Below are positions 1-64,000 of a stretch of DNA of 64,000 nucleotides, in pieces. The translations under genes and the position numbers were made by a program. Numbering within the stretch: position 1 is the first letter of the stretch; the number at the start of each line of letters is the position of its first letter. Source of the DNA: Chloracidobacterium sp. N (GTDB taxonomy: Bacteria; Acidobacteriota; Blastocatellia; Chloracidobacteriales; Chloracidobacteriaceae); the NCBI RefSeq assembly GCF_018304765.1, contig NZ_CP072642.1, positions 107,501 to 171,500 on the forward strand. The letters run 5' to 3'. The notes under the pieces were generated by a model, which saw nothing but the letters and a program-made list of their open reading frames with translations, did not search any database and had not been told where the DNA came from.

Positions 1-1078
<1,078 letters not shown>

Positions 1079-1116
1079 AATTTGTCGAATACGAGCTAAC
1101 CCTTCGGGGTAACGAG

Positions 1117-1235
<119 letters not shown>

Positions 1236-1239
1236 CATA

Positions 1240-1275
1240 GGGCAAGGTTGCGAAACCTTGCCCTTCCACATTTAA
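1240..1275 (+). terminator. rRNA operon intrinsic terminator
   Basis: A perfect 10-bp stem (GGGCAAGGTT at 1240-1249 with AACCTTGCCC at 1254-1263) closes on a GCGA tetraloop of the GNRA class. A moderately T-rich tail follows. Its place right after 5S supports termination of the rRNA operon. Confidence 0.8.
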
Positions 1276-1305
1276 AGACTTTTTCCCTCCCTCCGGTCGC
1301 CCACC

Positions 1306-2418
1306 GTGGCTTTGCTCCGAAAACTTGACCTGCACACGCATATTCTGCCACCGCGCTGGGAAGACCTGCATGCCAAGTACGGCTATCCAGGTTTCCCCCG
1401 GCTGGAACATGTTAGCGCACGCTGTGCGCGCATCATGATTGATGACCGCTTCTTCCGTGAGGTGCAGGAAAACTGCTGGCACCCGGAAGCGCGCATCCGG
1501 GACTGCCACGCTCATGGCGTCACCACGCAGGTGCTATCCACCGTGCCGGTGATGTTCAGTTACTGGGCCAAGCCACACGATGCCTACGATTTGGCGCGCT
1601 TTCTGAACGATCACATTGCTGAGGTCGTTGCGCGCCATCCAGCATATTTCGTTGGTCTGGGAACGCTCCCGATGCAATCGCCTGAGCTGGCTGCCCGTGA
1701 GCTTGAGCGCTGTGTCCGTGACCTGGGCCTGGCCGGCGTGGAAATCGGCACCCATATCAATGACTGGAATCTCGATGCCCCGGAGCTGTTTCCCTTCTTT
1801 CAGCGCGCGGCTGAGCTTGGCGCGGCGGTTTTCGTTCACCCTTGGGAAATGGTCGGGCGGGAACGCATGCCCAACTACTTTCTACCGTGGCTCGTGGGGA
1901 TGCCGGCCGAAACGTCCCTGGCCATCTGTTCAATGATTTTTGGAGGGGTGCTGGAGCGCCTGCCCCGTTTGCGCTGCTGCTTTGCACACGGGGGTGGCGC
2001 CTTTCCGTTCACGCTTGGGCGCATCACGAAGGGGTGGGCCGCCCGTCCAGACCTCTGCCAGGTGCATATCAGCCAGCCTCCACGCACGTATCTGCCGCAA
2101 ATTTACGTGGACTCCCTCGTTCACGATGCCGATGCCCTGCGCTACGTCGTGAAAGTCTTCGGGATGACGCGCGTCGTCCTGGGGAGCGACTACCCTTTCC
2201 CTCTCGGCGAGGATGAACCGGGAAAGCTCATTTGCGCGATAGAGGAATTCTCTGACGCCGACCGGGAGCGCCTGCTGTGGAAAAACGCCGTCGAATTCCT
2301 GGGGCTGGATGACCAGCGGTTGGGTCTGCCGTCCGAAACGGGATGGCCAACCTGTACGGAGAGTGAAGCAGGTGCCGCAGGGATGTCAGATGAGAGAGTA
2401 CCGGGCGAACCCACCTAG
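1306..2418 (+). CDS. ACMSD-like amidohydrolase (metal-dependent decarboxylase family)
   Basis: A 370-residue amidohydrolase-fold protein that resembles 2-amino-3-carboxymuconate-6-semialdehyde decarboxylase, the tryptophan-degradation enzyme that makes 2-aminomuconate semialdehyde. The metal-binding HxH sits at the start (DLHTHILPP), followed by FVHPWEM mid-protein, CFAHGGGAFP and the late Asp in LGSDYPFPLG; together these give the expected His/His/His/Asp set. The start is GTG at 1306. The last 30 or so residues extend beyond the usual family end near 335 and look like low-complexity tail. It stands alone behind the rRNA terminator with no kynurenine-pathway genes nearby, so the exact substrate is inferred. 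A related gamma-resorcylate or uracil-type decarboxylase is possible. Confidence 0.8.
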   Translation: MALLRKLDLHTHILPPRWEDLHAKYGYPGFPRLEHVSARCARIMIDDRFFREVQENCWHPEARIRDCHAHGVTTQVLSTVPVMFSYWAKPHDAYDLARFLNDHIAEVVARHPAYFVGLGTLPMQSPELAARELERCVRDLGLAGVEIGTHINDWNLDAPELFPFFQRAAELGAAVFVHPWEMVGRERMPNYFLPWLVGMPAETSLAICSMIFGGVLERLPRLRCCFAHGGGAFPFTLGRITKGWAARPDLCQVHISQPPRTYLPQIYVDSLVHDADALRYVVKVFGMTRVVLGSDYPFPLGEDEPGKLICAIEEFSDADRERLLWKNAVEFLGLDDQRLGLPSETGWPTCTESEAGAAGMSDERVPGEPT

Positions 2419-2465
2419 TGGGCCTCCTGTGATGGTTCCGCCCGGCTATCGCAAGTGTACAGGAC

Positions 2466-3425
2466 TTATGCCGTTGCCTGTCCCAGACCCAGCCAGTCCT
2501 GCGGGGTGAAATAGGTCATCGCTTCGGCTTCGCGCGAACCGGGCGCCGGACGATAGTCATAGAGCCACTTGGCCAGGGGGGGGAGCGACATCAGAATGGA
2601 CTCCGTGCGTCCGCGGGTTTCAAGGCCAAAAACGGTGCCACGGTCATAGACGAGGTTGAATTCGACATACCGCCCCCGGCGAATGAGTTGAAACTCCCGT
2701 TCGGCTTCCCCATAGGGCTCATGCTGACGGCGCTCAACGATGGGCAGGTAGGCCGGAAGAAAAGCCCGCCCGGCCGTCTGCACAAAGGCAAAAATGGCTT
2801 CCAGGTTGGTGTGTTCATCGGCCTTGAGGTAGTCAAAGAAGATGCCACTCACGCCACGGGTTTCGTTGCGGTGCGGCAGGAAAAAATACTCATCACACCA
2901 CTGCTTGAACCGTGGGTAGTAGTCTGGATGGTGCTCGTCACAGGCGGCCTTGAGCGTCCGGTGAAAGTGGATGGTATCTTCCCGGTAGGGGTAATAGGGC
3001 GTCAGGTCCGCGCCGCCGCCGAACCACGCACTGCTGCCCTGCTCAAGGTAGCGAAAGTTCGCATGGACGGTTGGCACCATCGGATTGCGCGGGTGAATGA
3101 CCAGTGAAATGCCGGTGGCGTGGAAGTTCCGGTCTTCGCCGGGCATCATGCGGGCAGCCAGTTTTTCGGGCATCAGGCCGTGGACGGACGAAAAGTTCAC
3201 GCCGCCCTTTTCAAACACCCGGCCGTCGGCGATCACGCGCGTCCGTCCGCCACCGCCGCCCTCGCGTTCCCAGAGGTCTTCACGGAATCTGGTGGCGCCG
3301 TCGAGCTGCTCCAGGGCGCTGCAAATTTCATCCTGGAGGGTCTTGAAAAAAGCTTCGGCGCGTTCCCGTAAGGTTGGACTGGTGGCGGCTGGCGCTTCGC
3401 TGGATTGCATTTCAGTTGCTGTCAT
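2466..3425 (-). CDS. hemF: oxygen-dependent coproporphyrinogen III oxidase
   Basis: HemF carries out the aerobic oxidative decarboxylation of coproporphyrinogen III to protoporphyrinogen IX in haem and (bacterio)chlorophyll synthesis. Family landmarks are clear: HPRNPMVPTVHANFRYLE, WFGGGADLTPYYPY and the late EFNLVYDRGTVFGL. The length of 319 residues is close to the usual 300. I prefer ATG at 3425 because AAGGA lies about ten bases upstream and the family begins near there; an in-frame upstream codon at 3470 would add 15 residues. It runs convergent to the amidohydrolase and divergent from the small membrane protein at 3539. Use of the O2-dependent rather than the radical-SAM enzyme implies at least microoxic life. 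Confidence 0.95.
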   Translation of the reverse strand: MTATEMQSSEAPAATSPTLRERAEAFFKTLQDEICSALEQLDGATRFREDLWEREGGGGGRTRVIADGRVFEKGGVNFSSVHGLMPEKLAARMMPGEDRNFHATGISLVIHPRNPMVPTVHANFRYLEQGSSAWFGGGADLTPYYPYREDTIHFHRTLKAACDEHHPDYYPRFKQWCDEYFFLPHRNETRGVSGIFFDYLKADEHTNLEAIFAFVQTAGRAFLPAYLPIVERRQHEPYGEAEREFQLIRRGRYVEFNLVYDRGTVFGLETRGRTESILMSLPPLAKWLYDYRPAPGSREAEAMTYFTPQDWLGLGQATA

Positions 3426-3538
3426 GCCGATGAATCCTTTCCACAGAGGTGCAACTCTTTCTTTTGTCAAGCTACACTACGCGCTAGGCTTGCGGCAGAT
3501 GAAATTCGTGGGTCTCGCCGTTTGCCATACTGACCGCC

Positions 3539-4066
3539 ATGTTTGAGCTGGAAACACCAACCGCCGCTTCGGAAACCAACTCGCGCCGCACCCTGTTCCT
3601 CATCCTGGCCGCCACCTTCGTTGTGGTGTCAGCCGTGGTGGGACTTGTCATGTGGTGGGAAAAGCAGGGCCGTGAAACGGCTGCCGTGAAGATGTCCGAA
3701 GGGATGTTGCGGGCGGGAAACCCGGAGTACGATGACTACCTTCAGCGTGAAGGTGTCAGGCTGGTAACGCTGGATCGTCTCGTCGTCAACGGCGAGGCCA
3801 GTGACCGGTACGAATACATCTGCCGCATCGAGAATCGTGGCAACCGCCCCCTGACCGGCATCGAACTGCGGGTCTATCTCATTGACATGGAAGAAAAAAC
3901 CATCGTGGAGAAGCTGGCTTATCCACTTGCCGCCCAAAATCTGAAACAGCTTGCGCCAGGCCAGTCCATCACGGCCCGTCCGACGCTGACCGGTGTCAAA
4001 ACACCGGAAAGTGATGTCCGCGACTTTTTGTGCGTCGTCAACGGCTTGCGCTTTGCCAGGCCATGA
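3539..4066 (+). CDS. single-pass membrane protein with FxLYD/DUF2393-like ectodomain
   Basis: This 175-residue protein has one strong hydrophobic segment at about residues 18-40 (LFLILAATFVVVSAVVGLVM) and then a beta-rich domain. The pattern YEYICRIENRGNRPLTGIEL, followed by AYPLAAQNLKQLAPGQS, resembles the immunoglobulin-like FxLYD/DUF2393 domains of anchored bacterial proteins. The C-terminal domain probably faces the periplasm. Its stop overlaps the next gene's start in an ATGA motif, so it is translationally coupled to the carotenoid-type oxidoreductase. No catalytic residues are recognisable and its role is unknown. Confidence 0.7.
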   Translation: MFELETPTAASETNSRRTLFLILAATFVVVSAVVGLVMWWEKQGRETAAVKMSEGMLRAGNPEYDDYLQREGVRLVTLDRLVVNGEASDRYEYICRIENRGNRPLTGIELRVYLIDMEEKTIVEKLAYPLAAQNLKQLAPGQSITARPTLTGVKTPESDVRDFLCVVNGLRFARP

Positions 4067-5604
4067 CCATTGCACACTCCGAGAGCTGGCAGCCGGAAGT
4101 CGTTGTCATCGGCTCAGGCATTGGGGGACTCGCCACGGCAGCGCGCCTGGCCCGCCACGGCGTGCGCGTGCTGGTGCTTGAACAGCACACTGTACCGGGG
4201 GGAAGTGCGTCGTATTTCACCCGCGCCGGATACCGGTTTGATGTCGGCGCCTCCCTGCTCTATGGGCTGGGAACGGAAGGAACGATCAACTTCGTCGCCG
4301 AAGCTCTGGCAGAGGTTAGTGAAACCGTTGAGACCCGGCGCGATGACGTACAGATTCACTACCACCTGCCGGACGGGATGGAAATCCGCACCCACTATGA
4401 CCGCGAGCATTTCCTGGACGAGCTGACCAGCTATTTCCCACAGGAACGGGCTGGTATCCGCGCCTTTTACGATGCCGCCATGGAAGCCTACCGCGTCATG
4501 GCGCGCGTACCACTCATTGCACTCGATGATGTTCCGGGACTGATCCGTGGTGTGGCCACGGCTCCGTGGGATGCCCTGCGGATGAGCCAGGCGGCGTTGA
4601 CCACGCTGGGCGATCTGGCCAAACGGCATCTGCGGGATGTCCGGCTGCGGCGCTTCATAGACATCGAGACCTTTTGCTGGGCACTGACCGGCGCCGGTGC
4701 CACGCCCCTCGTCAATGCGGCACTGGTGTTTGGCGACCGCCACGTGAACGGTGTCCGCTATCCGCTCGGCGGATGCAGCATCATCGCGGAAAAACTGGCG
4801 GCCGGCATCGAGCGCCACGGCGGGCGCATTCGCTATGGCAGCCGCGTTGCAGCCGGGTTGGTCCGCCAGGGGCGCGTCCAGGGCGTGCGGCTTGCGACCG
4901 GTGAGGACATCACGGCCCGCGCCGTCGTTTCCAACGCCACGGTGTGGGACACCTACGGGCGACTCTTCCGGGAACATCCGCTGGCTGGCGTGATGTTTCG
5001 GGAGCAATCCCTGCGGTATGCCCAGGCGGACAGCTTCACCAGCCTGTTTGGCGGCGTCGCCAGCCCGCACCTGCCGGCGGAGACCGTCGTGCACCATATC
5101 GTCGTCAACGATTGGGAAGCCTACGACAAACCCCGTGGGATGCTGTTTGTTTCACTGCCTTCGCTGCACGACACAAGCCTGGCCCCGCCCGGCTACCACA
5201 ACGTCCATGCGTTCATGGTGGACCGCTATGATGACTGGTCGGCGCTGACCCAGCGTGCTGCCGGTGGCGGAGGCGTGCGCCGTACCCCGGCCTACCGGGC
5301 GGCCAAGGAAGCCGCCGCCCGCCACATGCTGCACATGCTGGAACGGGTCATCCCGAAGGCTTCCGAAGTCGTGCAGGTCGTGTCGGTCGGCACGCCGCTG
5401 ACGAACGAGCGTTACCTGGCGCGAACCCGTGGCACGTATGGTCCCTTGCTGCGCCGTGGCCCGGACGTACTGCTCAAGCCACAGGGCGGCTCACCCATTC
5501 GTGGTCTCTACTGCGCCGGGGACAGTTGCTTTCCCGGCCAAGGCGTGCCCTCGGTTGCCGCTTCCGGGCTGAGTTGCGCCGGACGCATTCTCCGGGCGTG
5601 GTGA
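4063..5604 (+). CDS. CrtISO/phytoene desaturase-family FAD oxidoreductase
   Basis: A 513-residue FAD-dependent oxidoreductase of the carotenoid isomerase and desaturase family. The N-terminal dinucleotide-binding motif VVIGSGIGGLATAARLA is followed by LEQHTVPGGSASYF, YRFDVGASLLYGL and, at the C-terminus, GLYCAGDSCFPGQGVPSVAA. These fit prolycopene isomerase (CrtH/CrtISO) better than CrtI. CrtISO isomerises poly-cis-lycopene to all-trans-lycopene at the membrane. The ATG at 4063 overlaps the upstream stop as ATGA, preferred over GTG at 4030. No other carotenoid genes are in the window, so the substrate is inferred from the family alone. Confidence 0.8.
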   Translation: MTIAHSESWQPEVVVIGSGIGGLATAARLARHGVRVLVLEQHTVPGGSASYFTRAGYRFDVGASLLYGLGTEGTINFVAEALAEVSETVETRRDDVQIHYHLPDGMEIRTHYDREHFLDELTSYFPQERAGIRAFYDAAMEAYRVMARVPLIALDDVPGLIRGVATAPWDALRMSQAALTTLGDLAKRHLRDVRLRRFIDIETFCWALTGAGATPLVNAALVFGDRHVNGVRYPLGGCSIIAEKLAAGIERHGGRIRYGSRVAAGLVRQGRVQGVRLATGEDITARAVVSNATVWDTYGRLFREHPLAGVMFREQSLRYAQADSFTSLFGGVASPHLPAETVVHHIVVNDWEAYDKPRGMLFVSLPSLHDTSLAPPGYHNVHAFMVDRYDDWSALTQRAAGGGGVRRTPAYRAAKEAAARHMLHMLERVIPKASEVVQVVSVGTPLTNERYLARTRGTYGPLLRRGPDVLLKPQGGSPIRGLYCAGDSCFPGQGVPSVAASGLSCAGRILRAW

Positions 5605-5698
5605 GCCGCATGTGGGCAATTTGCTTTGTATTGGGGTGCCGTGAAAAGTAACGTATGAGCTTTGAAATCTCCCAGCCCTTCCCAGGAAGCCCTGCCTC

Positions 5699-6436
5699 AT
5701 GAAGTTCGGCGTCGTCGTTTTCCCCGGCTCCAACTGTGACCACGACACGTATCACGTCATCAGCAAGCTCATCGGTCAACCGGTGCGCTTCATCTGGCAC
5801 GCCGAAACGTCTGTTGCCGATTGCGACGTGGTGATTTTGCCCGGCGGTTTTTCCTATGGTGACTACCTGCGCTGTGGCGCGATTGCGAGTTGTTCGCCGG
5901 TGATGCGCGCCGTACGTGAGCATGCCGCGCGGGGTGGGTATGTCGTCGGAATTTGCAACGGGTTTCAAATCCTGTGTGAGGCCGGTCTGCTTCCGGGCGT
6001 GTTGTTGCGCAATGCCGGGTTGCGGTTCTGCTGTGACCTGGTGCGGGTACGGGTTGAGCGGGCCGACACGCCCTTCACCCATACCTATGCACCGGGGGAA
6101 GTCGTCACCCTGCCGATTGCGCACGGTGAAGGCAACTACTACTGCGCCCCGGAGGAAGTCGCCCGGTTGGAAGCCGAAGGGCGGGTGCTGTTCCGCTATG
6201 TGGACGCCGCCGGGCAGCCCACGCCAGCCGCCAACCCGAACGGGTCACTGCATAACATTGCCGGTATTCTGAACGCCGAAGGCAACGTGCTGGGGTTGAT
6301 GCCCCATCCCGAACGAGCCTGTGAAGAAGCCTTGGGCAGCGGCGACGGCCTCCGGTTCTTCCAGGCGTTGATGCTCACCCTGCGGGATGCCGAGCAGCAA
6401 CGGCGAGGTGCGGCTACGGTGACAGTTTCAGGCTGA
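5699..6436 (+). CDS. purQ: phosphoribosylformylglycinamidine synthase, glutaminase subunit
   Basis: PurQ is the class I glutamine amidotransferase subunit of FGAM synthase, step four of purine synthesis. It releases ammonia from glutamine for PurL, with PurS as a bridge. The nucleophile Cys86 lies in GICNGFQ, and His203 and Glu205 in MPHPERA complete the triad. The N-terminus [15 protein letters not shown] is typical and the length (245) is normal. An AGGAAG site precedes the ATG. purL and purS are not adjacent. The 3' end overlaps the convergent nadC by 23 bases. Confidence 0.96.
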
Positions 6437-7271
6437 TGTCCGCTGCCTTGACGCTGTGCGTCAGTGCCCCGACGGAGATGAGATTGGCGCCGGCTTCCGC
6501 GTAGGCCCGGACGTTATCGAGCGACATGTTGCCGGAAACCTCGATGAGGGTCTGCCGTCCGGGTGGTTCCAGCTCACGGATGAGCGCCACACAGGCCCGC
6601 ACCTGATCAACCGTCATGTTGTCGAGCAGGATGACATCAGCGCCTTCAGCAACGGCTTCCTGGACCTGTTCGAGGTCACTGACCTCGATTTCGATTTTGA
6701 GCAGGTGGGAGGCGTTTTTCTTGGCCAGCCGCAGCGCACGTCCAATGCCGCCGGCCAAGGCGATGTGGTTGTCCTTGATGAGAATCCCGTCATCGAGTCC
6801 GAACCGGTGATTGTGTCCGCCGCCGACATGAACGGCGTATTTGTCGAGCAGCCGCAGCCCCGGGGCTGTCTTACGAGTATCGGCAATGACGGCGCTGGTG
6901 CCTTCAATCGCCTGAACGAACGCATGGGTGAGCGTCGCAATGCCTGACATCCGCTGGAGCAGGTTGAGGGCCACGCGCTCACCGGCCAGCAGCATGTGTG
7001 CCGGCCCGACCACACGCGCAATTTCCTTGCCGGTGGGCACCGTATCCCCGTCCAGATAAAAGGTCTGAATCTGGATTTCGGGATCAAACCACTGAAACAC
7101 CATCTCCGCGACTTCGAGGCCGGCCAGGATGAGTTCCTGTTTGGCTAGAAAGCGGCCGCGGGCCTTGACTTCGTGGGTCAAAATGGCGTCCGTCGTGACA
7201 TCGCCGCGTCCGATGTCCTCCGCGAGAAACTGTGCAATGAGGTTTTCAATGGCAACAGGATCGAGTCTCAT
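6414..7271 (-). CDS. nadC: nicotinate-nucleotide pyrophosphorylase (carboxylating)
   Basis: NadC (quinolinate phosphoribosyltransferase) joins quinolinate and PRPP to give nicotinate mononucleotide, CO2 and PPi in de novo NAD synthesis. Motifs include [63 protein letters not shown] and the late [18 protein letters not shown]. The 285-residue form from ATG 7271 begins at the family N-terminus; an upstream codon at 7301 adds ten unlikely residues. nadA and nadB are not in the window. It is divergent from dnaN. Confidence 0.96.
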
Positions 7272-7310
7272 GGTGTGTGTCGCTGACCTTGGGCGGCACA
7301 AGCCGCCGGG

Positions 7311-7339
7311 TTGCTTTGCCGTTTGTAACGACGCATAAT
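7311..7339 (+). promoter_or_regulatory. candidate sigma70 promoter for dnaN
   Basis: TTGCTT at 7311-7316 and CATAAT at 7334-7339 are separated by 17 bases. They lie 45 bases upstream of the preferred dnaN start, in the divergent nadC-dnaN gap. Assigned by eye. Confidence 0.4.
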
Positions 7340-7383
7340 CGCGTACTTTACGTGAAAATCAAATGGAAGAGAGATGGTGTGCC

Positions 7384-8559
7384 GTGGAATTCTCAGTTGC
7401 CAAAGCCGATTTGCTCAAGGAATTGACCTTCCTCAACAATGTCGTTGAGAAGAAGACGACCATCCCCATCCTATCCAACATTCTCCTGAGCGGGGAAGCG
7501 GGCAGCGCCTCGGCGGGTAATGTGCTGACCCTTGCGGGAACTGACCTTGACGCCACCCTGAAAACCTCATGTCCGGCGGCCATCAGACACAGCGGCACCG
7601 CGTTGCTGCCGGCGCGGCGGTTGTTCGACATCGTACGCAATCTGCCGGATGCCGACATCCACTTCAAAAGTGACGGGAGCGGCAACATGACCATGACCTG
7701 TGAGCGCTCCCGGTTCCGGCTGTTCAGCCCGGCGCCGGAGGGGTATCCCGCCCTGCCGGAAATACCGGCGCTGCCACTCTCGGTTTCGTCCGGCATTCTG
7801 CGCACGATGATCCCGCGCGTGCTTTTTGCGACTTCCCAGGAAGAATCGCGCTACCAGCTCAACGGGGTGCAGATGGTGGTGGACAGCGCCGCCGCTGATG
7901 AGTCCCAGGCTGCTCTGCTGCGCATGGTGGCCACAGACGGACACCGGCTGGCGTTGATTGAGCGGCCCGGCTGCGTCCGGCTGGATGCCGGCGCCCCTGT
8001 GGAGAAGGGCAAAACGCGCATCAGTTTCCTGATTCCCAAAAAGACCATGGCCGAAATTGTACGGTTGGCGGCTGACACCACGGCTAACGAGATTGCCTTT
8101 GGCCAGGACGATCGCCATGTGTTCTTTCAGATCGGGGGGCGCACGTTTGCCTCGCGGCTGCTGGCGGGGCAGTTTCCCAACTACGAGGGCGTTATGCCCA
8201 AGAGCAATGACAAGATCATTGTTTTTGAGACCGATCTGCTCGTGGCGGCGCTCAAACGGGTTGGGGTCGTCGCCGATGAAACAACCCACGCCGTCAAACT
8301 CCACGCTACGGAAGGACGGGTGGAAATTACCTCCCAGTCGCCGGAGTCGGGCGAAGCCGTCGAAACCCTGAGCGTGGATTATCCCGGCCCTTCGATGACA
8401 ATCACCTTCAATGTGGGCTACCTGATGGATTTTCTCGCCGTAGCCCATAGCACGCAGACGCGCTTCGAGTTCAAGGACGAAATCACCCAGATACAGCTCC
8501 GCCCGGCGGACGGCGACGGATACGACTACCGCTATGTCGTCATGCCGATGCGGGCTTAG
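7384..8559 (+). CDS. dnaN: DNA polymerase III sliding clamp, beta subunit
   Basis: DnaN forms the dimeric ring that tethers the replicative polymerase to DNA. The protein starts EFSVAKADLLKELTFLNNVV, as the family does, and ends in RYVVMPMRA, the usual Met-Pro-Met-Arg C-terminus. ESRYQLNGVQM opens domain 2 and FASRLLAGQFPNYEGVMP lies before domain 3. I chose GTG at 7384 (391 residues) because GGAAGAGAG lies about a dozen bases upstream and the family begins there; ATG at 7363 would add seven residues. dnaA, recF and gyrB are not adjacent, so this is not the classical origin cluster. Confidence 0.95.
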   Translation: MEFSVAKADLLKELTFLNNVVEKKTTIPILSNILLSGEAGSASAGNVLTLAGTDLDATLKTSCPAAIRHSGTALLPARRLFDIVRNLPDADIHFKSDGSGNMTMTCERSRFRLFSPAPEGYPALPEIPALPLSVSSGILRTMIPRVLFATSQEESRYQLNGVQMVVDSAAADESQAALLRMVATDGHRLALIERPGCVRLDAGAPVEKGKTRISFLIPKKTMAEIVRLAADTTANEIAFGQDDRHVFFQIGGRTFASRLLAGQFPNYEGVMPKSNDKIIVFETDLLVAALKRVGVVADETTHAVKLHATEGRVEITSQSPESGEAVETLSVDYPGPSMTITFNVGYLMDFLAVAHSTQTRFEFKDEITQIQLRPADGDGYDYRYVVMPMRA

Positions 8560-8579
8560 GTGAAACGCCCTTGGGGTGA

Positions 8580-8604
8580 ACCGGACTGGGGTGAACCGGT
8601 CCGG
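8580..8604. other. intergenic hairpin between convergent dnaN and rlmI-like genes
   Basis: CCGGAC at 8581-8586 pairs with GTCCGG at 8599-8604 across a 12-base loop. The unit GGGGTGAACCGG also occurs twice in tandem here. There is no T-run, so a termination or processing role between the two convergent genes is only a guess. Confidence 0.3.
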
Positions 8605-8624
8605 CGTATCGCCGGTGCAGTGGG

Positions 8625-9842
8625 TCAGTCCACGCTGAGCAGCAGGCTTTTCAGATAACTGCCTTCGGGATGGAAAACGCTGACCGGGTGATCGAGTGCC
8701 TGCCGGTGGCGATGCAGGATGCGCACCTGGCGTCCGGCTTCGCAGGCGGCCTGGAAAACAATCTGCCCGAAGAGCTTTTCATCCACGAAGTGGGAGCAGG
8801 AACAGGTCAGGACCAGTCCGCCCGGCGCGACTTTGGCCATGGCGAGCCGGTTGAGGTCTTTGTAGGCGCGTCCGGCGCGTATCACATCTTCCCGTTTGCG
8901 CGCCAAAGCCGGCGGATCGAGGATGATGAAGTCGAAGGCCGCCGCATCAAGCTGCCGCAGGTAGGCAAACATGTCAGCCTCAACGAAGTCGTCATCGGTG
9001 ACAGAGAAGCCGTTGAGGATATGGTTGCCCTGTGCCAGCCTGAGCGCGCCGCCGGAGCTGTCCACCGACACGACCTGCTGCGCCTGGCCATGCCGGGCGT
9101 AGAGTGAAAAGCCGCCGGTGTAGGCAAAGCCGTTGAGTACCCGCCGGCCCGCCGCGAGGCTTTGCACCAAGGCGCGCATGTCGCGCTGATCGAGAAAGAG
9201 ACCGGTTTTCTGCCCGTGTTTGATGTCCACGTGGAAGCGCAGCCCCTGTTCGGTGACGACAAGGGGGCCGAAGTCGCGCCCGTAGAGCAGGCCGGCAAAG
9301 TCGGTCAGCCCTTCTTCGTAGCGCGCCGCGACATCCGATTTCTCATAGACGGCCCGGGGCTGTGTCAGCTCGACCAGCGTTTCCAGCACAAAGGGCTTGA
9401 GGCGTTCCATGCCGAGCGTCGAGATTTGCACGACGAGGACATCGGCATACTGATCCACGATGAGTCCGGGCAACATGTCGCCTTCGCCGTTGACGAGCCG
9501 CACGGCATTAGTTTGGGCTGGGTCAAAGTGTTTTCGTCGGAAGGCGACGGCGCGGGTCAGGTTGTCCCGGATGGCCGTGTAGGGTTCGGCGTCACCGAAG
9601 GCGACCATCCGGGCGGCAATCGAGCAGCGGCGGTTGACGTAGGCGTAGCCCAACCGTTCGCCGTTGGCGGCGCTGACGGCGGCGAGACCGCCGTCTTCAA
9701 GCTCCTGGGGCCAGTGGGCAATGGCCCCGGAAAAAATCCAGGGATGGCGGTTGCGAACCGATTTTTCGCGGTTGGCGTGCAGTTTGAGGGTTGGAAGGTG
9801 TCCGGTGGAGTGGGTCCGGGGTGAGCGGCTGGAGTTTGGCAT
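8625..9842 (-). CDS. class I SAM-dependent 23S rRNA methyltransferase, RlmI-like
   Basis: About 405 residues with the RlmI/RlmK (YccW) layout: an N-terminal PUA domain (KSVRNRHPWIFSGAI), a central domain with NGEGDMLPGLIVDQY, and a Rossmann methyltransferase. Visible methylase motifs are GRRVLNGFAYTGGFSLYA (SAM-binding), DFIILDPPALARKRED and LTCSCSH, whose Cys fits a cytosine-C5 methylase. E. coli RlmI makes m5C1962 in 23S rRNA. The longer frame to 10004 would run into the divergent gene's start, so ATG at 9842 is preferred. Confidence 0.85.
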   Translation of the reverse strand: MPNSSRSPRTHSTGHLPTLKLHANREKSVRNRHPWIFSGAIAHWPQELEDGGLAAVSAANGERLGYAYVNRRCSIAARMVAFGDAEPYTAIRDNLTRAVAFRRKHFDPAQTNAVRLVNGEGDMLPGLIVDQYADVLVVQISTLGMERLKPFVLETLVELTQPRAVYEKSDVAARYEEGLTDFAGLLYGRDFGPLVVTEQGLRFHVDIKHGQKTGLFLDQRDMRALVQSLAAGRRVLNGFAYTGGFSLYARHGQAQQVVSVDSSGGALRLAQGNHILNGFSVTDDDFVEADMFAYLRQLDAAAFDFIILDPPALARKREDVIRAGRAYKDLNRLAMAKVAPGGLVLTCSCSHFVDEKLFGQIVFQAACEAGRQVRILHRHRQALDHPVSVFHPEGSYLKSLLLSVD

Positions 9843-9980
9843 GCGGCAGTTTTCTACGGGAACTTCTCGTGGAGTGGTACGTTTTTCGGCTAGGATACAC
9901 AACGCCGTGACGCCTTGTGAGGCACCCTGTGCAGGCGCAAGGCATGAGCCATAACAGATTGTACCTGTCGGAGGGAAACG

Positions 9981-10700
9981 ATGAACGACTACCGCTACAA
10001 CCAACTGGATCGGGGAGTGCCGCCGGCTTACGGTTTCGGCGGCGTGCTGGCGGCGGATGCATCGGTAGCCGCCCGCATGGCGTTTGTTCGTAAGGTCTAT
10101 GTCCTGTTTCTCGGCGGCATTTTCTGCGCCATGGCGGGGGTGGCGGTGAGCATCGTCACCGGCCTGTACATGGCTGTGGTGCAGTATTACTGGCTGGCGC
10201 TGATTTTGCTCATTGGCGCGGTCATTGGTGTCGGGGCGGTCCGCCGGGTCAAGGGCGTCAATCTGATGGCACTCTTTGCCTTTACGTTCCTTGAGGGGGT
10301 GCTCATTTCACCGATCATCCTGTTCACGCTGGGGAGAAGCCCGTTGACGCTGCTGGCGGCGGGGGCGTTGACGGTGGCCACCTTTGGGGGGCTGACGGCT
10401 TACACCTTTGTGACCCGCAAGGATTTCAGCTTCCTGGGTGGCTTTCTGTTCACGGGGCTGATTGTGATTCTGGTGGCTTCGCTCATCGGGATTTTCGTTG
10501 GTTCGAGCATCTTTTCACTGGCGATTTCTTCGGGGGCGGTGCTGCTGTTTGCGGGTTATGTGCTGTATGACACGTCGAACATCATGCACAACCTGCCCAC
10601 GGATGAGTACGTCGCCGGTGCCCTGAGCCTGTTTCTGGATTTCTTCGGGTTGTTCATTCACCTGCTGAACATTCTGAACATCCTGGGTGGGGACGAATAG
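9981..10700 (+). CDS. Bax inhibitor-1/YccA family membrane protein
   Basis: A 239-residue integral membrane protein of the BI-1 family with about seven hydrophobic segments, starting near residue 40. The conserved loop DTSNIMHNLPTDEYVAGALSLFLD before the last segment contains the family Asp residues, and the end LNILNILGGDE is typical. BI-1 members are pH-sensitive calcium-leak channels or FtsH-modulating proteins; which applies here cannot be seen. GGAGG sits just before the ATG. The gene is single and is followed by a terminator. Confidence 0.92.
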   Translation: MNDYRYNQLDRGVPPAYGFGGVLAADASVAARMAFVRKVYVLFLGGIFCAMAGVAVSIVTGLYMAVVQYYWLALILLIGAVIGVGAVRRVKGVNLMALFAFTFLEGVLISPIILFTLGRSPLTLLAAGALTVATFGGLTAYTFVTRKDFSFLGGFLFTGLIVILVASLIGIFVGSSIFSLAISSGAVLLFAGYVLYDTSNIMHNLPTDEYVAGALSLFLDFFGLFIHLLNILNILGGDE

Positions 10701-10741
10701 CCTGCCCAAGCTTGCAGGGTGAAGCCTGCCGTTGCTGTGAG

Positions 10742-10774
10742 CCGAGGCTGCCGACTGGCGGCCTCGGTTTTTTT
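10742..10774 (+). terminator. intrinsic terminator after the BI-1 gene
   Basis: CCGAGGC at 10742-10748 pairs with GCCTCGG at 10761-10767, with further GCC/GGC pairing inside, and is followed directly by seven T. This separates the BI-1 gene from the CRISPR-Cas operon downstream. Confidence 0.88.
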
Positions 10775-11047
10775 GTGGTGTTTTTCAGGGCAGGCAGCGG
10801 CAGTACTTTTTCAGTGTTCGTTGGAGCTTGACATCATTCGCCGGGGTTGCAGTAAAGTTGCAGCCCAACGACAAGATAATCCTGTAAGTCATTCCCGCCC
10901 AAACCCAAGGTCTTCCGTTTGACGGCAGGTGCTGCTGGTGAGCTGTCACCGGCGCCGGTTGTCGGCTGTCTAGGGGCAGGTGACGGACTGGCTACAATCG
11001 TTAGCCGGCGCCGGATTTGAAAGGGCTGGTAAGTAGGCTGAACCCTG
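10775..11047 (+). promoter_or_regulatory. leader region of the type III CRISPR-Cas operon
   Basis: This 270-base gap holds no gene and no CRISPR repeat. TTGACA at 10828-10833 is a perfect -35 but has only a poor -10 (AGTAAA) 17 bases on. A TACAAT box lies at 10993-10998, 50 bases before the Cas10 start. The 10-bp palindrome CCGGCGCCGG occurs twice, at 10949-10958 and 11005-11014, on either side of TACAAT. They could be operator sites. All assignments are by eye. Confidence 0.4.
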
Positions 11048-12517
11048 ATGCAGCGAGTCCACATTGAGTTTCAGCGGGTTCAAACGTGGTTGTTTGCTGT
11101 GCCGCGCCTGCGCGCCATGGTCGGCGCCAATGCCCTTCTGGGCAGGGCCTTGCGGGTTGCGTTGCCAGACCTGGCACGCCAGACTGGGTGCGGTTGGGCA
11201 CTTGCCCCCAGCCACGCAAACTATCCTTCCGCCGACCCAAACGACCCACTGAAGGATTACGACGATCCCGCCGCCGATGCGAAGGCAGGTATCCTGTCAC
11301 GCGATGGTGGGCACTTCGAGGCACGATTTTCAAATGGTGCCAGCGAGTTTGCGGCTGCGGCTGCGAACCTGCTGCGGAGTTGCCTGCCCGGTCTTCGTTT
11401 CCGTATCTCGATTGACGGTGCCGGGACGGCGAAGAACCAGGTACATTTGTCCACAGAACTGCCAGTGCTTGCGCCCTGTGAATGGACAGGGCGTGGTTTG
11501 GCATCAGCTATTGTGAAGCAGGGCAGCGAGCAGCCCATTGTTTCCCCCGATGTCGCACAGCGGCATCAGGCCGCAACCCAAACCGAAGACGGCACGGCGG
11601 TGGACCTGGCAAGTCTGCTCAGCGCCAGAACGAAGCTTCAGAAGCTTGAGCGTCCGCAAGAGCTGAAGGAACTGGTTGGAAACGGCTACCTGGCGCTCAT
11701 CCACGCCGATGGCAATGGCATTGGTAGCGGCGCAGGCAAAACCGAAGCTGAGCGTGCGGCATTCTTTCATCGCAACCGTGTGCTTCTGCGGCGTGCCTTG
11801 CAGCAGGCGATTGACAGGCACTGCCCCAACGCAGGCTTGGCCCCGCTCATCCTGCTGATGCTTGGCGGTGATGACATCCTGCTCGTGACCCGTGCGGAGA
11901 TTGCCCTCCCTTTCGTCGTCACACTCTGCACCGCGTTGGACGCGCTCCAAGGGAATGAAACCGGCTTCAAACTCACCCTTGGCATTGGTGTCGTCATTGC
12001 CCGGCATACCATCCCTGTGCATCGGCTGCACGAAGTCGCCGAACAACTCACCAGTTCGGCAAAACACCGCTTCCGTGGGTTCACGCAAGGGGAGAAAAAA
12101 CACTCCGTTGTTGACTGGGCTGTGTACAGCACGGCGTGGGTGGACAACCCCGAAGATGTGCGTCGGCGCGACTGGCTGCGCGGCAACAGCACCGACCTCC
12201 GCGTGCTCTCACAACGTCCGGTCAATGTGCTCGGCCAGGAACTCGATTCGCTTCAGGGGCTTGTCCATGCCGCCCAAAAGCTCGGGCACGCACCGCGTTC
12301 ACAACTTCGCTACCTCGTCGATCAGCTTCCTCGCGGACGTGCGCTCTCGGCGCTGGCGTTTGCCGAACTTCCCACCCGAGGCAAGGGGACACTCGCTCAA
12401 GCCGGCGTGAAGGAGCTGTGGCGACGCGCAGGAAATGCCTGGATAACGCCACTCCTCGACCTCGTGGAGATCGCCGAGATTGCCCGCCTGGGTGTTACAC
12501 CGGGTCACAGACCCTGA
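11048..12517 (+). CDS. cas10: short Cas10-family protein (type III, GGDD intact, no HD domain)
   Basis: A 489-residue Cas10. The N-terminal VHIEFQRVQTWLFAVPRLR matches the first palm-like region of Cmr2/Csm1. The second palm carries LALIHADGNGIG (residues 215-226) and LMLGGDDILLV, with GGDD at 273-276, then TLGIGVVIARHTIPVH. This is the site that makes cyclic oligoadenylate in active type III systems. The usual N-terminal HD nuclease is absent, since the protein begins where other Cas10s have already passed it. Where a zinc Cys pair is expected only one Cys is seen (APCEW, 142-146). It is first of five coupled genes. A short, HD-less Cas10 fits III-D-like or other reduced variants. Confidence 0.85.
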   Translation: MQRVHIEFQRVQTWLFAVPRLRAMVGANALLGRALRVALPDLARQTGCGWALAPSHANYPSADPNDPLKDYDDPAADAKAGILSRDGGHFEARFSNGASEFAAAAANLLRSCLPGLRFRISIDGAGTAKNQVHLSTELPVLAPCEWTGRGLASAIVKQGSEQPIVSPDVAQRHQAATQTEDGTAVDLASLLSARTKLQKLERPQELKELVGNGYLALIHADGNGIGSGAGKTEAERAAFFHRNRVLLRRALQQAIDRHCPNAGLAPLILLMLGGDDILLVTRAEIALPFVVTLCTALDALQGNETGFKLTLGIGVVIARHTIPVHRLHEVAEQLTSSAKHRFRGFTQGEKKHSVVDWAVYSTAWVDNPEDVRRRDWLRGNSTDLRVLSQRPVNVLGQELDSLQGLVHAAQKLGHAPRSQLRYLVDQLPRGRALSALAFAELPTRGKGTLAQAGVKELWRRAGNAWITPLLDLVEIAEIARLGVTPGHRP

Positions 12518-12533
12518 AATAAGGAGACTGCCT

Positions 12534-14483
12534 GTGTCCAAGCCATGGGTTCGCCGGATGCTCACTGCCGAATTGCTCTCGGATGCGCACTTCGGCACGG
12601 GTTCGGGAGGGGGCGGGATTGATGCCCTCATTTCGCGCGACCGCTATGGCCGCCCCGTCATCTGGGCCTCACACGTTGAGGGTGTCCTGCGCGATGCCGC
12701 GCGAAGGTTGTTCAGTAATCAGGTGGCCGAGAACTTCTTTGGCCGCGCAGGTGGCGACTACCAGCGCAGCGACCGCCAGCGCGCCATCTTCACCTCGCTG
12801 TATGTGAAGGACGACCCCGAAAGCCATATCTGGCGCGCCACGGCGCGTGAGTCCTTCGACAACCGCGCCCCCAAGGACGACACGCTGCGGGTCGTTGAGT
12901 ACGTGCCCAAGGGGACACAGCTTACCGGTGAAGTCGAGCTGCCGGAGGACGAGCTGCTGACGTTACAACGGCTTGTCCAGGAGGTGGATCGCCTTGGCAG
13001 CGGGCGCGCTGCCGGTGCCGGGCGTGTACGGCTCTCGCTTTCTGAAAATCCGGTGCCGTTACGTAATGTGAGTGGTGCGAAGGGGATTCTCCGGTTGCTG
13101 CTCAGAAATCGCGATCCGCTCTGCATAACCGCCACGGCCACACCTGACAACCTGATCCCAAGCCTCGCCTTCATCCCTGGTCGCGCATTGCTTGGCGCGA
13201 TGGCGGCCTGGCTCATCGCCGAGGGTGAACAGTGTGCAGCCGCACTGCTCACTTCAGGAAGGGTGTCGGTCGGCGATGCACTGCCGTTGCCCTGTGCTCC
13301 CACAAAGCTGGAGGATGTCGAGGTCTTGCCGGCGCCGCTCTCACTTCAGAGTGAGAAGCCACAGGGAGTAGCCGGCGATGTGCCCTGGTGGGCGCAACCC
13401 ATAGCGCCAACGAAGCGGGTTGATGCCTGGCAGGTTGAAGAAAAACTCAAGCGCCCGGAAGATGACCTCTTTGTTTTCCGCGCATATGCAAGTGCGTCCT
13501 GGGTGTGCTTCCGCCCGGCCCGCCGGGTGCGTCTGCGCAACGGGCGGCCCGATCCGCATCAGCCGGGTGCCTCCCTGTTTGCCATTGAGCAGATCGTGGA
13601 GGAGACGTATTTCCTCACCGAGCTTTGCGGGTCGCCGGAAGATGTGCAGCAACTTACCGAAAAGCTTGGGCCCGTGTTGGCTGGGCAACGCTGGTTGCGC
13701 ATCGGTCGCGCCGGTGCACCGGTCGAAGTCGTGCAGCTTGCCGGGCTGGATGCGGCAACAACCGCCAATGTCACGGACAGGATGCGGCTTACCCTTACGT
13801 CAGACCTGCTTGTGCGTGATGAGCTGTTGCGTTGGCGTACGGCGCTCGATGAAACCGCATTGAAAGCCCTGCTGGGTAATGACATTCAGCTTGGCAGGTC
13901 GCTGCAGGACAGTGTGCCGGTCTATGGCTTCAACGGCACTTCGCGCTTGTGGCGCATGCCCGCCGTGGCCATCCGGCGTGGGTCGGTCTTTGAGGTATCA
14001 GGTTCGGGATGTGCCGCGCTTGTGGCGCGGGCCGCAAAGCATCAGTGGCTTGGTGAGCGTACCCATGAGGGCTTTGGGCGCTTTCGCCTTGATGTGGTAC
14101 TCCCCGGCATGCAGGGCGAAACCGCTGGAAGCCATGCTCCGACGCCGACCGGTGACGTTTCCGAAGAGGCGATTGCTGCGACAACACAGGATTGGTTCAA
14201 CGCACACAAGTCACTGGCAAGGACTGGCAGTGCCAGTGACCGGAAGCCAAGCCTCTCGCAGTGGCTTGATCTGGTTGGAGACCTCGAACGTGCTGCCCCC
14301 CAGGCGCTCCCCAGTCGCATCAACCCTCAGACTGCGGGCGGCAGGAACTGGAAACACCCGGACGCCAGGGCGGTTCTGGAGAAACTCGCGGCACTTCCAC
14401 CCGAACAGCAAAAACTCTACGCACGCTTCTTCGTGCGCTGGTTGCGCGCGGAGCTGCGCCGGCAGGTGAAGGAGTCCCAATGA
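12534..14483 (+). CDS. Csm3-like Cas7 fused to Csx10-like Cas5 (RAMP fusion)
   Basis: A 649-residue fusion. Residues 1-170 are Csm3-like: HFGTGSGGGGIDALISRD, with Asp30 where Csm3 has its RNA-cleaving Asp, then GRPVIWASHVEGVLR and a Gly-rich loop RLGSGRAAGAGRV (153-165). From about 183 the pattern is Csx10-like: SLAFIPGRALLGAMAAWL (210-227), LLTSGRVSVGDALPLP, ETYFLTELCG, GQRWLRIGRAG and late HEGFGRFRLDVV. The helical tail (540-649, SLSQWLDLVGDLE...) resembles Csx10 C-termini. GTG at 12534 has AAGGAG seven bases upstream. The stop overlaps the next start as ATGA. Domain calls are by motif; structure prediction would settle them. Confidence 0.78.
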   Translation: MSKPWVRRMLTAELLSDAHFGTGSGGGGIDALISRDRYGRPVIWASHVEGVLRDAARRLFSNQVAENFFGRAGGDYQRSDRQRAIFTSLYVKDDPESHIWRATARESFDNRAPKDDTLRVVEYVPKGTQLTGEVELPEDELLTLQRLVQEVDRLGSGRAAGAGRVRLSLSENPVPLRNVSGAKGILRLLLRNRDPLCITATATPDNLIPSLAFIPGRALLGAMAAWLIAEGEQCAAALLTSGRVSVGDALPLPCAPTKLEDVEVLPAPLSLQSEKPQGVAGDVPWWAQPIAPTKRVDAWQVEEKLKRPEDDLFVFRAYASASWVCFRPARRVRLRNGRPDPHQPGASLFAIEQIVEETYFLTELCGSPEDVQQLTEKLGPVLAGQRWLRIGRAGAPVEVVQLAGLDAATTANVTDRMRLTLTSDLLVRDELLRWRTALDETALKALLGNDIQLGRSLQDSVPVYGFNGTSRLWRMPAVAIRRGSVFEVSGSGCAALVARAAKHQWLGERTHEGFGRFRLDVVLPGMQGETAGSHAPTPTGDVSEEAIAATTQDWFNAHKSLARTGSASDRKPSLSQWLDLVGDLERAAPQALPSRINPQTAGGRNWKHPDARAVLEKLAALPPEQQKLYARFFVRWLRAELRRQVKESQ

Positions 14484-16468
14484 CAACCAAACTGACGCTG
14501 TTCACGGCCACGCTCGTGCAGGACTCGGCGCTTTCGGTTTCAGGTCTTGATCGCGAAAGCAGCGCCGACCAACCCTTTACGCTCGTTGACGGCGTGCCGA
14601 CCCTGGTGGGGCGGGGACTCAAAGGCGCTGCGGTGGCCATGGCGAGGCGCTGCTTCGACCCGCTGCCACGCGCTGTCTCTGACGACATCCAGCACGGCGC
14701 ACTGCGCCGCTCCGCGTGGGAATTCACCGATGCCACCACTACAGGCACGCCACGTCTTCGCGCCGGCGTCGGCATCCGCCACAAAACCGGGGCCCGCGCT
14801 GCCGGCGTCCTCTACGACCGTGAGGTGATGCCTGCTGGCACGCAATGGAACCTCTACATCCGGGTTGACCGCTCCTACACGCTGGATGATGCCGAATTTA
14901 CCGAGGCTGAGGGCATCCTGGGCTACATCCTGTCCGAGCACTGGGCCAAAGGGCGCTGCTGGCTCGGCAGTGCTGTCGCCCGCGGGCTTGGCTGGTGCCA
15001 CCTTGAAAACCTGACGGCATATCGCTTCGATGATATGGCCTACGAGACGTGGGTAAAGTCTGGCCGCACGACGCTTCCAGCGGCACTACCGGCTGTGCCA
15101 GTCGTCTCACCAACCCGCTCGTGGTGCTTCCGTACCCTTGATGTCAACATCTCGTTCGGTGAGTACAAGCCCAATCCTGATGATGCCGTCTGGGGCCTCG
15201 ACATGTTTGCCGTCGGTCCACATGACACCGAGCGCGCCGTGCAGCCGACGGGTGACGGTCAGTGGGCCAAACCCGTGTGGGCCATGAAAACAGGGACGCC
15301 CGATGCACTGGCGACCGACCGCGCACTGCTGATGGAGAACGGTCGGCCATTGCTCCCCGGCGCAAGCGTGCGCGGTGTCCTGCGGCATGCGTTCTCACGT
15401 ATGGCGCGCGCAGGTGGCAAAGACGTGAAAGACCCGCATCTTGTCCAGGGTGATGTCGGCTGTGAAGACCCGGCGGGAAACGCCTTCGGCACGGTCAGCC
15501 GGAGCAGCCGCATCCTCATCCGTGATGCGCGTGCTGAAGACGGGTGGGCCGCCGCCAGGCTGCACATGCACGCGGAGGACGAATTCTCGGCCGGCTCGTA
15601 TGGAACGGCCAAACGCGATGCCGTGCGTTTGCTTCGGGGTACGTTCCCGGTGCGCATCGTTGTTGAAGGTGCAACGGCTGAGGAGGTCACGCCGCTCATC
15701 CAGCTCATTGATCGCCAGGTTGCACTGGGCGCGCTGGGACACTTGCCCATCGGCGGCCACAAGACACGTGGGGCCGGTTGGGGGCGCTGGGAGAAGGGGG
15801 GCGGTTGGGTCAACCACGATGTAACAAAGACGAGAGACTGGACGCCACCGAAGGAATCCGGCGAGGACACATCACAGGACATCCCTTCACGGCATTCCAT
15901 GATTGAGACTTCCGGCCCTTCTGACGCCTGCGTACGAACGGAAACCGGCGAAGTCACCACTCCGCTCACGCTTGGGGCAGCCGCGAAGCTGGCCAAAGCT
16001 GCGCTGGGCGGACGGACGCTCGTTGCGTGGTGGTGCGATCCGACCATTGACCTGACGCTGACCGCCCCGCCGGCAACGTTTGGCCGGCAGTGGCCGCCGG
16101 ATGATGCAACGCTGCAGGTTGATGAAGTCGCCTTTTACGCCGAGCGCGCCGTCTGGCGTGCCGTGCGCACGCACGATGGGGCGCGATACGTTCTCATTGA
16201 GGAAGTTGCTTCGGACGAAAACGGCGCGAAGCAGACCCGTGTGATTCATACCCCTGCACGACTCCATGGTTTCCTTCGTTTTTCGTCGGCCAACACCGGC
16301 CCGGGCAGCGTACTTCTGCGCGAGTGGCACGTCGGTGATGAAATCCTTGGTTTCACCCTCGAAAAGGTTCTCACTCCAGGGAAGGTTATCACTCCAGGGA
16401 GCCTGCCAACGGCATTGCCAGCCGGTGACGATCTCTTTCGCCTTACGCCCGAAAAGGAGCTGCGCTGA
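14480..16468 (+). CDS. tandem Csm3-like Cas7-Cas7 fusion with unassigned C-terminal domain
   Basis: This 662-residue protein repeats the Cas7 layout twice. Repeat one has GVPTLVGRGLKGAAVAMARR (38-57), HKTGARAAGVLYDREVMPAG (101-120) and the Gly loop LGSAVARGLGW (162-172). Repeat two has GRPLLPGASVRGVLRHAFSR (288-307), FGTVSRSSRILIRDA, HMHAEDEFSAG (362-372) and LPIGGHKTRGAGWGRW (422-437). Neither repeat shows an obvious IDxxxxxD catalytic loop, so both may bind crRNA without cutting. Residues 440-662 are not RAMP-like; their WWCD...AVWRAV...YVLIEE pattern makes a fused Csx19-like subunit possible but unproven. ATG overlaps the upstream stop. Confidence 0.75.
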   Translation: MTTKLTLFTATLVQDSALSVSGLDRESSADQPFTLVDGVPTLVGRGLKGAAVAMARRCFDPLPRAVSDDIQHGALRRSAWEFTDATTTGTPRLRAGVGIRHKTGARAAGVLYDREVMPAGTQWNLYIRVDRSYTLDDAEFTEAEGILGYILSEHWAKGRCWLGSAVARGLGWCHLENLTAYRFDDMAYETWVKSGRTTLPAALPAVPVVSPTRSWCFRTLDVNISFGEYKPNPDDAVWGLDMFAVGPHDTERAVQPTGDGQWAKPVWAMKTGTPDALATDRALLMENGRPLLPGASVRGVLRHAFSRMARAGGKDVKDPHLVQGDVGCEDPAGNAFGTVSRSSRILIRDARAEDGWAAARLHMHAEDEFSAGSYGTAKRDAVRLLRGTFPVRIVVEGATAEEVTPLIQLIDRQVALGALGHLPIGGHKTRGAGWGRWEKGGGWVNHDVTKTRDWTPPKESGEDTSQDIPSRHSMIETSGPSDACVRTETGEVTTPLTLGAAAKLAKAALGGRTLVAWWCDPTIDLTLTAPPATFGRQWPPDDATLQVDEVAFYAERAVWRAVRTHDGARYVLIEEVASDENGAKQTRVIHTPARLHGFLRFSSANTGPGSVLLREWHVGDEILGFTLEKVLTPGKVITPGSLPTALPAGDDLFRLTPEKELR

Positions 16469-18774
16469 TGGACGGAAAACCTGACAAACCACATCGCATC
16501 CGTGTGCGCACGTGCGACGGCAAGCCGCGCGATGCCAGGGAACTCAACAGGTTGAGGAGCAACCAGCTTGGGATGCCCCACCTCGACATCTTTCAGACTG
16601 ACACCCCCACCGAGTTGATCATCTGCGCTTCCATAGAGGACCACATCAAGGCTGTGCGCAACAAACTTGCGGGCGCCGGGCTTGAAGAAATCGCCAATGG
16701 CAATACGACCATCACCACAGAAGACAGGATGAAGACTGTGTCGCAGCCGTCCCAACAGGGGGGCCAGACGCAACACGGTGGCCGGACTCCGGGCGGCAGC
16801 GGACACCGCCCGCAACAAGGACAACAGCCTGCCCTGGCGAGCCAGACGGAGCCTCTCCCCGGCAAGCCCTACGGGTTTGTCGCACTTCCGTCGAGCTTCG
16901 ACACCAAACCTCCAGTCTGGCACGACGGCACGGGCAGCAAAGAGCGATTTTCAGGGGAGATACGCTGCGAGCTTGAGAACCTGGCACCGCTGCTTGTGGG
17001 CTGGGAGCGCGGGCAGGTTGGTGATGCTGACAGCGACTGGCCCGTGCCGGCGACCCTTGATGCTGTCGACGGCAAGCTTACAGCCGGCAAATCCGTGCTT
17101 TGTCCGCTGCGCGCGCCGTGGGGCAAGCGGCCGGTCATCATTCCCGGGGACTCGCTGAAGGGCCTCCTGCGTCACGAACTGGGCGCGCTGCTCGGTGCGC
17201 CGATGGAGCGCGTCGCCGAGCGGTCCTACTCATACCGCCCGAACGCACTCTTTCCGAAAGACCCAGACCCCAGACTCATTGCACGCATCGCCCGTGTTCC
17301 AAACGATGGCGTCACTATGAAGGCGCTCGACGACAACCACCAGGTTCGCGTGACGGTCAAGCTCGAACTGCTACCCATGAATCTTCGCTACGACAGAGAG
17401 GGCAACCTGACAACCGAGTATTACCGCTTCGACGATGCCAGTGGTGCGCCGTACCGGGGTGGCCAGGGTGCAGGCGAGAAGCTCAACTCCAAGCGTAAGT
17501 TGCATCAAACACTTGAGGTGAATCCGAACCAGGCAGTCAAAACAGCATCGGTTCCGACAGCAGTGCAGGACGGCTATCTCGCAACGCTTCGCCATCTCGT
17601 TGACCTCGCCCACGGCCACTTCTCCGAACGGCATCCCGATGTTCCCAAAACCATCACCGGCGATGAGGCGCGCCGGCGCATCCTGAAGGCCGCAGCCGAA
17701 GAAGTTTTCCAGCCCGGCGACCTCATCTGGGTTGAATGGGACACCAAAAAAAAGTGCATCGTCTCGCTCGGCTGGCACTACTACTACCGCTGGGCCTACA
17801 CCGACACGGTTCGCCGACAAGGCGGCAGGCTCGAACGCCACGGCCTTTTCCCGCTCGACAGAGAGCGGGAGAAGGACCGCGAGGGCGCACCGGTGAAGCT
17901 GTCGGCGGTACGGCGGCTGTTTGGCTACACGGGCGACAACGAAGGCAGTGCCAGCATTGGCGAAGGCGATCACACGCAACTTATGAGCCGGGTTTCCGTC
18001 AATGCTGCGCTTGAAGTCGTGGGTGACAACGAGGCCGATGACCAACGCTTTCTGCCGCCGGCGTTCCTCAAGGAGCTGGGCATGCCCCGGCCAAGTGCCG
18101 TCGAGTTTTACCTGAAGCAACCCTATCACCCACGCTCACGCCCCTCTGACCGGGCAACACTCGTGACCTATGGCGATGCTGCTGGCTACGACACGCCCGG
18201 CGAGCTGGCAGGTCGCAAGTTCTATCTCGACCGTAAAGATGCTTATGGGAACGACGGGAAGGGATTGGTGCCCGGCCCGGCTGCGGATTCCTCCCCTGAG
18301 AACAGGAAGAACGAGCGCAGCACACTCGCGCTGGAAGCGTCAAAGCCCGGGCGAAAGTTTCGTTTCACCGTCCGCTTCCGTGATCTTGATGCCCATGAGG
18401 TCGCTGCAATCCTTGTCGCGCTTTGTCCTGACCAGTTCAAGGGTGTGCTCGGTGGCCACCACGCTGATGGCTACTGCTCGAAACTCGGTTATGCACGTCC
18501 GCTTGGCTGGGGCAGCGTACGCATCGCGGCCCGGCAGCTTCTGTTGCTCGACGAAGCGGGTGACGCGCCCGTGCTGAATGAGGCCGATCCGGCCGCCTGG
18601 GTGAAGCAGCACCATCAGAAGACAGCAACGCAGGATGCGTGGCTTGCCATCCATCACCGCCGCCATCCAGACGCGGAGGACTATCCACGTAGGAATGGGG
18701 AGATTTTCACCTTCCACACCTCACTGCGTGCCGAGCATTCGCGTAAACGCCGCTACCGCCAGGAAGGCTGTTGA
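16468..18774 (+). CDS. TIGR03986-like CRISPR-associated RAMP protein
   Basis: A 768-residue RAMP protein like the TIGR03986 family of type III loci. The family opening FVALPSSFDTKPPVWHD (137-153) is followed by SGEIRCELENLAPLLVG, RPVIIPGDSLKGLLRHELG (221-239) and the C-terminal Gly loop KLGYARPLGWGSV (672-684). Residues 1-90 form an extra N-terminal domain that I do not recognise, joined by a Gln/Gly-rich linker at 91-131. The large middle part (290-600) is charged and probably family-specific. Its ATG overlaps the upstream stop (TGATG), so it is made with the other subunits. It may cap the Cas7 filament; that role is inferred. Confidence 0.8.
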   Translation: MDGKPDKPHRIRVRTCDGKPRDARELNRLRSNQLGMPHLDIFQTDTPTELIICASIEDHIKAVRNKLAGAGLEEIANGNTTITTEDRMKTVSQPSQQGGQTQHGGRTPGGSGHRPQQGQQPALASQTEPLPGKPYGFVALPSSFDTKPPVWHDGTGSKERFSGEIRCELENLAPLLVGWERGQVGDADSDWPVPATLDAVDGKLTAGKSVLCPLRAPWGKRPVIIPGDSLKGLLRHELGALLGAPMERVAERSYSYRPNALFPKDPDPRLIARIARVPNDGVTMKALDDNHQVRVTVKLELLPMNLRYDREGNLTTEYYRFDDASGAPYRGGQGAGEKLNSKRKLHQTLEVNPNQAVKTASVPTAVQDGYLATLRHLVDLAHGHFSERHPDVPKTITGDEARRRILKAAAEEVFQPGDLIWVEWDTKKKCIVSLGWHYYYRWAYTDTVRRQGGRLERHGLFPLDREREKDREGAPVKLSAVRRLFGYTGDNEGSASIGEGDHTQLMSRVSVNAALEVVGDNEADDQRFLPPAFLKELGMPRPSAVEFYLKQPYHPRSRPSDRATLVTYGDAAGYDTPGELAGRKFYLDRKDAYGNDGKGLVPGPAADSSPENRKNERSTLALEASKPGRKFRFTVRFRDLDAHEVAAILVALCPDQFKGVLGGHHADGYCSKLGYARPLGWGSVRIAARQLLLLDEAGDAPVLNEADPAAWVKQHHQKTATQDAWLAIHHRRHPDAEDYPRRNGEIFTFHTSLRAEHSRKRRYRQEGC

Positions 18775-20261
18775 TGACGACCCTGCTGGTCATGACCACT
18801 GGACAGACGGACGTGCAGCTTGTGATGAACGGCGTCCGTTGTGAGTTACGCAAGGATCGCTGCGCAGCACTGCACGACGAACTCGAACAGCGCCGGGCGG
18901 AGTGGCACTTCGTTGACGCGCCCTGTTACAAGCAGGAGCCGCCGGTCGAGGCCCTCCCGGAAGGCGCCTTTTCCCTGTGTACACCAAAGCTCGATGCGGT
19001 TTTGTGCCGGGTTGTTCCGGCCGCCGCCCTGCTGCTCGAAACGAGGCGGAATGCCAGCGCCGCACCGGGGGACCCGCGCTTTGCGGGCGCCGTGCTGAAG
19101 TCCCGTCTGGAAACACGGGGTGTCGTAAGGGTTTACCGATGCACCTACTTGCAGAACAATGAACGTCTTGAGGACCCTGACCAGCCTCTTGATGCTGTCG
19201 TTCGCCGGGAAGTCGTCCGTCGCCTCGAAGCTGCCCTCTGTAACGCCATCGCGAATGTAAAACCCTCGCGCTTCGTGGTCACGGCAACCGGCGGCTTTCC
19301 GGTCATCAGCAACCTGGTGGAGGAAATGGTTCGCCTCCATGCCGGCGAGCTGGACGTTGAGGTGCTTGAGATTGCTGATGGCACCAGAGCCACCCCTCCC
19401 ACGCCGGATCGCGCTGTCCCACGGGTATCCGTACCGGAGCCGCTGGTTTCCTTTCAGTCACGCCGCCGCGCCCTGGAGCAGATAACCAAGGGCAACCTGC
19501 TCGGCGCCTGGGCAATTGTCGAGCCGCTTCACGTTCATGAGACAGAGCGGGTGTGGACTCAGGTCGTTGACTGGCTCCGGTGCTTCGCCTCCTCGCTGCC
19601 GATGCCACACGGCTGTGATCTCCAGGTGCTTGTGCACCCCCGGATGGCTGTGCGAGCCGCGCTGCGCGTCGAATTGGCGCTTCGCGCCGGCGATATTCCA
19701 AGAGCCGTTCACGGAACCGTTGCGTTCTGCGAAGCCGCCGTGTGGGACAAGCTGCTTGAGTACTTCGAGCGTGACGCTTCCAATCCGCGCTGTCTGAAGC
19801 TCAGGGAAGGAAAGCCTAAACCCACTGGAAAATTACTCCGCGATGGCGGCGATGACGACAGAAACTGTCACGACAAAAAAAACCGTCCCTTTGAGAGGAA
19901 GACCTGCCCTGATGGGCAGCCGGGGTTTTGGTTTCACGAAAGCGGCACCGGACGTTTTGCCTGCGACTATGTGGGGAGTGAGCCGCTCAAGGCCCTGCAC
20001 GACGCCGTTCAACAGGTGAAGCAACTCCGTAACGATGTGGCTCACAACGAACCAACCCCTAAGCTGATGGCCGAGGCCCGTGAGCGGATGCAAAAGGCCA
20101 GGCTGTGGTCTTCCGAAGACACGTTTCTGAGCCAAAAGCTTGTTCAGGATGTTCTGACGGAACTGGGGGAAAGCCAGCCCGACCAATTGCTGGAGTGCCT
20201 GCTTGCCAGGGTGAGACACCGCCTTTACGGCTGTGGTCACGCTTTGACCGCCAACGGATGA
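18774..20261 (+). CDS. CARF-HEPN-type CRISPR ancillary ribonuclease (Csm6/Csx1-like)
   Basis: A 495-residue protein that is probably the signal-activated effector. The N-terminal half looks like a CARF ligand-binding fold: LLVMTTGQTDVQLVMNGV at the start and RFVVTATGGFPVISNLVEEM around 166-185, matching the CARF Gly-rich motif. The C-terminal half is helical and has the HEPN ribonuclease signature R-N-D-V-A-H (Arg419, His424; RX4H). A highly charged, Cys-containing loop (335-400) sits before the HEPN motif. ATG at 18774 overlaps the upstream stop as TGATG. In known systems Cas10-made cyclic oligoadenylate activates such RNases. It could also be another CARF effector class, but RX4H favours HEPN. 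Confidence 0.8.
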   Translation: MTTLLVMTTGQTDVQLVMNGVRCELRKDRCAALHDELEQRRAEWHFVDAPCYKQEPPVEALPEGAFSLCTPKLDAVLCRVVPAAALLLETRRNASAAPGDPRFAGAVLKSRLETRGVVRVYRCTYLQNNERLEDPDQPLDAVVRREVVRRLEAALCNAIANVKPSRFVVTATGGFPVISNLVEEMVRLHAGELDVEVLEIADGTRATPPTPDRAVPRVSVPEPLVSFQSRRRALEQITKGNLLGAWAIVEPLHVHETERVWTQVVDWLRCFASSLPMPHGCDLQVLVHPRMAVRAALRVELALRAGDIPRAVHGTVAFCEAAVWDKLLEYFERDASNPRCLKLREGKPKPTGKLLRDGGDDDRNCHDKKNRPFERKTCPDGQPGFWFHESGTGRFACDYVGSEPLKALHDAVQQVKQLRNDVAHNEPTPKLMAEARERMQKARLWSSEDTFLSQKLVQDVLTELGESQPDQLLECLLARVRHRLYGCGHALTANG

Positions 20262-20421
20262 CTGGCTACAGACCCGATACAATGCCACTTACCCACATGC
20301 CCCCAGTCCAAGGTGTTGTTCCGGGAACGCCTTTTGTGATCCCTTTGGTGCACATCCGCTCCGGCTGATTTGGTAAGCTGCTGCCACCTTGCCAACTTTC
20401 ATTGCCAAAGGCTGATTTCCC

Positions 20422-22137
20422 ATGCGCGATTTGCTCACCGAGTTTGAACGCGAAGAAATCGTCGTCGAACGCCTCGATGCTTGGGCGCAGACCACTCCCG
20501 ATGCCGTCTATCTCCACTACGGCGAAGATGACCGGACCCTGACCTTTGCCGAAGTCGCCGCCCTCACGGACCGTATCGCCGGAAACCTCGCCCGCCTCGG
20601 CATCACCCGCGGACAGCGCGTGTCCCTCCTGATGCAGAACCCCCTCATCACCACCCTCGCCATGTTCGGCATCTGGAAAGCTGGCGCCGTGTTCTGCCCC
20701 ATCAACTACACCTTCACCGGCAAACTCCTCGCCTACACCCTCAACGACACCCAACCGGCGCTCCTCCTGACCGAACGCCGCATGGTGCCACGGCTGACCG
20801 AAATCGCCGCCGAACTCACCCATCTGCCCCGTACCGTGGTCTATGACGCACCCGAAGGCACGCACGATTTCCTGCCGCCCACCGAACGGATGCCCCTCCC
20901 GGATGCCTTCCAACCCACAGGCTGGACGGAACTGCTCGAACCGGCCGCACGTCCGAACGTCACCCTCCAGTACACCGACCCGGCCAGCATCATCTACACC
21001 TCCGGGACAACCGGCCCCTCCAAAGGCGTCATCCTTCCCTTCCGCTGCCTGAACCAGTACTGCTTCCTGGCACGCAAGCTGCTCACCCGCGAGGATGTCA
21101 TCTACTGCGATCTGCCGATGTACCACATTGCCGGCGCCTTTGCGCTCATCGCCCGCGCCGCCTGGGTCGGCTGCGAAGTCGCCGTCTGGAACCGGTTCAG
21201 TCCGCAGGATTTCTGGGCGCGCATCGCCAAACGCGGCGCAACCACTGCCATTCTGCTTGATGTCATGGTGCCGTGGCTGATGAAAGCCCCACCCAGCGAA
21301 AACGACCGCGCCACAACGCTGTCAAAAGTTCACTTACAACCGTTGCCCCTCAACCACCAGGAAATTGCCCGGCGGTTCGGCTTCGACATCGTGACCACCG
21401 GCTTCGGTCAGACCGAATCCGGCCTCGGCCTCTGCCTGCTCATCGAGGAAATGCCCGAAGGCGAAGGCACACCGCCCGAACTGTGGAAAGGTTCAAACCG
21501 CGCGCACCTGCGGCAGGTGGCCGGGCAGTTCGGCATCCCGGTCGTCCGGGGCGAAACCGTCACGACCAAAGGTGCCATGGGGCGTCCGATGCCGTTTCAC
21601 GAAGTAGCCATTCTCGATGCCAAAGGCTACCCCTGCGTGCCCGGCGAAATCGGCGAACTGTGCTTCCGTCCGAAAATTCCGTCCCTGCTGTTTGATGGCT
21701 ATCTCGGCAAACCCGAAGCCACCCTCAAGGCCTTTCGCCAACTCTGGTTCCACACCGGCGATGTGGCCTACGCCGATGAGCATGGCGGGTATTTCTTCGT
21801 TGACCGCCTTGGAGACCGGCTGCGACGGCGTGGTGAAAACTTCTCCAGCTATGTTGTCGAAGACCTGCTGCACCAGCACCCCGACATTGCCCTGTGCGCC
21901 GTATTCCCAATCCCAGGCGTGGAAAGCGACGAAGATGACATCGTGGCATTCATCGTTCCCAAGGCCGGCACGGCCCTGACCGAAGCCGCCGTCCAAGCGT
22001 GGGCCGCCGAGCACCTGCCGAAATTCATGCAGCCGCAGCACATCCGGCTTGTAACCGAACTGCCCCGGACGCTTACCAACAAGGTGGAAAAGTACAAACT
22101 GCGCGCCGAAGTCCTGCGGGAACTGGGCCGCGTCTAG
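20422..22137 (+). CDS. AMP-forming acyl-CoA synthetase (CaiC/FadD-like)
   Basis: A 571-residue ANL-superfamily ligase that activates a carboxylate with ATP to the acyl-AMP and then the CoA thioester. Core motifs are IIYTSGTTGPSKGVILP (A3), TTGFGQTESG (A5), WFHTGDVAYAD (A7), DRLGDRLRRRGENFSSYVVE (A8) and a late Lys in LTNKVEKYKLR (A10). The arrangement resembles crotonobetaine/carnitine-CoA and fatty-acyl-CoA ligases; the true substrate cannot be read. It has its own 160-base upstream gap and is not part of the CRISPR operon. Confidence 0.9.
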   Translation: MRDLLTEFEREEIVVERLDAWAQTTPDAVYLHYGEDDRTLTFAEVAALTDRIAGNLARLGITRGQRVSLLMQNPLITTLAMFGIWKAGAVFCPINYTFTGKLLAYTLNDTQPALLLTERRMVPRLTEIAAELTHLPRTVVYDAPEGTHDFLPPTERMPLPDAFQPTGWTELLEPAARPNVTLQYTDPASIIYTSGTTGPSKGVILPFRCLNQYCFLARKLLTREDVIYCDLPMYHIAGAFALIARAAWVGCEVAVWNRFSPQDFWARIAKRGATTAILLDVMVPWLMKAPPSENDRATTLSKVHLQPLPLNHQEIARRFGFDIVTTGFGQTESGLGLCLLIEEMPEGEGTPPELWKGSNRAHLRQVAGQFGIPVVRGETVTTKGAMGRPMPFHEVAILDAKGYPCVPGEIGELCFRPKIPSLLFDGYLGKPEATLKAFRQLWFHTGDVAYADEHGGYFFVDRLGDRLRRRGENFSSYVVEDLLHQHPDIALCAVFPIPGVESDEDDIVAFIVPKAGTALTEAAVQAWAAEHLPKFMQPQHIRLVTELPRTLTNKVEKYKLRAEVLRELGRV

Positions 22138-22228
22138 TCTGGGCTGCGCCCGGCTTGGTGCCGGTTCGTCGGCTGTGCTACGAACCAGGGGCCGCCAAGG
22201 CGCATTTCCATTCCAGGGAGCCAGGTCC

Positions 22229-22993
22229 ATGCCACAGTCGGATGTCATTGATTACCGGATCGTCGGCGACGATCTGCAGGGCGTCATCATCACACTCGAT
22301 CCCAACGAGCAGGTACTGGCCGAAGCCGGTGTCATGCTCTACATGACGGCCGGCATCGAGATGCAAACCACCATGGCCACCGACAGCTCAAAAGGCTTCT
22401 TTGGCAACCTGGCCAAAGCCGTCGGGCGGGTGTTTTCGGGGGCCGGGTTCTTCATCACCACGTTCACCAACTACGGTCACGCCCGGGCCGACGTGGCGTT
22501 TGCCGCTCCCTATCCGGGCAAGATCATTCCCATTGACCTGGCCAAGTTCGGCGGCGAAGTGCTGTGCCAGAAAGACTCGTTTCTGTGTGCAGCCCGTGGC
22601 ACCGACCTCAGCGTTGGCTTCCAGCAGCGCCTGGGGGCCGGTTTTTTCGGGGGTGAGGGCTTCATCCTTCAGCGTTTGCGCGGGGATGGCCTGGCATTCA
22701 TTCACGCTGGCGGGGCCACGATGACCTACAACCTGCGGCCGGGTGAGACGCTGCGCGTGGATACCGGTTGCGTCGTGGCTTTTCAGCCGTCGGTTCAGTT
22801 CAATATCCAGTTCGTCGGCGGGTTCAAAAATGCCCTCTTTGGCGGCGAGGGACTGTTTCTGGCATCCCTGACAGGGCCCGGGCAGGTCATCCTGCAAACC
22901 CTGCCTTTCAGCCGGTTGGTTGGGCGTATTGCGGCCACGTTGCCACGGACGACTTCCGGTGGTGGCGGCGGCTTCTTTGGTGACGAAAACTGA
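22229..22993 (+). CDS. AIM24/TIGR00266 family protein
   Basis: A 254-residue protein of the AIM24 (TIGR00266) family, a beta-rich single-domain group. Landmarks are YRIVGDDLQGVIITLDP, VMLYMTAGIEMQTTM, FFITTFTN, GKIIPIDL, GGEVLCQKDSFLCA, GFFGGEGFILQRLRGDG and the Gly-rich end TTSGGGGGFFGDEN. The molecular function of bacterial members is not established; the yeast relative affects mitochondrial inner-membrane organisation. ATG at 22229 is preferred over 22175 because GGGAG precedes it and the family starts there. Confidence 0.88.
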   Translation: MPQSDVIDYRIVGDDLQGVIITLDPNEQVLAEAGVMLYMTAGIEMQTTMATDSSKGFFGNLAKAVGRVFSGAGFFITTFTNYGHARADVAFAAPYPGKIIPIDLAKFGGEVLCQKDSFLCAARGTDLSVGFQQRLGAGFFGGEGFILQRLRGDGLAFIHAGGATMTYNLRPGETLRVDTGCVVAFQPSVQFNIQFVGGFKNALFGGEGLFLASLTGPGQVILQTLPFSRLVGRIAATLPRTTSGGGGGFFGDEN

Positions 22994-23023
22994 CGGCGCA
23001 ACGCCAAAAAGCAGTCAGTTGGG

Positions 23024-23473
23024 TCAGTCCGGCTCCGGGGAAGACGGCGTTGTGGCCGCGAGGTTCCGGTCGTCAAAGGCAGCCGGAAGCAGCGCGGCCA
23101 GGGACCACTCGGCCGTCTTCCCCTGGGGGCCGGCGCTGATGATGCGGATGTCGCCGCAGAATTCCCACAGCACCTGCCGGCAGGCACCGCAGGGCGGGGT
23201 GGGCGTAGTGGCGTCCGTGGCAATCACGACCGCCTGAAACTGCCGCTCGCCTTCGGAAAGCGCCTTGAAAAGCGCCACCCGCTCGGCGCACACCGTCAAC
23301 CCAAACGAGGCGTTCTCGATGTTGCAGCCGGTGTAGAGCTTTCCCGACCGGGCCTGAACCACGGCCCCGACGGAAAATCCCGAATAAGGCGCATGGGCCT
23401 GTCGCCGCGCTTCCCAAGCCGCCGCAATGAGCACTTCCTCGTCATGCCCGGCGGATGGAGTGGACTGGTTCAT
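23024..23473 (-). CDS. cdd: cytidine deaminase
   Basis: A 149-residue homotetrameric-type Cdd that hydrolyses cytidine and deoxycytidine to uridines in pyrimidine salvage. The zinc-site motifs are TVCAERVA (Cys and catalytic Glu) and PPCGACRQVLWEF (two Cys). HAPYSGFSVGAVV and GCNIENASFGLTVCAE are standard. The start overlaps the stop of the upstream plsC-like gene as ATGA, so the two are coupled. Confidence 0.95.
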   Translation of the reverse strand: MNQSTPSAGHDEEVLIAAAWEARRQAHAPYSGFSVGAVVQARSGKLYTGCNIENASFGLTVCAERVALFKALSEGERQFQAVVIATDATTPTPPCGACRQVLWEFCGDIRIISAGPQGKTAEWSLAALLPAAFDDRNLAATTPSSPEPD

Positions 23474-24105
23474 GACACACCCGGGCGCTGCAACTTGCTG
23501 GCGATGACTTCCCGGACGGCGCGGGCCGCTTCCGCCGTGACTTCCTTCAAATCACGGTCGTCCGCTGAAAAGTACATCGGCGGGTGAAAGTGAACGGTGA
23601 TTTTGCCCGGTCGCGGCAGCTTGCGGTACATGCTCCATGCCTCGAAGCCGCCGTTGAGCGTCACCGGGACGATGGGCACCCGCAGCTTGACGGCAATCCG
23701 AAAGGCGCCGGCCTTGAACTCCTGCAAATCGCCGTGGGGCGTCCGTCCGCCTTCGGGAAAAATCATGACGATTTGACCTGACCGGAGCAGCTCCTGGGCA
23801 ACTTTGAGGGCGCTTTTGTCGAAGGGCTTGTCATGGTCAACCGGAAAGCACTGGAAATAGCGCAGCAGGGGGCGCAGGTACGCGACCCGAAACACCCGGC
23901 TCCACGTCATGAAGTGAATCGGACGGCGGATGGGCAGCCCAATCCAGAAGGGGTCGGCATAGGCCTGATGGTTTGGAGCCAAAAGAACCGGCCCGGTTTT
24001 CGGTACGTGCTCCACCCCGAAGTAGGTCATTCTGAAGAACGGATGAAGCGCCAGTCGTAACGCAGGACGGGTCACATAGACGATGGTGCGCTGATGCAGA
24101 TTCAT
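23470..24105 (-). CDS. 1-acyl-sn-glycerol-3-phosphate acyltransferase (PlsC-like)
   Basis: A 211-residue lysophosphatidate acyltransferase that makes phosphatidic acid at the inner membrane. The catalytic box NHQAYADPFW (HX4D) is at about residues 46-55 and the acceptor-binding box FPEGGRTPHG near 124-133; VPIVPVTLNGG is the last family motif. It is shorter than E. coli PlsC (245) but normal for this clade. It lies upstream of cdd in the same two-gene unit. Confidence 0.92.
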   Translation of the reverse strand: MNLHQRTIVYVTRPALRLALHPFFRMTYFGVEHVPKTGPVLLAPNHQAYADPFWIGLPIRRPIHFMTWSRVFRVAYLRPLLRYFQCFPVDHDKPFDKSALKVAQELLRSGQIVMIFPEGGRTPHGDLQEFKAGAFRIAVKLRVPIVPVTLNGGFEAWSMYRKLPRPGKITVHFHPPMYFSADDRDLKEVTAEAARAVREVIASKLQRPGVS

Positions 24106-24126
24106 CGCTCCCTAATGGCCATGGGG

Positions 24127-24155
24127 AACGCCCCCGCCAGAGTGGCGAGGGCGTT
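24127..24155. other. hairpin between the subtilase and plsC-like genes
   Basis: AACGCCC (24127-24133) pairs with GGGCGTT (24149-24155), with an inner GCCA/TGGC pairing. A T-rich tail lies only on the plus strand, opposite to both flanking genes, so this is a doubtful terminator and may be an RNA-processing or attenuation element. Confidence 0.35.
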
Positions 24156-24205
24156 GTGTTTTGAACCTGTGAAATGTCTGGGGCCCGTGAAGGGCCTGAG
24201 AAAGG

Positions 24206-25645
24206 CTACTCACCACGTACGCCGAGCGCCCGCGCAATGTTGAGGCGGCCGCCCGTGGCCAGCCGCCCTTCGAGCGCGGCCACCGGAGTCACCGAGCGCA
24301 GCAACTGCGCCTTGAGCGCCGACACCGACAGCTTGGGGTCACGGGCCAGAACGAGCGCCGCCGCGCCGGCCACATAGGGCGTGGCCATGGACGTGCCCGA
24401 GAAGTGCTTGTAGCCCTGCCCGAACACCGTCACCGGAACAGTGCTATAGACATCCACGCCCGGCGCGGCCAGATGTACGGTTTTCTTGCCATAGCAGGAA
24501 AACGAGGCCAGGTTATCGTTGGGCGCAAGGGCCGCGACGGAAAGCACGTTGGGAACATCGTAGGAGGCCGGATAGTGCGGGATGCGGTCGTTGTTCGTGC
24601 CGGAGTTGCCCGCCGCCGCGACGAAAAGGATGTCGTTGGCATTCGCCGTGCGGATGGCCTCTTCCAGAGCGCGGGAGTAGCCGCCGCCACCCCAGCTATT
24701 CGACAGGACGCGCACATTGACGCCCCGCTGCTTCATGGCGATGGCGTAGTCAATGCACTCCAGCGCATCGTTGAGCGTTCCGCGCCCGTTGGCATCCAGA
24801 AACTTCAGGGCCATGAGGCGGACATCCCAGTTGATGCCGGCAATGCCTGTGCCATTGTCGCCCTTGGCGCCGATGATGCCGGCGCAGTGCGTGCCGTGAC
24901 CGTTGTCGTCGAGCGGGTTGCCATTGTTCCCCACGGCATTGTAGCCGTAGTAGTCATCCACGATGCCGTTGCCGTCGTCGTCAATACCGTTGTTGGGAAT
25001 CTCACGGGTGTTGACCCACATGTTGTCGGCCAGGTCTTCGTGGGCGTAGTCCACGCCGGTGTCAATCACCGCCACGACAACCTCGCGGCTGCCGGTGGTG
25101 ACATCCCAGGCCGACACCACAGCGGCATCCACGCCGGGAATGCCCGGCTGGCCGCCCTTGATAGGCTGCCCTTCGTTGAGATGCCCCCATTGCTCAGCGA
25201 AGCTGGGATCGTCAGGACGGGTGTCCCCAATGCGGTACACATAGTTGGGTTCGACATACTCGACGCTCGGATGCTGCCGCAGCCGCTCCAGAAAGGCATC
25301 CGTCGCCTGGGCTTCGCCTTCCGGGTACATGCCAAAGGCAAACAGGGGCAGATGGGGATAACGGTACGAGCGGCGGACGTTCAGCTCCTCCAGCATTCTG
25401 GAAATCACGCCGGGTTTGGCCGTGCGCTTGTACTTGATGATGAATCCGTAGCTTTCAGGACGCTCGGCAACAGTCGGCGTGGAAGCTGAATAGGGGACCT
25501 GGTGCTGGCTGGGGCGGGCTTCGATTCGGCAGAACTTCGCCCCACGCGGCTTGGGAGCCGGCAGGCGGCGCATGAGGCCGATTCCGCCGGCTGCCGCAAT
25601 GACCGCGCAGCCAAGGGCAAGATGCTTGAGGGTGGACGGACGCAT
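24206..25645 (-). CDS. subtilisin-like serine protease (S8 family), exported
   Basis: A 479-residue secreted S8 protease. The N-terminus has a signal-like hydrophobic stretch (residues 8-24), then an I9-like propeptide with VEYVEPNYVYRIGD at 128-141. The triad is Asp195 (VIDTGVD), His250 (NGHGTHCAG) and Ser419 (FSGTSMATP), with oxyanion Asn347 (AAGNSG). The Asp-rich insert GIDDDGNGIVDDYYGYN (220-236) is a calcium-binding loop seen in thermitase-like and dockerin-like subtilases. ATG at 25645 has GGGAGGT close upstream; a longer frame to 25789 would spoil the signal peptide. Role: extracellular or periplasmic protein degradation. Confidence 0.92.
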   Translation of the reverse strand: MRPSTLKHLALGCAVIAAAGGIGLMRRLPAPKPRGAKFCRIEARPSQHQVPYSASTPTVAERPESYGFIIKYKRTAKPGVISRMLEELNVRRSYRYPHLPLFAFGMYPEGEAQATDAFLERLRQHPSVEYVEPNYVYRIGDTRPDDPSFAEQWGHLNEGQPIKGGQPGIPGVDAAVVSAWDVTTGSREVVVAVIDTGVDYAHEDLADNMWVNTREIPNNGIDDDGNGIVDDYYGYNAVGNNGNPLDDNGHGTHCAGIIGAKGDNGTGIAGINWDVRLMALKFLDANGRGTLNDALECIDYAIAMKQRGVNVRVLSNSWGGGGYSRALEEAIRTANANDILFVAAAGNSGTNNDRIPHYPASYDVPNVLSVAALAPNDNLASFSCYGKKTVHLAAPGVDVYSTVPVTVFGQGYKHFSGTSMATPYVAGAAALVLARDPKLSVSALKAQLLRSVTPVAALEGRLATGGRLNIARALGVRGE

Positions 25646-25797
25646 GGATTGACCTCCCGTGGCGGAATGACAAGCCGCGTGGCAGAGAAACGCAGCCCAA
25701 AGGATTGGGAAAAACGCTACACCGTCATGGTCAAGACGGCAAGCCGGAGACGGTTGGCTCCGGCTGGCATGTTCCGGCTGCCGGCCCACCGGGCAGC

Positions 25798-26445
25798 TCA
25801 GACGCCGCGCATATCGGCCGGCCAGATCAGTTTGTGCAACTGGGTCTGGAAACGGACCTGAAGCCCATCTGCCAGCAGCCGCTCGACAATCGGCCGCTGT
25901 TCCACACCAAAGACCGTTGAAAACAGGACATTCGTCCGTTGTTCGAGCCGGTAAATGCGCAGGATTTCGCGCGCCCAGAAGTAATCGGCCAGGTCGGCCA
26001 GCACGAACTTGACTTCATCGCGGCGGGTGATGTGGTCGAGGTTTGACCACAGGTTTTTTTCCACCATGCCGCTGCCAGGGCACTTGATGTCCAGAACCTT
26101 GATGATCCGGGGGTCGAGACGTGAAACGTCGCGGTGGCCGCCGGTTTCGATGAGGACGGTGTAGCCTTCGTCGAGCAGCCGTCCGGCCAGTTCGTAAATG
26201 TCCTTCTGCAAAAGCGGCTCCCCACCGGTGAGTTCCACCAGGCGGGTCGGATAGGCGCGAATCCGTTCGAGAATCTCTTCAACGGACATGTGCGTTCCGC
26301 CCGTGAAGGTGTATTCCGAGTCGCACCAGGTACAACGCAGGTCACACCCGGTCGTCCGCACAAAGGCACAGGGGAGTCCGGCGTAGCTCGATTCCCCCTG
26401 GATGCTGAAGAAGATTTCGGTGATACGCATGGGGACGACACTCAT
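25798..26445 (-). CDS. queE: 7-carboxy-7-deazaguanine synthase (radical SAM)
   Basis: QueE turns 6-carboxytetrahydropterin into 7-carboxy-7-deazaguanine in queuosine synthesis. The compact radical-SAM protein has the cluster motif CDLRCTWC preceded by ITEIFFSIQGESSYAGLPCAF, and VELTGGEPLLQ for SAM binding. The length (about 215 residues) is normal. The open frame starts with GTG at 26463; ATG at 26445 or 26430 are other starts, and none has a strong ribosome site. queC and queD are not nearby. Confidence 0.93.
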   Translation of the reverse strand: MSVVPMRITEIFFSIQGESSYAGLPCAFVRTTGCDLRCTWCDSEYTFTGGTHMSVEEILERIRAYPTRLVELTGGEPLLQKDIYELAGRLLDEGYTVLIETGGHRDVSRLDPRIIKVLDIKCPGSGMVEKNLWSNLDHITRRDEVKFVLADLADYFWAREILRIYRLEQRTNVLFSTVFGVEQRPIVERLLADGLQVRFQTQLHKLIWPADMRGV

Positions 26446-26492
26446 GTTGGACGCAAGGTTCACTTCGGGGCTGGGTCCGTTGCACGTGAAGG

Positions 26493-28088
26493 CTATATCG
26501 TTTCACGAATGGAGCGCCCCGAAATGTACGCCAGCATGCCACGCAACTGTGCTAACCCCATCATCCACCGGAAGGTGATGGCGTGTGTGATGGCTGCCAG
26601 ACTGAGGTTCAGGATGTCACCTGTGGAACGGCGGCGGCGGTTTGAGACCTCATCGCAGAGCAGTCCACCGAGGCTGTCAGCCAGTCCGATGGCCAAAAAC
26701 AGCATCAGCAGCGCCACCAGTTCGTCAAAGGTGAAACCACCGGCCAGCGCCGCCACATCCACCAGAATGACAGCCATCCACTCCCAAATTGGTGCAAACA
26801 GCACGGTCACAATGAAGACCGGAAGGGCGAGCCGGGCGCGCCAGTCGCCCTGTCCGCTGAAGGTGAGCCCCAAGTGACGGACGATGATGCCAAAGGATTT
26901 CTGGGTGGCGACGGCGCGGGACTGCATCGCCTCATCGAGTGAGCTGAACGGTTCGATGCGGGCCATGATTTCCGGCAGGAACAAGACCCGGCGGGTTTCT
27001 TCACTTTTGCGTACCTGGTAGGCCGTCAGCAGCAGGTCCAGGGTGTCGGTGGCATAACCGGTGCGGTAGCCGCCAGCCGCGACAATTTCAGCTTTCTTGA
27101 GCAGCGACACCACGCCCGGCAGCATGGCGAGGTTCCCCACACCGGCGCGCAGGAGCCACTGGGCATGAAAGAGCGCTGCGCGGTCAACCCGTTGCAGGTC
27201 ATCGAGGGGGCGCTGGTCTGCGGCGATGCTGACCGACCGCTGCGGGGGGGCATACGCCGGCGCAATGCCGTTGGACGAGAGACGGATGTCCGAGCCGCTG
27301 GGGGTCGAGGCGTCGCCGTAGAACTCGGCCAGGCAGCTTACGGCAACGGTTTGGGTCACGTTTTCAATGAACCCACGCGCCAGTTCGATGAGAGCATCGG
27401 CGTCGAGCGTCACCCGGGTGTCGAGCGCGCAGATGAGCGGGTAACGGGAGATGTTCAGGCCGCAGTTGAGGGAGTCCTCGCGCCCGGTTTCCGGCTTGGC
27501 GATGACCGTCAACTGGGGATGCTTGGCGGAGGCGTACAGTGCCGGCTCAGTCTGAATGGGAATGCTGCGCTGGATGATACGGGAGGTCGGATGCAGGGAA
27601 AACGCTTCCATCAAACAGGCGAGTGTGCCGTCCGGTGAGCCATCGTTGATGACGACGACCTCGAAGTTTGGGTAGTCAAGCGCGAGCAGCCGGTCCACCG
27701 TTTCCACCACCTGCTCCCGTCCACCGCGCACGACCATCACGATGGAAATGGGACGGATGCGCTCGGAGTTGGGAAGCGTCCACTCCATTTCCACGGCGCG
27801 CCGCCACCGGCGCTGCCGGATTTCCCACAGCGAGCTGCCCATGGAGATCAGACGGAGCAGGGCGGATGTCAGGACCGCCAGCACCAGCGCCGTCGCGCCG
27901 CCTTTGAGCCCAAGCTGAAACTCGAATCCAATCCCACCCGGCGCCGCAACGACAAAGAAGACCAGAAACGGCACGAGCCACCAGGTCATCAGCCCCACGG
28001 CCAGAATACGACCTGCGAGCGTGGGGGCAGTGACCGGTCGGCTTTGGGAATGGCTTGTCAAGGGCGCTGAGGGCGCGTCAAAAATCAC
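26493..28088 (-). CDS. membrane glycosyltransferase, family 2-like
   Basis: A 531-residue processive-type GT2 protein. Two N-terminal hydrophobic segments (about 25-90) come before the catalytic domain with ISIVMVVRGGREQ, VVVINDGSPDGTL and LICALDTRVTLDADAL, followed by a group of C-terminal segments. The usual DxD reads DTR and the ED motif before the membrane part reads TDTLD, so the metal and acceptor sites deviate. It resembles hyaluronan- or poly-GlcNAc-type transferases; the polymer cannot be told. GTG at 28088 overlaps the SDR stop (GTGA) with AGGAG upstream. Confidence 0.8.
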   Translation of the reverse strand: MIFDAPSAPLTSHSQSRPVTAPTLAGRILAVGLMTWWLVPFLVFFVVAAPGGIGFEFQLGLKGGATALVLAVLTSALLRLISMGSSLWEIRQRRWRRAVEMEWTLPNSERIRPISIVMVVRGGREQVVETVDRLLALDYPNFEVVVINDGSPDGTLACLMEAFSLHPTSRIIQRSIPIQTEPALYASAKHPQLTVIAKPETGREDSLNCGLNISRYPLICALDTRVTLDADALIELARGFIENVTQTVAVSCLAEFYGDASTPSGSDIRLSSNGIAPAYAPPQRSVSIAADQRPLDDLQRVDRAALFHAQWLLRAGVGNLAMLPGVVSLLKKAEIVAAGGYRTGYATDTLDLLLTAYQVRKSEETRRVLFLPEIMARIEPFSSLDEAMQSRAVATQKSFGIIVRHLGLTFSGQGDWRARLALPVFIVTVLFAPIWEWMAVILVDVAALAGGFTFDELVALLMLFLAIGLADSLGGLLCDEVSNRRRRSTGDILNLSLAAITHAITFRWMMGLAQLRGMLAYISGRSIRETI

Positions 28089-28957
28089 GAAGTGACTCCT
28101 GCGGGTGATGGAAACACCTGGCCCACCACTTGCTCGCTGACCTGCCACAGCCGCGCCTGGGCTGTCGGGTCCATCGCCGCCGCGCTGGTCGTCGCCGCCC
28201 GACAACGCTCAAAGTAGCGGCCGCTGACGCCCGCAACCTCGTCCGCTGTTGCCAGATACACGGAAGTTTCAGCGCCCCGCGCCGGGGAGATTCCAATCGC
28301 CCACTTGAGCACTTTGGCCGTCAACCGAAACCAGCCGGTGGTATTGTCGGCAAAGTTGGAAGCCACTCCGCCGGGGTGCAGACTGTTGGAGGTAACGCCG
28401 GTGCCGTCCAGCCGCCGGGCCAATTCCTGACTGAACAGAATGTTCATCAGTTTGGACTGGCCGTAAGCTGTCATGGGCGCATAGGGCTTCCGCTCGAACT
28501 GGAGGTCGTCGAAGTCCACGCCCGGTACGAACCGGTGTGCGGCGGAACTGACATTGACCACCCGCGCCGGCGCACTGGCCAGCAGCCGGTCAAGCAGCAG
28601 GTTGGTCAGCAGGAAGTAGGAAATGTGATTGAGCGCAAACGTCTGTTCGAGTCCGTCCGGCGTGGTGCGCCGGGTGTCAAAAATCGCGCCGACGTTGTTG
28701 ACCAAGACATCGAGCCGGGGATAGTCCGCGCGGAATTCGTCCGCAACGCGCCGGATGTCCTCCAGCCGCGACAGATCAGCCGTGAGGGCGGTGATGTCGG
28801 TCTGTCCTGTGTCGGCGCGCAGTTCCTGCACGACCTCATTACACTTCTGACGATCACGCCCCACAAGGACGACTGCCAGCCCGGCCCGCGCCAACCCACG
28901 GACGGTTTCCTTGCCAATGCCAGACGTGCCTCCAGTCACGAGCGCAATTCGTTTCAT
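28085..28957 (-). CDS. short-chain dehydrogenase/reductase (retinol-dehydrogenase-like)
   Basis: A 290-residue classical SDR with the cofactor motif TGGTSGIGKE (8-17), NNVG in the adenine-ring region, VNVSSAAH carrying the catalytic Ser, and YGQSK with the catalytic Tyr and Lys. NSLHPGGVASNF lies after the active site. The length and C-terminal part resemble retinol-dehydrogenase or protochlorophyllide-reductase-like SDRs; the substrate is unknown. It is coupled to the downstream glycosyltransferase by a GTGA overlap, which suggests a shared envelope or glycolipid role, though that is inference. Confidence 0.88.
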   Translation of the reverse strand: MKRIALVTGGTSGIGKETVRGLARAGLAVVLVGRDRQKCNEVVQELRADTGQTDITALTADLSRLEDIRRVADEFRADYPRLDVLVNNVGAIFDTRRTTPDGLEQTFALNHISYFLLTNLLLDRLLASAPARVVNVSSAAHRFVPGVDFDDLQFERKPYAPMTAYGQSKLMNILFSQELARRLDGTGVTSNSLHPGGVASNFADNTTGWFRLTAKVLKWAIGISPARGAETSVYLATADEVAGVSGRYFERCRAATTSAAAMDPTAQARLWQVSEQVVGQVFPSPAGVTS

Positions 28958-29095
28958 GGTGGTGCGGAATGCGATGGTATCAAGATAACGGCGTTAGGTT
29001 ATCCAAGAATCCGCATCCAGCGTCAATGTTTCTCCATCAGTTTTTTCGGTTGATCGCCGGGACCGCCAATTCCGACCGTACCACGGGGCTTCGTC

Positions 29096-30124
29096 ATGCA
29101 ACTCACCGTCCATCCGCTCACCCTGGAACTCCGGGAACCTTTTGCCCTGGCCGTTGGCCGCCGTACCACGACGCCGGCCGTCTGCCTTGAACTTCACCAC
29201 GCGGGTCTGGTGGGCTACGGCGAAGTGGCGCTGCCGCCATACCTGGGCTGGACCCAGGCCGAAGTCTGCCAGGCATTGCACCGGGTCCAGTGGCCGGAAC
29301 CCATCCATCTCCTGAATCTTGACCGCCTGCTGGCGGCGGCGACAGCGGCCATCGGGCCGCTGCCTCCGGCACTGGCGGCGCTGGACATCGCCCTGCATGA
29401 CCTGTTTGGAAAGTACCTTGGCCAGCCGCTCCATGCGCTGTGGGGTTTTGACCTGAGCCGGGTTCCACCCACTTCCTTCACCCTGAGCCTGATGTCTCCC
29501 GAGGCGGCACGGGAAAAAGCCGTGCAGATGGCCGAATATCCGGTGCTCAAGCTCAAGCTGGGGGGCGACAACGACCGGGCGCTGGTGACGGCCGTGCGGG
29601 AAGTCACCGACCGACCGCTTTCCGTGGACGCCAATCAGGGCTGGCGCGACCGTTCGGCGGCGCTGGATTTCATTGGCTGGCTGGCCGAACAGCAGGTGTT
29701 GTTCGTCGAGCAGCCGTTTCCCGTCGCGTGTGTGGATGACCACGCCTGGCTGACTGAGCGCAGCCCGCTTCCCATCATTGCGGACGAAGCCGTACGGACG
29801 ATGGCCGATGTCGTCCGTGCGCCGGGGGTCTATCACGGCATCAACGTCAAGCTGGCCAAATGCGGCGGCCTGCGTGCCGCGCATGCCATGCTCACCGTCG
29901 CCCGCGCCTTGGGGCTGAAAACCCTTCTGGGATGCATGACCGAAACTTCCTGCGCCATCTCGGCGGCGACACACGTTTCACCGCTGGCTGACTGGGCGGA
30001 TTTGGACGGCGCAGCCCTCATTGCCAACGACCCGTTCGAGGGAGCGCGATTGGTTGACGGGCGCATGCTGCCGCCGGTGCGGCCGGGAATTGGCGCCTGC
30101 CCGGTACGGCCGCTCGCCGGCTGA
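29096..30124 (+). CDS. enolase-superfamily epimerase (dipeptide epimerase-like)
   Basis: A 342-residue member of the muconate lactonizing/dipeptide epimerase subgroup. The catalytic Lys-x-Lys is in VLKLKLGGD, metal ligands are Asp in SVDANQGW, Glu in LFVEQPF and Asp in IIADEAV, and the second base is Lys in GINVKLAKCGG. This set matches L-Ala-D/L-Glu epimerase, which acts on murein-derived dipeptides. It sits beside a convergent M14 peptidase. Other dipeptide specificities are possible. Confidence 0.87.
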   Translation: MQLTVHPLTLELREPFALAVGRRTTTPAVCLELHHAGLVGYGEVALPPYLGWTQAEVCQALHRVQWPEPIHLLNLDRLLAAATAAIGPLPPALAALDIALHDLFGKYLGQPLHALWGFDLSRVPPTSFTLSLMSPEAAREKAVQMAEYPVLKLKLGGDNDRALVTAVREVTDRPLSVDANQGWRDRSAALDFIGWLAEQQVLFVEQPFPVACVDDHAWLTERSPLPIIADEAVRTMADVVRAPGVYHGINVKLAKCGGLRAAHAMLTVARALGLKTLLGCMTETSCAISAATHVSPLADWADLDGAALIANDPFEGARLVDGRMLPPVRPGIGACPVRPLAG

Positions 30125-30190
30125 GTTCGCCGGATGACCCTTGCCCGGTGTGGTGTGCCGGTGTGGTGTATCGGGTCCAGTTGGAAGAAT

Positions 30191-31387
30191 TTACGAGGGC
30201 TGGATGGGCTGCGCCATGGCGCGGAGGGCATCCACGTCAACTTCAGCCTCGATGCGGAAGTCCTGACCTGGCACCGCACAGCCGTCCAGCGACCACCGTT
30301 CCCCGGCGTCGTAGTCGTGCAGGTCGCCCACGTCCATGACGCGCCCCCGAATGGCATCCGCCGGCGTTGACGGCCACTGGTTGCTGACGTTGATGGCGAT
30401 GTCGGCGACGATGGGCGGCAGTCCGGGGCCAAATTCAAGCGTCGCCGACTCAAAAATGAGGTCGTAGAAGTAACTCGTGTTGGGCGGCAGCGCCTCGTAT
30501 GCCGTCGCTTCCACGGCATCGCACTCGTCGCCGGCAATGGCGTGAAGCGCACCGAGCAACGCCACCGCATTGAGCTGGCGCAGGTAGGCTTTTTCCGGGT
30601 CGTTGCGCCAGCCTCCCGACTCGACGAGGACGACACTCGTTCCCCAGCCCTGCATGGCGTCACCAAAACTGCGTGGTTCGTGCGTGTCGTCAAAGCGCGC
30701 CATGTAACCGCCGATGTATGGAGTCAGCATCTGCACCAGCGCAGCCGCCAGCCGCTTGGCGCGCCGCCGGGCCATGTTGTCTTTGCCCGAGGCGTCGTGC
30801 GCCGGCGCCAAGAAGGCCATCGCCGTCAGGCGGTGACTGTCGCCGGCCGTGTAGCGCGGGTTCTGGTCGTGGAGATTGAAGGCGAAGTCTGGAACGAAGT
30901 CGTCGTGCGTACGCTTGAGAAGCTTCGCTTCCGGTGTTCTGAGGTGGCGGGCATCGCGGTTGAGGTCAATGCCTTGGGCGGTCCGGCGCTGGAAGGCTTC
31001 CGCGCCATCCGGGTTGAGCATGGGAAGGATGCAGACCTGGACTTCCCTGAGAATCCTGTCCAAGGCTGCATCCTGGGGAAAGGCCGCGAGCGCGGCGAGC
31101 AGGTCAAGGACAGCCAGGGTCGCCGTGGGTTCGTCGCCGTGCATCTGCGTCCACATCAGCACGCGCCGCTGGCCCTGCCCAAATGTCACCCGGTGAATCG
31201 GACGCCCGGCTGCGGAGCGGCCGCCGACTTCGACGGCAAGGCGTTCGTCTTTGGAGGCGAGGTCGGCCAAATGGGAGGCCAGCCCCGCCGCCGTCAGGCG
31301 GGGCGTGGCCGCCCGAACCACATAGTGGTCATAGTGCGAGGCAAGCCGCTTGACCAAGGCGAGGGTTGCCTCGGATAAGCCCAGCAT
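30191..31387 (-). CDS. M14-family zinc carboxypeptidase
   Basis: A 398-residue metallocarboxypeptidase. The zinc motif HxxE appears in WTQMHGDEPTA (residues 81-91); substrate residues in LNPDGAEAFQR and IDLNRDARH, the third zinc His in FNLHDQNPR and the catalytic Glu in VVLVESGGW are all present. There is no signal peptide, so the enzyme is probably cytoplasmic. The C-terminal 120 residues form an added domain. With the neighbouring dipeptide epimerase it may work in peptidoglycan-peptide turnover, an inference from context. Confidence 0.87.
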   Translation of the reverse strand: MLGLSEATLALVKRLASHYDHYVVRAATPRLTAAGLASHLADLASKDERLAVEVGGRSAAGRPIHRVTFGQGQRRVLMWTQMHGDEPTATLAVLDLLAALAAFPQDAALDRILREVQVCILPMLNPDGAEAFQRRTAQGIDLNRDARHLRTPEAKLLKRTHDDFVPDFAFNLHDQNPRYTAGDSHRLTAMAFLAPAHDASGKDNMARRRAKRLAAALVQMLTPYIGGYMARFDDTHEPRSFGDAMQGWGTSVVLVESGGWRNDPEKAYLRQLNAVALLGALHAIAGDECDAVEATAYEALPPNTSYFYDLIFESATLEFGPGLPPIVADIAINVSNQWPSTPADAIRGRVMDVGDLHDYDAGERWSLDGCAVPGQDFRIEAEVDVDALRAMAQPIQPS

Positions 31388-31421
31388 GGCCGGTATGCTC
31401 CAGGGTCAACCGTGGGCAACC

Positions 31422-32549
31422 CTATCGGTCAGACATCGGGATGTATTCGGCTTTTTCCGCCCCGGTATAAAGCGCCAGCGGCCGGATGAGACGGTTGTCA
31501 CGCAACTGCTCGATGGTGTGTGCCACCCAGCCCGAAATGCGGCTGCACGCAAAAATCGGCGTGAACAAATCCACCGGGATGTTGAGCGTGTAGAACACCG
31601 GCGCCGAGAAGAAATCCACGTTCGGGTAGAGCTTTTTGCGCGCAAAGGCCAACTGCTCGATGCGCTCGGCCATCTCGTACCACTTCGTGTTGCCGACATC
31701 TTCGCCAAGCTGCCTGGCAAACTTGCGCAGGACGGTTGCCCGCGGGTCCATCGTGCGATAGACGCGGTGCCCGAAGCCCATGATTTTTTTCTTGTTGGCA
31801 AAGAGGTTGTCCACGTAGGCTTCCACTTTGTCCAGTTCGCCGATTTCGAGCAGCATTTCCAGCACCCGCTGGTTGGCACCGCCGTGGAGCGAACCGGCCA
31901 GCGCCCCGATGGCACCGGTTACAGCCGCGTGTACGTCCGAGAGCGTCGAGGCAATGACCCGTGCGGCAAAGGTCGAGGCGTTCAGCTCATGATCGGCGTG
32001 CAGAATCAGGCACACGTCAAAGACCCGCGCGCTCGACGGATGGGGCTTTTCACCCGTCAGTCCATACAGGAAGCTTTCCGCCATCGAAAGTGATGGGTCA
32101 GGTTTGATCGGTTCCAGACCGCGCCGGATGCGATCATAGGCCGTCGTCAGTGTGGTCATCTGCGCAATGAGCCGCACGGCTTTGCGTACGTTGGCGGCGT
32201 CGCTGTTGTCGTGTCCGTCGGGGTCGTAGGCGGAAAGAGCGGAAGTCGCCGTGCGGAGCACTTCCATCGGCGTGGCCGTGGACGGCAGGGTGCGCAGGAG
32301 GGTGTAGATTTCCGTCGGCACCTCGCGTTCGTTCTGGAGCTGTCCGACAAACGCATCGAGTTCGGACTGCTTCGGTAAGTGACCAAACAACAGGAAGTAG
32401 GCTGTTTCCTCGAAGGTTGAATTCTCCGCCAAATCCTGAATGTCAATCCCACGGTACGTCAGGCGACCAGCCGCACCATCAATGAAACAAATCGATGATT
32501 GCGCTGCCAACACGCCCTCCAAACCCTTGATAAAATCTTCGTGCGCCAT
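31422..32549 (-). CDS. gltA: citrate synthase
   Basis: About 375 residues of the short citrate/2-methylcitrate synthase type. It condenses acetyl-CoA and oxaloacetate at the entry of the TCA cycle. The family signature is complete: GSLHGGANQRV (catalytic His), MGFGHRVYR (oxaloacetate His) and NVDFFSAPVFY (catalytic Asp). ATG at 32549 has AAAGGAG eight bases upstream, so the longer frame to 32600 is rejected. A 2-methylcitrate synthase cannot be excluded by sequence alone, but no prp genes are near. Confidence 0.93.
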   Translation of the reverse strand: MAHEDFIKGLEGVLAAQSSICFIDGAAGRLTYRGIDIQDLAENSTFEETAYFLLFGHLPKQSELDAFVGQLQNEREVPTEIYTLLRTLPSTATPMEVLRTATSALSAYDPDGHDNSDAANVRKAVRLIAQMTTLTTAYDRIRRGLEPIKPDPSLSMAESFLYGLTGEKPHPSSARVFDVCLILHADHELNASTFAARVIASTLSDVHAAVTGAIGALAGSLHGGANQRVLEMLLEIGELDKVEAYVDNLFANKKKIMGFGHRVYRTMDPRATVLRKFARQLGEDVGNTKWYEMAERIEQLAFARKKLYPNVDFFSAPVFYTLNIPVDLFTPIFACSRISGWVAHTIEQLRDNRLIRPLALYTGAEKAEYIPMSDR

Positions 32550-32774
32550 GTCCGCTCCTTTGGAGAGTGAGGATGGTAGGTTTTTTGGCAAGCTTGCCAC
32601 AAGGTCTCGAAACTCAACCCGACCGAAGGGGGATTACAAAAAACGAGCTGCGGTTTCCGGTGGCGGGCCGATGCCGAAGTGTATGAACCATAACAAAGCC
32701 GCAGGCCGGTGGTCAATGCAGCCCACGTCAGGAAGCTGGTCAGGAAGCTGGCCGCGAAGCTGGCATCGGCCTGT

Positions 32775-33806
32775 TCAACGGCCCGCCGGCGTCGCAACCA
32801 GAGCCTGCCCGGCCAGCAGTTCTTCCGGGCGGACAGTCGCCGTGCCGAGCTTGCCCACCACAACGCCGGCCGCCCGGTTGGCCAGATGCGCGGACTGGCA
32901 GAGTGTCAATCCGGCGCTCAGTCCAAGGATGAGTGTGGCCAGGACAGTATCGCCAGCGCCCGTCACGTCATAGACTTCGCGGGCCGTGGCCGGAATGTGG
33001 TGGATGTGGCCCGGTGCCTCATACAGGGTCATCCCCGCTTCGCCACGGGTGATGAGGACGTGCGCCCGGCCGAGCATGGCCGAAAGGCGTCGGCTGGCAG
33101 CTTCCAGCGAAGCCTCATCCGTGACGGACATCTGGGCTATGAGGGCGGCTTCGTGATGGTTGGGCGTCACCACCGTGACCGGCTGGTAGCTGGCAAAGCG
33201 TACCGGTTTGGGGTCAAGCGCGACCGGCAGCCCGCGCTGCCGGGCGTGGGTCAGCACGTGGCGCAGAAACCGGGGGGTGAGAACGCCTTTGTCGTAATCC
33301 GAAATGGCCACGGCGCTGACTTCCGGCAGCCAGGCATCCACTTTCCGCATCAGGGTTGTTTCGATGTCCGCCGGGATGGGCTGCCGGGATTCCCGGTCAA
33401 AGCGCGCCATCTGGTGGGCATTGACCATGACACGGGTCTTGCGCGTGGTGGGACGGTTGGCATCCACGACCAGCCCGTGCCACTCCAGATGCCAGCGCAG
33501 CAGGGTATCGCGCAGGTGCTCGGCCGCGAGGTCGTCCCCGACGACGCCCACCACGAACGGCAGCCCACCCAGGGCGCGGATGTTGGCGGCAACATTGGCC
33601 GCGCCGCCGAGCACGTAGCTTTCACGCTCGATTTCCACGACGGGCACCGGCGCTTCGGGCGCAATGCGGCTGGCGCGACCCCAGAAAAACTCATCGAGCA
33701 TGACATCGCCCACAACGAGGATGCGTTGCCCGGACAGGCGGGCGACCAGGGGTGCGTAGGCCTCAGAGGATGCGTCTGCCGGATGGGTCATGCCAAAAGC
33801 TGTCAT
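32775..33806 (-). CDS. PfkB-family heptose-7-phosphate kinase (RfaE domain I-like)
   Basis: A 343-residue PfkB-type sugar kinase similar to domain I of HldE, which phosphorylates D-glycero-D-manno-heptose 7-phosphate in LPS core synthesis. Motifs are VVGDVMLDEFFWG, LGGAANVAANIRALGG (substrate-binding), VSAVAISDYDKG, VVTPNHHEA and DVTGAGDTVLATLILG (catalytic Asp and anion hole). The nucleotidyltransferase domain II is missing, so it is a stand-alone kinase. A 225-base stretch to the citrate synthase gene holds nothing recognisable. Confidence 0.85.
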   Translation of the reverse strand: MTAFGMTHPADASSEAYAPLVARLSGQRILVVGDVMLDEFFWGRASRIAPEAPVPVVEIERESYVLGGAANVAANIRALGGLPFVVGVVGDDLAAEHLRDTLLRWHLEWHGLVVDANRPTTRKTRVMVNAHQMARFDRESRQPIPADIETTLMRKVDAWLPEVSAVAISDYDKGVLTPRFLRHVLTHARQRGLPVALDPKPVRFASYQPVTVVTPNHHEAALIAQMSVTDEASLEAASRRLSAMLGRAHVLITRGEAGMTLYEAPGHIHHIPATAREVYDVTGAGDTVLATLILGLSAGLTLCQSAHLANRAAGVVVGKLGTATVRPEELLAGQALVATPAGR

Positions 33807-34064
33807 GTGGCGGCGTCTGGGTCCGTTGGGCTGATGCTGTCCAGCCGACGCTGTGAGTCTGACGAAGCCGGAAACGCCACGTCAACCGCATCCGTTCCAC
33901 GTCCATCAGGGCCAGCCAAAGCCAGGACGTTGAACGGGTTGTCATCCCTGAGCTGGGGGGGGGGCGGTGCTCCAGCATCTGGCTTTTTGTGGAAGGTTGC
34001 CGCCCTGTCCGGGTTCCGGTAGGTTGCGGCGGTCCAAAACTTCCCTGTTTATGGAGGGCGGGTG

Positions 34065-35438
34065 ATGACGGGTTTCGGTCCGCTTTCGCGGCGTGAATTT
34101 CTGAGCCTGCTCTCCCTGGCGGGCCTGCTGTCGGCCGCATCACCATCCACGTCAGGTTGTCCGGTGGAAGGGCACGTCATAGTCGTTGGTGCTGGCATCG
34201 CGGGATTGGCCGCCGCCCGGGCGCTGGCCGATGCCGGGGTGGAGGTGGAGGTGTTTGAAGGGCGCAGCTACGTGGGCGGACGTATCTGTACCGACCGCTC
34301 ACTCGGTTTCCCGTTTGATTTGGGCGCGGCCTGGATTCATGGCCCCGATGGAAATCCGATAACGGACCTGGCCGCCCGGGCGCAGGCGCGTACTTTCCTG
34401 ACCAATGACGAAAGCGTTGCAATTTACGATTCGTCCGGGCAGCGCGTCGCGGGCGAGACCATCGTCACTGGCGAACGGCGCTATCGTGAGATCATCAGAA
34501 AACTTGAAGCCGGAAGCCGGCAGCGGACGCGCGATGAAAGTGTGGCCGGTGCACTTCAGCGCCTGGCCCCGGATGCGCTCGAGGACCCGCTGATGCGGTA
34601 TTTTCTGTCGGCCTACATGGAGTTCGACACCGGCGGCGCGCTGGAGCGGCTTTCTGCCGCTGAATGGCAAAACGATGAAAAGTATCCGGGTCAGGATGTG
34701 TTGCTGCCCGATGGCTACGATGCCGTCACAGACCTGCTGGCACAGGGATTGACCATTCACACCGGCACGGCCGTGAAAGCCATTGCCCACGACGCCGAAC
34801 AGGTGGTCGTGACGACGGCGGACGGACAATCCCACGCGGCAGACGCCGTGGTGGTGACGCTGCCGCTTGGCGTCCTGAAGCAGAACACGGTGGCTTTCAC
34901 GCCGTCGCTTCCGGCGCGCAAGCGTGAAGCCATCCGGCGCGTCGGCGTCGGTGTTGTCAACAAAGTGTGTCTGGTCTTTGGCGAGCCGTTCTGGGACGTG
35001 GAAACCCAGTATTTCGGCTATCAATCCGACGTTATGGGAAAGTATGCCTACCTTCTCAACACCCGCACCTTCTGCGAGGTCAACGCCCTGGTGACGTTTG
35101 CCTTCGACAGTTATGGACGGACATTCGAGCAGCGTACGGATGCCCAGATCGGGCGTGAGGTCATGGACACCCTGCGCACCATGTTTGGGGCGGATATTCC
35201 CGCGCCGAAACAGACCCTGGTGACGCGCTGGGGAGCTGACCCCTTCGCGGGTGGCGCGTACTCGTTTGCCTCGGTTGGTGTGACGCGCCAGGACTTCGAG
35301 GCCCTGGCCGCACCGGTTGGAAACCGTTTGTACTTTGCGGGTGAGCATACTTCGGCGGCCTACCGGGGCACGGTTCATGGCGCCTATCTGTCCGGGTTGC
35401 GCGAGGCTGCCCGCATCCGGCAGTGGTTGACGGCGTGA
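34065..35438 (+). CDS. flavin monoamine oxidase-family protein, Tat-exported
   Basis: A 457-residue FAD amine oxidase. The N-terminus LSRREFLSLLSLAGLLSAAS is a twin-arginine signal, so the folded flavoprotein should be exported. FAD motifs are VIVVGAGIAGLAAARALADA, GRSYVGGRICT and the C-terminal YFAGEHTSAAYRGTVHGAYL. It resembles polyamine or tryptophan-type oxidases; the amine substrate is unknown. ATG at 34065 lies seven bases behind GGAGG and is preferred over the GTG three bases earlier. The 255 bases upstream hold no gene. Confidence 0.88.
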   Translation: MTGFGPLSRREFLSLLSLAGLLSAASPSTSGCPVEGHVIVVGAGIAGLAAARALADAGVEVEVFEGRSYVGGRICTDRSLGFPFDLGAAWIHGPDGNPITDLAARAQARTFLTNDESVAIYDSSGQRVAGETIVTGERRYREIIRKLEAGSRQRTRDESVAGALQRLAPDALEDPLMRYFLSAYMEFDTGGALERLSAAEWQNDEKYPGQDVLLPDGYDAVTDLLAQGLTIHTGTAVKAIAHDAEQVVVTTADGQSHAADAVVVTLPLGVLKQNTVAFTPSLPARKREAIRRVGVGVVNKVCLVFGEPFWDVETQYFGYQSDVMGKYAYLLNTRTFCEVNALVTFAFDSYGRTFEQRTDAQIGREVMDTLRTMFGADIPAPKQTLVTRWGADPFAGGAYSFASVGVTRQDFEALAAPVGNRLYFAGEHTSAAYRGTVHGAYLSGLREAARIRQWLTA

Positions 35439-35472
35439 CGACGCGCCCGGCCTGTGACCGGATGGCTACGGC

Positions 35473-37668
35473 TTAGCGGTCGCCTTCGCCGTTGGCCACC
35501 AGACGTTCGAGACTGATGACCCCGGAGACACTGCGAATGGCCCGCATGACGCGCGAAAGATGCTTGGCATCGTGGACATCGAGCGTGATGGTGATGCGCC
35601 CGAAGCCGTCCGAGCCGACGTGTGCGTGGGATTCCCGAATGTTGGTTTTGATTTCCGCCACGGCCGTCGTGACATGGGCCAGCACGCCCGGACGGTTTTC
35701 GGTCGTGGCCGAAAGCGTCACCGGATAGGTGGTGGTGCCTTCCGTTTCAATCACCCAGTCCACGTCAATGATGCGCTCCCGGTTGATCATGAGGTTGGCG
35801 GCATTGGTGCAATCGGCGCGGTGAATGGCCACGCCTTTGCCACGGGTGATGTAGCCGATGATTTTCTCGCCGCGAATCGGCGAACAGCACCGCGCCCGAA
35901 ACACCAGAACTTCATCAATGCCGCGTACCTGAATGCGGTCAGGGCCCAGCCGCAGGTATTTTTTGACGAGTCTGCCGACCTTGGCCAGCCCGTTGGCCGG
36001 CGTCCGGGCGTCGAGTTCCGAGAGTCTGGCCGGCGGCACGAACTTGGACAGCACATGCCGGGCTTCGAGCTTTCCGTAACCGATGGCGGCAATGAGGTCT
36101 TCATCGCGCTGGTAGCCATGGTCCTGCGCGACCCGGCTCAGTTCACCGGCCTCCAGCAGCTTGCGCAGGTTGAGTTTGAGGCGGTCGGCTTCGCGTTCGA
36201 GGGACTTGCGCCCGATTTCGAGCGACCGCTGGCGTTCGGTTTCGACGAGATAGCGGCGAATCTTGTTGCGCGCCCGCGCCGTCTTGACGAGTTTCAGCCA
36301 GTCGCGGTTGGGTTTTCCGTTGGGCGACGTCAGAATCTCGACGACATCACCGTTTTTGAGTTCGTACGACAGCTTGACGATATTGCCGTTGACTTTGGCG
36401 CCGACGCACTGCTGCCCAACGTCACTGTGGATGGCATAGGCAAAGTCAATTGGGCAGGAGCCGCGTGGCAGTTCGAGCACCTTGCCCTTGGGCGTGTAGG
36501 CATAGACTTCGTTGGGATAGAGGTTGATTTTCAGCTCGTCGAGGAACTCCCGTGAATCGGAGACTTCCTGTTGCCATTCGACCAGCCGCTTGAGCCATGC
36601 GTATGTTTCCGGGTCTTCCCTGACGGCCGAGCGGCCTTCCTTGTAGCGCCAGTGTGCCGCAATGCCTTCTTCGGCAATTTTGTGCATTTCGGCCGTGCGG
36701 ATTTGCACTTCAAAGGGATGTCCGATGTCGCCGACCACGGAGGTATGCAGGGACTGGTAGAGGTTGTTGCGGGGGATGCCAATCCAGTCCTTGAAGCGTC
36801 CGGGGATGGGTTTCCAGATGTTGTGCACCACGCCCACCGCAGCATAGCAGTCAGCAATGTCCTGCGTGATGACCCGCACGGCCATCAGGTCATAGACCTG
36901 GTCAATCGAAATGGCACGCTCCTTGAGTTTGCGGTAGAGGCTGTAGAGACGCTTGATCCGGCCCTGAATCTCCACGACCTTGACGTTGTACTCCGGGAGT
37001 TTTTCCTGGAGCGTCGTGCGGACGTGGGCCAGATCGGCTTCCAGCGCCGGGCGGCGCTGATCGAGAATGGATTTCAGATGCCGGTAGTCGTCAGGGTACA
37101 GGTACTGAAAGCTGAGGTCTTCCAGTTCACCGCGGATTTTCCCCATTCCCAGGCGATGGGCAATCGGGGCGTAGATGTCGAGGGTTTCCTGGGCTTTGGC
37201 CGCGCGTTTTTCCGGCGGCAGGTGATCGAGCGTCCGCATGTTGTGGAGGCGGTCGGCCAGCTTGACGAGGACCACCCGGATGTCATCCACCATGGCCAGC
37301 AGCATCTTGCGGACGGTTTCCGCCTGGCGGTCTTCCCGCGAGGTGTACTCGATGTTGGAAATTTTGGTCAGCCCATCCACGAGGTGGGCAATTTCCGACC
37401 CGAACTGCCGTTCCAGTTCCGCCAGGGTCACGTGGGTGTCTTCAACCACGTCGTGCAGCAACCCGGTCGTCACGCAGATGACATCGAGGCGCATTTCGGC
37501 CAGGATGTAGGCGACGGTGAGGGGGTGCATGAGGTATGGCTCGCCGGATTTACGCACCTGTCCCTTGTGCATCTGGGCCGAAAGCAGGTAGGCCCGCCGC
37601 AGCAAATCCAGGTCGGCGTTCGGGTGATAGCGTTCGACTTTCTCGGCGATGTCTTCAAAGCGAATCAC
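35473..37668 (-). CDS. bifunctional (p)ppGpp synthetase/hydrolase
   Basis: A RelA/SpoT homologue of about 731 residues that makes and degrades the stringent-response alarmone. The HD hydrolase is intact (YLMHPLTVAYIL, LLHDVVEDT). The synthetase region has GRIKRLYSLYRKLKER and RFKDWIGIPRNNLYQSLHT; the RFKD form marks bifunctional enzymes rather than RelA-type ones. TGS (VYAYTPKGKVLELPRGSCPI), zinc-finger (FRARCCSPIRGEKIIGYI) and ACT domains follow. GTG at 37668 gives the family start VIRFEDI; the frame to 37710 is probably too long. It is convergent with the amine oxidase gene. Confidence 0.93.
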   Translation of the reverse strand: MIRFEDIAEKVERYHPNADLDLLRRAYLLSAQMHKGQVRKSGEPYLMHPLTVAYILAEMRLDVICVTTGLLHDVVEDTHVTLAELERQFGSEIAHLVDGLTKISNIEYTSREDRQAETVRKMLLAMVDDIRVVLVKLADRLHNMRTLDHLPPEKRAAKAQETLDIYAPIAHRLGMGKIRGELEDLSFQYLYPDDYRHLKSILDQRRPALEADLAHVRTTLQEKLPEYNVKVVEIQGRIKRLYSLYRKLKERAISIDQVYDLMAVRVITQDIADCYAAVGVVHNIWKPIPGRFKDWIGIPRNNLYQSLHTSVVGDIGHPFEVQIRTAEMHKIAEEGIAAHWRYKEGRSAVREDPETYAWLKRLVEWQQEVSDSREFLDELKINLYPNEVYAYTPKGKVLELPRGSCPIDFAYAIHSDVGQQCVGAKVNGNIVKLSYELKNGDVVEILTSPNGKPNRDWLKLVKTARARNKIRRYLVETERQRSLEIGRKSLEREADRLKLNLRKLLEAGELSRVAQDHGYQRDEDLIAAIGYGKLEARHVLSKFVPPARLSELDARTPANGLAKVGRLVKKYLRLGPDRIQVRGIDEVLVFRARCCSPIRGEKIIGYITRGKGVAIHRADCTNAANLMINRERIIDVDWVIETEGTTTYPVTLSATTENRPGVLAHVTTAVAEIKTNIRESHAHVGSDGFGRITITLDVHDAKHLSRVMRAIRSVSGVISLERLVANGEGDR

Positions 37669-37782
37669 GGTGGTATGCCTCGCGCCAATGCCCGCCGCAT
37701 TGGGCAACAATCGTGGGGATAACTATAACGCGCCGCGCGAAAATTTGCTGTATGACCTGCCCGGACGAGGGGGACGTAGCTC

Positions 37783-38742
37783 ATGGTTGGTAAGTTGGTG
37801 AGATGTCTCGTGGCATGGGTTGGTTTGTGTCTGGTGGGCGTCCTTCCGGTGGGACTGTCCCACGCCTCGGCCCAGGAAGAAATCATCCTGCGCAGCAACC
37901 TGGTGACGGTTGAAGTCACGGTCACGGATGCCCAGGGACGCCCCATGACCGGTTTGCACCGCGATGACTTTCTGGTTTACGAAGAAGGCCGTCCACGCCG
38001 GATTGCGTTTTTTCAGGCCAATGGCGAGCAGGCGCTGCGGCCGCTGGCGGTGGTCTTCGCCTTTGATGTGTCGGGGAGTGTCACGCCTGACGAAGCGGCG
38101 CTCCAGCGCCGGGCGCTGGAAGCCTTTCTGACCGAGCGCCATCCCGATTCGGTGTTTGCCCTTGTGACCTTCAACCATGAAGTGCGCGTTCTGGAAGGGT
38201 TTACCAGGGACCCGTCCAGGCTGTTGACAAAGCTCAGCCGGTTCCGGGACTTCGGTGGTTCGACCCGCCTGTTCGACGCCGTGGACAGGTCTGTGTCCCT
38301 GTTCAGGAAAGTGCCCAAACAGCGCGGCGGACGGGTGTTGCGCCGGCTCATCGTCGTCCTGACGGATGGTTTCGACAGCGCCAGCAACGTCAATCTGGAT
38401 GACCTGCTGCGCCGGGTCAACGAGCAGGAAGTCACGGTCTATAGTGTCACCGCGCCTTCCTACACCCTGACGGTCGCCGGGCGGGTACGTGTGCCGACGC
38501 CGCTGGATGCCACCCGCCTTGTGCCGCTGACGGGCGGCCGGGACTTTCCCATGACGCCGGGGAAAGATTACAGCGATTCCTTTCGCGCTATCGCCAAGGA
38601 TGCCGCCACGAGTTACACCCTGGCCTACGAGCCGGGCGACCTGCCGGAGGGTGGAACCGGTTTCCGCCGCATTTCTGTCCGGTTGCGCCATCCCGAAGCC
38701 GTGGTGCGCACCAGCCGGGAGGGCTACTACGCCCAACCCTGA
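37783..38742 (+). CDS. secreted VWFA-related Acidobacterial-domain protein
   Basis: A 319-residue exported von Willebrand A protein. A signal peptide ends at about Ala30 (LSHASA). The next region, LVTVEVTVTDAQGRPMTGL with FLVYEEGRPRRIAFF, and the MIDAS loop FAFDVSGSVT (DVSGS at 95-99) match the lineage-specific 'VWFA-related Acidobacterial domain' group (TIGR03436). LIVVLTDGFDS gives the later metal residue. It probably binds a partner through a divalent metal in the periplasm or outside. The function is unknown; its value is mainly as a phylum marker. Confidence 0.9.
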   Translation: MVGKLVRCLVAWVGLCLVGVLPVGLSHASAQEEIILRSNLVTVEVTVTDAQGRPMTGLHRDDFLVYEEGRPRRIAFFQANGEQALRPLAVVFAFDVSGSVTPDEAALQRRALEAFLTERHPDSVFALVTFNHEVRVLEGFTRDPSRLLTKLSRFRDFGGSTRLFDAVDRSVSLFRKVPKQRGGRVLRRLIVVLTDGFDSASNVNLDDLLRRVNEQEVTVYSVTAPSYTLTVAGRVRVPTPLDATRLVPLTGGRDFPMTPGKDYSDSFRAIAKDAATSYTLAYEPGDLPEGGTGFRRISVRLRHPEAVVRTSREGYYAQP

Positions 38743-38802
38743 CCAGACTGTTGCTGGTGGGAGGCGTGCCCTGTCTCTAAGGGGCCTGTCCCGGAAAGGC
38801 AA

Positions 38803-38826
38803 ACGGACGGGGTTGCCCCCGTCCGT
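38803..38826. terminator. hairpin between convergent VWFA and DUF4394 genes
   Basis: ACGGACGGGG (38803-38812) and CCCCGTCCGT (38817-38826) form a perfect 10-bp stem with a four-base loop. There is no T-run on either strand. Its place between two converging genes supports a shared termination or 3'-end-protecting role. Confidence 0.5.
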
Positions 38827-38869
38827 CGCCGGTTTGGCGCCCGGTGAGCGGCTCAGCCGCGTGGCATTT

Positions 38870-40459
38870 TCAGCGGAATTCGCCATTCCAGTTGCCCACC
38901 ACCGGTCGGTCGCTGGCGCTGCCAAAGGGGATCATCAGGTCAGGCGTCCCACTCGTGTTGCTGTTGCGCAGCAGGAAGGTGCCGTTGCGGAACACACCCA
39001 CCGAGTCGAAGCCTTTGCCCGTCCAGTCGCCCGCCACAGGGCGGTCTCCGGTCTGGCCGAACGTGAAGAACACGTCGGGGAGTCCCGGTGTGTTGTTGTT
39101 TCTCAGCAGGAACGTTCCGTCGCGGAACACCCCGATGCTGGTTTTGCCGTCGCCGTTCCAGTCACCCGTCACGGGAAGGTCCGTAACCTGCCCGAAGCTG
39201 ATGGCCCGGTCGGCAAAACCGGCCGAGTTGCTGTCTCTCAGGAAGAATATGCCGTTGCGGAAAACACCAACCGAGTCGAAACCCTTGCCGGTCCAGTCGC
39301 CGACCACGGGAATGTCGCCCGCCGCGCCATAGCTGAAAGCAATGTCGGCAAAGCCCGGTGTATTGGAGTTCTTCAGGAAGAACCGGGCCTGTGAGGGACG
39401 AAAGACGCCGATGGTGTCCACGCCGTCGCCATCCCAGTCGCCGGTGATGGGAATATCGCCCGGAAGCCCGTAGGCAAAGGCGGCATCGGCCATCCCACTC
39501 GTGTTGGTATTCCGCAGAAACGCCGTTCCCGTCGTCGGGCTATAGACCCCGATTTTGGTAACGTCGGTCACGAGACGGCTGGCCAGGGAGCTGCGGAAAG
39601 CCCGGCCGGTGACGAGATCAAGCCGGTAAATCTGGCCGGCCATGCCGGTGCTGGTGAACAGCAGCGCGCTTCCCCCCTGCACCGGTGCATTGCTGGTCTG
39701 GGCGCGCACATTCGGGGAAATGTCAAAGCCGTTGATGGCGTCAACAGCCAACGGCGCACCGTTGAAGGTGGTGTTGGCGACGAAGGTCTGCGTCCCGGAG
39801 TTGGGCGGACTCTGAATGTAGAGGGCGCGGCTGACTGTATCTATCGTGTACTGGGTGGTGACAGTGGCTCCGCCAAAAGCGTTGGTGTAGGCCGTGGCGG
39901 CCACGCCGGTCGAACCTGCGGGCAGCCCGTTGATGTTGCCATCCATCTGGATGCCGGGAGCGCTGGGGTTGCCGTCGAGCGGCAGTCCATCGTTGGGATT
40001 GAGCCGGAAGTTGAGGCCGTTGCCCGTGGTGATGCGCAGTCGGTCAACCACGGGGTTGAAGTCCATGCCATAGCCGTTGGCCGGCAGGGCGACCGGCGTT
40101 GTGCCATCCGCCTGCACAAAGGCTACGGCCGAGGGGGCCAGCGGGCTGCACGCGCCGGTTTTGGGATCAACGAGGTAGAGCGTGCCGTTGGACGCCGAGC
40201 TGTTGATACCCAGAGCGTAGAACTGCCCCGTGGCCGGACGGTAGTCCACCCCGACCAGTTGTTCCGTGGCGGCCACACCGGTCACTGGAACCTCGTTGGC
40301 CGCCAGGCTGCCGATGCTCACCTGTACCAGGCGCGTGCCGTTCTGGTTGAGCGTGACGGCTATAACGTTTGCCCGGCGTGGCAACGATGTGTCCACTTTG
40401 GGCAGGTGCGCGAAAGCAGCCAGCCTGTGGTTGCCCGCCCCGAAGGTGCGGCAGGGCAA
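38870..40459 (-). CDS. DUF4394 plus five-fold FG-GAP-like repeat protein, N-terminus doubtful
   Basis: The frame encodes 529 residues. Residues 31-295 match the DUF4394 layout: VIAVTLNQNGTRLVQV, LVGVDYRPATGQFYALG, MDFNPVVDRLRITTG. From 303 on there are five repeats of 45-47 residues with the core GDWxGxGxDSVGVFR, typical of surface FG-GAP/VCBS-like repeats. Such proteins are usually secreted, but no signal peptide is visible, the only start is TTG, and the frame stays open upstream into the macro-domain gene. A frameshift or 5' truncation is likely. The role may be cell-surface binding, which is a guess. Confidence 0.65.
   Translation of the reverse strand: MPCRTFGAGNHRLAAFAHLPKVDTSLPRRANVIAVTLNQNGTRLVQVSIGSLAANEVPVTGVAATEQLVGVDYRPATGQFYALGINSSASNGTLYLVDPKTGACSPLAPSAVAFVQADGTTPVALPANGYGMDFNPVVDRLRITTGNGLNFRLNPNDGLPLDGNPSAPGIQMDGNINGLPAGSTGVAATAYTNAFGGATVTTQYTIDTVSRALYIQSPPNSGTQTFVANTTFNGAPLAVDAINGFDISPNVRAQTSNAPVQGGSALLFTSTGMAGQIYRLDLVTGRAFRSSLASRLVTDVTKIGVYSPTTGTAFLRNTNTSGMADAAFAYGLPGDIPITGDWDGDGVDTIGVFRPSQARFFLKNSNTPGFADIAFSYGAAGDIPVVGDWTGKGFDSVGVFRNGIFFLRDSNSAGFADRAISFGQVTDLPVTGDWNGDGKTSIGVFRDGTFLLRNNNTPGLPDVFFTFGQTGDRPVAGDWTGKGFDSVGVFRNGTFLLRNSNTSGTPDLMIPFGSASDRPVVGNWNGEFR
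38873..39553 (-). repeat. five tandem ~138-bp coding repeats
   Basis: The 3' half of the DUF4394 gene consists of five in-frame copies of a roughly 138-base unit, each coding a 45-47 residue FG-GAP-like motif (core FLRNxNTxGxxD ... GDWxGxGxDSVGVFR). Copies two to five are most alike and could recombine. Confidence 0.8.
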
Positions 40460-40520
40460 AAAGCAACCGTACCGGGTAGGCGGTGTGAGCGTGCGGTCGT
40501 TGGAAAGGCTCGGCCAGTCT

Positions 40521-41063
40521 TCAGGCCGGAGGCGGCCCGGCCACTTGGGCCAGCGCCCGGTGATAGTGGGCGGCCGTGGCTTCCGAAAAGCACATCAGGG
40601 TGACGTGCAGCGTCGGGTAGAGGGTCGTCAGCGCCGTCCACAGGGTATGGATGGCAATGGGCGCAGCGCGTTCGACAGGAAAGCCGTAAGCGCCGGTGGA
40701 AATGGCCGGGAAGGCAATCGTTTGCAGACCATGCGCCGCCGCCAGTGCCAGGCTGTTGCGATGACACTCGGCCAGTATTTCGTCTTCTCCATGAGTGCCG
40801 CCACGCCATACGGGGCCGACGGTGTGGATGACCCAGCGGGCCGGGAGGCGGTAGCCACGGGTCAGCTTGGCCTGTCCCGGCGGACAACCGCCGAGCGTCC
40901 GGCACTCTTCCAGCAGCTCCGGGCCGGCAGCGCGGTGAATGGCCCCATCCACGCCTCCGCCGCCCAGCAGGGAAGGATTGGCGGCATTGACAATGGCATC
41001 ACCGGCAAAGCGCGTGATGTCGCCAACGGTCACGATGAGACGATCAGGAATCAGTGTGGTCAT
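40521..41063 (-). CDS. macro domain ADP-ribose-binding protein (YmdB/MacroD-like)
   Basis: A 180-residue macro domain. [26 protein letters not shown] (binding and catalytic loop), VIHTVGPVW and [17 protein letters not shown] are the MacroD/YmdB-type motifs. Members deacetylate O-acetyl-ADP-ribose or remove mono-ADP-ribose. The Asn and Gly-rich loop needed for hydrolysis are present. It overlaps the LpxI gene end by 20 bases, so the two are co-transcribed. Confidence 0.93.
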
Positions 41064-41943
41064 GCGGTTGGGGAGTCGGCGGGATGCCCAGAATGGTCAG
41101 CTTGTGGCGGTTTGCCAGGGCAATGACGGCATCGCGGTCAAAGATGAGCGTCTTGCCGGCAGTCACGGCCAGGGCTGTCGCGCCAGCCGTCAGCATGGTT
41201 TCGATGGTCGCCCGTCCGATGACAGGCACATCGAAGCGCATATCCTGCTGTGGTTTGGCCACTTTGACAACGGTGAGTTCGCGCCGGTGGGCGAGTTCTC
41301 CGGCACGCAGGATGGCGGCGTCCGTCCCTTCCATGGCTTCGACGGCCACGACGGCGCGGTTGCGTACGACGATGGTCTGTCCGAGGTCCAGCCCGGCGAT
41401 GACCTGGGCGACTTCCAGCCCGTAGTCAATGTCGGCACGCTCGCGGGCCGTGGGCTGGCGTTTGGTCAGAACACCAGCCGGGGCGAGCAGGTGCGGAACA
41501 AAGAGGGTGGAATCCACGAGTTCAATGCCGTCGGCCGCGAGTTCGGCCACCACGGCTCCGAGCAGCGAATCCGTGTTGTTGCGCGCCAGCTTGAGCAGCA
41601 TCGTCGCCATGCGCCAGTCGGGAAGCGCCCCGCTGAAAATCTGGCGGTGCTTGACCTGTCCCGCCATGATGGCCCGCCGGACGCCTTCCCGGCGGAAGAA
41701 GCGGATCATCTTTCCAAGCTGCCCCAGTCCGCACCACTCAACCTTCACGCCCGTGCGGTCAATGTCGGGCGCGGTTTCTTCGCGGATGGCCGCCACCACC
41801 ATGCGGACGCCGGCCGCGCGCGCGCCTTCCAGAACGTAGAAGGGAAACTGCCCGTTGCCGGCAATGAGGCCGTAGGTCTCCGTATGGCTGGTCGCAGGGG
41901 CTGGCGCGTCTGGCAGGGCGTCCGACATGGCAGCGGCCGGCAT
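41044..41943 (-). CDS. lpxI: UDP-2,3-diacylglucosamine diphosphatase, LpxI type
   Basis: A 299-residue LpxI (formerly DUF1009) protein that hydrolyses UDP-2,3-diacylglucosamine to lipid X in lipid A synthesis. [20 protein letters not shown] at the start, [54 protein letters not shown] and [14 protein letters not shown] are standard. It supports a lipid A-bearing outer membrane. The PpiC-type gene lies just upstream in the same orientation. Confidence 0.92.
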
Positions 41944-41961
41944 CAGGCGTCAGCGACTGCC

Positions 41962-43194
41962 TTAGCGGCTGCCTTCCGCCGGTTTGGTTTCGGAGGGTTT
42001 GTCTGTGGCCGGCCTGGACTCCGCCGGCTTGTCGTCCGTGGGCTTCGGCGAGGTGTTCTGGTCGGCGCTTGTCCCGGCCGCCGGCGTGTCCGACTTGGGC
42101 AGCAGGGCGGAGCCGGCCGGACGGGCCGAACCAAAGTTGACAGGGTTATCAAGAATGCGCTGGGCGAGGTAGTTCTCAATCCGGGCATCGTTGGTGGCCG
42201 AGGCCTGGAGCGCTGCCACGAGGATTTGTTCGCGCTGCTGGCGGATGAGGTCCACAATCCGCTTCCGAATTTCAGGATTGTCCAGCTTGGGTTCGATGGC
42301 TTCCGTCCGCTTGCCGGTCAGCTTGAAAATGTAGAGCCGCCCGTTGGAGCCGGGGATCGGCTCGGTGATCTGCCCTTCGGTCATGCTGAAAAAACGCTTG
42401 GCCAGGGCTTCCCCGAAGGTCTGCCGCAGAATGTCTTCCGGGAAGAACCCGGCATCGCCGCTGTTCTGGGCCGTCTGGATGTCTTCCGAGACGGTACGGG
42501 CCACGGTGGCAAAGTCATCTCCGGCCTTGAGCCGTTCGGCAATCTTGGCGATTTTCTCCCTGGCCTGGGCTTCGCCAATGGCATCGTTTTTCAGCCCGTT
42601 GTCGGCCGGGTCCACGGCGATGATGCCCAGCGAGACCCCCCGTTCGAGGCGGAACTGCTCTTTGTTCTGGTTGAAGAACTCCTCGATTTCCTTGTCCGAG
42701 GGGGCCGGCACTTTGGCTTTGAGCTTTTCCTGGAGCTTGCTGACGAGCAGCGCCTGACGGGTTTCTGTCCGAAACTCCTCTTCCGTCAACCCGGCTTCCT
42801 TGAGCTTTTTCCGGTAGTCCTCTTCGGACAGTCCCTCATCGGCAATCTGCCGCTTGACGGCCTGGTCAACTTCGGCATCCGTGACCTGGATTTGCTCGCG
42901 CTGGGCGCGCTGGAGCAGGATTTCTTCGTTGATGAGGGCATCAAGGGCCTTGAGTTGGGCAGCGGCCAGCTCGATAGGGCTGAGGTCGCTCAACTTGGCA
43001 TTGGGTTGCTGCTGTTTGAGGGTCTGCTCGATGCGCCGGTTGACTTTGGCGAGCGGAATGACAACGGCATTGACTTTGGCGGCAATCTCGGCGGTGCCGC
43101 CGGTCGCGCCGTCGGTCTGGTCGCAACCGGCGAAAAACCCGGCGCTTCCGCCGGCCAGCGCCAGGGTGAGGATGAAGGATGCTAAACGCTTCAC
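41962..43194 (-). CDS. PpiC/SurA-type peptidyl-prolyl isomerase lipoprotein
   Basis: A 410-residue periplasmic foldase. GTG at 43194 has AAGGAG upstream and gives a lipoprotein signal with lipobox FAGC (Cys24). A SurA-N helical region (50-190) has [26 protein letters not shown]; the parvulin domain follows with [25 protein letters not shown] and [17 protein letters not shown]. The Pro/Thr/Lys-rich tail (355-410) is disordered. It probably helps fold exported proteins and is divergent from rpsO. Confidence 0.9.
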
Positions 43195-43223
43195 GAAGGA
43201 CTCCTTATGGCGGCAACACAGGT

Positions 43224-43253
43224 TTGACTCGCAACACACGGTTTTGGTATAAA
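43224..43253 (+). promoter_or_regulatory. sigma70-type promoter for rpsO-pnp
   Basis: TTGACT at 43224-43229 and TATAAA at 43248-43253 are 18 bases apart. Transcription from here would give a leader of about 95 bases before rpsO, long enough for S15 autoregulation. Confidence 0.7.
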
Positions 43254-43355
43254 TGCGAGTTTCACATACTAAAGGAAGACGAACCTAAGAGCAATCCACC
43301 GCACATCTTGGCGCTCCCGTTCGTTTTACCGGCATCGTTTGGAGGGGATGTTTTC

Positions 43356-43625
43356 GTGGCACTCAGCACAGAAGTCAAAAGCAGCATCTTGCAGGAATAC
43401 GGGCGACATGCGACCGATACGGGGTCGTCGGAGGTGCAGATAGCGCTGCTGACCAAGCGAATCGAGGAGTTGACCGTTCACTTCAAGACCCACGTCAAGG
43501 ACAATCACTCCCGACGCGGCTTGCTCAAACTCGTCAGTCAGCGGCGGCGGCTGCTGAACTACCTCAAGCGTCAGGACGCCGAGCGTTACCAGCAGGTTAT
43601 TTCAAAACTTGGCATTCGGAAGTAG
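43356..43625 (+). CDS. rpsO: 30S ribosomal protein S15
   Basis: S15 (89 residues) binds 16S rRNA early in small-subunit assembly. The sequence [61 protein letters not shown] is unmistakable. GTG at 43356 lies eight bases behind GGAGGGG and is preferred over a longer 148-residue frame. pnp follows, the usual rpsO-pnp order. Confidence 0.97.
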
Positions 43626-43937
43626 GTGTGAAGGCGGTTCCCGGCGTGGCCGTGCGGCTGGCGCAAAGCCAATTGGTCACGAGCGGGCGCCAGAGTGCAG
43701 GGCCGCGACCGGCCCAACCCGTCACCTGTCGGGCGCTTTTCAGCGTACCGGTGGTGGCGGGTTTTGTCTTTTGGGCGCTTCGCTTGGCGGAGGTGTCCGT
43801 TTCAGCCGGGAGCTGACCGGGGCGCGGATGGCCCCGGTGCCGTGCTGTACGCCGTGCAGCGGCTTCAGCCGGCAGAACTTCCGTACGGCGGCGTCCAACG
43901 GTTTGTTCTCAATGGGATGAAGGGAGATAAGACGTTT
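43626..43937 (+). promoter_or_regulatory. rpsO-pnp intergenic leader with strong hairpin
   Basis: The 312 bases between rpsO and pnp hold no convincing gene. ACCGGGGC (43816-43823) and GCCCCGGT (43831-43838) form a perfect 8-bp stem; smaller stems are nearby. In many bacteria such hairpins in the pnp leader are RNase III sites for PNPase autoregulation; that role here is inferred. Confidence 0.45.
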
Positions 43938-46112
43938 ATGTATATCAGGCAAACGATTCCAGTTGGCGGGCGCGAGCTGTCCATCGAAACCGGAAAAATT
44001 GCAAAGCAGGCCGATGGGGCCGTGGTGGTGACCTGTGGCGAAACGGTCGTGCTCGTCACGGCTGTGGCGAACAGGGAGCCGAGTTCGCGGGGCTTCTTCC
44101 CGCTGACGGTGGATTACCGGGAATATGGCTACGCTTCCGGGCGCATTCCGGGGGGCTATTTCAAACGCGAAGGACGCCCCACCGAACGCGAAATTGTCAC
44201 GTCCCGGCTCATTGACCGTCCGCTCCGTCCGCTGTTTACCGAGGGCTTCGACAGCGAAACCCAGATCATCGCCCTGGTGATGTCCGCCGACAAGCACAAC
44301 GACCCGGACGTGCTGGCCATTACCGGAGCCTCGGCGGCGCTCTACATTTCCGATATTCCGTTTGAAACGCCCATTGCCGGTGTCCGGGTGGGGTTGGTGG
44401 ATGGCAAGCTGGTCATCAATCCGACGTACCAGGAAATGCGGGCGTCCAGCCTGAACCTGACCGTGGCCGGCAGTGAAGAGGCCATCGTGATGGTCGAGGC
44501 CGGAGCCAAAGAGGTCAGTGAAGAAGTCATGGTCGAGGCGCTGCTTTTCGGGCACAGCGAGATCAAGCGGCTGTGTGCCATGCAGCGCGAACTGCGCGCC
44601 AGGGTCGGCAAGCCGAAGCGTCCGGTCACGCCCGTGACCCTGGATGAAGCCATCCTGCAGTCCATCACAGCAGATTATACCGACCGGCTCCGGGCGGCGC
44701 TCGACGTGCGCGGACGCGACAAACTGACGAGCTATGCCGAAGTGGATGCCCTCGAAAAGGAGGTCATCGAACGCTACCCGGCAGACGCGCCCGACCAGCG
44801 CGCCATGGCGCGGCGCGTGTTTGAGTACCTGAAGGAAAAAATCTTTCGGGAGGACATCCTGCTCAACCGCCGGCGTCCCGACGGGCGCAAGTTTTCGGAA
44901 ATCCGGCCCATCGAGATTGAAGTGGGGGTACTGCCCCGGGCGCACGGGAGCGCCCTGTTTACCCGTGGCGAAACCCAGGCCATTGTCACGGCCACCCTGG
45001 GCACAAGCCAGGATGTGCAGTATCTGGACGATCTGGAAGCCGGCGAAGTCAAGCGGGACTTCATGCTCAACTACAATTTTCTCCCGTTCAGCGTGGGTGA
45101 AACTGGGCGGATGGGCAGCCCCGGACGGCGGGAAGTCGGTCACGGCGCGCTGGCGCACCGGGCCCTGCAGGCTGTCCTGCCAGCGGATGATTTCCCCTAT
45201 GTGACGCGCATCGTCTCCGACATCACGGAGTCCAACGGGTCCTCTTCCATGGCCACGGTGTGTGGCGGCACGCTGGCCCTGATGGATGCCGGTGTGCCCA
45301 TCAAGGCGCCCGTCGCCGGTGTCGCCATGGGACTGGTGATGGACGACAAACGCTATGCCGTGCTGACGGACATCGCCGGCGCCGAAGACCACTATGGCGA
45401 CATGGACTTCAAGGTAGCCGGGACGCGCCACGGTATCACGGCACTTCAGATGGACATCAAGGTGAAAGGGCTGAATGCCCAAATCCTGGCCGATGCGCTC
45501 CAGCAGGCCAAACAGGGCCGGCTCTACATTCTGGAGAAAATGCAGGCGGTGCTGCCGGCCCCACGTCCGCAGATCAATCCGCTGGCGCCACGGATTCTGA
45601 CCCTGAACATTCCCGTGGCCAAGATTCGGGATGTCATCGGCAGCGGTGGCAAAGTCGTGCGCGGCATCGTCGAGAAGACCGGTTGCAAGATAGACATCGA
45701 GGATTCCGGGCGAGTCATCATTGCCGCTTCCGACCAGGAAGCCGGCCAGCGCGCCCGGGCCATGATCGAGGCCATCATCGAGGAGGCGGAACCCGGCAAA
45801 ACCTACCTTGGCACGGTTACACGTATTGCCGAGTTTGGCGCTTTCGTCGAAATTTTCCCCGGCACGGAAGGGCTGCTGCACATTTCGGAAATCGCCAACT
45901 ACCGCGTCCGGTCGGTGGCGGACGAACTCAAGGAAGGGCAGCAGTTGATGGTCAAGTGCCTGAGCACGGACCCCAGCGGCAAGATTCGCCTCAGTCGGCG
46001 GGCCCTGCTCGAAGAAACGCCTGCCGGCAATGGGGACACGGAGCGTTCCACACCGCCGGAACGGTCGGGTTCACCCGAGCGGGACAGCGAGCGCCGTTCC
46101 CGCCGCCGCTGA
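43938..46112 (+). CDS. pnp: polynucleotide phosphorylase
   Basis: PNPase (724 residues) is the 3'-5' phosphorolytic exoribonuclease of RNA turnover. Two RNase PH domains are seen (N-terminal from ELSIETGKIAKQADGAVVV; second around GSALFTRGETQAIVTATLG), then KH (VAKIRDVIGSGGKVVRGI) and S1 (YLGTVTRIAEFGAFVEIFPG). ATG at 43938 with GGGAG upstream starts the family sequence MYIRQTIPVGGRELS; a longer frame from 43695 lacks homology. The tail is rich in Arg, Ser, Glu and Pro. Confidence 0.96.
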   Translation: MYIRQTIPVGGRELSIETGKIAKQADGAVVVTCGETVVLVTAVANREPSSRGFFPLTVDYREYGYASGRIPGGYFKREGRPTEREIVTSRLIDRPLRPLFTEGFDSETQIIALVMSADKHNDPDVLAITGASAALYISDIPFETPIAGVRVGLVDGKLVINPTYQEMRASSLNLTVAGSEEAIVMVEAGAKEVSEEVMVEALLFGHSEIKRLCAMQRELRARVGKPKRPVTPVTLDEAILQSITADYTDRLRAALDVRGRDKLTSYAEVDALEKEVIERYPADAPDQRAMARRVFEYLKEKIFREDILLNRRRPDGRKFSEIRPIEIEVGVLPRAHGSALFTRGETQAIVTATLGTSQDVQYLDDLEAGEVKRDFMLNYNFLPFSVGETGRMGSPGRREVGHGALAHRALQAVLPADDFPYVTRIVSDITESNGSSSMATVCGGTLALMDAGVPIKAPVAGVAMGLVMDDKRYAVLTDIAGAEDHYGDMDFKVAGTRHGITALQMDIKVKGLNAQILADALQQAKQGRLYILEKMQAVLPAPRPQINPLAPRILTLNIPVAKIRDVIGSGGKVVRGIVEKTGCKIDIEDSGRVIIAASDQEAGQRARAMIEAIIEEAEPGKTYLGTVTRIAEFGAFVEIFPGTEGLLHISEIANYRVRSVADELKEGQQLMVKCLSTDPSGKIRLSRRALLEETPAGNGDTERSTPPERSGSPERDSERRSRRR

Positions 46113-46168
46113 AAACGGACTGGCAGAGAAATGGTGCGCTTTTCCGTAAAGTGAACGTTTTGGAAGAC

Positions 46169-46198
46169 TTGCTGGAACCACAGTGGCTTTGGTAGCGT
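46169..46198 (+). promoter_or_regulatory. candidate promoter for the HU gene
   Basis: TTGCTG at 46169-46174 and TAGCGT at 46193-46198 lie 18 bases apart, 84 bases before the HU start. The -10 is weak. Confidence 0.3.
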
Positions 46199-46281
46199 CT
46201 GTCCTGCAAGCTACAAGGCGGAATTCCAAAACGTTACTGAACCCTGCTGACGCCCACGTTCAAGGCAGAGCGAGGCTGACT

Positions 46282-46572
46282 ATGACGAAAGCCGACCTGG
46301 TGGAAGTGGTGGCGCGGGCTGCCGACCTGACGAAAAAGGATGCCGAGGTCGTCGTTGAAGAGGTCTTTGCGGCGATCATCGAGTCCCTGAATCGCGGTGA
46401 AAAGATCGAATTGCGCGGTTTCGGCTCATTTCGTATCCGCCAGCGTAACCCACGCCGTGGGCGCAATCCCAAGACCGGCGACGCCGTGGACATCCCGGCC
46501 AAGGCGGTGCCCTATTTCAAGCCGGGCAAGGAGTTACGGGAACTCATCAACCAGCGGATGCCCTCGGCCTGA
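46282..46572 (+). CDS. HU/IHF-family DNA-binding protein
   Basis: A 96-residue nucleoid protein. TKADLVEVVARAADLTKKDA begins the helical dimerisation part; ELRGFGSFRIRQRNPRRGRN is the beta-arm with the intercalating Pro region. ATG at 46282 follows GAGG; a longer frame from 46183 adds a non-homologous leader. HU and IHF subunits are hard to separate by eye. Confidence 0.95.
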   Translation: MTKADLVEVVARAADLTKKDAEVVVEEVFAAIIESLNRGEKIELRGFGSFRIRQRNPRRGRNPKTGDAVDIPAKAVPYFKPGKELRELINQRMPSA

Positions 46573-46640
46573 GCTGGTTGCCCGGCCGGGGCCTTTCACC
46601 GGTGTGGCTGGCTGCCGGGAGTTGACCAAGGAGACACCTC

Positions 46641-47189
46641 GTGGACGTGCTGTGGAGTCCGTGGCGTTACCGCTACATTGCGGGCCTTGATCGCCAGCCG
46701 GAACATCCGGCCGAGGCGGCCACGACGTGCCCTTTCTGTCGGATTCCGGCGGAAAAGCGGGATGCCGAAAACTTTGTCCTCTACCGCGGACGCCACAACT
46801 TTGTCCTGCTCAACATCCATCCCTACATCAACGGCCACGTTATGGTCGTTCCCTATGCGCATGTCGGGAGGTTGTCGGTGCTCCCGACCGAGGCGGGGTA
46901 TGAAATGTTCGATCTGACCCGCTACCTGACGGAAATCCTGACTCAGGAGTACCGTGCCATGGGGTGCAATGTTGGCATGAATCTGGGACAGGCCGCTGGC
47001 GCTGGCATTGCCGACCATCTGCACATGCACGTCATGCCGCGCTGGTTCGGGGATGTGAATTTCGTGACGACCATTGGGGAAACGCGGGTGCTGCCGGAGG
47101 AGCTGTCCACGACCTATGCCCGCCTGCATCCCTACTTTGCCAAGCTGGAGGAGAACGGGCTGCCACCGGGCAGCCCCGCCTCCACATGA
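46641..47189 (+). CDS. HIT-family nucleotide hydrolase/phosphorylase
   Basis: A 182-residue HIT protein. The histidine triad is HLHMHVMPRW (His126, 128, 130), with upstream NFVLLNIHPYINGHVMVVPYAHV. An N-terminal CPFC (Cys30, Cys33) may bind zinc as in Ap4A-phosphorylase-like members. It probably cleaves dinucleoside polyphosphates or AMP conjugates. GTG at 46641 has AAGGAG nearby. Confidence 0.9.
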   Translation: MDVLWSPWRYRYIAGLDRQPEHPAEAATTCPFCRIPAEKRDAENFVLYRGRHNFVLLNIHPYINGHVMVVPYAHVGRLSVLPTEAGYEMFDLTRYLTEILTQEYRAMGCNVGMNLGQAAGAGIADHLHMHVMPRWFGDVNFVTTIGETRVLPEELSTTYARLHPYFAKLEENGLPPGSPAST

Positions 47190-47229
47190 GGTGTGCCGTT
47201 GGTTTTTTGACCCGTTGAGTGCATCCGCC

Positions 47230-50200
47230 ATGCGCGAGATTCTCGAACCCATTGCCCATCAACTCCAGAATCCGCCGGACCTCGACCGTGTGTTGTCAGC
47301 GGTGGTGCAACGGGCCGCCGAGAGTGTGACAGCCGTGTGTGCGCGGCTGTGGCTGATTCGGCGCGGGGATGTGTGCCAGACCTGCCGCTGGGCGGAGGAC
47401 TGTCCCGACAAGCGACGCTGCCTGCACCTGAAAGCCAACTTTGGAATTCCCGTGGAGGCGGCTTACCGGCGCGCGCCGCTCATCGTACTTTCCGGCGAGC
47501 AGTTGGCGCGCGGTGGCGTGGTGGCCTGGACGCCACCGCCTTCGGCCGCCGCGATGCTGCTTGACCCACGGCTAGCCGACGAGCAGGGGGTGGTGTCATT
47601 CATCGCCCATCCATTGCGCGTTGAAAACCGTGTGCTGGGACTGCTGGCCGTCTTCGGGGCGCGGATGTTTACGGCCGCAGACTTTGAAACCTGCGCGACC
47701 CAGGCGGCAGCGGCCTCGACGGCCATCCGGGTTGCCGAATTGGTCAACCGCGTACAACGGGCCGACACCACCGCGCGTGACAAATCCCGCGAGTTGGAGC
47801 AGCAGAGCCGCCTGCTGACCGCCATTCTCACCCACTCCACGGACCGCGCCCTGCTCATCGAGGACCTGGACGGCAACATTCTGGCGTTCAACGAAGGGGC
47901 GCGCCGCGCCTATGGCTACGGCCCCGAAGAGGTCATCGGACGCGCCACCGCCGACAAACTCCACGCGCCAGAGGACTGGCGCAGCGGCCACGTCACCAAA
48001 ATTTACCAGCAGGCGCTGGAACAGGGGGTGTATGTTGGAGAAATCCGCCGGCAGCACCAAGATGGACACATCTTTGTCGAACACACGACGCTGACCACGC
48101 TCCGGGACGAGGAAGGCGATCCGGCCGGTTTCCTGTCCCTTGCGCCGGTCGGCGCCGAGCCGGCCCGGTCGGCCGCTTCGGAGGCCGTCCTGGTGGCGCT
48201 CGAAGAACTCGCCACGATTCGGCGACCGGAAAACATTGCAGCGGAAACCCTGTCGCAGATGTGCCGGTTGAGTGCGGCCCGGGCCGCTGCACTGCTGACC
48301 CTGGAAGGGAGCACCCTGGCGGTGCGCGCTGTCCACGGTGAGGCGGCTTTTGTGTCCGGGCTGGCTGGCCGGAAATGGTCTCTGGGGGATGTCCCGGAGC
48401 TGTTTCGCGCTCTGGAGCAGGGACAGGCCGAACCGCTCGGCGCCTCGGCCGGCCGGCTGTTGACCGATGCGGCGGCTGGCGGGCTGGTCATCCCGATGCT
48501 GCGGCAGCAGGTGCAGGCCGTTGCCGTGCTCGTCGCTCCGCAGCGGACGGACACCAGTCCGTTGCTCCAGTTGGCCAAACTGGCGGCGTCTTTCCTCAAG
48601 TGGCAGCTTCTGGCCGAGCAGATTGAAGTGCGTGAGCATGCCTTGGTCACGGAAGAAGCTGCCCGCCGTGCTGAGCTTGAACAGCGTGAACAGGCCTATG
48701 AACAGCTTGCCGCAGCACATCAGTCGGCGTTGGCCAAAGTGACGGCACTTGAAACCCAGGTGCAGCATCTTCTGGAGTCCGTACAGGTGGCGGCCGACGC
48801 CCAGCAGGCTGCCGAGGCGCAGATGGCCGAGCTGGCGTCGAGGCTGGCCACGGCGGAAGCCGAACAGGCGCGGTTGGTGGAAGTCTGTCGGCAGTCGGAA
48901 GTTCTGGTTGAGCAGTCCCGCCAGGCGACGGCTGAGGCGCTGGCGCGCTGTGAAATCCTGGCGGCCGGACAGGAAACGGCGCTTCGGGAGCGGGACCTTT
49001 TTCGGTCACGGGTGGAGTTGTTGGAAGCTGATTTACGCCAGACACGCCAGCGTGCCGAACGCTCCACGCACCAACACGCTGAAGCCCTGGTTCACCTTCA
49101 TGAGCTGGAAGCGGCGCTGGCGGCCCGTACCCAAGCCCTTGAAACCGCCGAGCAGGCTTTGGTCGAGTTGCAGGAGCGGTATGAAGCGTCCTATCACCAG
49201 ATGGCAGCGCGGGTTGCGCAGCTCGAAGACCTGCTGGGTGAAGCCCAGCAGGCACTGTCCGCCCACGACGCGGAAGCGGAACGCCTCGCCGCTCAGGTGC
49301 GCGAGTTGACGGATGAGGTCGCCGCTGCACATCAGGCACGCCTCGATGCCCAGCACGCCATCGAAGCCCTGCGCCACGACCTCGACACCACCCAGCAGTT
49401 GCTCGAAGAAGCCGTCGTGCGCGGTCAAACGGCCGAACGGACGGCAGCGGAGATTGAAGAACGGGCGGCGACGCTCCTTTCGGAAGTCATCGCTGTTCAG
49501 GAGGAACAGGCCCGGCTGATCAAGGAGTGTGAGGCGCTGGAAGATGCGCTGTCCACGGCCAGAGCTGAGGCCGACCGGCAAGCCCAGGCCGTGGCCCTTT
49601 TTGAAGCCCATATTGATGCGCTTGAACGCTCGCTGGCGACGAGTGAAGTGTCCCGCGCGGCGCTCGTACAGCAGGTGGAAACGCTGCTCGCCGAGCGGAG
49701 CGTGTGGCGGCAGACCCTCGATCATCTGGAAGCACGTCTGGCCGAACGCCAGGCCGGGGCATCAGCCGCCGGTTCCACTCCGTCCGGTGCCAGCGATGGC
49801 GCATCGGTGGCGCTGCCGCTGGCCGAAGCCGAGGTGGCGCGGCTGCGGGAAACGCTGGCACAGCGTGAGGCCGAGAATGCCTCGCTGCGCCAACGGCTGT
49901 CCCTGCTGCAGGGCACCTACCGGGAAACCGTCGCCGTGTTGCAGTCCCGCCTTGACGATCTCACCAAACTCAATGCCATCACCGGGGCGCACCGCAAACT
50001 TGAAGACGTGCTGTTTGAGGCCGCTCCACCGTCTGCAACCGCGCCGGTGGTGGTGGTGGCCTGTGACGACGCCGACCTGCGCGCCCAGTTGGCAACCTGG
50101 TGCCAACAGTCCGGCTACCAGACGAGTCAGGTCATGGACAGTGATGCCACGCTGGCGACACTGATGCTGGACCCGCCCCAGAGCATCGTGCTGGCCGGCA

Positions 50201-50391
50201 GTCCAGTCCACATTGGCGATACCTACCGCCGCATCCGCCGGAATCCCGACTGGCGTACCCTGCCGATTCTCGTCATTACGCCAGAGACCTTTGCCGGCAT
50301 CTCGGCCTCCCCCTCGACGCTGATCCTTGACCGGCAGGCCCTTTCCCCACCGGCCCTTCAGAAGGCGCTCCGGCGGTGGTCCGTGGGGTAA
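47230..50391 (+). CDS. GAF-PAS-GAF-long coiled-coil protein with C-terminal pseudo-receiver
   Basis: A 1053-residue protein with no kinase, cyclase or DNA-binding domain. An N-terminal GAF-like domain (about 1-170) carries CQTCRWAEDCPDKRRC, a Cys cluster that might bind metal or sense redox. A PAS domain (about 195-305) contains DGNILAFNEGARRAYGYGPE; a second GAF-like part runs to 460. A very long coiled coil (about 470-930, many Glu/Gln/Ala heptads) joins to a receiver-like end (about 940-1053) with VVVACDDADLRAQL. The expected phospho-Asp position reads PPQSIVLAGS, so it is probably non-phosphorylatable. It may be a scaffold or sensor; the role is unknown. Confidence 0.75.
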   Translation: MREILEPIAHQLQNPPDLDRVLSAVVQRAAESVTAVCARLWLIRRGDVCQTCRWAEDCPDKRRCLHLKANFGIPVEAAYRRAPLIVLSGEQLARGGVVAWTPPPSAAAMLLDPRLADEQGVVSFIAHPLRVENRVLGLLAVFGARMFTAADFETCATQAAAASTAIRVAELVNRVQRADTTARDKSRELEQQSRLLTAILTHSTDRALLIEDLDGNILAFNEGARRAYGYGPEEVIGRATADKLHAPEDWRSGHVTKIYQQALEQGVYVGEIRRQHQDGHIFVEHTTLTTLRDEEGDPAGFLSLAPVGAEPARSAASEAVLVALEELATIRRPENIAAETLSQMCRLSAARAAALLTLEGSTLAVRAVHGEAAFVSGLAGRKWSLGDVPELFRALEQGQAEPLGASAGRLLTDAAAGGLVIPMLRQQVQAVAVLVAPQRTDTSPLLQLAKLAASFLKWQLLAEQIEVREHALVTEEAARRAELEQREQAYEQLAAAHQSALAKVTALETQVQHLLESVQVAADAQQAAEAQMAELASRLATAEAEQARLVEVCRQSEVLVEQSRQATAEALARCEILAAGQETALRERDLFRSRVELLEADLRQTRQRAERSTHQHAEALVHLHELEAALAARTQALETAEQALVELQERYEASYHQMAARVAQLEDLLGEAQQALSAHDAEAERLAAQVRELTDEVAAAHQARLDAQHAIEALRHDLDTTQQLLEEAVVRGQTAERTAAEIEERAATLLSEVIAVQEEQARLIKECEALEDALSTARAEADRQAQAVALFEAHIDALERSLATSEVSRAALVQQVETLLAERSVWRQTLDHLEARLAERQAGASAAGSTPSGASDGASVALPLAEAEVARLRETLAQREAENASLRQRLSLLQGTYRETVAVLQSRLDDLTKLNAITGAHRKLEDVLFEAAPPSATAPVVVVACDDADLRAQLATWCQQSGYQTSQVMDSDATLATLMLDPPQSIVLAGSPVHIGDTYRRIRRNPDWRTLPILVITPETFAGISASPSTLILDRQALSPPALQKALRRWSVG

Positions 50392-50430
50392 GCCCCTGAC
50401 CACTGCCGGGCGATGGGTGACGAATCCCAC

Positions 50431-51396
50431 CTAGTGACCACTGGACCCAATGGTACGCACGAGCCGCAGGGCAACAGCCGGTCGAATCCCCCGGTTGGGC
50501 AGGTTGCGTTCAGCACCAAGTCCCATCTGAAACGAATACTGTCGCCACTGAAACTGGGCCTGTGGCAAAACGGTCCAGTCCGTACGGCGTCTGGCGCCTA
50601 CCGCCAGGTTGGTTTCCAGACCAAGGACAAGGCGCTCAGAAACCTCCCGAAAGACCGTCGGGTTGAAGACACCCTTGACGCCGCGCTGTGACTCATGACG
50701 CTCGAACCGTACGCCCTGCATCGTAAACAATGACCAGTGTTGTCCGAAACGATGGCCGGCCAGATGGAGGACATCGAGTTGCAGGTCTTTTCCTGCGCGC
50801 GCACGTTCCAGCAGGGCCTGCCAGCCGTGGATGGAACGCTGCTGGCGAAAGGTGCCGAAGGTTCCCTGAAGTCCAAACTTGAAGGCTTCCAGATGCCCAC
50901 CCTGGAAAGGGATTTCAACCTCCACGGTGTGTCCAGGGGCAAAGGCCCATTCGACCTCTGGTGCCCAGGCAACCCCGGTCGCGTTGCGCCCGACGGAGGG
51001 GCGAACCAGCGTATTGACTTCCAATTCACCCCGTTCGGCGCCCAGCGGACGCATGAGGTCAAACAGCATGGGCTCTGGAATCACGGGAACCTGACGTGGC
51101 TTGGGCTTTTCCTGTTCCCGGTACGTACCTGGGGCAAGGTCCGGGAAGTTTTCGACGCCTTCCCGTCCATCGGCGACGGCATCGTTTGGAACGGAGTCCT
51201 GCGTTCCGGCTGGGGCCGGAAAAACGTCTGGGACCGGGACACGTCCCGCCGGTCTGGTGTCCGGTGGCGGTGCAGACAGAAGCGGCAGGTGCTGCCCCTG
51301 ACCAGTGGATGAAAGTGCACACAGGGCAAGAACATGGGCAAGGCCGGGGACGAGGCTGGCCATCAGCCAGCGCCAGCGGCAAACACACTTTGGCAT
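50431..51396 (-). CDS. exported protein, probable outer-membrane beta-barrel
   Basis: A 321-residue protein with an N-terminal signal region (WLMASLVPGLAHVLALCALSS), a Pro-rich linker (35-105) and a C-terminal half of alternating short beta-type strands (LEVNTLVRPSVGRN, VEWAFAPGHTVEVEIPF, YSFQMGLGAERNL). This looks like a small barrel or porin-like protein. ATG at 51396 follows GGAGGA. No family was recognised. Confidence 0.6.
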   Translation of the reverse strand: MPKCVCRWRWLMASLVPGLAHVLALCALSSTGQGQHLPLLSAPPPDTRPAGRVPVPDVFPAPAGTQDSVPNDAVADGREGVENFPDLAPGTYREQEKPKPRQVPVIPEPMLFDLMRPLGAERGELEVNTLVRPSVGRNATGVAWAPEVEWAFAPGHTVEVEIPFQGGHLEAFKFGLQGTFGTFRQQRSIHGWQALLERARAGKDLQLDVLHLAGHRFGQHWSLFTMQGVRFERHESQRGVKGVFNPTVFREVSERLVLGLETNLAVGARRRTDWTVLPQAQFQWRQYSFQMGLGAERNLPNRGIRPAVALRLVRTIGSSGH

Positions 51397-51492
51397 TGCG
51401 GAATCCTCCACGACAGGGCACTGCGGTTGACAGGAACGCCTGCCACACGCCGGGCCAGGTGTCCTGTGAACGTGAAACCACCTTCAGATCCG

Positions 51493-52158
51493 TCAGATCG
51501 GGGTGGTTTGGGGTGTCAGCGTGGGTGTGGAAGGAGGAGCGCGTGAGGGACACCCTGCCACGGACTCGTATGGTGTTCGATTCCGGTACAGGCAGAACCA
51601 GGCCCGGTGGGGTTCAATGTCCAGGGCTGTGAAGACCAGTCTCCAGAAAATCAGTGCTGGTTGGGGGGGGCGGGTACTTTTGGTCAACCAGTCGGCAGCC
51701 GTGGCGCTGTCTGTAGGTTCCGGCCCCGATTGGTGCAGCGGCTCTCTGGTGACACAGGGGGTGAACACCCCGTGTCCGTCGTTTTCCAGGTGAATGAAGC
51801 GGCCACCCAGCCCATCGGCCACCAGCAGGTCCACCAGGCTGTCGGCGTTGACATCCTGGACGGCAAAACCGACGCCATTGGCCGTGATCGTGACCTTGTT
51901 GGGCTGGCTGCTGAGGCGGACTTCGATCAGATAGCGCCCACCGGCTGTTGTACGGCCTGAGATGGTATCTGGCAGGTGGTCGCCGTCGAGGTGCGTGATG
52001 ACATGTCCCACAGGGCCGGCCGGGACCGTCTGGTGGGCCAGGCTTGCCGGAGGCCGGGTGGTGGTGTCCGCCCGTGATGCCAGAAACGACAGCCCCGGCA
52101 GGCTGGCCAGCGCCAGACAGAACAGCCAGATTGGGTGCCATCGGCGGCGGAAAACCAT
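51493..52158 (-). CDS. exported hypothetical protein with FG-GAP/VCBS-like motif
   Basis: A 221-residue protein with a clear signal sequence (WLFCLALASLPGLSFLASRA). Two weak repeat motifs, HLDGDHLPDTISG and DVNADSLVDLLVADG, resemble FG-GAP calcium-binding loops. It lies upstream of the barrel-like gene on the same strand. The function is unknown and the C-terminal third has no recognisable domain. Confidence 0.55.
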   Translation of the reverse strand: MVFRRRWHPIWLFCLALASLPGLSFLASRADTTTRPPASLAHQTVPAGPVGHVITHLDGDHLPDTISGRTTAGGRYLIEVRLSSQPNKVTITANGVGFAVQDVNADSLVDLLVADGLGGRFIHLENDGHGVFTPCVTREPLHQSGPEPTDSATAADWLTKSTRPPQPALIFWRLVFTALDIEPHRAWFCLYRNRTPYESVAGCPSRAPPSTPTLTPQTTPI

Positions 52159-52342
52159 CGTTTACACCTCTGGGCCGGACGACGCCCGGCTGCTCACCAG
52201 TGTTTCAGTCAGCCGGTTGGAACGCATAAAGCGTGAACCAGCACCGCTGATTCCAGGTGTGAGATTTTTGACACACAAGGGACGGATTCCACGCAGGCAA
52301 AGTCCACCGGTTGGGAAGCATCGCCAGGTTTCTCGAAAGCCC

Positions 52343-52370
52343 TTGCTGATTTACCTGGTTGCGCTATGCT
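52343..52370 (+). promoter_or_regulatory. candidate promoter for secDF
   Basis: TTGCTG (52343-52348) and TATGCT (52365-52370) have a 16-base spacer and lie 42 bases before secD. The rest of the 250-base gap upstream holds nothing I recognise. Confidence 0.4.
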
Positions 52371-52411
52371 TGGAACTTTTCCAAATCCTGTAGTCCATCG
52401 GAAACTGCAAC

Positions 52412-54100
52412 ATGCGCGAAAACGTTCTCCAGCGGGCCCTGGTCATCCTGGCGGTGACGCTGGCCTCCTTGTATGTCATGCTCATCGGCTGGCGCGCCCC
52501 ACGCCTTGAAGATTTCAAATCCTTTGACCAGATCAAGAAAAACGTCGCCACAAACATCAAGCTGGGGCTTGACCTCAAGGGCGGTTCACACCTCGTCATG
52601 CAGGTCATGGTGGACGAAGCCCTCAAGAAGATGTGTGACGACAATGCCGAAAAAGCCAAGGCTATTCTGGAAAACATCGGTATTTCGGTCAAGGAAGCCA
52701 GGAGCCTGTCGGCAACCCAGCTTGCCGTTACCGTCAATGACGCCGGGCGCATCGCAGAAGCGCGGGACAAGGTACTGGAAGATTTCGGCAAGTCGGAATG
52801 GAACGCAACTATCAGTGGGGACACACTGACCTTTACACTCAGCGAGCGGGTCGCCCAGGAGTATCGGCGGCGGGCGGTTGAGCAGGCAATGCTCATCATT
52901 GAAAACCGCATCAATGCCTTTGGCGTGGCCGAGCCCACCCTGCAGCGGTATGGCGCGGAACAAAGCCATCAGATTCTGCTCCAGTTGCCAGGCGTGGATG
53001 ATCCTGAGCGCGTCAAGAAGACGCTGGTGCTGGAGTCCAACCTGGAGCTGCGTCCGGTGGATGGCACCTACCGGACCTATGCCACCCTGGAAGAAGCCAA
53101 GTCGGCCGTGGGCGTTCGGACGGACGTGGAAGCCCTGCCCCTCGATGAGCGCGAGGAAGACGAAGCCACTGATGAAGATGGAAACCCGTTACCGCGGCGG
53201 AATCGGCAGCCCAAGCCCGATGCCCCCACGGCCTACATGGTCGTTTCCAAAACACCAGTCGTGGTGGGGCGTGACCTGCGCGATGCGTTTGCCGCTTCAG
53301 GCACTGTGGATGGTGATGGCGATTACCGCATCATCTTCAAGCTCAAGGACGAAGCAGCAAAGAAATTTGGGGAATGGACCGGAAAAAACATTGGCAAGGG
53401 CCTGGCCATCGTCCTGAACGGCCGCATCAAGTCGGCGCCGACGATTCGGGGGCAGATTCGGGAAACCGGTGAAATCACAGGCAACTTCACCAAGGCTTCG
53501 GCCGAGGATTTGGCCCTCGTCCTGCGTTCCGGGGCCCTGCCGGCCCGCATCGTGTATCTGGAAGAGCGTACGGTTGGACCTTCCCTGGGCGCGGATTCGA
53601 TCCGCCAGGGTGTGGCGGCTTCCATTGCCGGTCTGGTATTCATCCTGATGTTCATGGTCGTGTACTACCGTCTGTCCGGTGTCAACGCCATCATCTCACT
53701 CATTCTCAACCTGGTGATGCTGCTGGCGGCGATGGCCATGTTCGGTGCGGTACTCACCTTGCCGGGCATTGCCGGCGTCATTCTGACCATCGGGATGGCC
53801 GTGGACTCAAATGTGCTCATCTTTGAGCGCATCCGTGAGGAACTGCGGGCTGGCAAAGCCGTCATCAATGCCGTTGAGCTTGGCTTCGACAAAGCCTTCA
53901 TCACCATTCTGGATACCCACGTCACGACGGTCGTCTCGTCCCTGATTCTGTTCGTGTTTGGCACGGGACCCATTCGCGGTTTTGCCGTCACACTTCTGGC
54001 TGGACTCCTGGCCAATATCTTCACCGCCACCTTCGTGTCAAAAACGATGTTTGGCTATGTGCTGTCGCGTTCTGAACGTCCGACGGCGCTCAGTATCTAG
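52412..54100 (+). CDS. secD: protein translocase subunit SecD
   Basis: SecD (562 residues) works with SecF to pull proteins through SecYEG using the proton gradient. It has one N-terminal segment, a large periplasmic P1 domain with LGLDLKGGSHLVMQV, and five C-terminal segments. GPSLGADSIRQGVAASIAGL, LPGIAGVILTIGMAVDSNVL and FERIREELRAGK are the family motifs. secF follows 88 bases later. Confidence 0.96.
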   Translation: MRENVLQRALVILAVTLASLYVMLIGWRAPRLEDFKSFDQIKKNVATNIKLGLDLKGGSHLVMQVMVDEALKKMCDDNAEKAKAILENIGISVKEARSLSATQLAVTVNDAGRIAEARDKVLEDFGKSEWNATISGDTLTFTLSERVAQEYRRRAVEQAMLIIENRINAFGVAEPTLQRYGAEQSHQILLQLPGVDDPERVKKTLVLESNLELRPVDGTYRTYATLEEAKSAVGVRTDVEALPLDEREEDEATDEDGNPLPRRNRQPKPDAPTAYMVVSKTPVVVGRDLRDAFAASGTVDGDGDYRIIFKLKDEAAKKFGEWTGKNIGKGLAIVLNGRIKSAPTIRGQIRETGEITGNFTKASAEDLALVLRSGALPARIVYLEERTVGPSLGADSIRQGVAASIAGLVFILMFMVVYYRLSGVNAIISLILNLVMLLAAMAMFGAVLTLPGIAGVILTIGMAVDSNVLIFERIREELRAGKAVINAVELGFDKAFITILDTHVTTVVSSLILFVFGTGPIRGFAVTLLAGLLANIFTATFVSKTMFGYVLSRSERPTALSI

Positions 54101-54188
54101 GCAGAGACGGCCACAGGCGGGGCGGCTGTTCCTTGCGGTGGGGCGGGCGCTGTGCCGGGGGCCCGACCTGTGTTTGTGAGATGTCATC

Positions 54189-55469
54189 ATGATGGAACTG
54201 TTTCGGAACCCAAACTACGACTTTCTTGGGAAAGCCAAGTATTTCATCGGCTTTTCGGTGATTGTCCTGGTGGCCGGCTGCATCTCCATGGTGGTCCGTG
54301 GCTTCAACCTGGGGGTGGACTTTGCCGGCGGCACGAAAATGACGGTCCGCTTTGTGTCGCCGCCGGATGAAAACCGGATTCGTGAAGCCCTCCGCAACGG
54401 CGGCTACACGCCGGACAAGGTAGTGATCCAGCGGACTGGCAAGCAGTTGAGCCAGTCGGACCGCAACGAGGTCTTCATCAACACGCCCCAGACCGAGGCC
54501 GATGTGGATGGCGACAAGCGGAAAATCACCGAGGCATTGCAGAAGTACTACGGAGCACCGGCCGACCCTGACAAGCTCGACATCAATCTGGTTGGGGCTT
54601 CGAGCCTGGCGACACGGCTGACCGAGCTTGACGTGCTGGACCTCAAAAAGACCCTGCCGCCGGGCGAGGCCGAACGTGAGTACCGCCGCTTTGCCGACCA
54701 TGTCATCCAGACCCGGGACGCCGCCGGGGGCACGCTGGCGGACCTGAAAGCCATTCCGCTCACTGGCTTTGACCCGAAGATGGCCGAAGCCCTCGAACGG
54801 GCGGCAACGGTTGGTGCGTTCAACGTCGTCAGTGCGGAAATCGTCGGCCCGCAGGTGGGTAAGGACCTGCGCAACCGGGCCATCATTGTCACCATTGTGG
54901 CCTGCATTGGGATGTTGCTGTTTATTGCCTTTCGGTTTGAGTGGGTGTATGGCGTCGCTGCCGTCATCGCCGTCGTGCACGATGTCCTGGTGACACTGGG
55001 GCTGTTTTCCCTGTTTCAGTGGGAAATTTCGCTGACCTTCATTGCGGCGATGCTGACCCTGGTGGGCTACTCGATGAACGACACCATCGTGATTTTCGAC
55101 CGCATCCGGGAGCAGCTTGCCGAGCGGCGCCGGGATGACCTGGCCGTCGTCACCAATGATGCCATCAACCAGACGCTGTCACGCACGGTCATCACCTCCG
55201 GGTTGACGCTGCTTTCGGTGCTGGCCCTGGTGCTTTTCGGAGGGGAAGTCCTCAAGAGCTTCTCGTTGGCGCTGCTGGTCGGGATTCTGTTCGGCACCTA
55301 TTCCTCGATTGCCATTGCCAGCCCCATCCTGCTGTGGTGGAAGCGGTATCTGGCGCAGCGGCAGCCAGCCGCGGTACCGGCGGAAGCCCCGGCCCGGACC
55401 GGCGGTGAAAAGCGCGTCGGTGGTGAAAAGCGTTCCGGGCGGACGGCGAAATCAGCTCCGACCCGGTGA
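54189..55469 (+). CDS. secF: protein translocase subunit SecF
   Basis: SecF (426 residues) partners SecD. The N-terminal FNLGVDFAGGTKMTVRF and the C-terminal VGYSMNDTIVIFDRIREQ and LSRTVITSGLTLLSVLAL are typical. It is longer than E. coli SecF (about 320): an insert of roughly 80 residues lies in the periplasmic part (about 80-190), as in some other phyla. The tail is Ala/Pro/Arg-rich. Two start ATGs are adjacent, at 54189 and 54192. Confidence 0.95.
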   Translation: MMELFRNPNYDFLGKAKYFIGFSVIVLVAGCISMVVRGFNLGVDFAGGTKMTVRFVSPPDENRIREALRNGGYTPDKVVIQRTGKQLSQSDRNEVFINTPQTEADVDGDKRKITEALQKYYGAPADPDKLDINLVGASSLATRLTELDVLDLKKTLPPGEAEREYRRFADHVIQTRDAAGGTLADLKAIPLTGFDPKMAEALERAATVGAFNVVSAEIVGPQVGKDLRNRAIIVTIVACIGMLLFIAFRFEWVYGVAAVIAVVHDVLVTLGLFSLFQWEISLTFIAAMLTLVGYSMNDTIVIFDRIREQLAERRRDDLAVVTNDAINQTLSRTVITSGLTLLSVLALVLFGGEVLKSFSLALLVGILFGTYSSIAIASPILLWWKRYLAQRQPAAVPAEAPARTGGEKRVGGEKRSGRTAKSAPTR

Positions 55470-56014
55470 TGCCCTGCCCGGACCGGGTGACGGCCTGTTC
55501 GTGGAAACCGGTGATGGAAAGCCGAGGGGGACTGCCCGTATCTGAAAGTTTGGTTGGGGCCGGTTGACCGGGAACTTTTGTGGCGGGCTGTGTGTCGAAC
55601 CGCATGAAGACCGGAGCACTGTCAGGCAGCAACCATCGGTCACAGGTGGACGGTCTGGTGTGGCTTCGGAGGGTTTGCGACTGAAAAAGCGGGCCGAAAA
55701 AGCCGGATTGGATGCGGCGAAGGAAACCAGAGCACGGAAATGTCTTGACTTAATCCTGTGCCGGGAAGTAACGTCTGGCGCATTCAAGACACGCCAGAGC
55801 GATGCGACGATACTGCCGGCAGGTTGGCTATCGGTTGAGCATTCCAACATTGCATGACCAAGTGCTGATGCCGAGGCAATGTGACGAAGCCGTTGCGCAC
55901 ATCCGATACTGAATATCGCACAACTCCATCATGCTTCACGGCCGACTTCGTCCATTTGGGAACGCACCCCTGCTGGTAACGTTCCCCATTGCCTGTGGAA
56001 GGTGAGGTAAAGAT
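55470..56014. other. gene-poor stretch upstream of tonB
   Basis: These 545 bases contain no gene I can support. A possible promoter is TTGACT at 55745-55750 with TAACGT 18 bases on, 240 bases before tonB. A 97-codon open frame (55564-55857) has no family likeness or ribosome site and is not called. Confidence 0.5.
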
Positions 56015-56779
56015 ATGTTCGACACCATGGTTGAGTCCACCTCGCAAGTCAAAGACGCCGGTCGGCGTTCAGCCTTCTTTGCCGTGACGTTCATCATCTG
56101 GGTGGTTGGCTTCACTGGACTGGTCATTTGGCAGGTGTGGACGTACGCCGCTGAGCTGAGTCAGTCGGCCAACGATGTCACGTTGCTTGCGCCTCCGCCT
56201 CCGCCGCCACCTCCACCTCCGCCTCCGCCGGCGGCCACGACATCAGTGCCGCAGACCAAAGCGCCGGTCATTGACGACACCTTCACGGCGCCGAAGGAAG
56301 TCCCGAAAGAGATCAAAGAGATTCCAAAGCAGGCCCAACTCCGTTCACGGGTTGGTGATGCTGGTGCCAGTGATGCGGCTGGAATGGTGGGTGGTGTGCC
56401 AGGTGGTGTGCCAGGTGGTGTGCCGGGGAGCACCGGAGATGCAGCCCCGCCGCCGCCGCCGGACCCACCCAAAGAAGCTCAGGTGCCCTCCGGCCCTGTT
56501 CGGAAGAGTGAAGGTGTTCTCAAGGGAAATGCCATCAACCGTGTGCAGCCGGACTATCCAGCCGTTGCCAAGTCTGCCCGGATACAGGGAGCGGTCGTCG
56601 TTGAGATTGTCATCGATGAGCAAGGGCAGGTGATCAGTGCGCGGCCGGTGAGCGGACCAGCGTTGCTACAACAGGCGGCCGTGAGCGCCGCCCGCCGGTG
56701 GACGTTCAAGCCGACCATTCTCAATGGCCAGCCGGTGAAGGTCTCCGGGGCGATTACATTCAACTTTGTACTCAACTAG
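56015..56779 (+). CDS. TonB-family energy transducer
   Basis: A 254-residue TonB protein that passes the proton-gradient energy of ExbB/ExbD to outer-membrane receptors. One N-terminal membrane segment (about 20-45) is followed by a 13-proline tract, a basic/Pro linker and Gly-Gly-Val-Pro repeats. The C-terminal TonB domain (about 165-254) has VQPDYPAVAKSARIQGAVVV and AARRWTFKPTILNGQPV. It is first in the tonB-exbB-exbD-exbD-TPR operon. Confidence 0.92.
   Translation: MFDTMVESTSQVKDAGRRSAFFAVTFIIWVVGFTGLVIWQVWTYAAELSQSANDVTLLAPPPPPPPPPPPPPAATTSVPQTKAPVIDDTFTAPKEVPKEIKEIPKQAQLRSRVGDAGASDAAGMVGGVPGGVPGGVPGSTGDAAPPPPPDPPKEAQVPSGPVRKSEGVLKGNAINRVQPDYPAVAKSARIQGAVVVEIVIDEQGQVISARPVSGPALLQQAAVSAARRWTFKPTILNGQPVKVSGAITFNFVLN
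56390..56424 (+). repeat. three 12-bp tandem repeats within tonB
   Basis: The unit GGTGGTGTGCCA occurs three times in a row (the last lacks its final base) and codes Gly-Gly-Val-Pro. It lies in the flexible linker, so copy-number change would keep the frame. Confidence 0.8.
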
Positions 56780-56932
56780 GGGGCTTGTGCCGTCCGTAAG
56801 TGGGTGTGTGTGGGGATGCGCCCCTGTTTTTGAGTGACCGGGCAGGGGTGGTTCCCTCCGCTGAGAGGTAGTGCTGTAACCCCCTTGGTCCCTACCTTGG
56901 AAGCTTTCTTCTACTTTGGAGGATGACATCTC

Positions 56933-57688
56933 ATGACGTTGCTTTTCACCAAGTTCGGCTTGCTGACCATGCAGGCAATCATCATGTTTGCTGCTGAAGG
57001 CGGCAAGGCCGAAACCGAAGACTTTACCCTGCTCGGCATGATCCGCAAGATGGGGCCGACGGCGTTGGCCGTGGCGATCATTTTGTTCCTCATGTCGGTC
57101 TATTCGATTGCCATCATGGTCGAGCGTTTTCTGACCTACACGCAGGCGAAAACCCAGTCGCGTGAATTCGCTCCCAAAGTGGCACAGGCGCTGAAGAATG
57201 ACCGTATCGAGGAAGCCATCAACATTGCCGACCAGCACCGCAAGAGCCATCTGGCCGTCGTTGTCAATGCCGGCTTGCAGGAGTTCCGTGCGCATCAGAA
57301 TGACCCGAATCTTTCCGGTGATGTGATTGAAGCCTCAAAGCGGGCCCTGCAACGGGCGGTCGCCGTCAAGATGGCCGAGTTCAAGAAGGGGCTTTCGGGG
57401 TTGGCCACAATTGGTTCCACGGCGCCGTTTGTGGGCCTGTTCGGCACGGTAATCGGTATCATCAACGCTTTCCAGGGGATGAAGGAAGCCGAAGGCGCGG
57501 GGATCGGCGCCGTGGCCGGGGGAATCTCCGAGGCGCTGATCGAGACGGCGTTCGGTCTGCTGGTGGCGGTGCCGGCCGTGTGGATGTTCAACTACTTCAC
57601 GAGCAAGGTCGAGGCCTACAACGTCGAAATGGAAAACTCGTCATCCGAGTTGATTGACTACTTCCTCAAGCGGCGGGGAGCGCGCTAA
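56933..57688 (+). CDS. exbB: ExbB/TolQ/MotA-family proton channel
   Basis: A 251-residue ExbB-like protein with three membrane segments. The last two surround the conserved FVGLFGTVIGIINAFQGM and ISEALIETAFGLLVAVPAVWMFNYF, which carry the channel Thr and Glu. Together with ExbD it forms the proton channel driving TonB. GGAGG precedes the ATG. Confidence 0.93.
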   Translation: MTLLFTKFGLLTMQAIIMFAAEGGKAETEDFTLLGMIRKMGPTALAVAIILFLMSVYSIAIMVERFLTYTQAKTQSREFAPKVAQALKNDRIEEAINIADQHRKSHLAVVVNAGLQEFRAHQNDPNLSGDVIEASKRALQRAVAVKMAEFKKGLSGLATIGSTAPFVGLFGTVIGIINAFQGMKEAEGAGIGAVAGGISEALIETAFGLLVAVPAVWMFNYFTSKVEAYNVEMENSSSELIDYFLKRRGAR

Positions 57689-57691
57689 GCC

Positions 57692-58123
57692 ATGGGCATG
57701 TCGGCTGGTGGTGGAAGCGGCTACAACAGCGACATCAACGTAACGCCCATGGTGGACGTGATGCTGGTGCTGCTGATTATCTTCATTGTCGTCACCCCGT
57801 TGTTGTCGCAGGGGGTCAATGTCAACCTGCCCGAAAACGACAACCCGGAAGAAGACCCGAACATTACCAAAGACACCTCGGTCGTGGTTTCGATCCCGCA
57901 GACCGGGCAGTACTATGTCGGGCGTGATCCGGTAGCCCGAACCGAACTGGTCGAGCGGATCAAGCGCCTGATGCGTGAGAAAGCCAAAAAGGAAGAACAG
58001 GTCGTCTACATCCGGGCTGAGAAGACTGTTCCTTACGGCGAAGTGGTGATGACTGTGGATGCCATCCGCAATGCCGGTATAGACCGGATTGGCCTCGTCA
58101 CTGAAAAGCGCAAGAAGAAGTGA
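57692..58123 (+). CDS. exbD: ExbD/TolR-family protein (copy 1)
   Basis: A 143-residue ExbD with one membrane segment. VTPMVDVMLVLLIIFIVVTP carries the proton-carrying Asp, and the periplasmic domain ends with VVMTVDAIRNAGIDRIGLVTE. It starts three bases after the exbB stop, which implies coupling. A second, diverged copy follows. Confidence 0.92.
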   Translation: MGMSAGGGSGYNSDINVTPMVDVMLVLLIIFIVVTPLLSQGVNVNLPENDNPEEDPNITKDTSVVVSIPQTGQYYVGRDPVARTELVERIKRLMREKAKKEEQVVYIRAEKTVPYGEVVMTVDAIRNAGIDRIGLVTEKRKKK

Positions 58124-58241
58124 CTCCCATGACCTGTCTTTTCTGCCACGGCGGCCGCCGCACGCAGTCCGGTGCGTACTGAGGGGTATAGAAGGTCAAG
58201 GGGGCGCAATGAAGCATGCAACCTGTTAGGAGGGGATAGCC

Positions 58242-58679
58242 ATGGGGATGTCAACTGGCGGCGGCCCAAGTGGTAGCGACACCAGCGGCCCGCGCCCGGA
58301 TGTCAACATTACACCGCTGATCGATGTCCTGCTGGTGATGATCATTATCTTCATGGTCATCAAGCACAAGGACCCACACCGCTTTGAGAGCAAAATCCCG
58401 GAAAAACCCAAAGAGCAGCAGCAGGTGAAAAGTGACACCATCTTTCCGGTGCTGACTATTGATCGGCAGGGTGTCATCCGGTGGAACACACAGGAAAAAA
58501 CTGAAGAGCAGCTTAAGCGTGAGCTGAAAGAGTTCCTCGACAATCGTCCGTCTGATCTTCGGGCGGCCTTCATCAAGGCCCCACGGGATGTCCAGTATGA
58601 GCGCGTCATGAAGCTCATTGACCTTGCCAAGGGGGCCGGTGCGGCTCCGATTGGATTGCAGATTGACAACCTCGATTGA
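58242..58679 (+). CDS. ExbD/TolR-family protein (copy 2)
   Basis: A 145-residue ExbD paralogue: NITPLIDVLLVMIIIFMVI keeps the key Asp, but the periplasmic part is different and richer in Lys/Glu/Gln. GGAGGGG lies before its ATG. Two ExbDs may form a heteromeric stator; this pairing is known from several Bacteroidetes and Acidobacteriota but its purpose is unclear. Confidence 0.9.
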   Translation: MGMSTGGGPSGSDTSGPRPDVNITPLIDVLLVMIIIFMVIKHKDPHRFESKIPEKPKEQQQVKSDTIFPVLTIDRQGVIRWNTQEKTEEQLKRELKEFLDNRPSDLRAAFIKAPRDVQYERVMKLIDLAKGAGAAPIGLQIDNLD

Positions 58680-58688
58680 GTGATTCCT

Positions 58689-59540
58689 ATGACGACACAA
58701 ACACTGCGTGACTGCCGGGCGTGGGATTCTGCATGGCGCAGGGTCTTCCCCCTGTGCGGGGCACTTGCGCTCGCCTTTGGCATGGCTGGATGCAACAAGC
58801 TCATTGCCAAGGATTTGCTGAATCAGGGCGCGCGGGAGTACAACAAGGGGCGCTACGAAAAGGCAGAGAAGATTTTCAAGGAAGCCATCGAGCGTGATCC
58901 GGACTTCCTCCAAGCCAAGCTCTTTTACGCCACGGCCATTCGTTCCCGTGTCAACAACGAGGATGGTGAGGAGCAAGCCAAAGCTGCCAGGCAGGCTATT
59001 GAAGCCTACAAGGAACTTCTCAAGCCTGAAAATGAATCGCGTCTGAAAGAGCGTGACCGCGATCAGACGTATGCCTTTATTGCTGACCTGTACAAGACAC
59101 TGGATGATCAAAAAAGTTATCAGGAATGGCTGAAAAAGCGTGCTGACCTGCCTGGTCAGAAGCCGACAACAAAGGCTGAGTGTCTCTACTCCATCGGTGT
59201 CATCTACTGGAACGAAGCCACAAAAATATCGAGAAAATACGAAACCCAGGTACCAGGCAAACTCCCGGAAGTGGCCAAGCCGGACAAATGGAAGAAAGAA
59301 GATATTGATGCGCTCCAGCAAGCCGTTCAGACAGGGCTGAAGTACATTGAAGAAGCCATTGCTGCCGACCCGCGGTATGCCAATGCCTATAGCTACAAGT
59401 CCCTTCTGCTCAAAGAACAGGCCAAGGCCACGGCTGACCCGCAGGTTGTCAATCAGCTCGAACGGTCAGCCCAGGAAGCCGTTGAGAAGTTTCAGGAGTT
59501 GAACCGGCAGGCGGCGGCTGAGCTGTCTGGCAGCAGCTAA
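58689..59540 (+). CDS. TPR-repeat lipoprotein
   Basis: A 283-residue protein with a lipobox (FGMAGC, modified Cys near residue 35) and TPR-like helices: LLNQGAREYNKGRYEKAEKI near the start and GLKYIEEAIAADPRYANAYS later. Last gene of the tonB operon, starting ten bases after the exbD stop. It probably serves as a periplasmic or outer-membrane adaptor of the TonB complex; this is inferred from position. Confidence 0.82.
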   Translation: MTTQTLRDCRAWDSAWRRVFPLCGALALAFGMAGCNKLIAKDLLNQGAREYNKGRYEKAEKIFKEAIERDPDFLQAKLFYATAIRSRVNNEDGEEQAKAARQAIEAYKELLKPENESRLKERDRDQTYAFIADLYKTLDDQKSYQEWLKKRADLPGQKPTTKAECLYSIGVIYWNEATKISRKYETQVPGKLPEVAKPDKWKKEDIDALQQAVQTGLKYIEEAIAADPRYANAYSYKSLLLKEQAKATADPQVVNQLERSAQEAVEKFQELNRQAAAELSGSS

Positions 59541-59570
59541 GCTGGTCTCTCCAGATTTTCCTGTGTTCTG

Positions 59571-59608
59571 TTGACCGTAGCCTGGAAGCAGCTACGGTCA
59601 ATCTTTTT
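59571..59608 (+). terminator. intrinsic terminator of the tonB-exbBD operon
   Basis: TTGACCGTAGC (59571-59581) and GCTACGGTCAA (59591-59601) form a perfect 11-bp stem with a nine-base loop. TCTTTTT follows. This separates the TonB operon from the E1-like gene downstream. Confidence 0.92.
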
Positions 59609-59660
59609 GCATCTTTGTGATGCCACACGCCTCTGACTGTCCTTGGCTGAAACCGCATCC

Positions 59661-60914
59661 ATGGAGTCCTTCTTTGAGCGACAGGAACGACTGAGCTGGT
59701 GGAGGCAGGAGGTTCTGCAGTCAGCGCGCATCATGGTGGTTGGGGCTGGCGCGCTGGGCAATGAAACCCTCAAAAACCTGGCTCTCTTGGGGGCACGGCG
59801 GATGCTGGTCGTTGACCAGGATGACATTTCTCCCTCCAACCTCAGTCGCACGGTCCTGTTTCAGCCTGCTGACATTGGTCGTCGCAAGGCACAGGTAGCG
59901 GCTGAGCGGACACAAGCCCTTTGCCGTGATACCGGGGGGACGGTCCGCGCACTGGATGCTGACCTGGTGTGGGATGTCGGACTCGGTGTCTTTCGGCGGA
60001 TGGACGTGATTTTGGGCTGTGTGGACAATGACGAAGCACGTCTGGCCATCAATCGTGCTGCGCGCGCCGTGGGCGTTCCCTGGATCAATGCCGGCATGCA
60101 TGAGCTGACCGGCAGTGTCACCTCATTTTCAGGTGAGGCCGGGGCATGTTTTGAATGTGCTGTGACCCCGGATCAGGTCGCCGATGCGCAGTCACGGTAT
60201 GATTCCTGCGAACAGGTGCGCCGGCGCCACATGGTGGAAGACCGTTTGCCGACGATCCAGGTGACATCGGCACTGACTTCCGCCCTTCAGGTTCAGGAAG
60301 CCCTCAAGGTGCTGCACGGTGAGCCGGTGAACTTTGGTGTGCGGTATGTGTACAACGGTCACACCCACGGCTTTCACGCGATTCAGTTGCCTTACGACCC
60401 GCACTGTCTGGCTCACGGTCGTCTGGGTCCGGTCATGGAATTGCCCATTGGTGTGGATACTTCACTAAGGCAGACCCTCGATGTTCTCGAAGAACGGTTT
60501 GGACGTGGGGTGACGGTCCACCTCGGCCGGCGCTACATCCGCCGTATTGCCTGCCGTCAGTGTGGCCGGCCCCTGCTGGTGCAACGTCCGGCGCACCGGC
60601 TCTACGATGACGAGCTGGTTTGCGCTGACTGTCCAAGCCCCGCCGTTTTTGCTATAAGTGAAGCATTGCCACCGGTGGCTACCGCAGACAGCTACATTGA
60701 AATTATCACTTGCTTTACGGGCGACACCTTTGGGGGGGCACCCATGACGGGTGAGGACGAGCAGCGTACGTTGCGCCAACTGGGACTACCGCCCCTGCAC
60801 ATTCTGATGGTCGAGGACCAACGGGGACGACACTGGTCCTGTGAGTTGACCGGTGATGTGGCAACCGTTCTGGGAGACTGGGGAGTGGAAACCTTGGCCG
60901 CATCCCGTGGATAA
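59661..60914 (+). CDS. E1-like (ThiF/MoeB/HesA) adenylyltransferase with C-terminal zinc ribbon
   Basis: A 417-residue E1-superfamily enzyme. The ATP motif is MVVGAGALGNETLKNLALLG (25-44, GAGALG 28-33); DQDDISPSNLSRTVLF (52-67) and Asp122 in GCVDNDEAR complete the adenylation site. Cys163/166 (GACFEC) and Cys183 (DSC) are candidate thioester or zinc residues. After the E1 fold comes an unusual part: a zinc ribbon (CRQC 298-301, CADC 321-324), then EDEQRTLRQLGLPPLHILMV. MoeB and ThiF lack this tail. It probably activates the Ubl protein encoded at 61459. Start ATG 59661; an upstream TTG is less likely. Confidence 0.82.
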   Translation: MESFFERQERLSWWRQEVLQSARIMVVGAGALGNETLKNLALLGARRMLVVDQDDISPSNLSRTVLFQPADIGRRKAQVAAERTQALCRDTGGTVRALDADLVWDVGLGVFRRMDVILGCVDNDEARLAINRAARAVGVPWINAGMHELTGSVTSFSGEAGACFECAVTPDQVADAQSRYDSCEQVRRRHMVEDRLPTIQVTSALTSALQVQEALKVLHGEPVNFGVRYVYNGHTHGFHAIQLPYDPHCLAHGRLGPVMELPIGVDTSLRQTLDVLEERFGRGVTVHLGRRYIRRIACRQCGRPLLVQRPAHRLYDDELVCADCPSPAVFAISEALPPVATADSYIEIITCFTGDTFGGAPMTGEDEQRTLRQLGLPPLHILMVEDQRGRHWSCELTGDVATVLGDWGVETLAASRG

Positions 60915-61081
60915 CCTGACTCCCGGGCGTGGCGTCCCGCATCGGAAGCGATGACGGGCTTCCCCGAAGCGTGGACGTGTGAGTGGCATTGGTGGGCGGC
61001 GGCTTCGACAGCCTCGAAGGTTTTCAACTTCAGCCCCCTACATCCCAGACAGCTTCTGGCTTAGGAAAGGATACGTGCCGT

Positions 61082-61405
61082 ATGGAAGGGGTCGCAGTTT
61101 TGGGTTCGCTTCTTTTCATACTGATTATCCTCGTGTCCTGTGGCTTTGAGTTCTATGAACTCTACCAGGTACGCCGTGAGCTTGAAGAAGGAAGCCGCTC
61201 CGGGAATCATATTCTGTTTCCACGGCACCATTATGCCGATTTACACCGGCGGAACTACTATACCCCCTCCCTGCCTGGAAGCGCAGGGCGTACCTTTCGC
61301 GTCAAGCGGGAAGATCAACCGGTGCGGTGCGAAGTGTGTCACCAGGACGACTGCTTCGAGGTGCCAACCGGTTATTGCACACGCTGTGACCATTACACCT
61401 TGTAA
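61082..61405 (+). CDS. small membrane zinc-ribbon protein
   Basis: A 107-residue protein lying between the E1-like and the ubiquitin-like genes. It has one N-terminal membrane segment (about 3-21, VAVLGSLLFILIILVSCGF) and a C-terminal zinc-ribbon with five Cys at 83, 86, 91, 99 and 102 (CEVCHQDDC ... CTRC). A longer frame from 60983 is unlikely. It may anchor the neighbouring pair to the membrane or be their target; this is inference. The function is unknown. Confidence 0.6.
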   Translation: MEGVAVLGSLLFILIILVSCGFEFYELYQVRRELEEGSRSGNHILFPRHHYADLHRRNYYTPSLPGSAGRTFRVKREDQPVRCEVCHQDDCFEVPTGYCTRCDHYTL

Positions 61406-61458
61406 TCTGAAGCCCATGTGCACAAGGGCGCTGACATCAGGAGTCGAGGTCGTTGCCA

Positions 61459-61704
61459 ATGTCTGATGTTGACATCACCTTTCGCAATGAAAACAACGGG
61501 AAGGAAGTGGAAGTTACAGTTTCTGACGACATGACGGCGGACGCCATTGTGCGAAACCTCATCGAGGCCGGTGTCATCCCGAATGTGCCGGGGACGACGC
61601 TCGTGTTTCGCAATATGCAACTGCGTCCCAACCAGACCTTGGCTCAGGCGGGAGTGGTCTCCGGGGATACGATCGGGATTTTTCTCAACACCCGTGGTGG
61701 ATAG
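61459..61704 (+). CDS. ubiquitin-like protein ending in Arg-Gly-Gly
   Basis: An 81-residue beta-grasp protein. The pattern DITFRNENNGKEVEVTV, MTADAIVRNLIEAGVIP, TTLVFRNMQLRPNQTL, DTIGIFLNTRGG follows the ubiquitin strand-helix-strand order; it aligns better with YukD/ubiquitin than with ThiS or MoaD. It ends exactly in RGG, as mature ubiquitin does, so no processing is needed. ATG at 61459 has GAGG nine bases upstream. Partner of the E1-like enzyme at 59661. A sulfur-carrier role cannot be excluded. Confidence 0.8.
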   Translation: MSDVDITFRNENNGKEVEVTVSDDMTADAIVRNLIEAGVIPNVPGTTLVFRNMQLRPNQTLAQAGVVSGDTIGIFLNTRGG

Positions 61705-61746
61705 TGAACAGTGGACTGGACCGGCCAGTCCGCGGGTGGGTGGCAC

Positions 61747-62364
61747 TTAGGGAATCCCCACGGTATCCGTCTGGGGCAGAACGCGGAGTTCCGGCCGGGC
61801 ATAGTGGGCCTGGAGGCTGGCGCGGATGGCATCAATATACTCATCCCGATAGGTCCAAAACCCTTCAAACCGACGCTTCCCGCCGGCCTGCCCGTTTTTG
61901 ACGGGTGCGGCTTTGACAGGTGCGGCCGGGGGCGGCTCCGGCGCATGGCACTCGCGGGCAAACAGGGCGATCCGAAAGCGGGGATCATCACTGAGAACAA
62001 TCCAGTAGTCCCGACACTCGGCGTCAGCCGGGCGGAAAAACTGAAGATTGTCGGCGACGAAGGGGGGCGCGATGTCGGGTTCACCAATGATCCAGACCTG
62101 TTGTGAGGTACTGGCAATCGCCGCATAGCGTTCCTGCTGGTGCAGAAACAGCGACAGTCTCTGAAAGGAAGCGACGAACAGCCCGGAGAGCCGTTTCTCG
62201 ACGAAGCGGTCTTCGATGTAGTGTGAAATGCTCAACATCAGGGAAAAGTTGAGCGTGCGGAACGTATCGGTCTCCGTGACGGGTAGCCCGCCACCGTTGC
62301 GCTCGGCGCGTGCGTCGAGGTGATGCACAATGTCTTCAAACGTTTTGACGATGGGTGCCGACAT
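61747..62364 (-). CDS. DICT-like sensory domain protein
   Basis: A 205-residue protein. TFEDIVHHLDARAERN, TLNFSLMLSISHYIEDRFVE, SFQRLSLFLHQQERYAAIAS and VWIIGEPDIAPPF resemble the DICT domain, found in bacterial and cyanobacterial signalling proteins, often with GGDEF or kinase partners; here it stands alone. An Ala/Pro/Lys linker leads to a helical C-terminus. ATG at 62364 is preferred; frames further upstream lack likeness. A palindromic motif lies about 100 bases upstream. The ligand is unknown. Confidence 0.55.
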   Translation of the reverse strand: MSAPIVKTFEDIVHHLDARAERNGGGLPVTETDTFRTLNFSLMLSISHYIEDRFVEKRLSGLFVASFQRLSLFLHQQERYAAIASTSQQVWIIGEPDIAPPFVADNLQFFRPADAECRDYWIVLSDDPRFRIALFARECHAPEPPPAAPVKAAPVKNGQAGGKRRFEGFWTYRDEYIDAIRASLQAHYARPELRVLPQTDTVGIP

Positions 62365-62604
62365 GGCGAAACTCCCGTGGCAACCGCGCCCCATCGGCGA
62401 CCGGCGGGAATGGGCTGCCGGGGACATGGCTCGTTGGTCGTGATGGTGTCTCCAACGGCTAAGTGTATTTTCATACACTTTGGGAGGGGACACAACCCAT
62501 GTTCCGCGAAAAAGTGTATTTTTTTTTAACTTTGTCCCGGGGCGCGCCGTTCCGGGGCAGGACGTGGGGAGGGAGGGCAACGGCAGGTGCCACAAACAAA
62601 GGGC
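62365..62604. other. gene-free stretch between the DICT-like gene and the tRNA promoter
   Basis: No gene is supported in these 240 bases. Its main content is the inverted repeat at 62461-62480 and a matching half-site with a T-run at 62512-62528. Confidence 0.5.
62461..62480. promoter_or_regulatory. palindromic operator-like inverted repeat upstream of the DICT-like gene
   Basis: AAGTGTAT and ATACACTT are separated by TTTC. A second AAGTGTAT half-site lies at 62512-62519, 51 bases further on (about five helical turns). The arrangement fits a dimeric repressor or activator site. Confidence 0.45.
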
Positions 62605-62634
62605 TTGACAAAGCCGTTTCAGGCTGTCTATCCT
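62605..62634 (+). promoter_or_regulatory. promoter for tRNA-Gly
   Basis: TTGACA (62605-62610) and TATCCT (62629-62634) are separated by 18 bases; the -10 is 33 bases before the tRNA. Confidence 0.75.
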
Positions 62635-62667
62635 GCTGAGCGCTCGACAGTCCCGGTGAGCATGTCT

Positions 62668-62742
<75 letters not shown>

Positions 62743-62753
62743 GACAATCCAGC

Positions 62754-62791
62754 AAAAAGACGACGGCAGCCTTCTGGCGCGTCGTCTTTTT
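62754..62791 (+). terminator. intrinsic terminator after tRNA-Gly
   Basis: AAAAAGACGACG (62754-62765) and CGTCGTCTTTTT (62780-62791) pair perfectly over 12 bases and end in T residues. The A-rich 5' arm could also serve as a terminator on the minus strand. Confidence 0.9.
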
Positions 62792-62825
62792 GTTTATGAT
62801 GTTTGTTTATGATGCTTGACGCGGC

Positions 62826-62855
62826 TTGACACAGGCTACGTGAAAGTTGTAGAGT
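62826..62855 (+). promoter_or_regulatory. promoter for rpsA
   Basis: TTGACA (62826-62831) with TAGAGT (62850-62855) and an 18-base spacer lies 46 bases before the rpsA start. Confidence 0.6.
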
Positions 62856-62901
62856 CGCAAGCTTCCACCAGCACAATTTCAAAAAAGAGATTTCCGAACT
62901 C

Positions 62902-64000
62902 ATGGCAGACAATGTACAGCCGTCCGGTCCTGAAGGCTTGACGATTAAGCCGTTACGCACACCGGGCATCACTTCACCACCAGCGCCAGAAGAAGCCACC
63001 CCGGATGCCGAGTCTGCGGCGACGCCGGGGATGGAAGCGTCCGAGGACACCGACTTTGCCTCCATGCTCGACGACTACGAGCAAACGTCCACTTCGGTTT
63101 CGCCCGGGGACATCGTGGTTGGGCAGGTCGTCTCGATTACGGAGCGTGGCGTCGTCGTTGATATTGGCTTCAAGTCGGAAGGGCTGGTGCCAAAAGAGGA
63201 GTTTACCGGGCCGGATGGTGAGCTGACCGTGGCGCGGGGCGCTTCGGTCGAGGTCATGGTCAAGCAGATTGAAGGCGGGGATGGTTATGTCGAGCTTTCG
63301 TATGCCGATGCCCGGCGCCATCACCTCTGGGAAGTCATCGAAAAAGCCTTTACGGAAAACCAGACCGTCACCGGAAAAATCACGGAGCGCACCAAGGGTG
63401 GGCTCCAAGTGGACCTGGGTGGGGTGATGGCATTTTTGCCGGGAAGCCAGGCGGACACCCGTCCGCTCCGCAACCTGGATGCCCTCATCGGGCGTGAGAT
63501 GACCTTCCGCATCCTCAAGCTCAACAAGAAGCGCAACAACATTGTCCTGTCGCGCAAGGTCCTGCTCGAAGAAGAGACCACCGCCCGGAAGGCGGAAACC
63601 CTGCGCATGCTCGATGAAAACGTCATTGTCTCCGGGCAGGTCAAAAACCTCACGGATTATGGCGCTTTCATTGACCTTGGGGGGATTGACGGGCTGCTGC
63701 ACGTGACGGACATGTCGTGGGGACGGCTGCCGAAGCCGTCCGATATGTTCAACATCGGCGACACCGTTCAGGTCAAGGTGCTCAAGTTCGACCGCGAGCG
63801 GGAGCGGGTCAGTCTGGGCTACAAACAACTGCTTCCCGATCCGTGGGATACGGTGACGGAGCGGTTTCGCAAGAATGACATCGTCAAAGGGCGGGTGGTC
63901 TCGGTCACGGACTATGGCGCGTTCGTCGAACTCGAAGACGGCATCGAAGGGCTGGTTCACGTTTCCGAAATGACGTGGTCCAAGCGGATCAAGCATCCCT
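62902..64000 (+). CDS. rpsA: 30S ribosomal protein S1 (5' part, runs off the window)
   Basis: Ribosomal protein S1 binds mRNA at translation start. The frame opens with ATG at 62902 and stays open to the window end. After an acidic N-terminal leader of about 65 residues come S1 repeats: VSPGDIVVGQVVSITERGVV, then GKITERTKGGLQVDLGGV, SGQVKNLTDYGAFIDLGGI and KGRVVSVTDYGAFVELEDG. At least four repeats are visible. The Pro/Glu/Ala-rich leader is longer than in E. coli. Confidence 0.95.
   Translation, partial: MADNVQPSGPEGLTIKPLRTPGITSPPAPEEATPDAESAATPGMEASEDTDFASMLDDYEQTSTSVSPGDIVVGQVVSITERGVVVDIGFKSEGLVPKEEFTGPDGELTVARGASVEVMVKQIEGGDGYVELSYADARRHHLWEVIEKAFTENQTVTGKITERTKGGLQVDLGGVMAFLPGSQADTRPLRNLDALIGREMTFRILKLNKKRNNIVLSRKVLLEEETTARKAETLRMLDENVIVSGQVKNLTDYGAFIDLGGIDGLLHVTDMSWGRLPKPSDMFNIGDTVQVKVLKFDRERERVSLGYKQLLPDPWDTVTERFRKNDIVKGRVVSVTDYGAFVELEDGIEGLVHVSEMTWSKRIKHP

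Follow-up and report, generated by a model that had tools for sequence, protein, structure and literature searches.

Genes of a probable ubiquitin-like conjugation pathway, dispersed over the genome in Chloracidobacterium and retained throughout its order

Three linked genes of Chloracidobacterium sp. N encode an E1-like activating enzyme, a membrane zinc-finger protein (ZR) and a ubiquitin-like protein (Ubl). As far as can be read from the sequences, they most probably form the activating half of a full pathway for ubiquitin-like conjugation, whose genes are dispersed over the genome. The window, i.e. the whole stretch of 64,000 nucleotides that was analysed, is C1:107501-171500 of the genome G000 (3.7 Mb, 2 contigs, 100% complete). 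The initial annotation had described the trio as a possible minimal system lacking E2 and JAB. The two are indeed absent from the trio locus, but both are encoded elsewhere in the genome, and the minimal three-gene reading was rejected because genome searches recovered an E2-like and a JAMM/JAB gene in each of the 14 order genomes. The features are listed below, with window positions unless a contig is given.

59571..59608, plus strand: intrinsic terminator that closes the TPR-lipoprotein gene upstream and parts the trio from it
59661..60914, plus strand: E1-like activating enzyme, 417 amino acids, ATG at 59661, matching PF00899 (ThiF) with E=5e-45
60207..60209, plus strand: codon of C183 (RYDSC), candidate catalytic (thioester) cysteine of E1, invariant in 13/13 orthologues
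60432..60890, plus strand: C-terminal domain of E1, approximately residues 258-410, with an inserted C4 zinc site, proposed to be UFD-like
61082..61405, plus strand: ZR, membrane-anchored zinc-finger protein, 107 amino acids, with its conserved start at ATG 61082
61459..61704, plus strand: Ubl, 81 amino acids, C-terminus RGG, identified by Pfam and PDB profile alignment
C1:571316-571870, minus strand: E2-like protein, 185 amino acids, outside the window
C1:1527409-1528188, plus strand: JAMM/JAB protease, outside the window

All open reading frames of the trio were present as described, with E1, ZR and Ubl on the same strand. The claim that they make up a transcription unit of their own was borne out by the terminator, a perfect 11-bp stem (59571-59581/59591-59601) followed by a T run (-21.7 kcal/mol, z=-4.1; 0/200 shuffles were equally stable). 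It had been overlooked by the automatic scan because its loop exceeds the length that the scan allows. A gene for a DICT-domain protein (window 61750-62724, minus strand) is convergent with Ubl; the genus keeps this linkage, G007 and G008 do so at least in part, and the other family does not show it.

The linkage of the three genes was a check set beforehand. E1, ZR and Ubl have the same order and strand in 13/14 order genomes, and in the 14th (G008) the contig stops inside ZR. The trio is therefore not a chance arrangement, and the proposal of a ubiquitin-like conjugation system of three linked genes was supported, the linkage being kept across the order. Two genomes (G011, G013) have a contiguous E1-ZR-Ubl-E2-JAB arrangement, and a third (G012) has the same arrangement with one glutamate-cysteine-ligase-like gene (identified by eye) between E2 and JAB. 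In G010, E1-ZR-ZR-Ubl-E2 are found together and JAB elsewhere; the two tandem ZR genes between E1 and Ubl (L036 8428-9117) both carry an F-x-[VI] motif. Within the order the operon form is limited to one family. In three genera (G007, G008, G009) an E2-JAB pair lies apart from E1-ZR-Ubl, with ZR-Ubl at a contig edge in G008, and in the seven Chloracidobacterium genomes, a genus sample that includes MAGs, the pathway is split over three loci. It is single-copy in all 14 genomes. Mapped on these gene orders, one operon appears to have come apart stepwise with all parts retained. A contiguous ancestor is favoured because an operon is found in the outgroup G420; stepwise assembly, the reverse direction, is the less likely course.

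The E2-like and JAMM/JAB genes were found by searching the order genomes with the UQ_con, Prok-JAB and JAB profiles. The E2-like gene is present in 14/14 order genomes when 162 genomes from the class are searched by profile, and all 14 members match PF00179 (UQ_con), in each case below the cut-off. The pattern HPHVWxDGKxCxG is kept, with HPH and the cysteine C95 invariant in 14/14. Most E2s read HPN at this position, where the order has HPH instead. The PDB sequence matches are E2s throughout, the best being UBE2W, which also reads HPHV, and the profile matches E2s of fuller operons at 97.9% in hhalign. The top 50 Foldseek matches were all E2s as well, which is supportive only, the query model being poor (pLDDT 44.6). 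The JAMM/JAB gene is likewise present in 14/14 order genomes. Its HTHPGFGVFMSGTD and the upstream glutamate are intact and invariant in the 13/13 aligned sequences (a motif of the E...HxHPx7SxxD type), and the best PDB match is of the Rpn11 type. Since the genes are unlinked in Chloracidobacterium, the proposed partnership of E2 and JAB with the trio is drawn there from orthology with the sister-family operon. No RING E3 was found in the 14 order genomes with PF14446, which represents one prokaryotic RING family. A search of seven order genomes with PF00227 (proteasome family) gave one match of HslV strength and a second, weak one per genome. The weak one, C2:847443-847976 in G000, may be an Anbu-type peptidase. 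A proteasome link was set aside, neither match being near the loci studied.

The E1 matches the eukaryotic activating enzymes UBA2 and UBA7, the E1s of SUMO and ISG15, best among PDB profiles (3.8e-33 to 5e-33), with MoeB (1.3e-25) and ThiF (2.1e-25) behind. In the alignment of 13 orthologues the cysteines C183, C163, C166, C249, C298, C301, C321 and C324 are invariant. The first zinc site is probably made up of C163, C166 and C249 together with H252, and C298, C301, C321 and C324 can be paired into a second. The zinc-containing tail noted initially was thus recovered as a second C4 site in the alignment. The AlphaFold (AF2) model (pLDDT 78.6) is without the large catalytic-cysteine domain, and C183 sits in a low-confidence loop. 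Residues 8-399 of the model superpose on residues 5-535 of UBA2 (9dqb_B; VIA-align) with Z 26.3 and rmsd 4.8 over 307 aligned residues, and the same span superposes on UBA1, UBA3, UBA6 and UBA7 with rmsd 6-8. In canonical E1s a ubiquitin-fold domain at the C-terminus recruits the E2 (PMC12355090). Because the superposition reaches this E2-recruiting part of the eukaryotic E1s, the C-terminal domain is likely to be UFD-like and to recruit an E2, as judged from models superposed at rmsd 5-8.

The adenylation fold and a CxxC zinc site are shared by this E1 with MoeB and ThiF, and Ubl ends in GG. The trio could therefore be a sulphur-carrier pathway in which a ThiS/MoaD-like Ubl is thiocarboxylated by a MoeB/ThiF-like E1. 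This is very improbable, since MoeB and ThiF are without the extra C-terminal domain, an E2 with an active-site cysteine is present in every order genome and Pfam groups Ubl with SUMO, ubiquitin and YukD, not with ThiS/MoaD. The same alternative is further weakened by a fused MoaD-E1 with JAB and cysteine synthase, and by a second MoeB-like gene, in the same genome. In the loci read, the surroundings of the trio held no thiamine, molybdopterin or sulphurtransferase genes; genes of these kinds are found elsewhere. The fused MoaD-E1, JAB and cysteine synthase genes lie at approximately 560-564 kb of G000 C2 (L024, L076) and make up a separate sulphur-carrier system.

Ubl is the most conserved member of the trio. 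It was found in 14/14 order genomes with 77-98% identity, exceeding E1 (47-89%) and ZR (25-86%), and had no match in the other 44 class genomes of the same search. In G007 Ubl is 85% identical, versus 62% for the neighbouring ribosomal protein S1 gene. The alignment has 49 invariant columns out of 81, FLNTRGG included, and IFLNTRGG, the last eight residues of the core, is invariant in 14/14. Within the genus dN/dS is 0.014-0.056, i.e. purifying selection. Pfam places Ubl with Rad60-SLD/SUMO-like proteins (2.8e-7) and ubiquitin (7.6e-4), and in PDB profile alignments, each of them weak by itself, residues 13-81 match RUB1, ubiquitin and NEDD8 and end at their GG. The YukD family of Pfam gave 25.7 bits, just below the cut-off of 27. 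A YukD-like role, with Ubl as a structural or secretion factor that is not conjugated, is nevertheless extremely improbable: RGG is invariant, the E1 is linked, in relatives together with E2 and JAB, and no type VII secretion (ESX) genes are found nearby.

The description of Ubl as ready-ended in RGG holds for the window species but not for the family. RGG is exactly terminal in only 3/14 genomes, the window's among them; the other 11 have tails of 1, 1, 1, 7, 8, 9, 10, 11, 16, 19 and 21 residues that are unalignable. An invariant RGG followed by such a tail looks like a processed pro-ubiquitin that requires a protease. In the archaeon Caldiarchaeum GG is followed by nine more residues, and the E1 activates the protein only once an Rpn11 homologue has trimmed them off (PMC5654768). 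The tails of the order may also be neutral extensions that arose through stop-codon loss and drift.

The membrane zinc protein reported between E1 and Ubl was confirmed in its layout, one N-terminal hydrophobic helix and a C-terminal CxxCH...CxxC with a single C4 site. Among 14 sequences F72, C83, C86, H87, C99 and C102 are invariant and the rest is poorly conserved. ZR had no match in Pfam, NCBIfam or PADLOC, and no convincing relatives in PDB. It is a candidate E3-like adaptor.

Directly before the finger, ZR reads TFRVKR. A motif of this kind, [TK]-F-x-[IV]-[KR], a short one picked out post hoc, recurs in ZR, twice in E2, in JAB and in outgroup E1s. At its N-terminus JAB always reads M-[TK]-F-x-I-K; in G494 the protein starts MSEPDNFVIKRREMP. 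The C-terminus of E2 has its two copies on a Pro/Gly-rich linker, e.g. THTFVVKR and GGRFQVRS, and the form in ZR, immediately before the finger, is [TKV]-F-x-[VI]-[KRNQ]. Alignments gave SQFTIKP, SSFVIRP, VFQLKE (twice) and FHLKN at the N-terminus of the E1 of five relatives, and similar peptides are found in the G420 operon (SRFVISH in E1, KRFEII in JAB and KKFEFHG at the end of E2). In G000 only one gene, that of JAB, starts with MTFxIKxV. A genome search for T-F-x-[IV]-K-x-[IV] recovered E2 and JAB; the remaining matches were inside unrelated enzymes or outside likely genes, and were rejected as further pathway proteins. The shared motif is proposed to be a docking peptide, and its partner is perhaps Ubl, in the style of a SUMO-interacting motif.

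The components, active-site residues, conservation, gene organisation, tail pattern and motif are sequence-level results, from which we infer catalysis, direction, partners, substrates and the role of the pathway as follows. Ubl would be made either RGG-ended or as a pro-protein; the latter form would prevail among the relatives, and its tail would be cut off by the Rpn11-like JAMM protease. E1 would adenylate the C-terminal glycine, hold Ubl as a thioester on C183 and recruit the E2 through its ubiquitin-fold-like C-terminal domain, after which the E2 would accept Ubl on C95 and attach it to target proteins at their amino groups. ZR, anchored in the membrane, would stand in for a RING E3 and direct the reaction to membrane substrates or to the membrane itself, and the JAMM protease would undo conjugation. 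The motif [TK]-F-x-[IV]-[KR] in E2, JAB, ZR and ancestrally E1 would keep the dispersed parts on a common partner, perhaps Ubl. The fullest form of this reading is put forward tentatively, at slightly under even confidence: an order-wide core housekeeping pathway in which an Rpn11-type protease matures the pro-Ubl, E1 recruits its E2 through a ubiquitin-fold domain, the E2 is an HPH enzyme resembling UBE2W, a zinc-finger protein serves as membrane adaptor and a docking peptide shared by the parts unites the scattered pathway.

The closest relative is the operon of G420 (L165 7019-10362), from a different family, with a zinc ribbon, E1, Ubl, E2 and JAB. It resembles the order's system in these components, in its E2 (profile match 2.5e-40) and in an F-x-I-type motif, but there the gene for the zinc-ribbon protein comes ahead of E1, Ubl has TQAG-EQ at its end, the membrane helix is on JAB and the region looks mobile. 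Integrase-like, Fic-like and CHAT-like proteins were recognized by eye in its surroundings. In G275 (L058) and G378 (L059) the genes for Ubl, E1, JAB, E2, FHA, RING and GYF membrane proteins are linked. These operons have a homologous E1 with the same C-terminal domain, E2, JAMM and Ubl, but are patchy, their Ubls end ITAG rather than RGG, and the FHA, RING and GYF membrane proteins are extra. The whole cluster (L058 7386-13892 in G275; L059 in G378) comprises a trypsin-like membrane protease, Ubl, E1, JAB, FHA, a Prok-RING_1/TM2 protein (PF14446), a GYF membrane protein and E2; its RING type is reportedly that described by Burroughs and colleagues in 2011. Related systems are also present in G017 and G015, and in the latter (L061 7977-13704) a RING-like protein, E1, a TIR-like protein and a fused Ubl-E2 are clustered. 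By this comparison the group is patchily distributed outside the order, and the order's system is its fixed branch with an RGG end.

Bil and Cap2 combine E1, E2 and JAB, and elsewhere in the Acidobacteriota the homologous operons have a patchy distribution, one of them adjoining integrase-like and CHAT-like genes. It is for these reasons conceivable, but unlikely, that the order has fixed an operon of the Bil/CBASS/Bub kind that serves in anti-phage defence. The system is single-copy in all 14 order genomes, Ubl has a dN/dS of 0.01-0.06 and the parts are spread over the chromosome, in contrast to mobile defence systems with their compact operons. No full PADLOC model was matched; E1 gave only a partial BilD match (36 bits, residues 22-133), and BilA, BilB and BilC had none. 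A mobile origin was also set aside, Ubl having no match in the plasmid search. A core regulatory pathway is more likely than a defence system because of single-copy presence, vertical inheritance and extreme conservation. The conjugation reading was strengthened, and the genomes compared appear to hold a fixed ubiquitin-style pathway that is neither minimal nor mobile.

Among known systems the ubiquitylation operon of Caldiarchaeum subterraneum (PMC5654768) is similar in having a single Ub-like protein with a tail after GG, an E1, an E2 and an Rpn11-type JAMM. It is archaeal and has a small RING E3, whereas the order has a one-helix membrane C4 zinc finger and mostly dispersed genes. Iyer et al. 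2006 (PMC1779556) described mobile, strain-specific Ubl/E1/E2/JAB operons (types 6a-6e), whose logic is shared by these, by Bil and by the present system. The E2s of type 6d are without the classical histidine and have an alpha-helical partner; here HPH precedes C95, and neither the trio nor the operon includes such a gene. Bil (BilABCD) is a contiguous four-gene operon, in contrast to the three loci of Chloracidobacterium, where contiguity is restricted to some relatives. BilA is a tandem two-domain, ISG15-like Ubl, while Ubl here is a single domain of 81 amino acids. SAMP/UbaA of haloarchaea also combines Ubl, E1 and JAMM; to our knowledge it has no E2, which the order's system has.

Most bacterial ubiquitin-like systems studied to date are patchy and linked to phage defence or other mobile operons. 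If the proposed pathway is real, an order-wide, core-gene-like system with the eukaryotic part set (a pro-Ubl tail, an E1 with a possible E2-recruiting domain, an E2 and an Rpn11-type protease) makes the use of a bacterial Ubl in ordinary regulation directly testable, and Chloracidobacterium strains exist in culture. It is also a warning that operon-based surveys overlook systems with dispersed parts. The kind of system is already known in bacteria; its fixed, dispersed, pro-ubiquitin-like variant looks new in a comparison that leaves aside the Bub (Gong 2025) and prokaryotic RING systems (Burroughs 2011). As a separate observation, a 20-mer, ACCTTTGACATAAAAACTAT, is repeated at G000 C2:746567-746842 and in two other strains, by its look a tandem or interspersed repeat.
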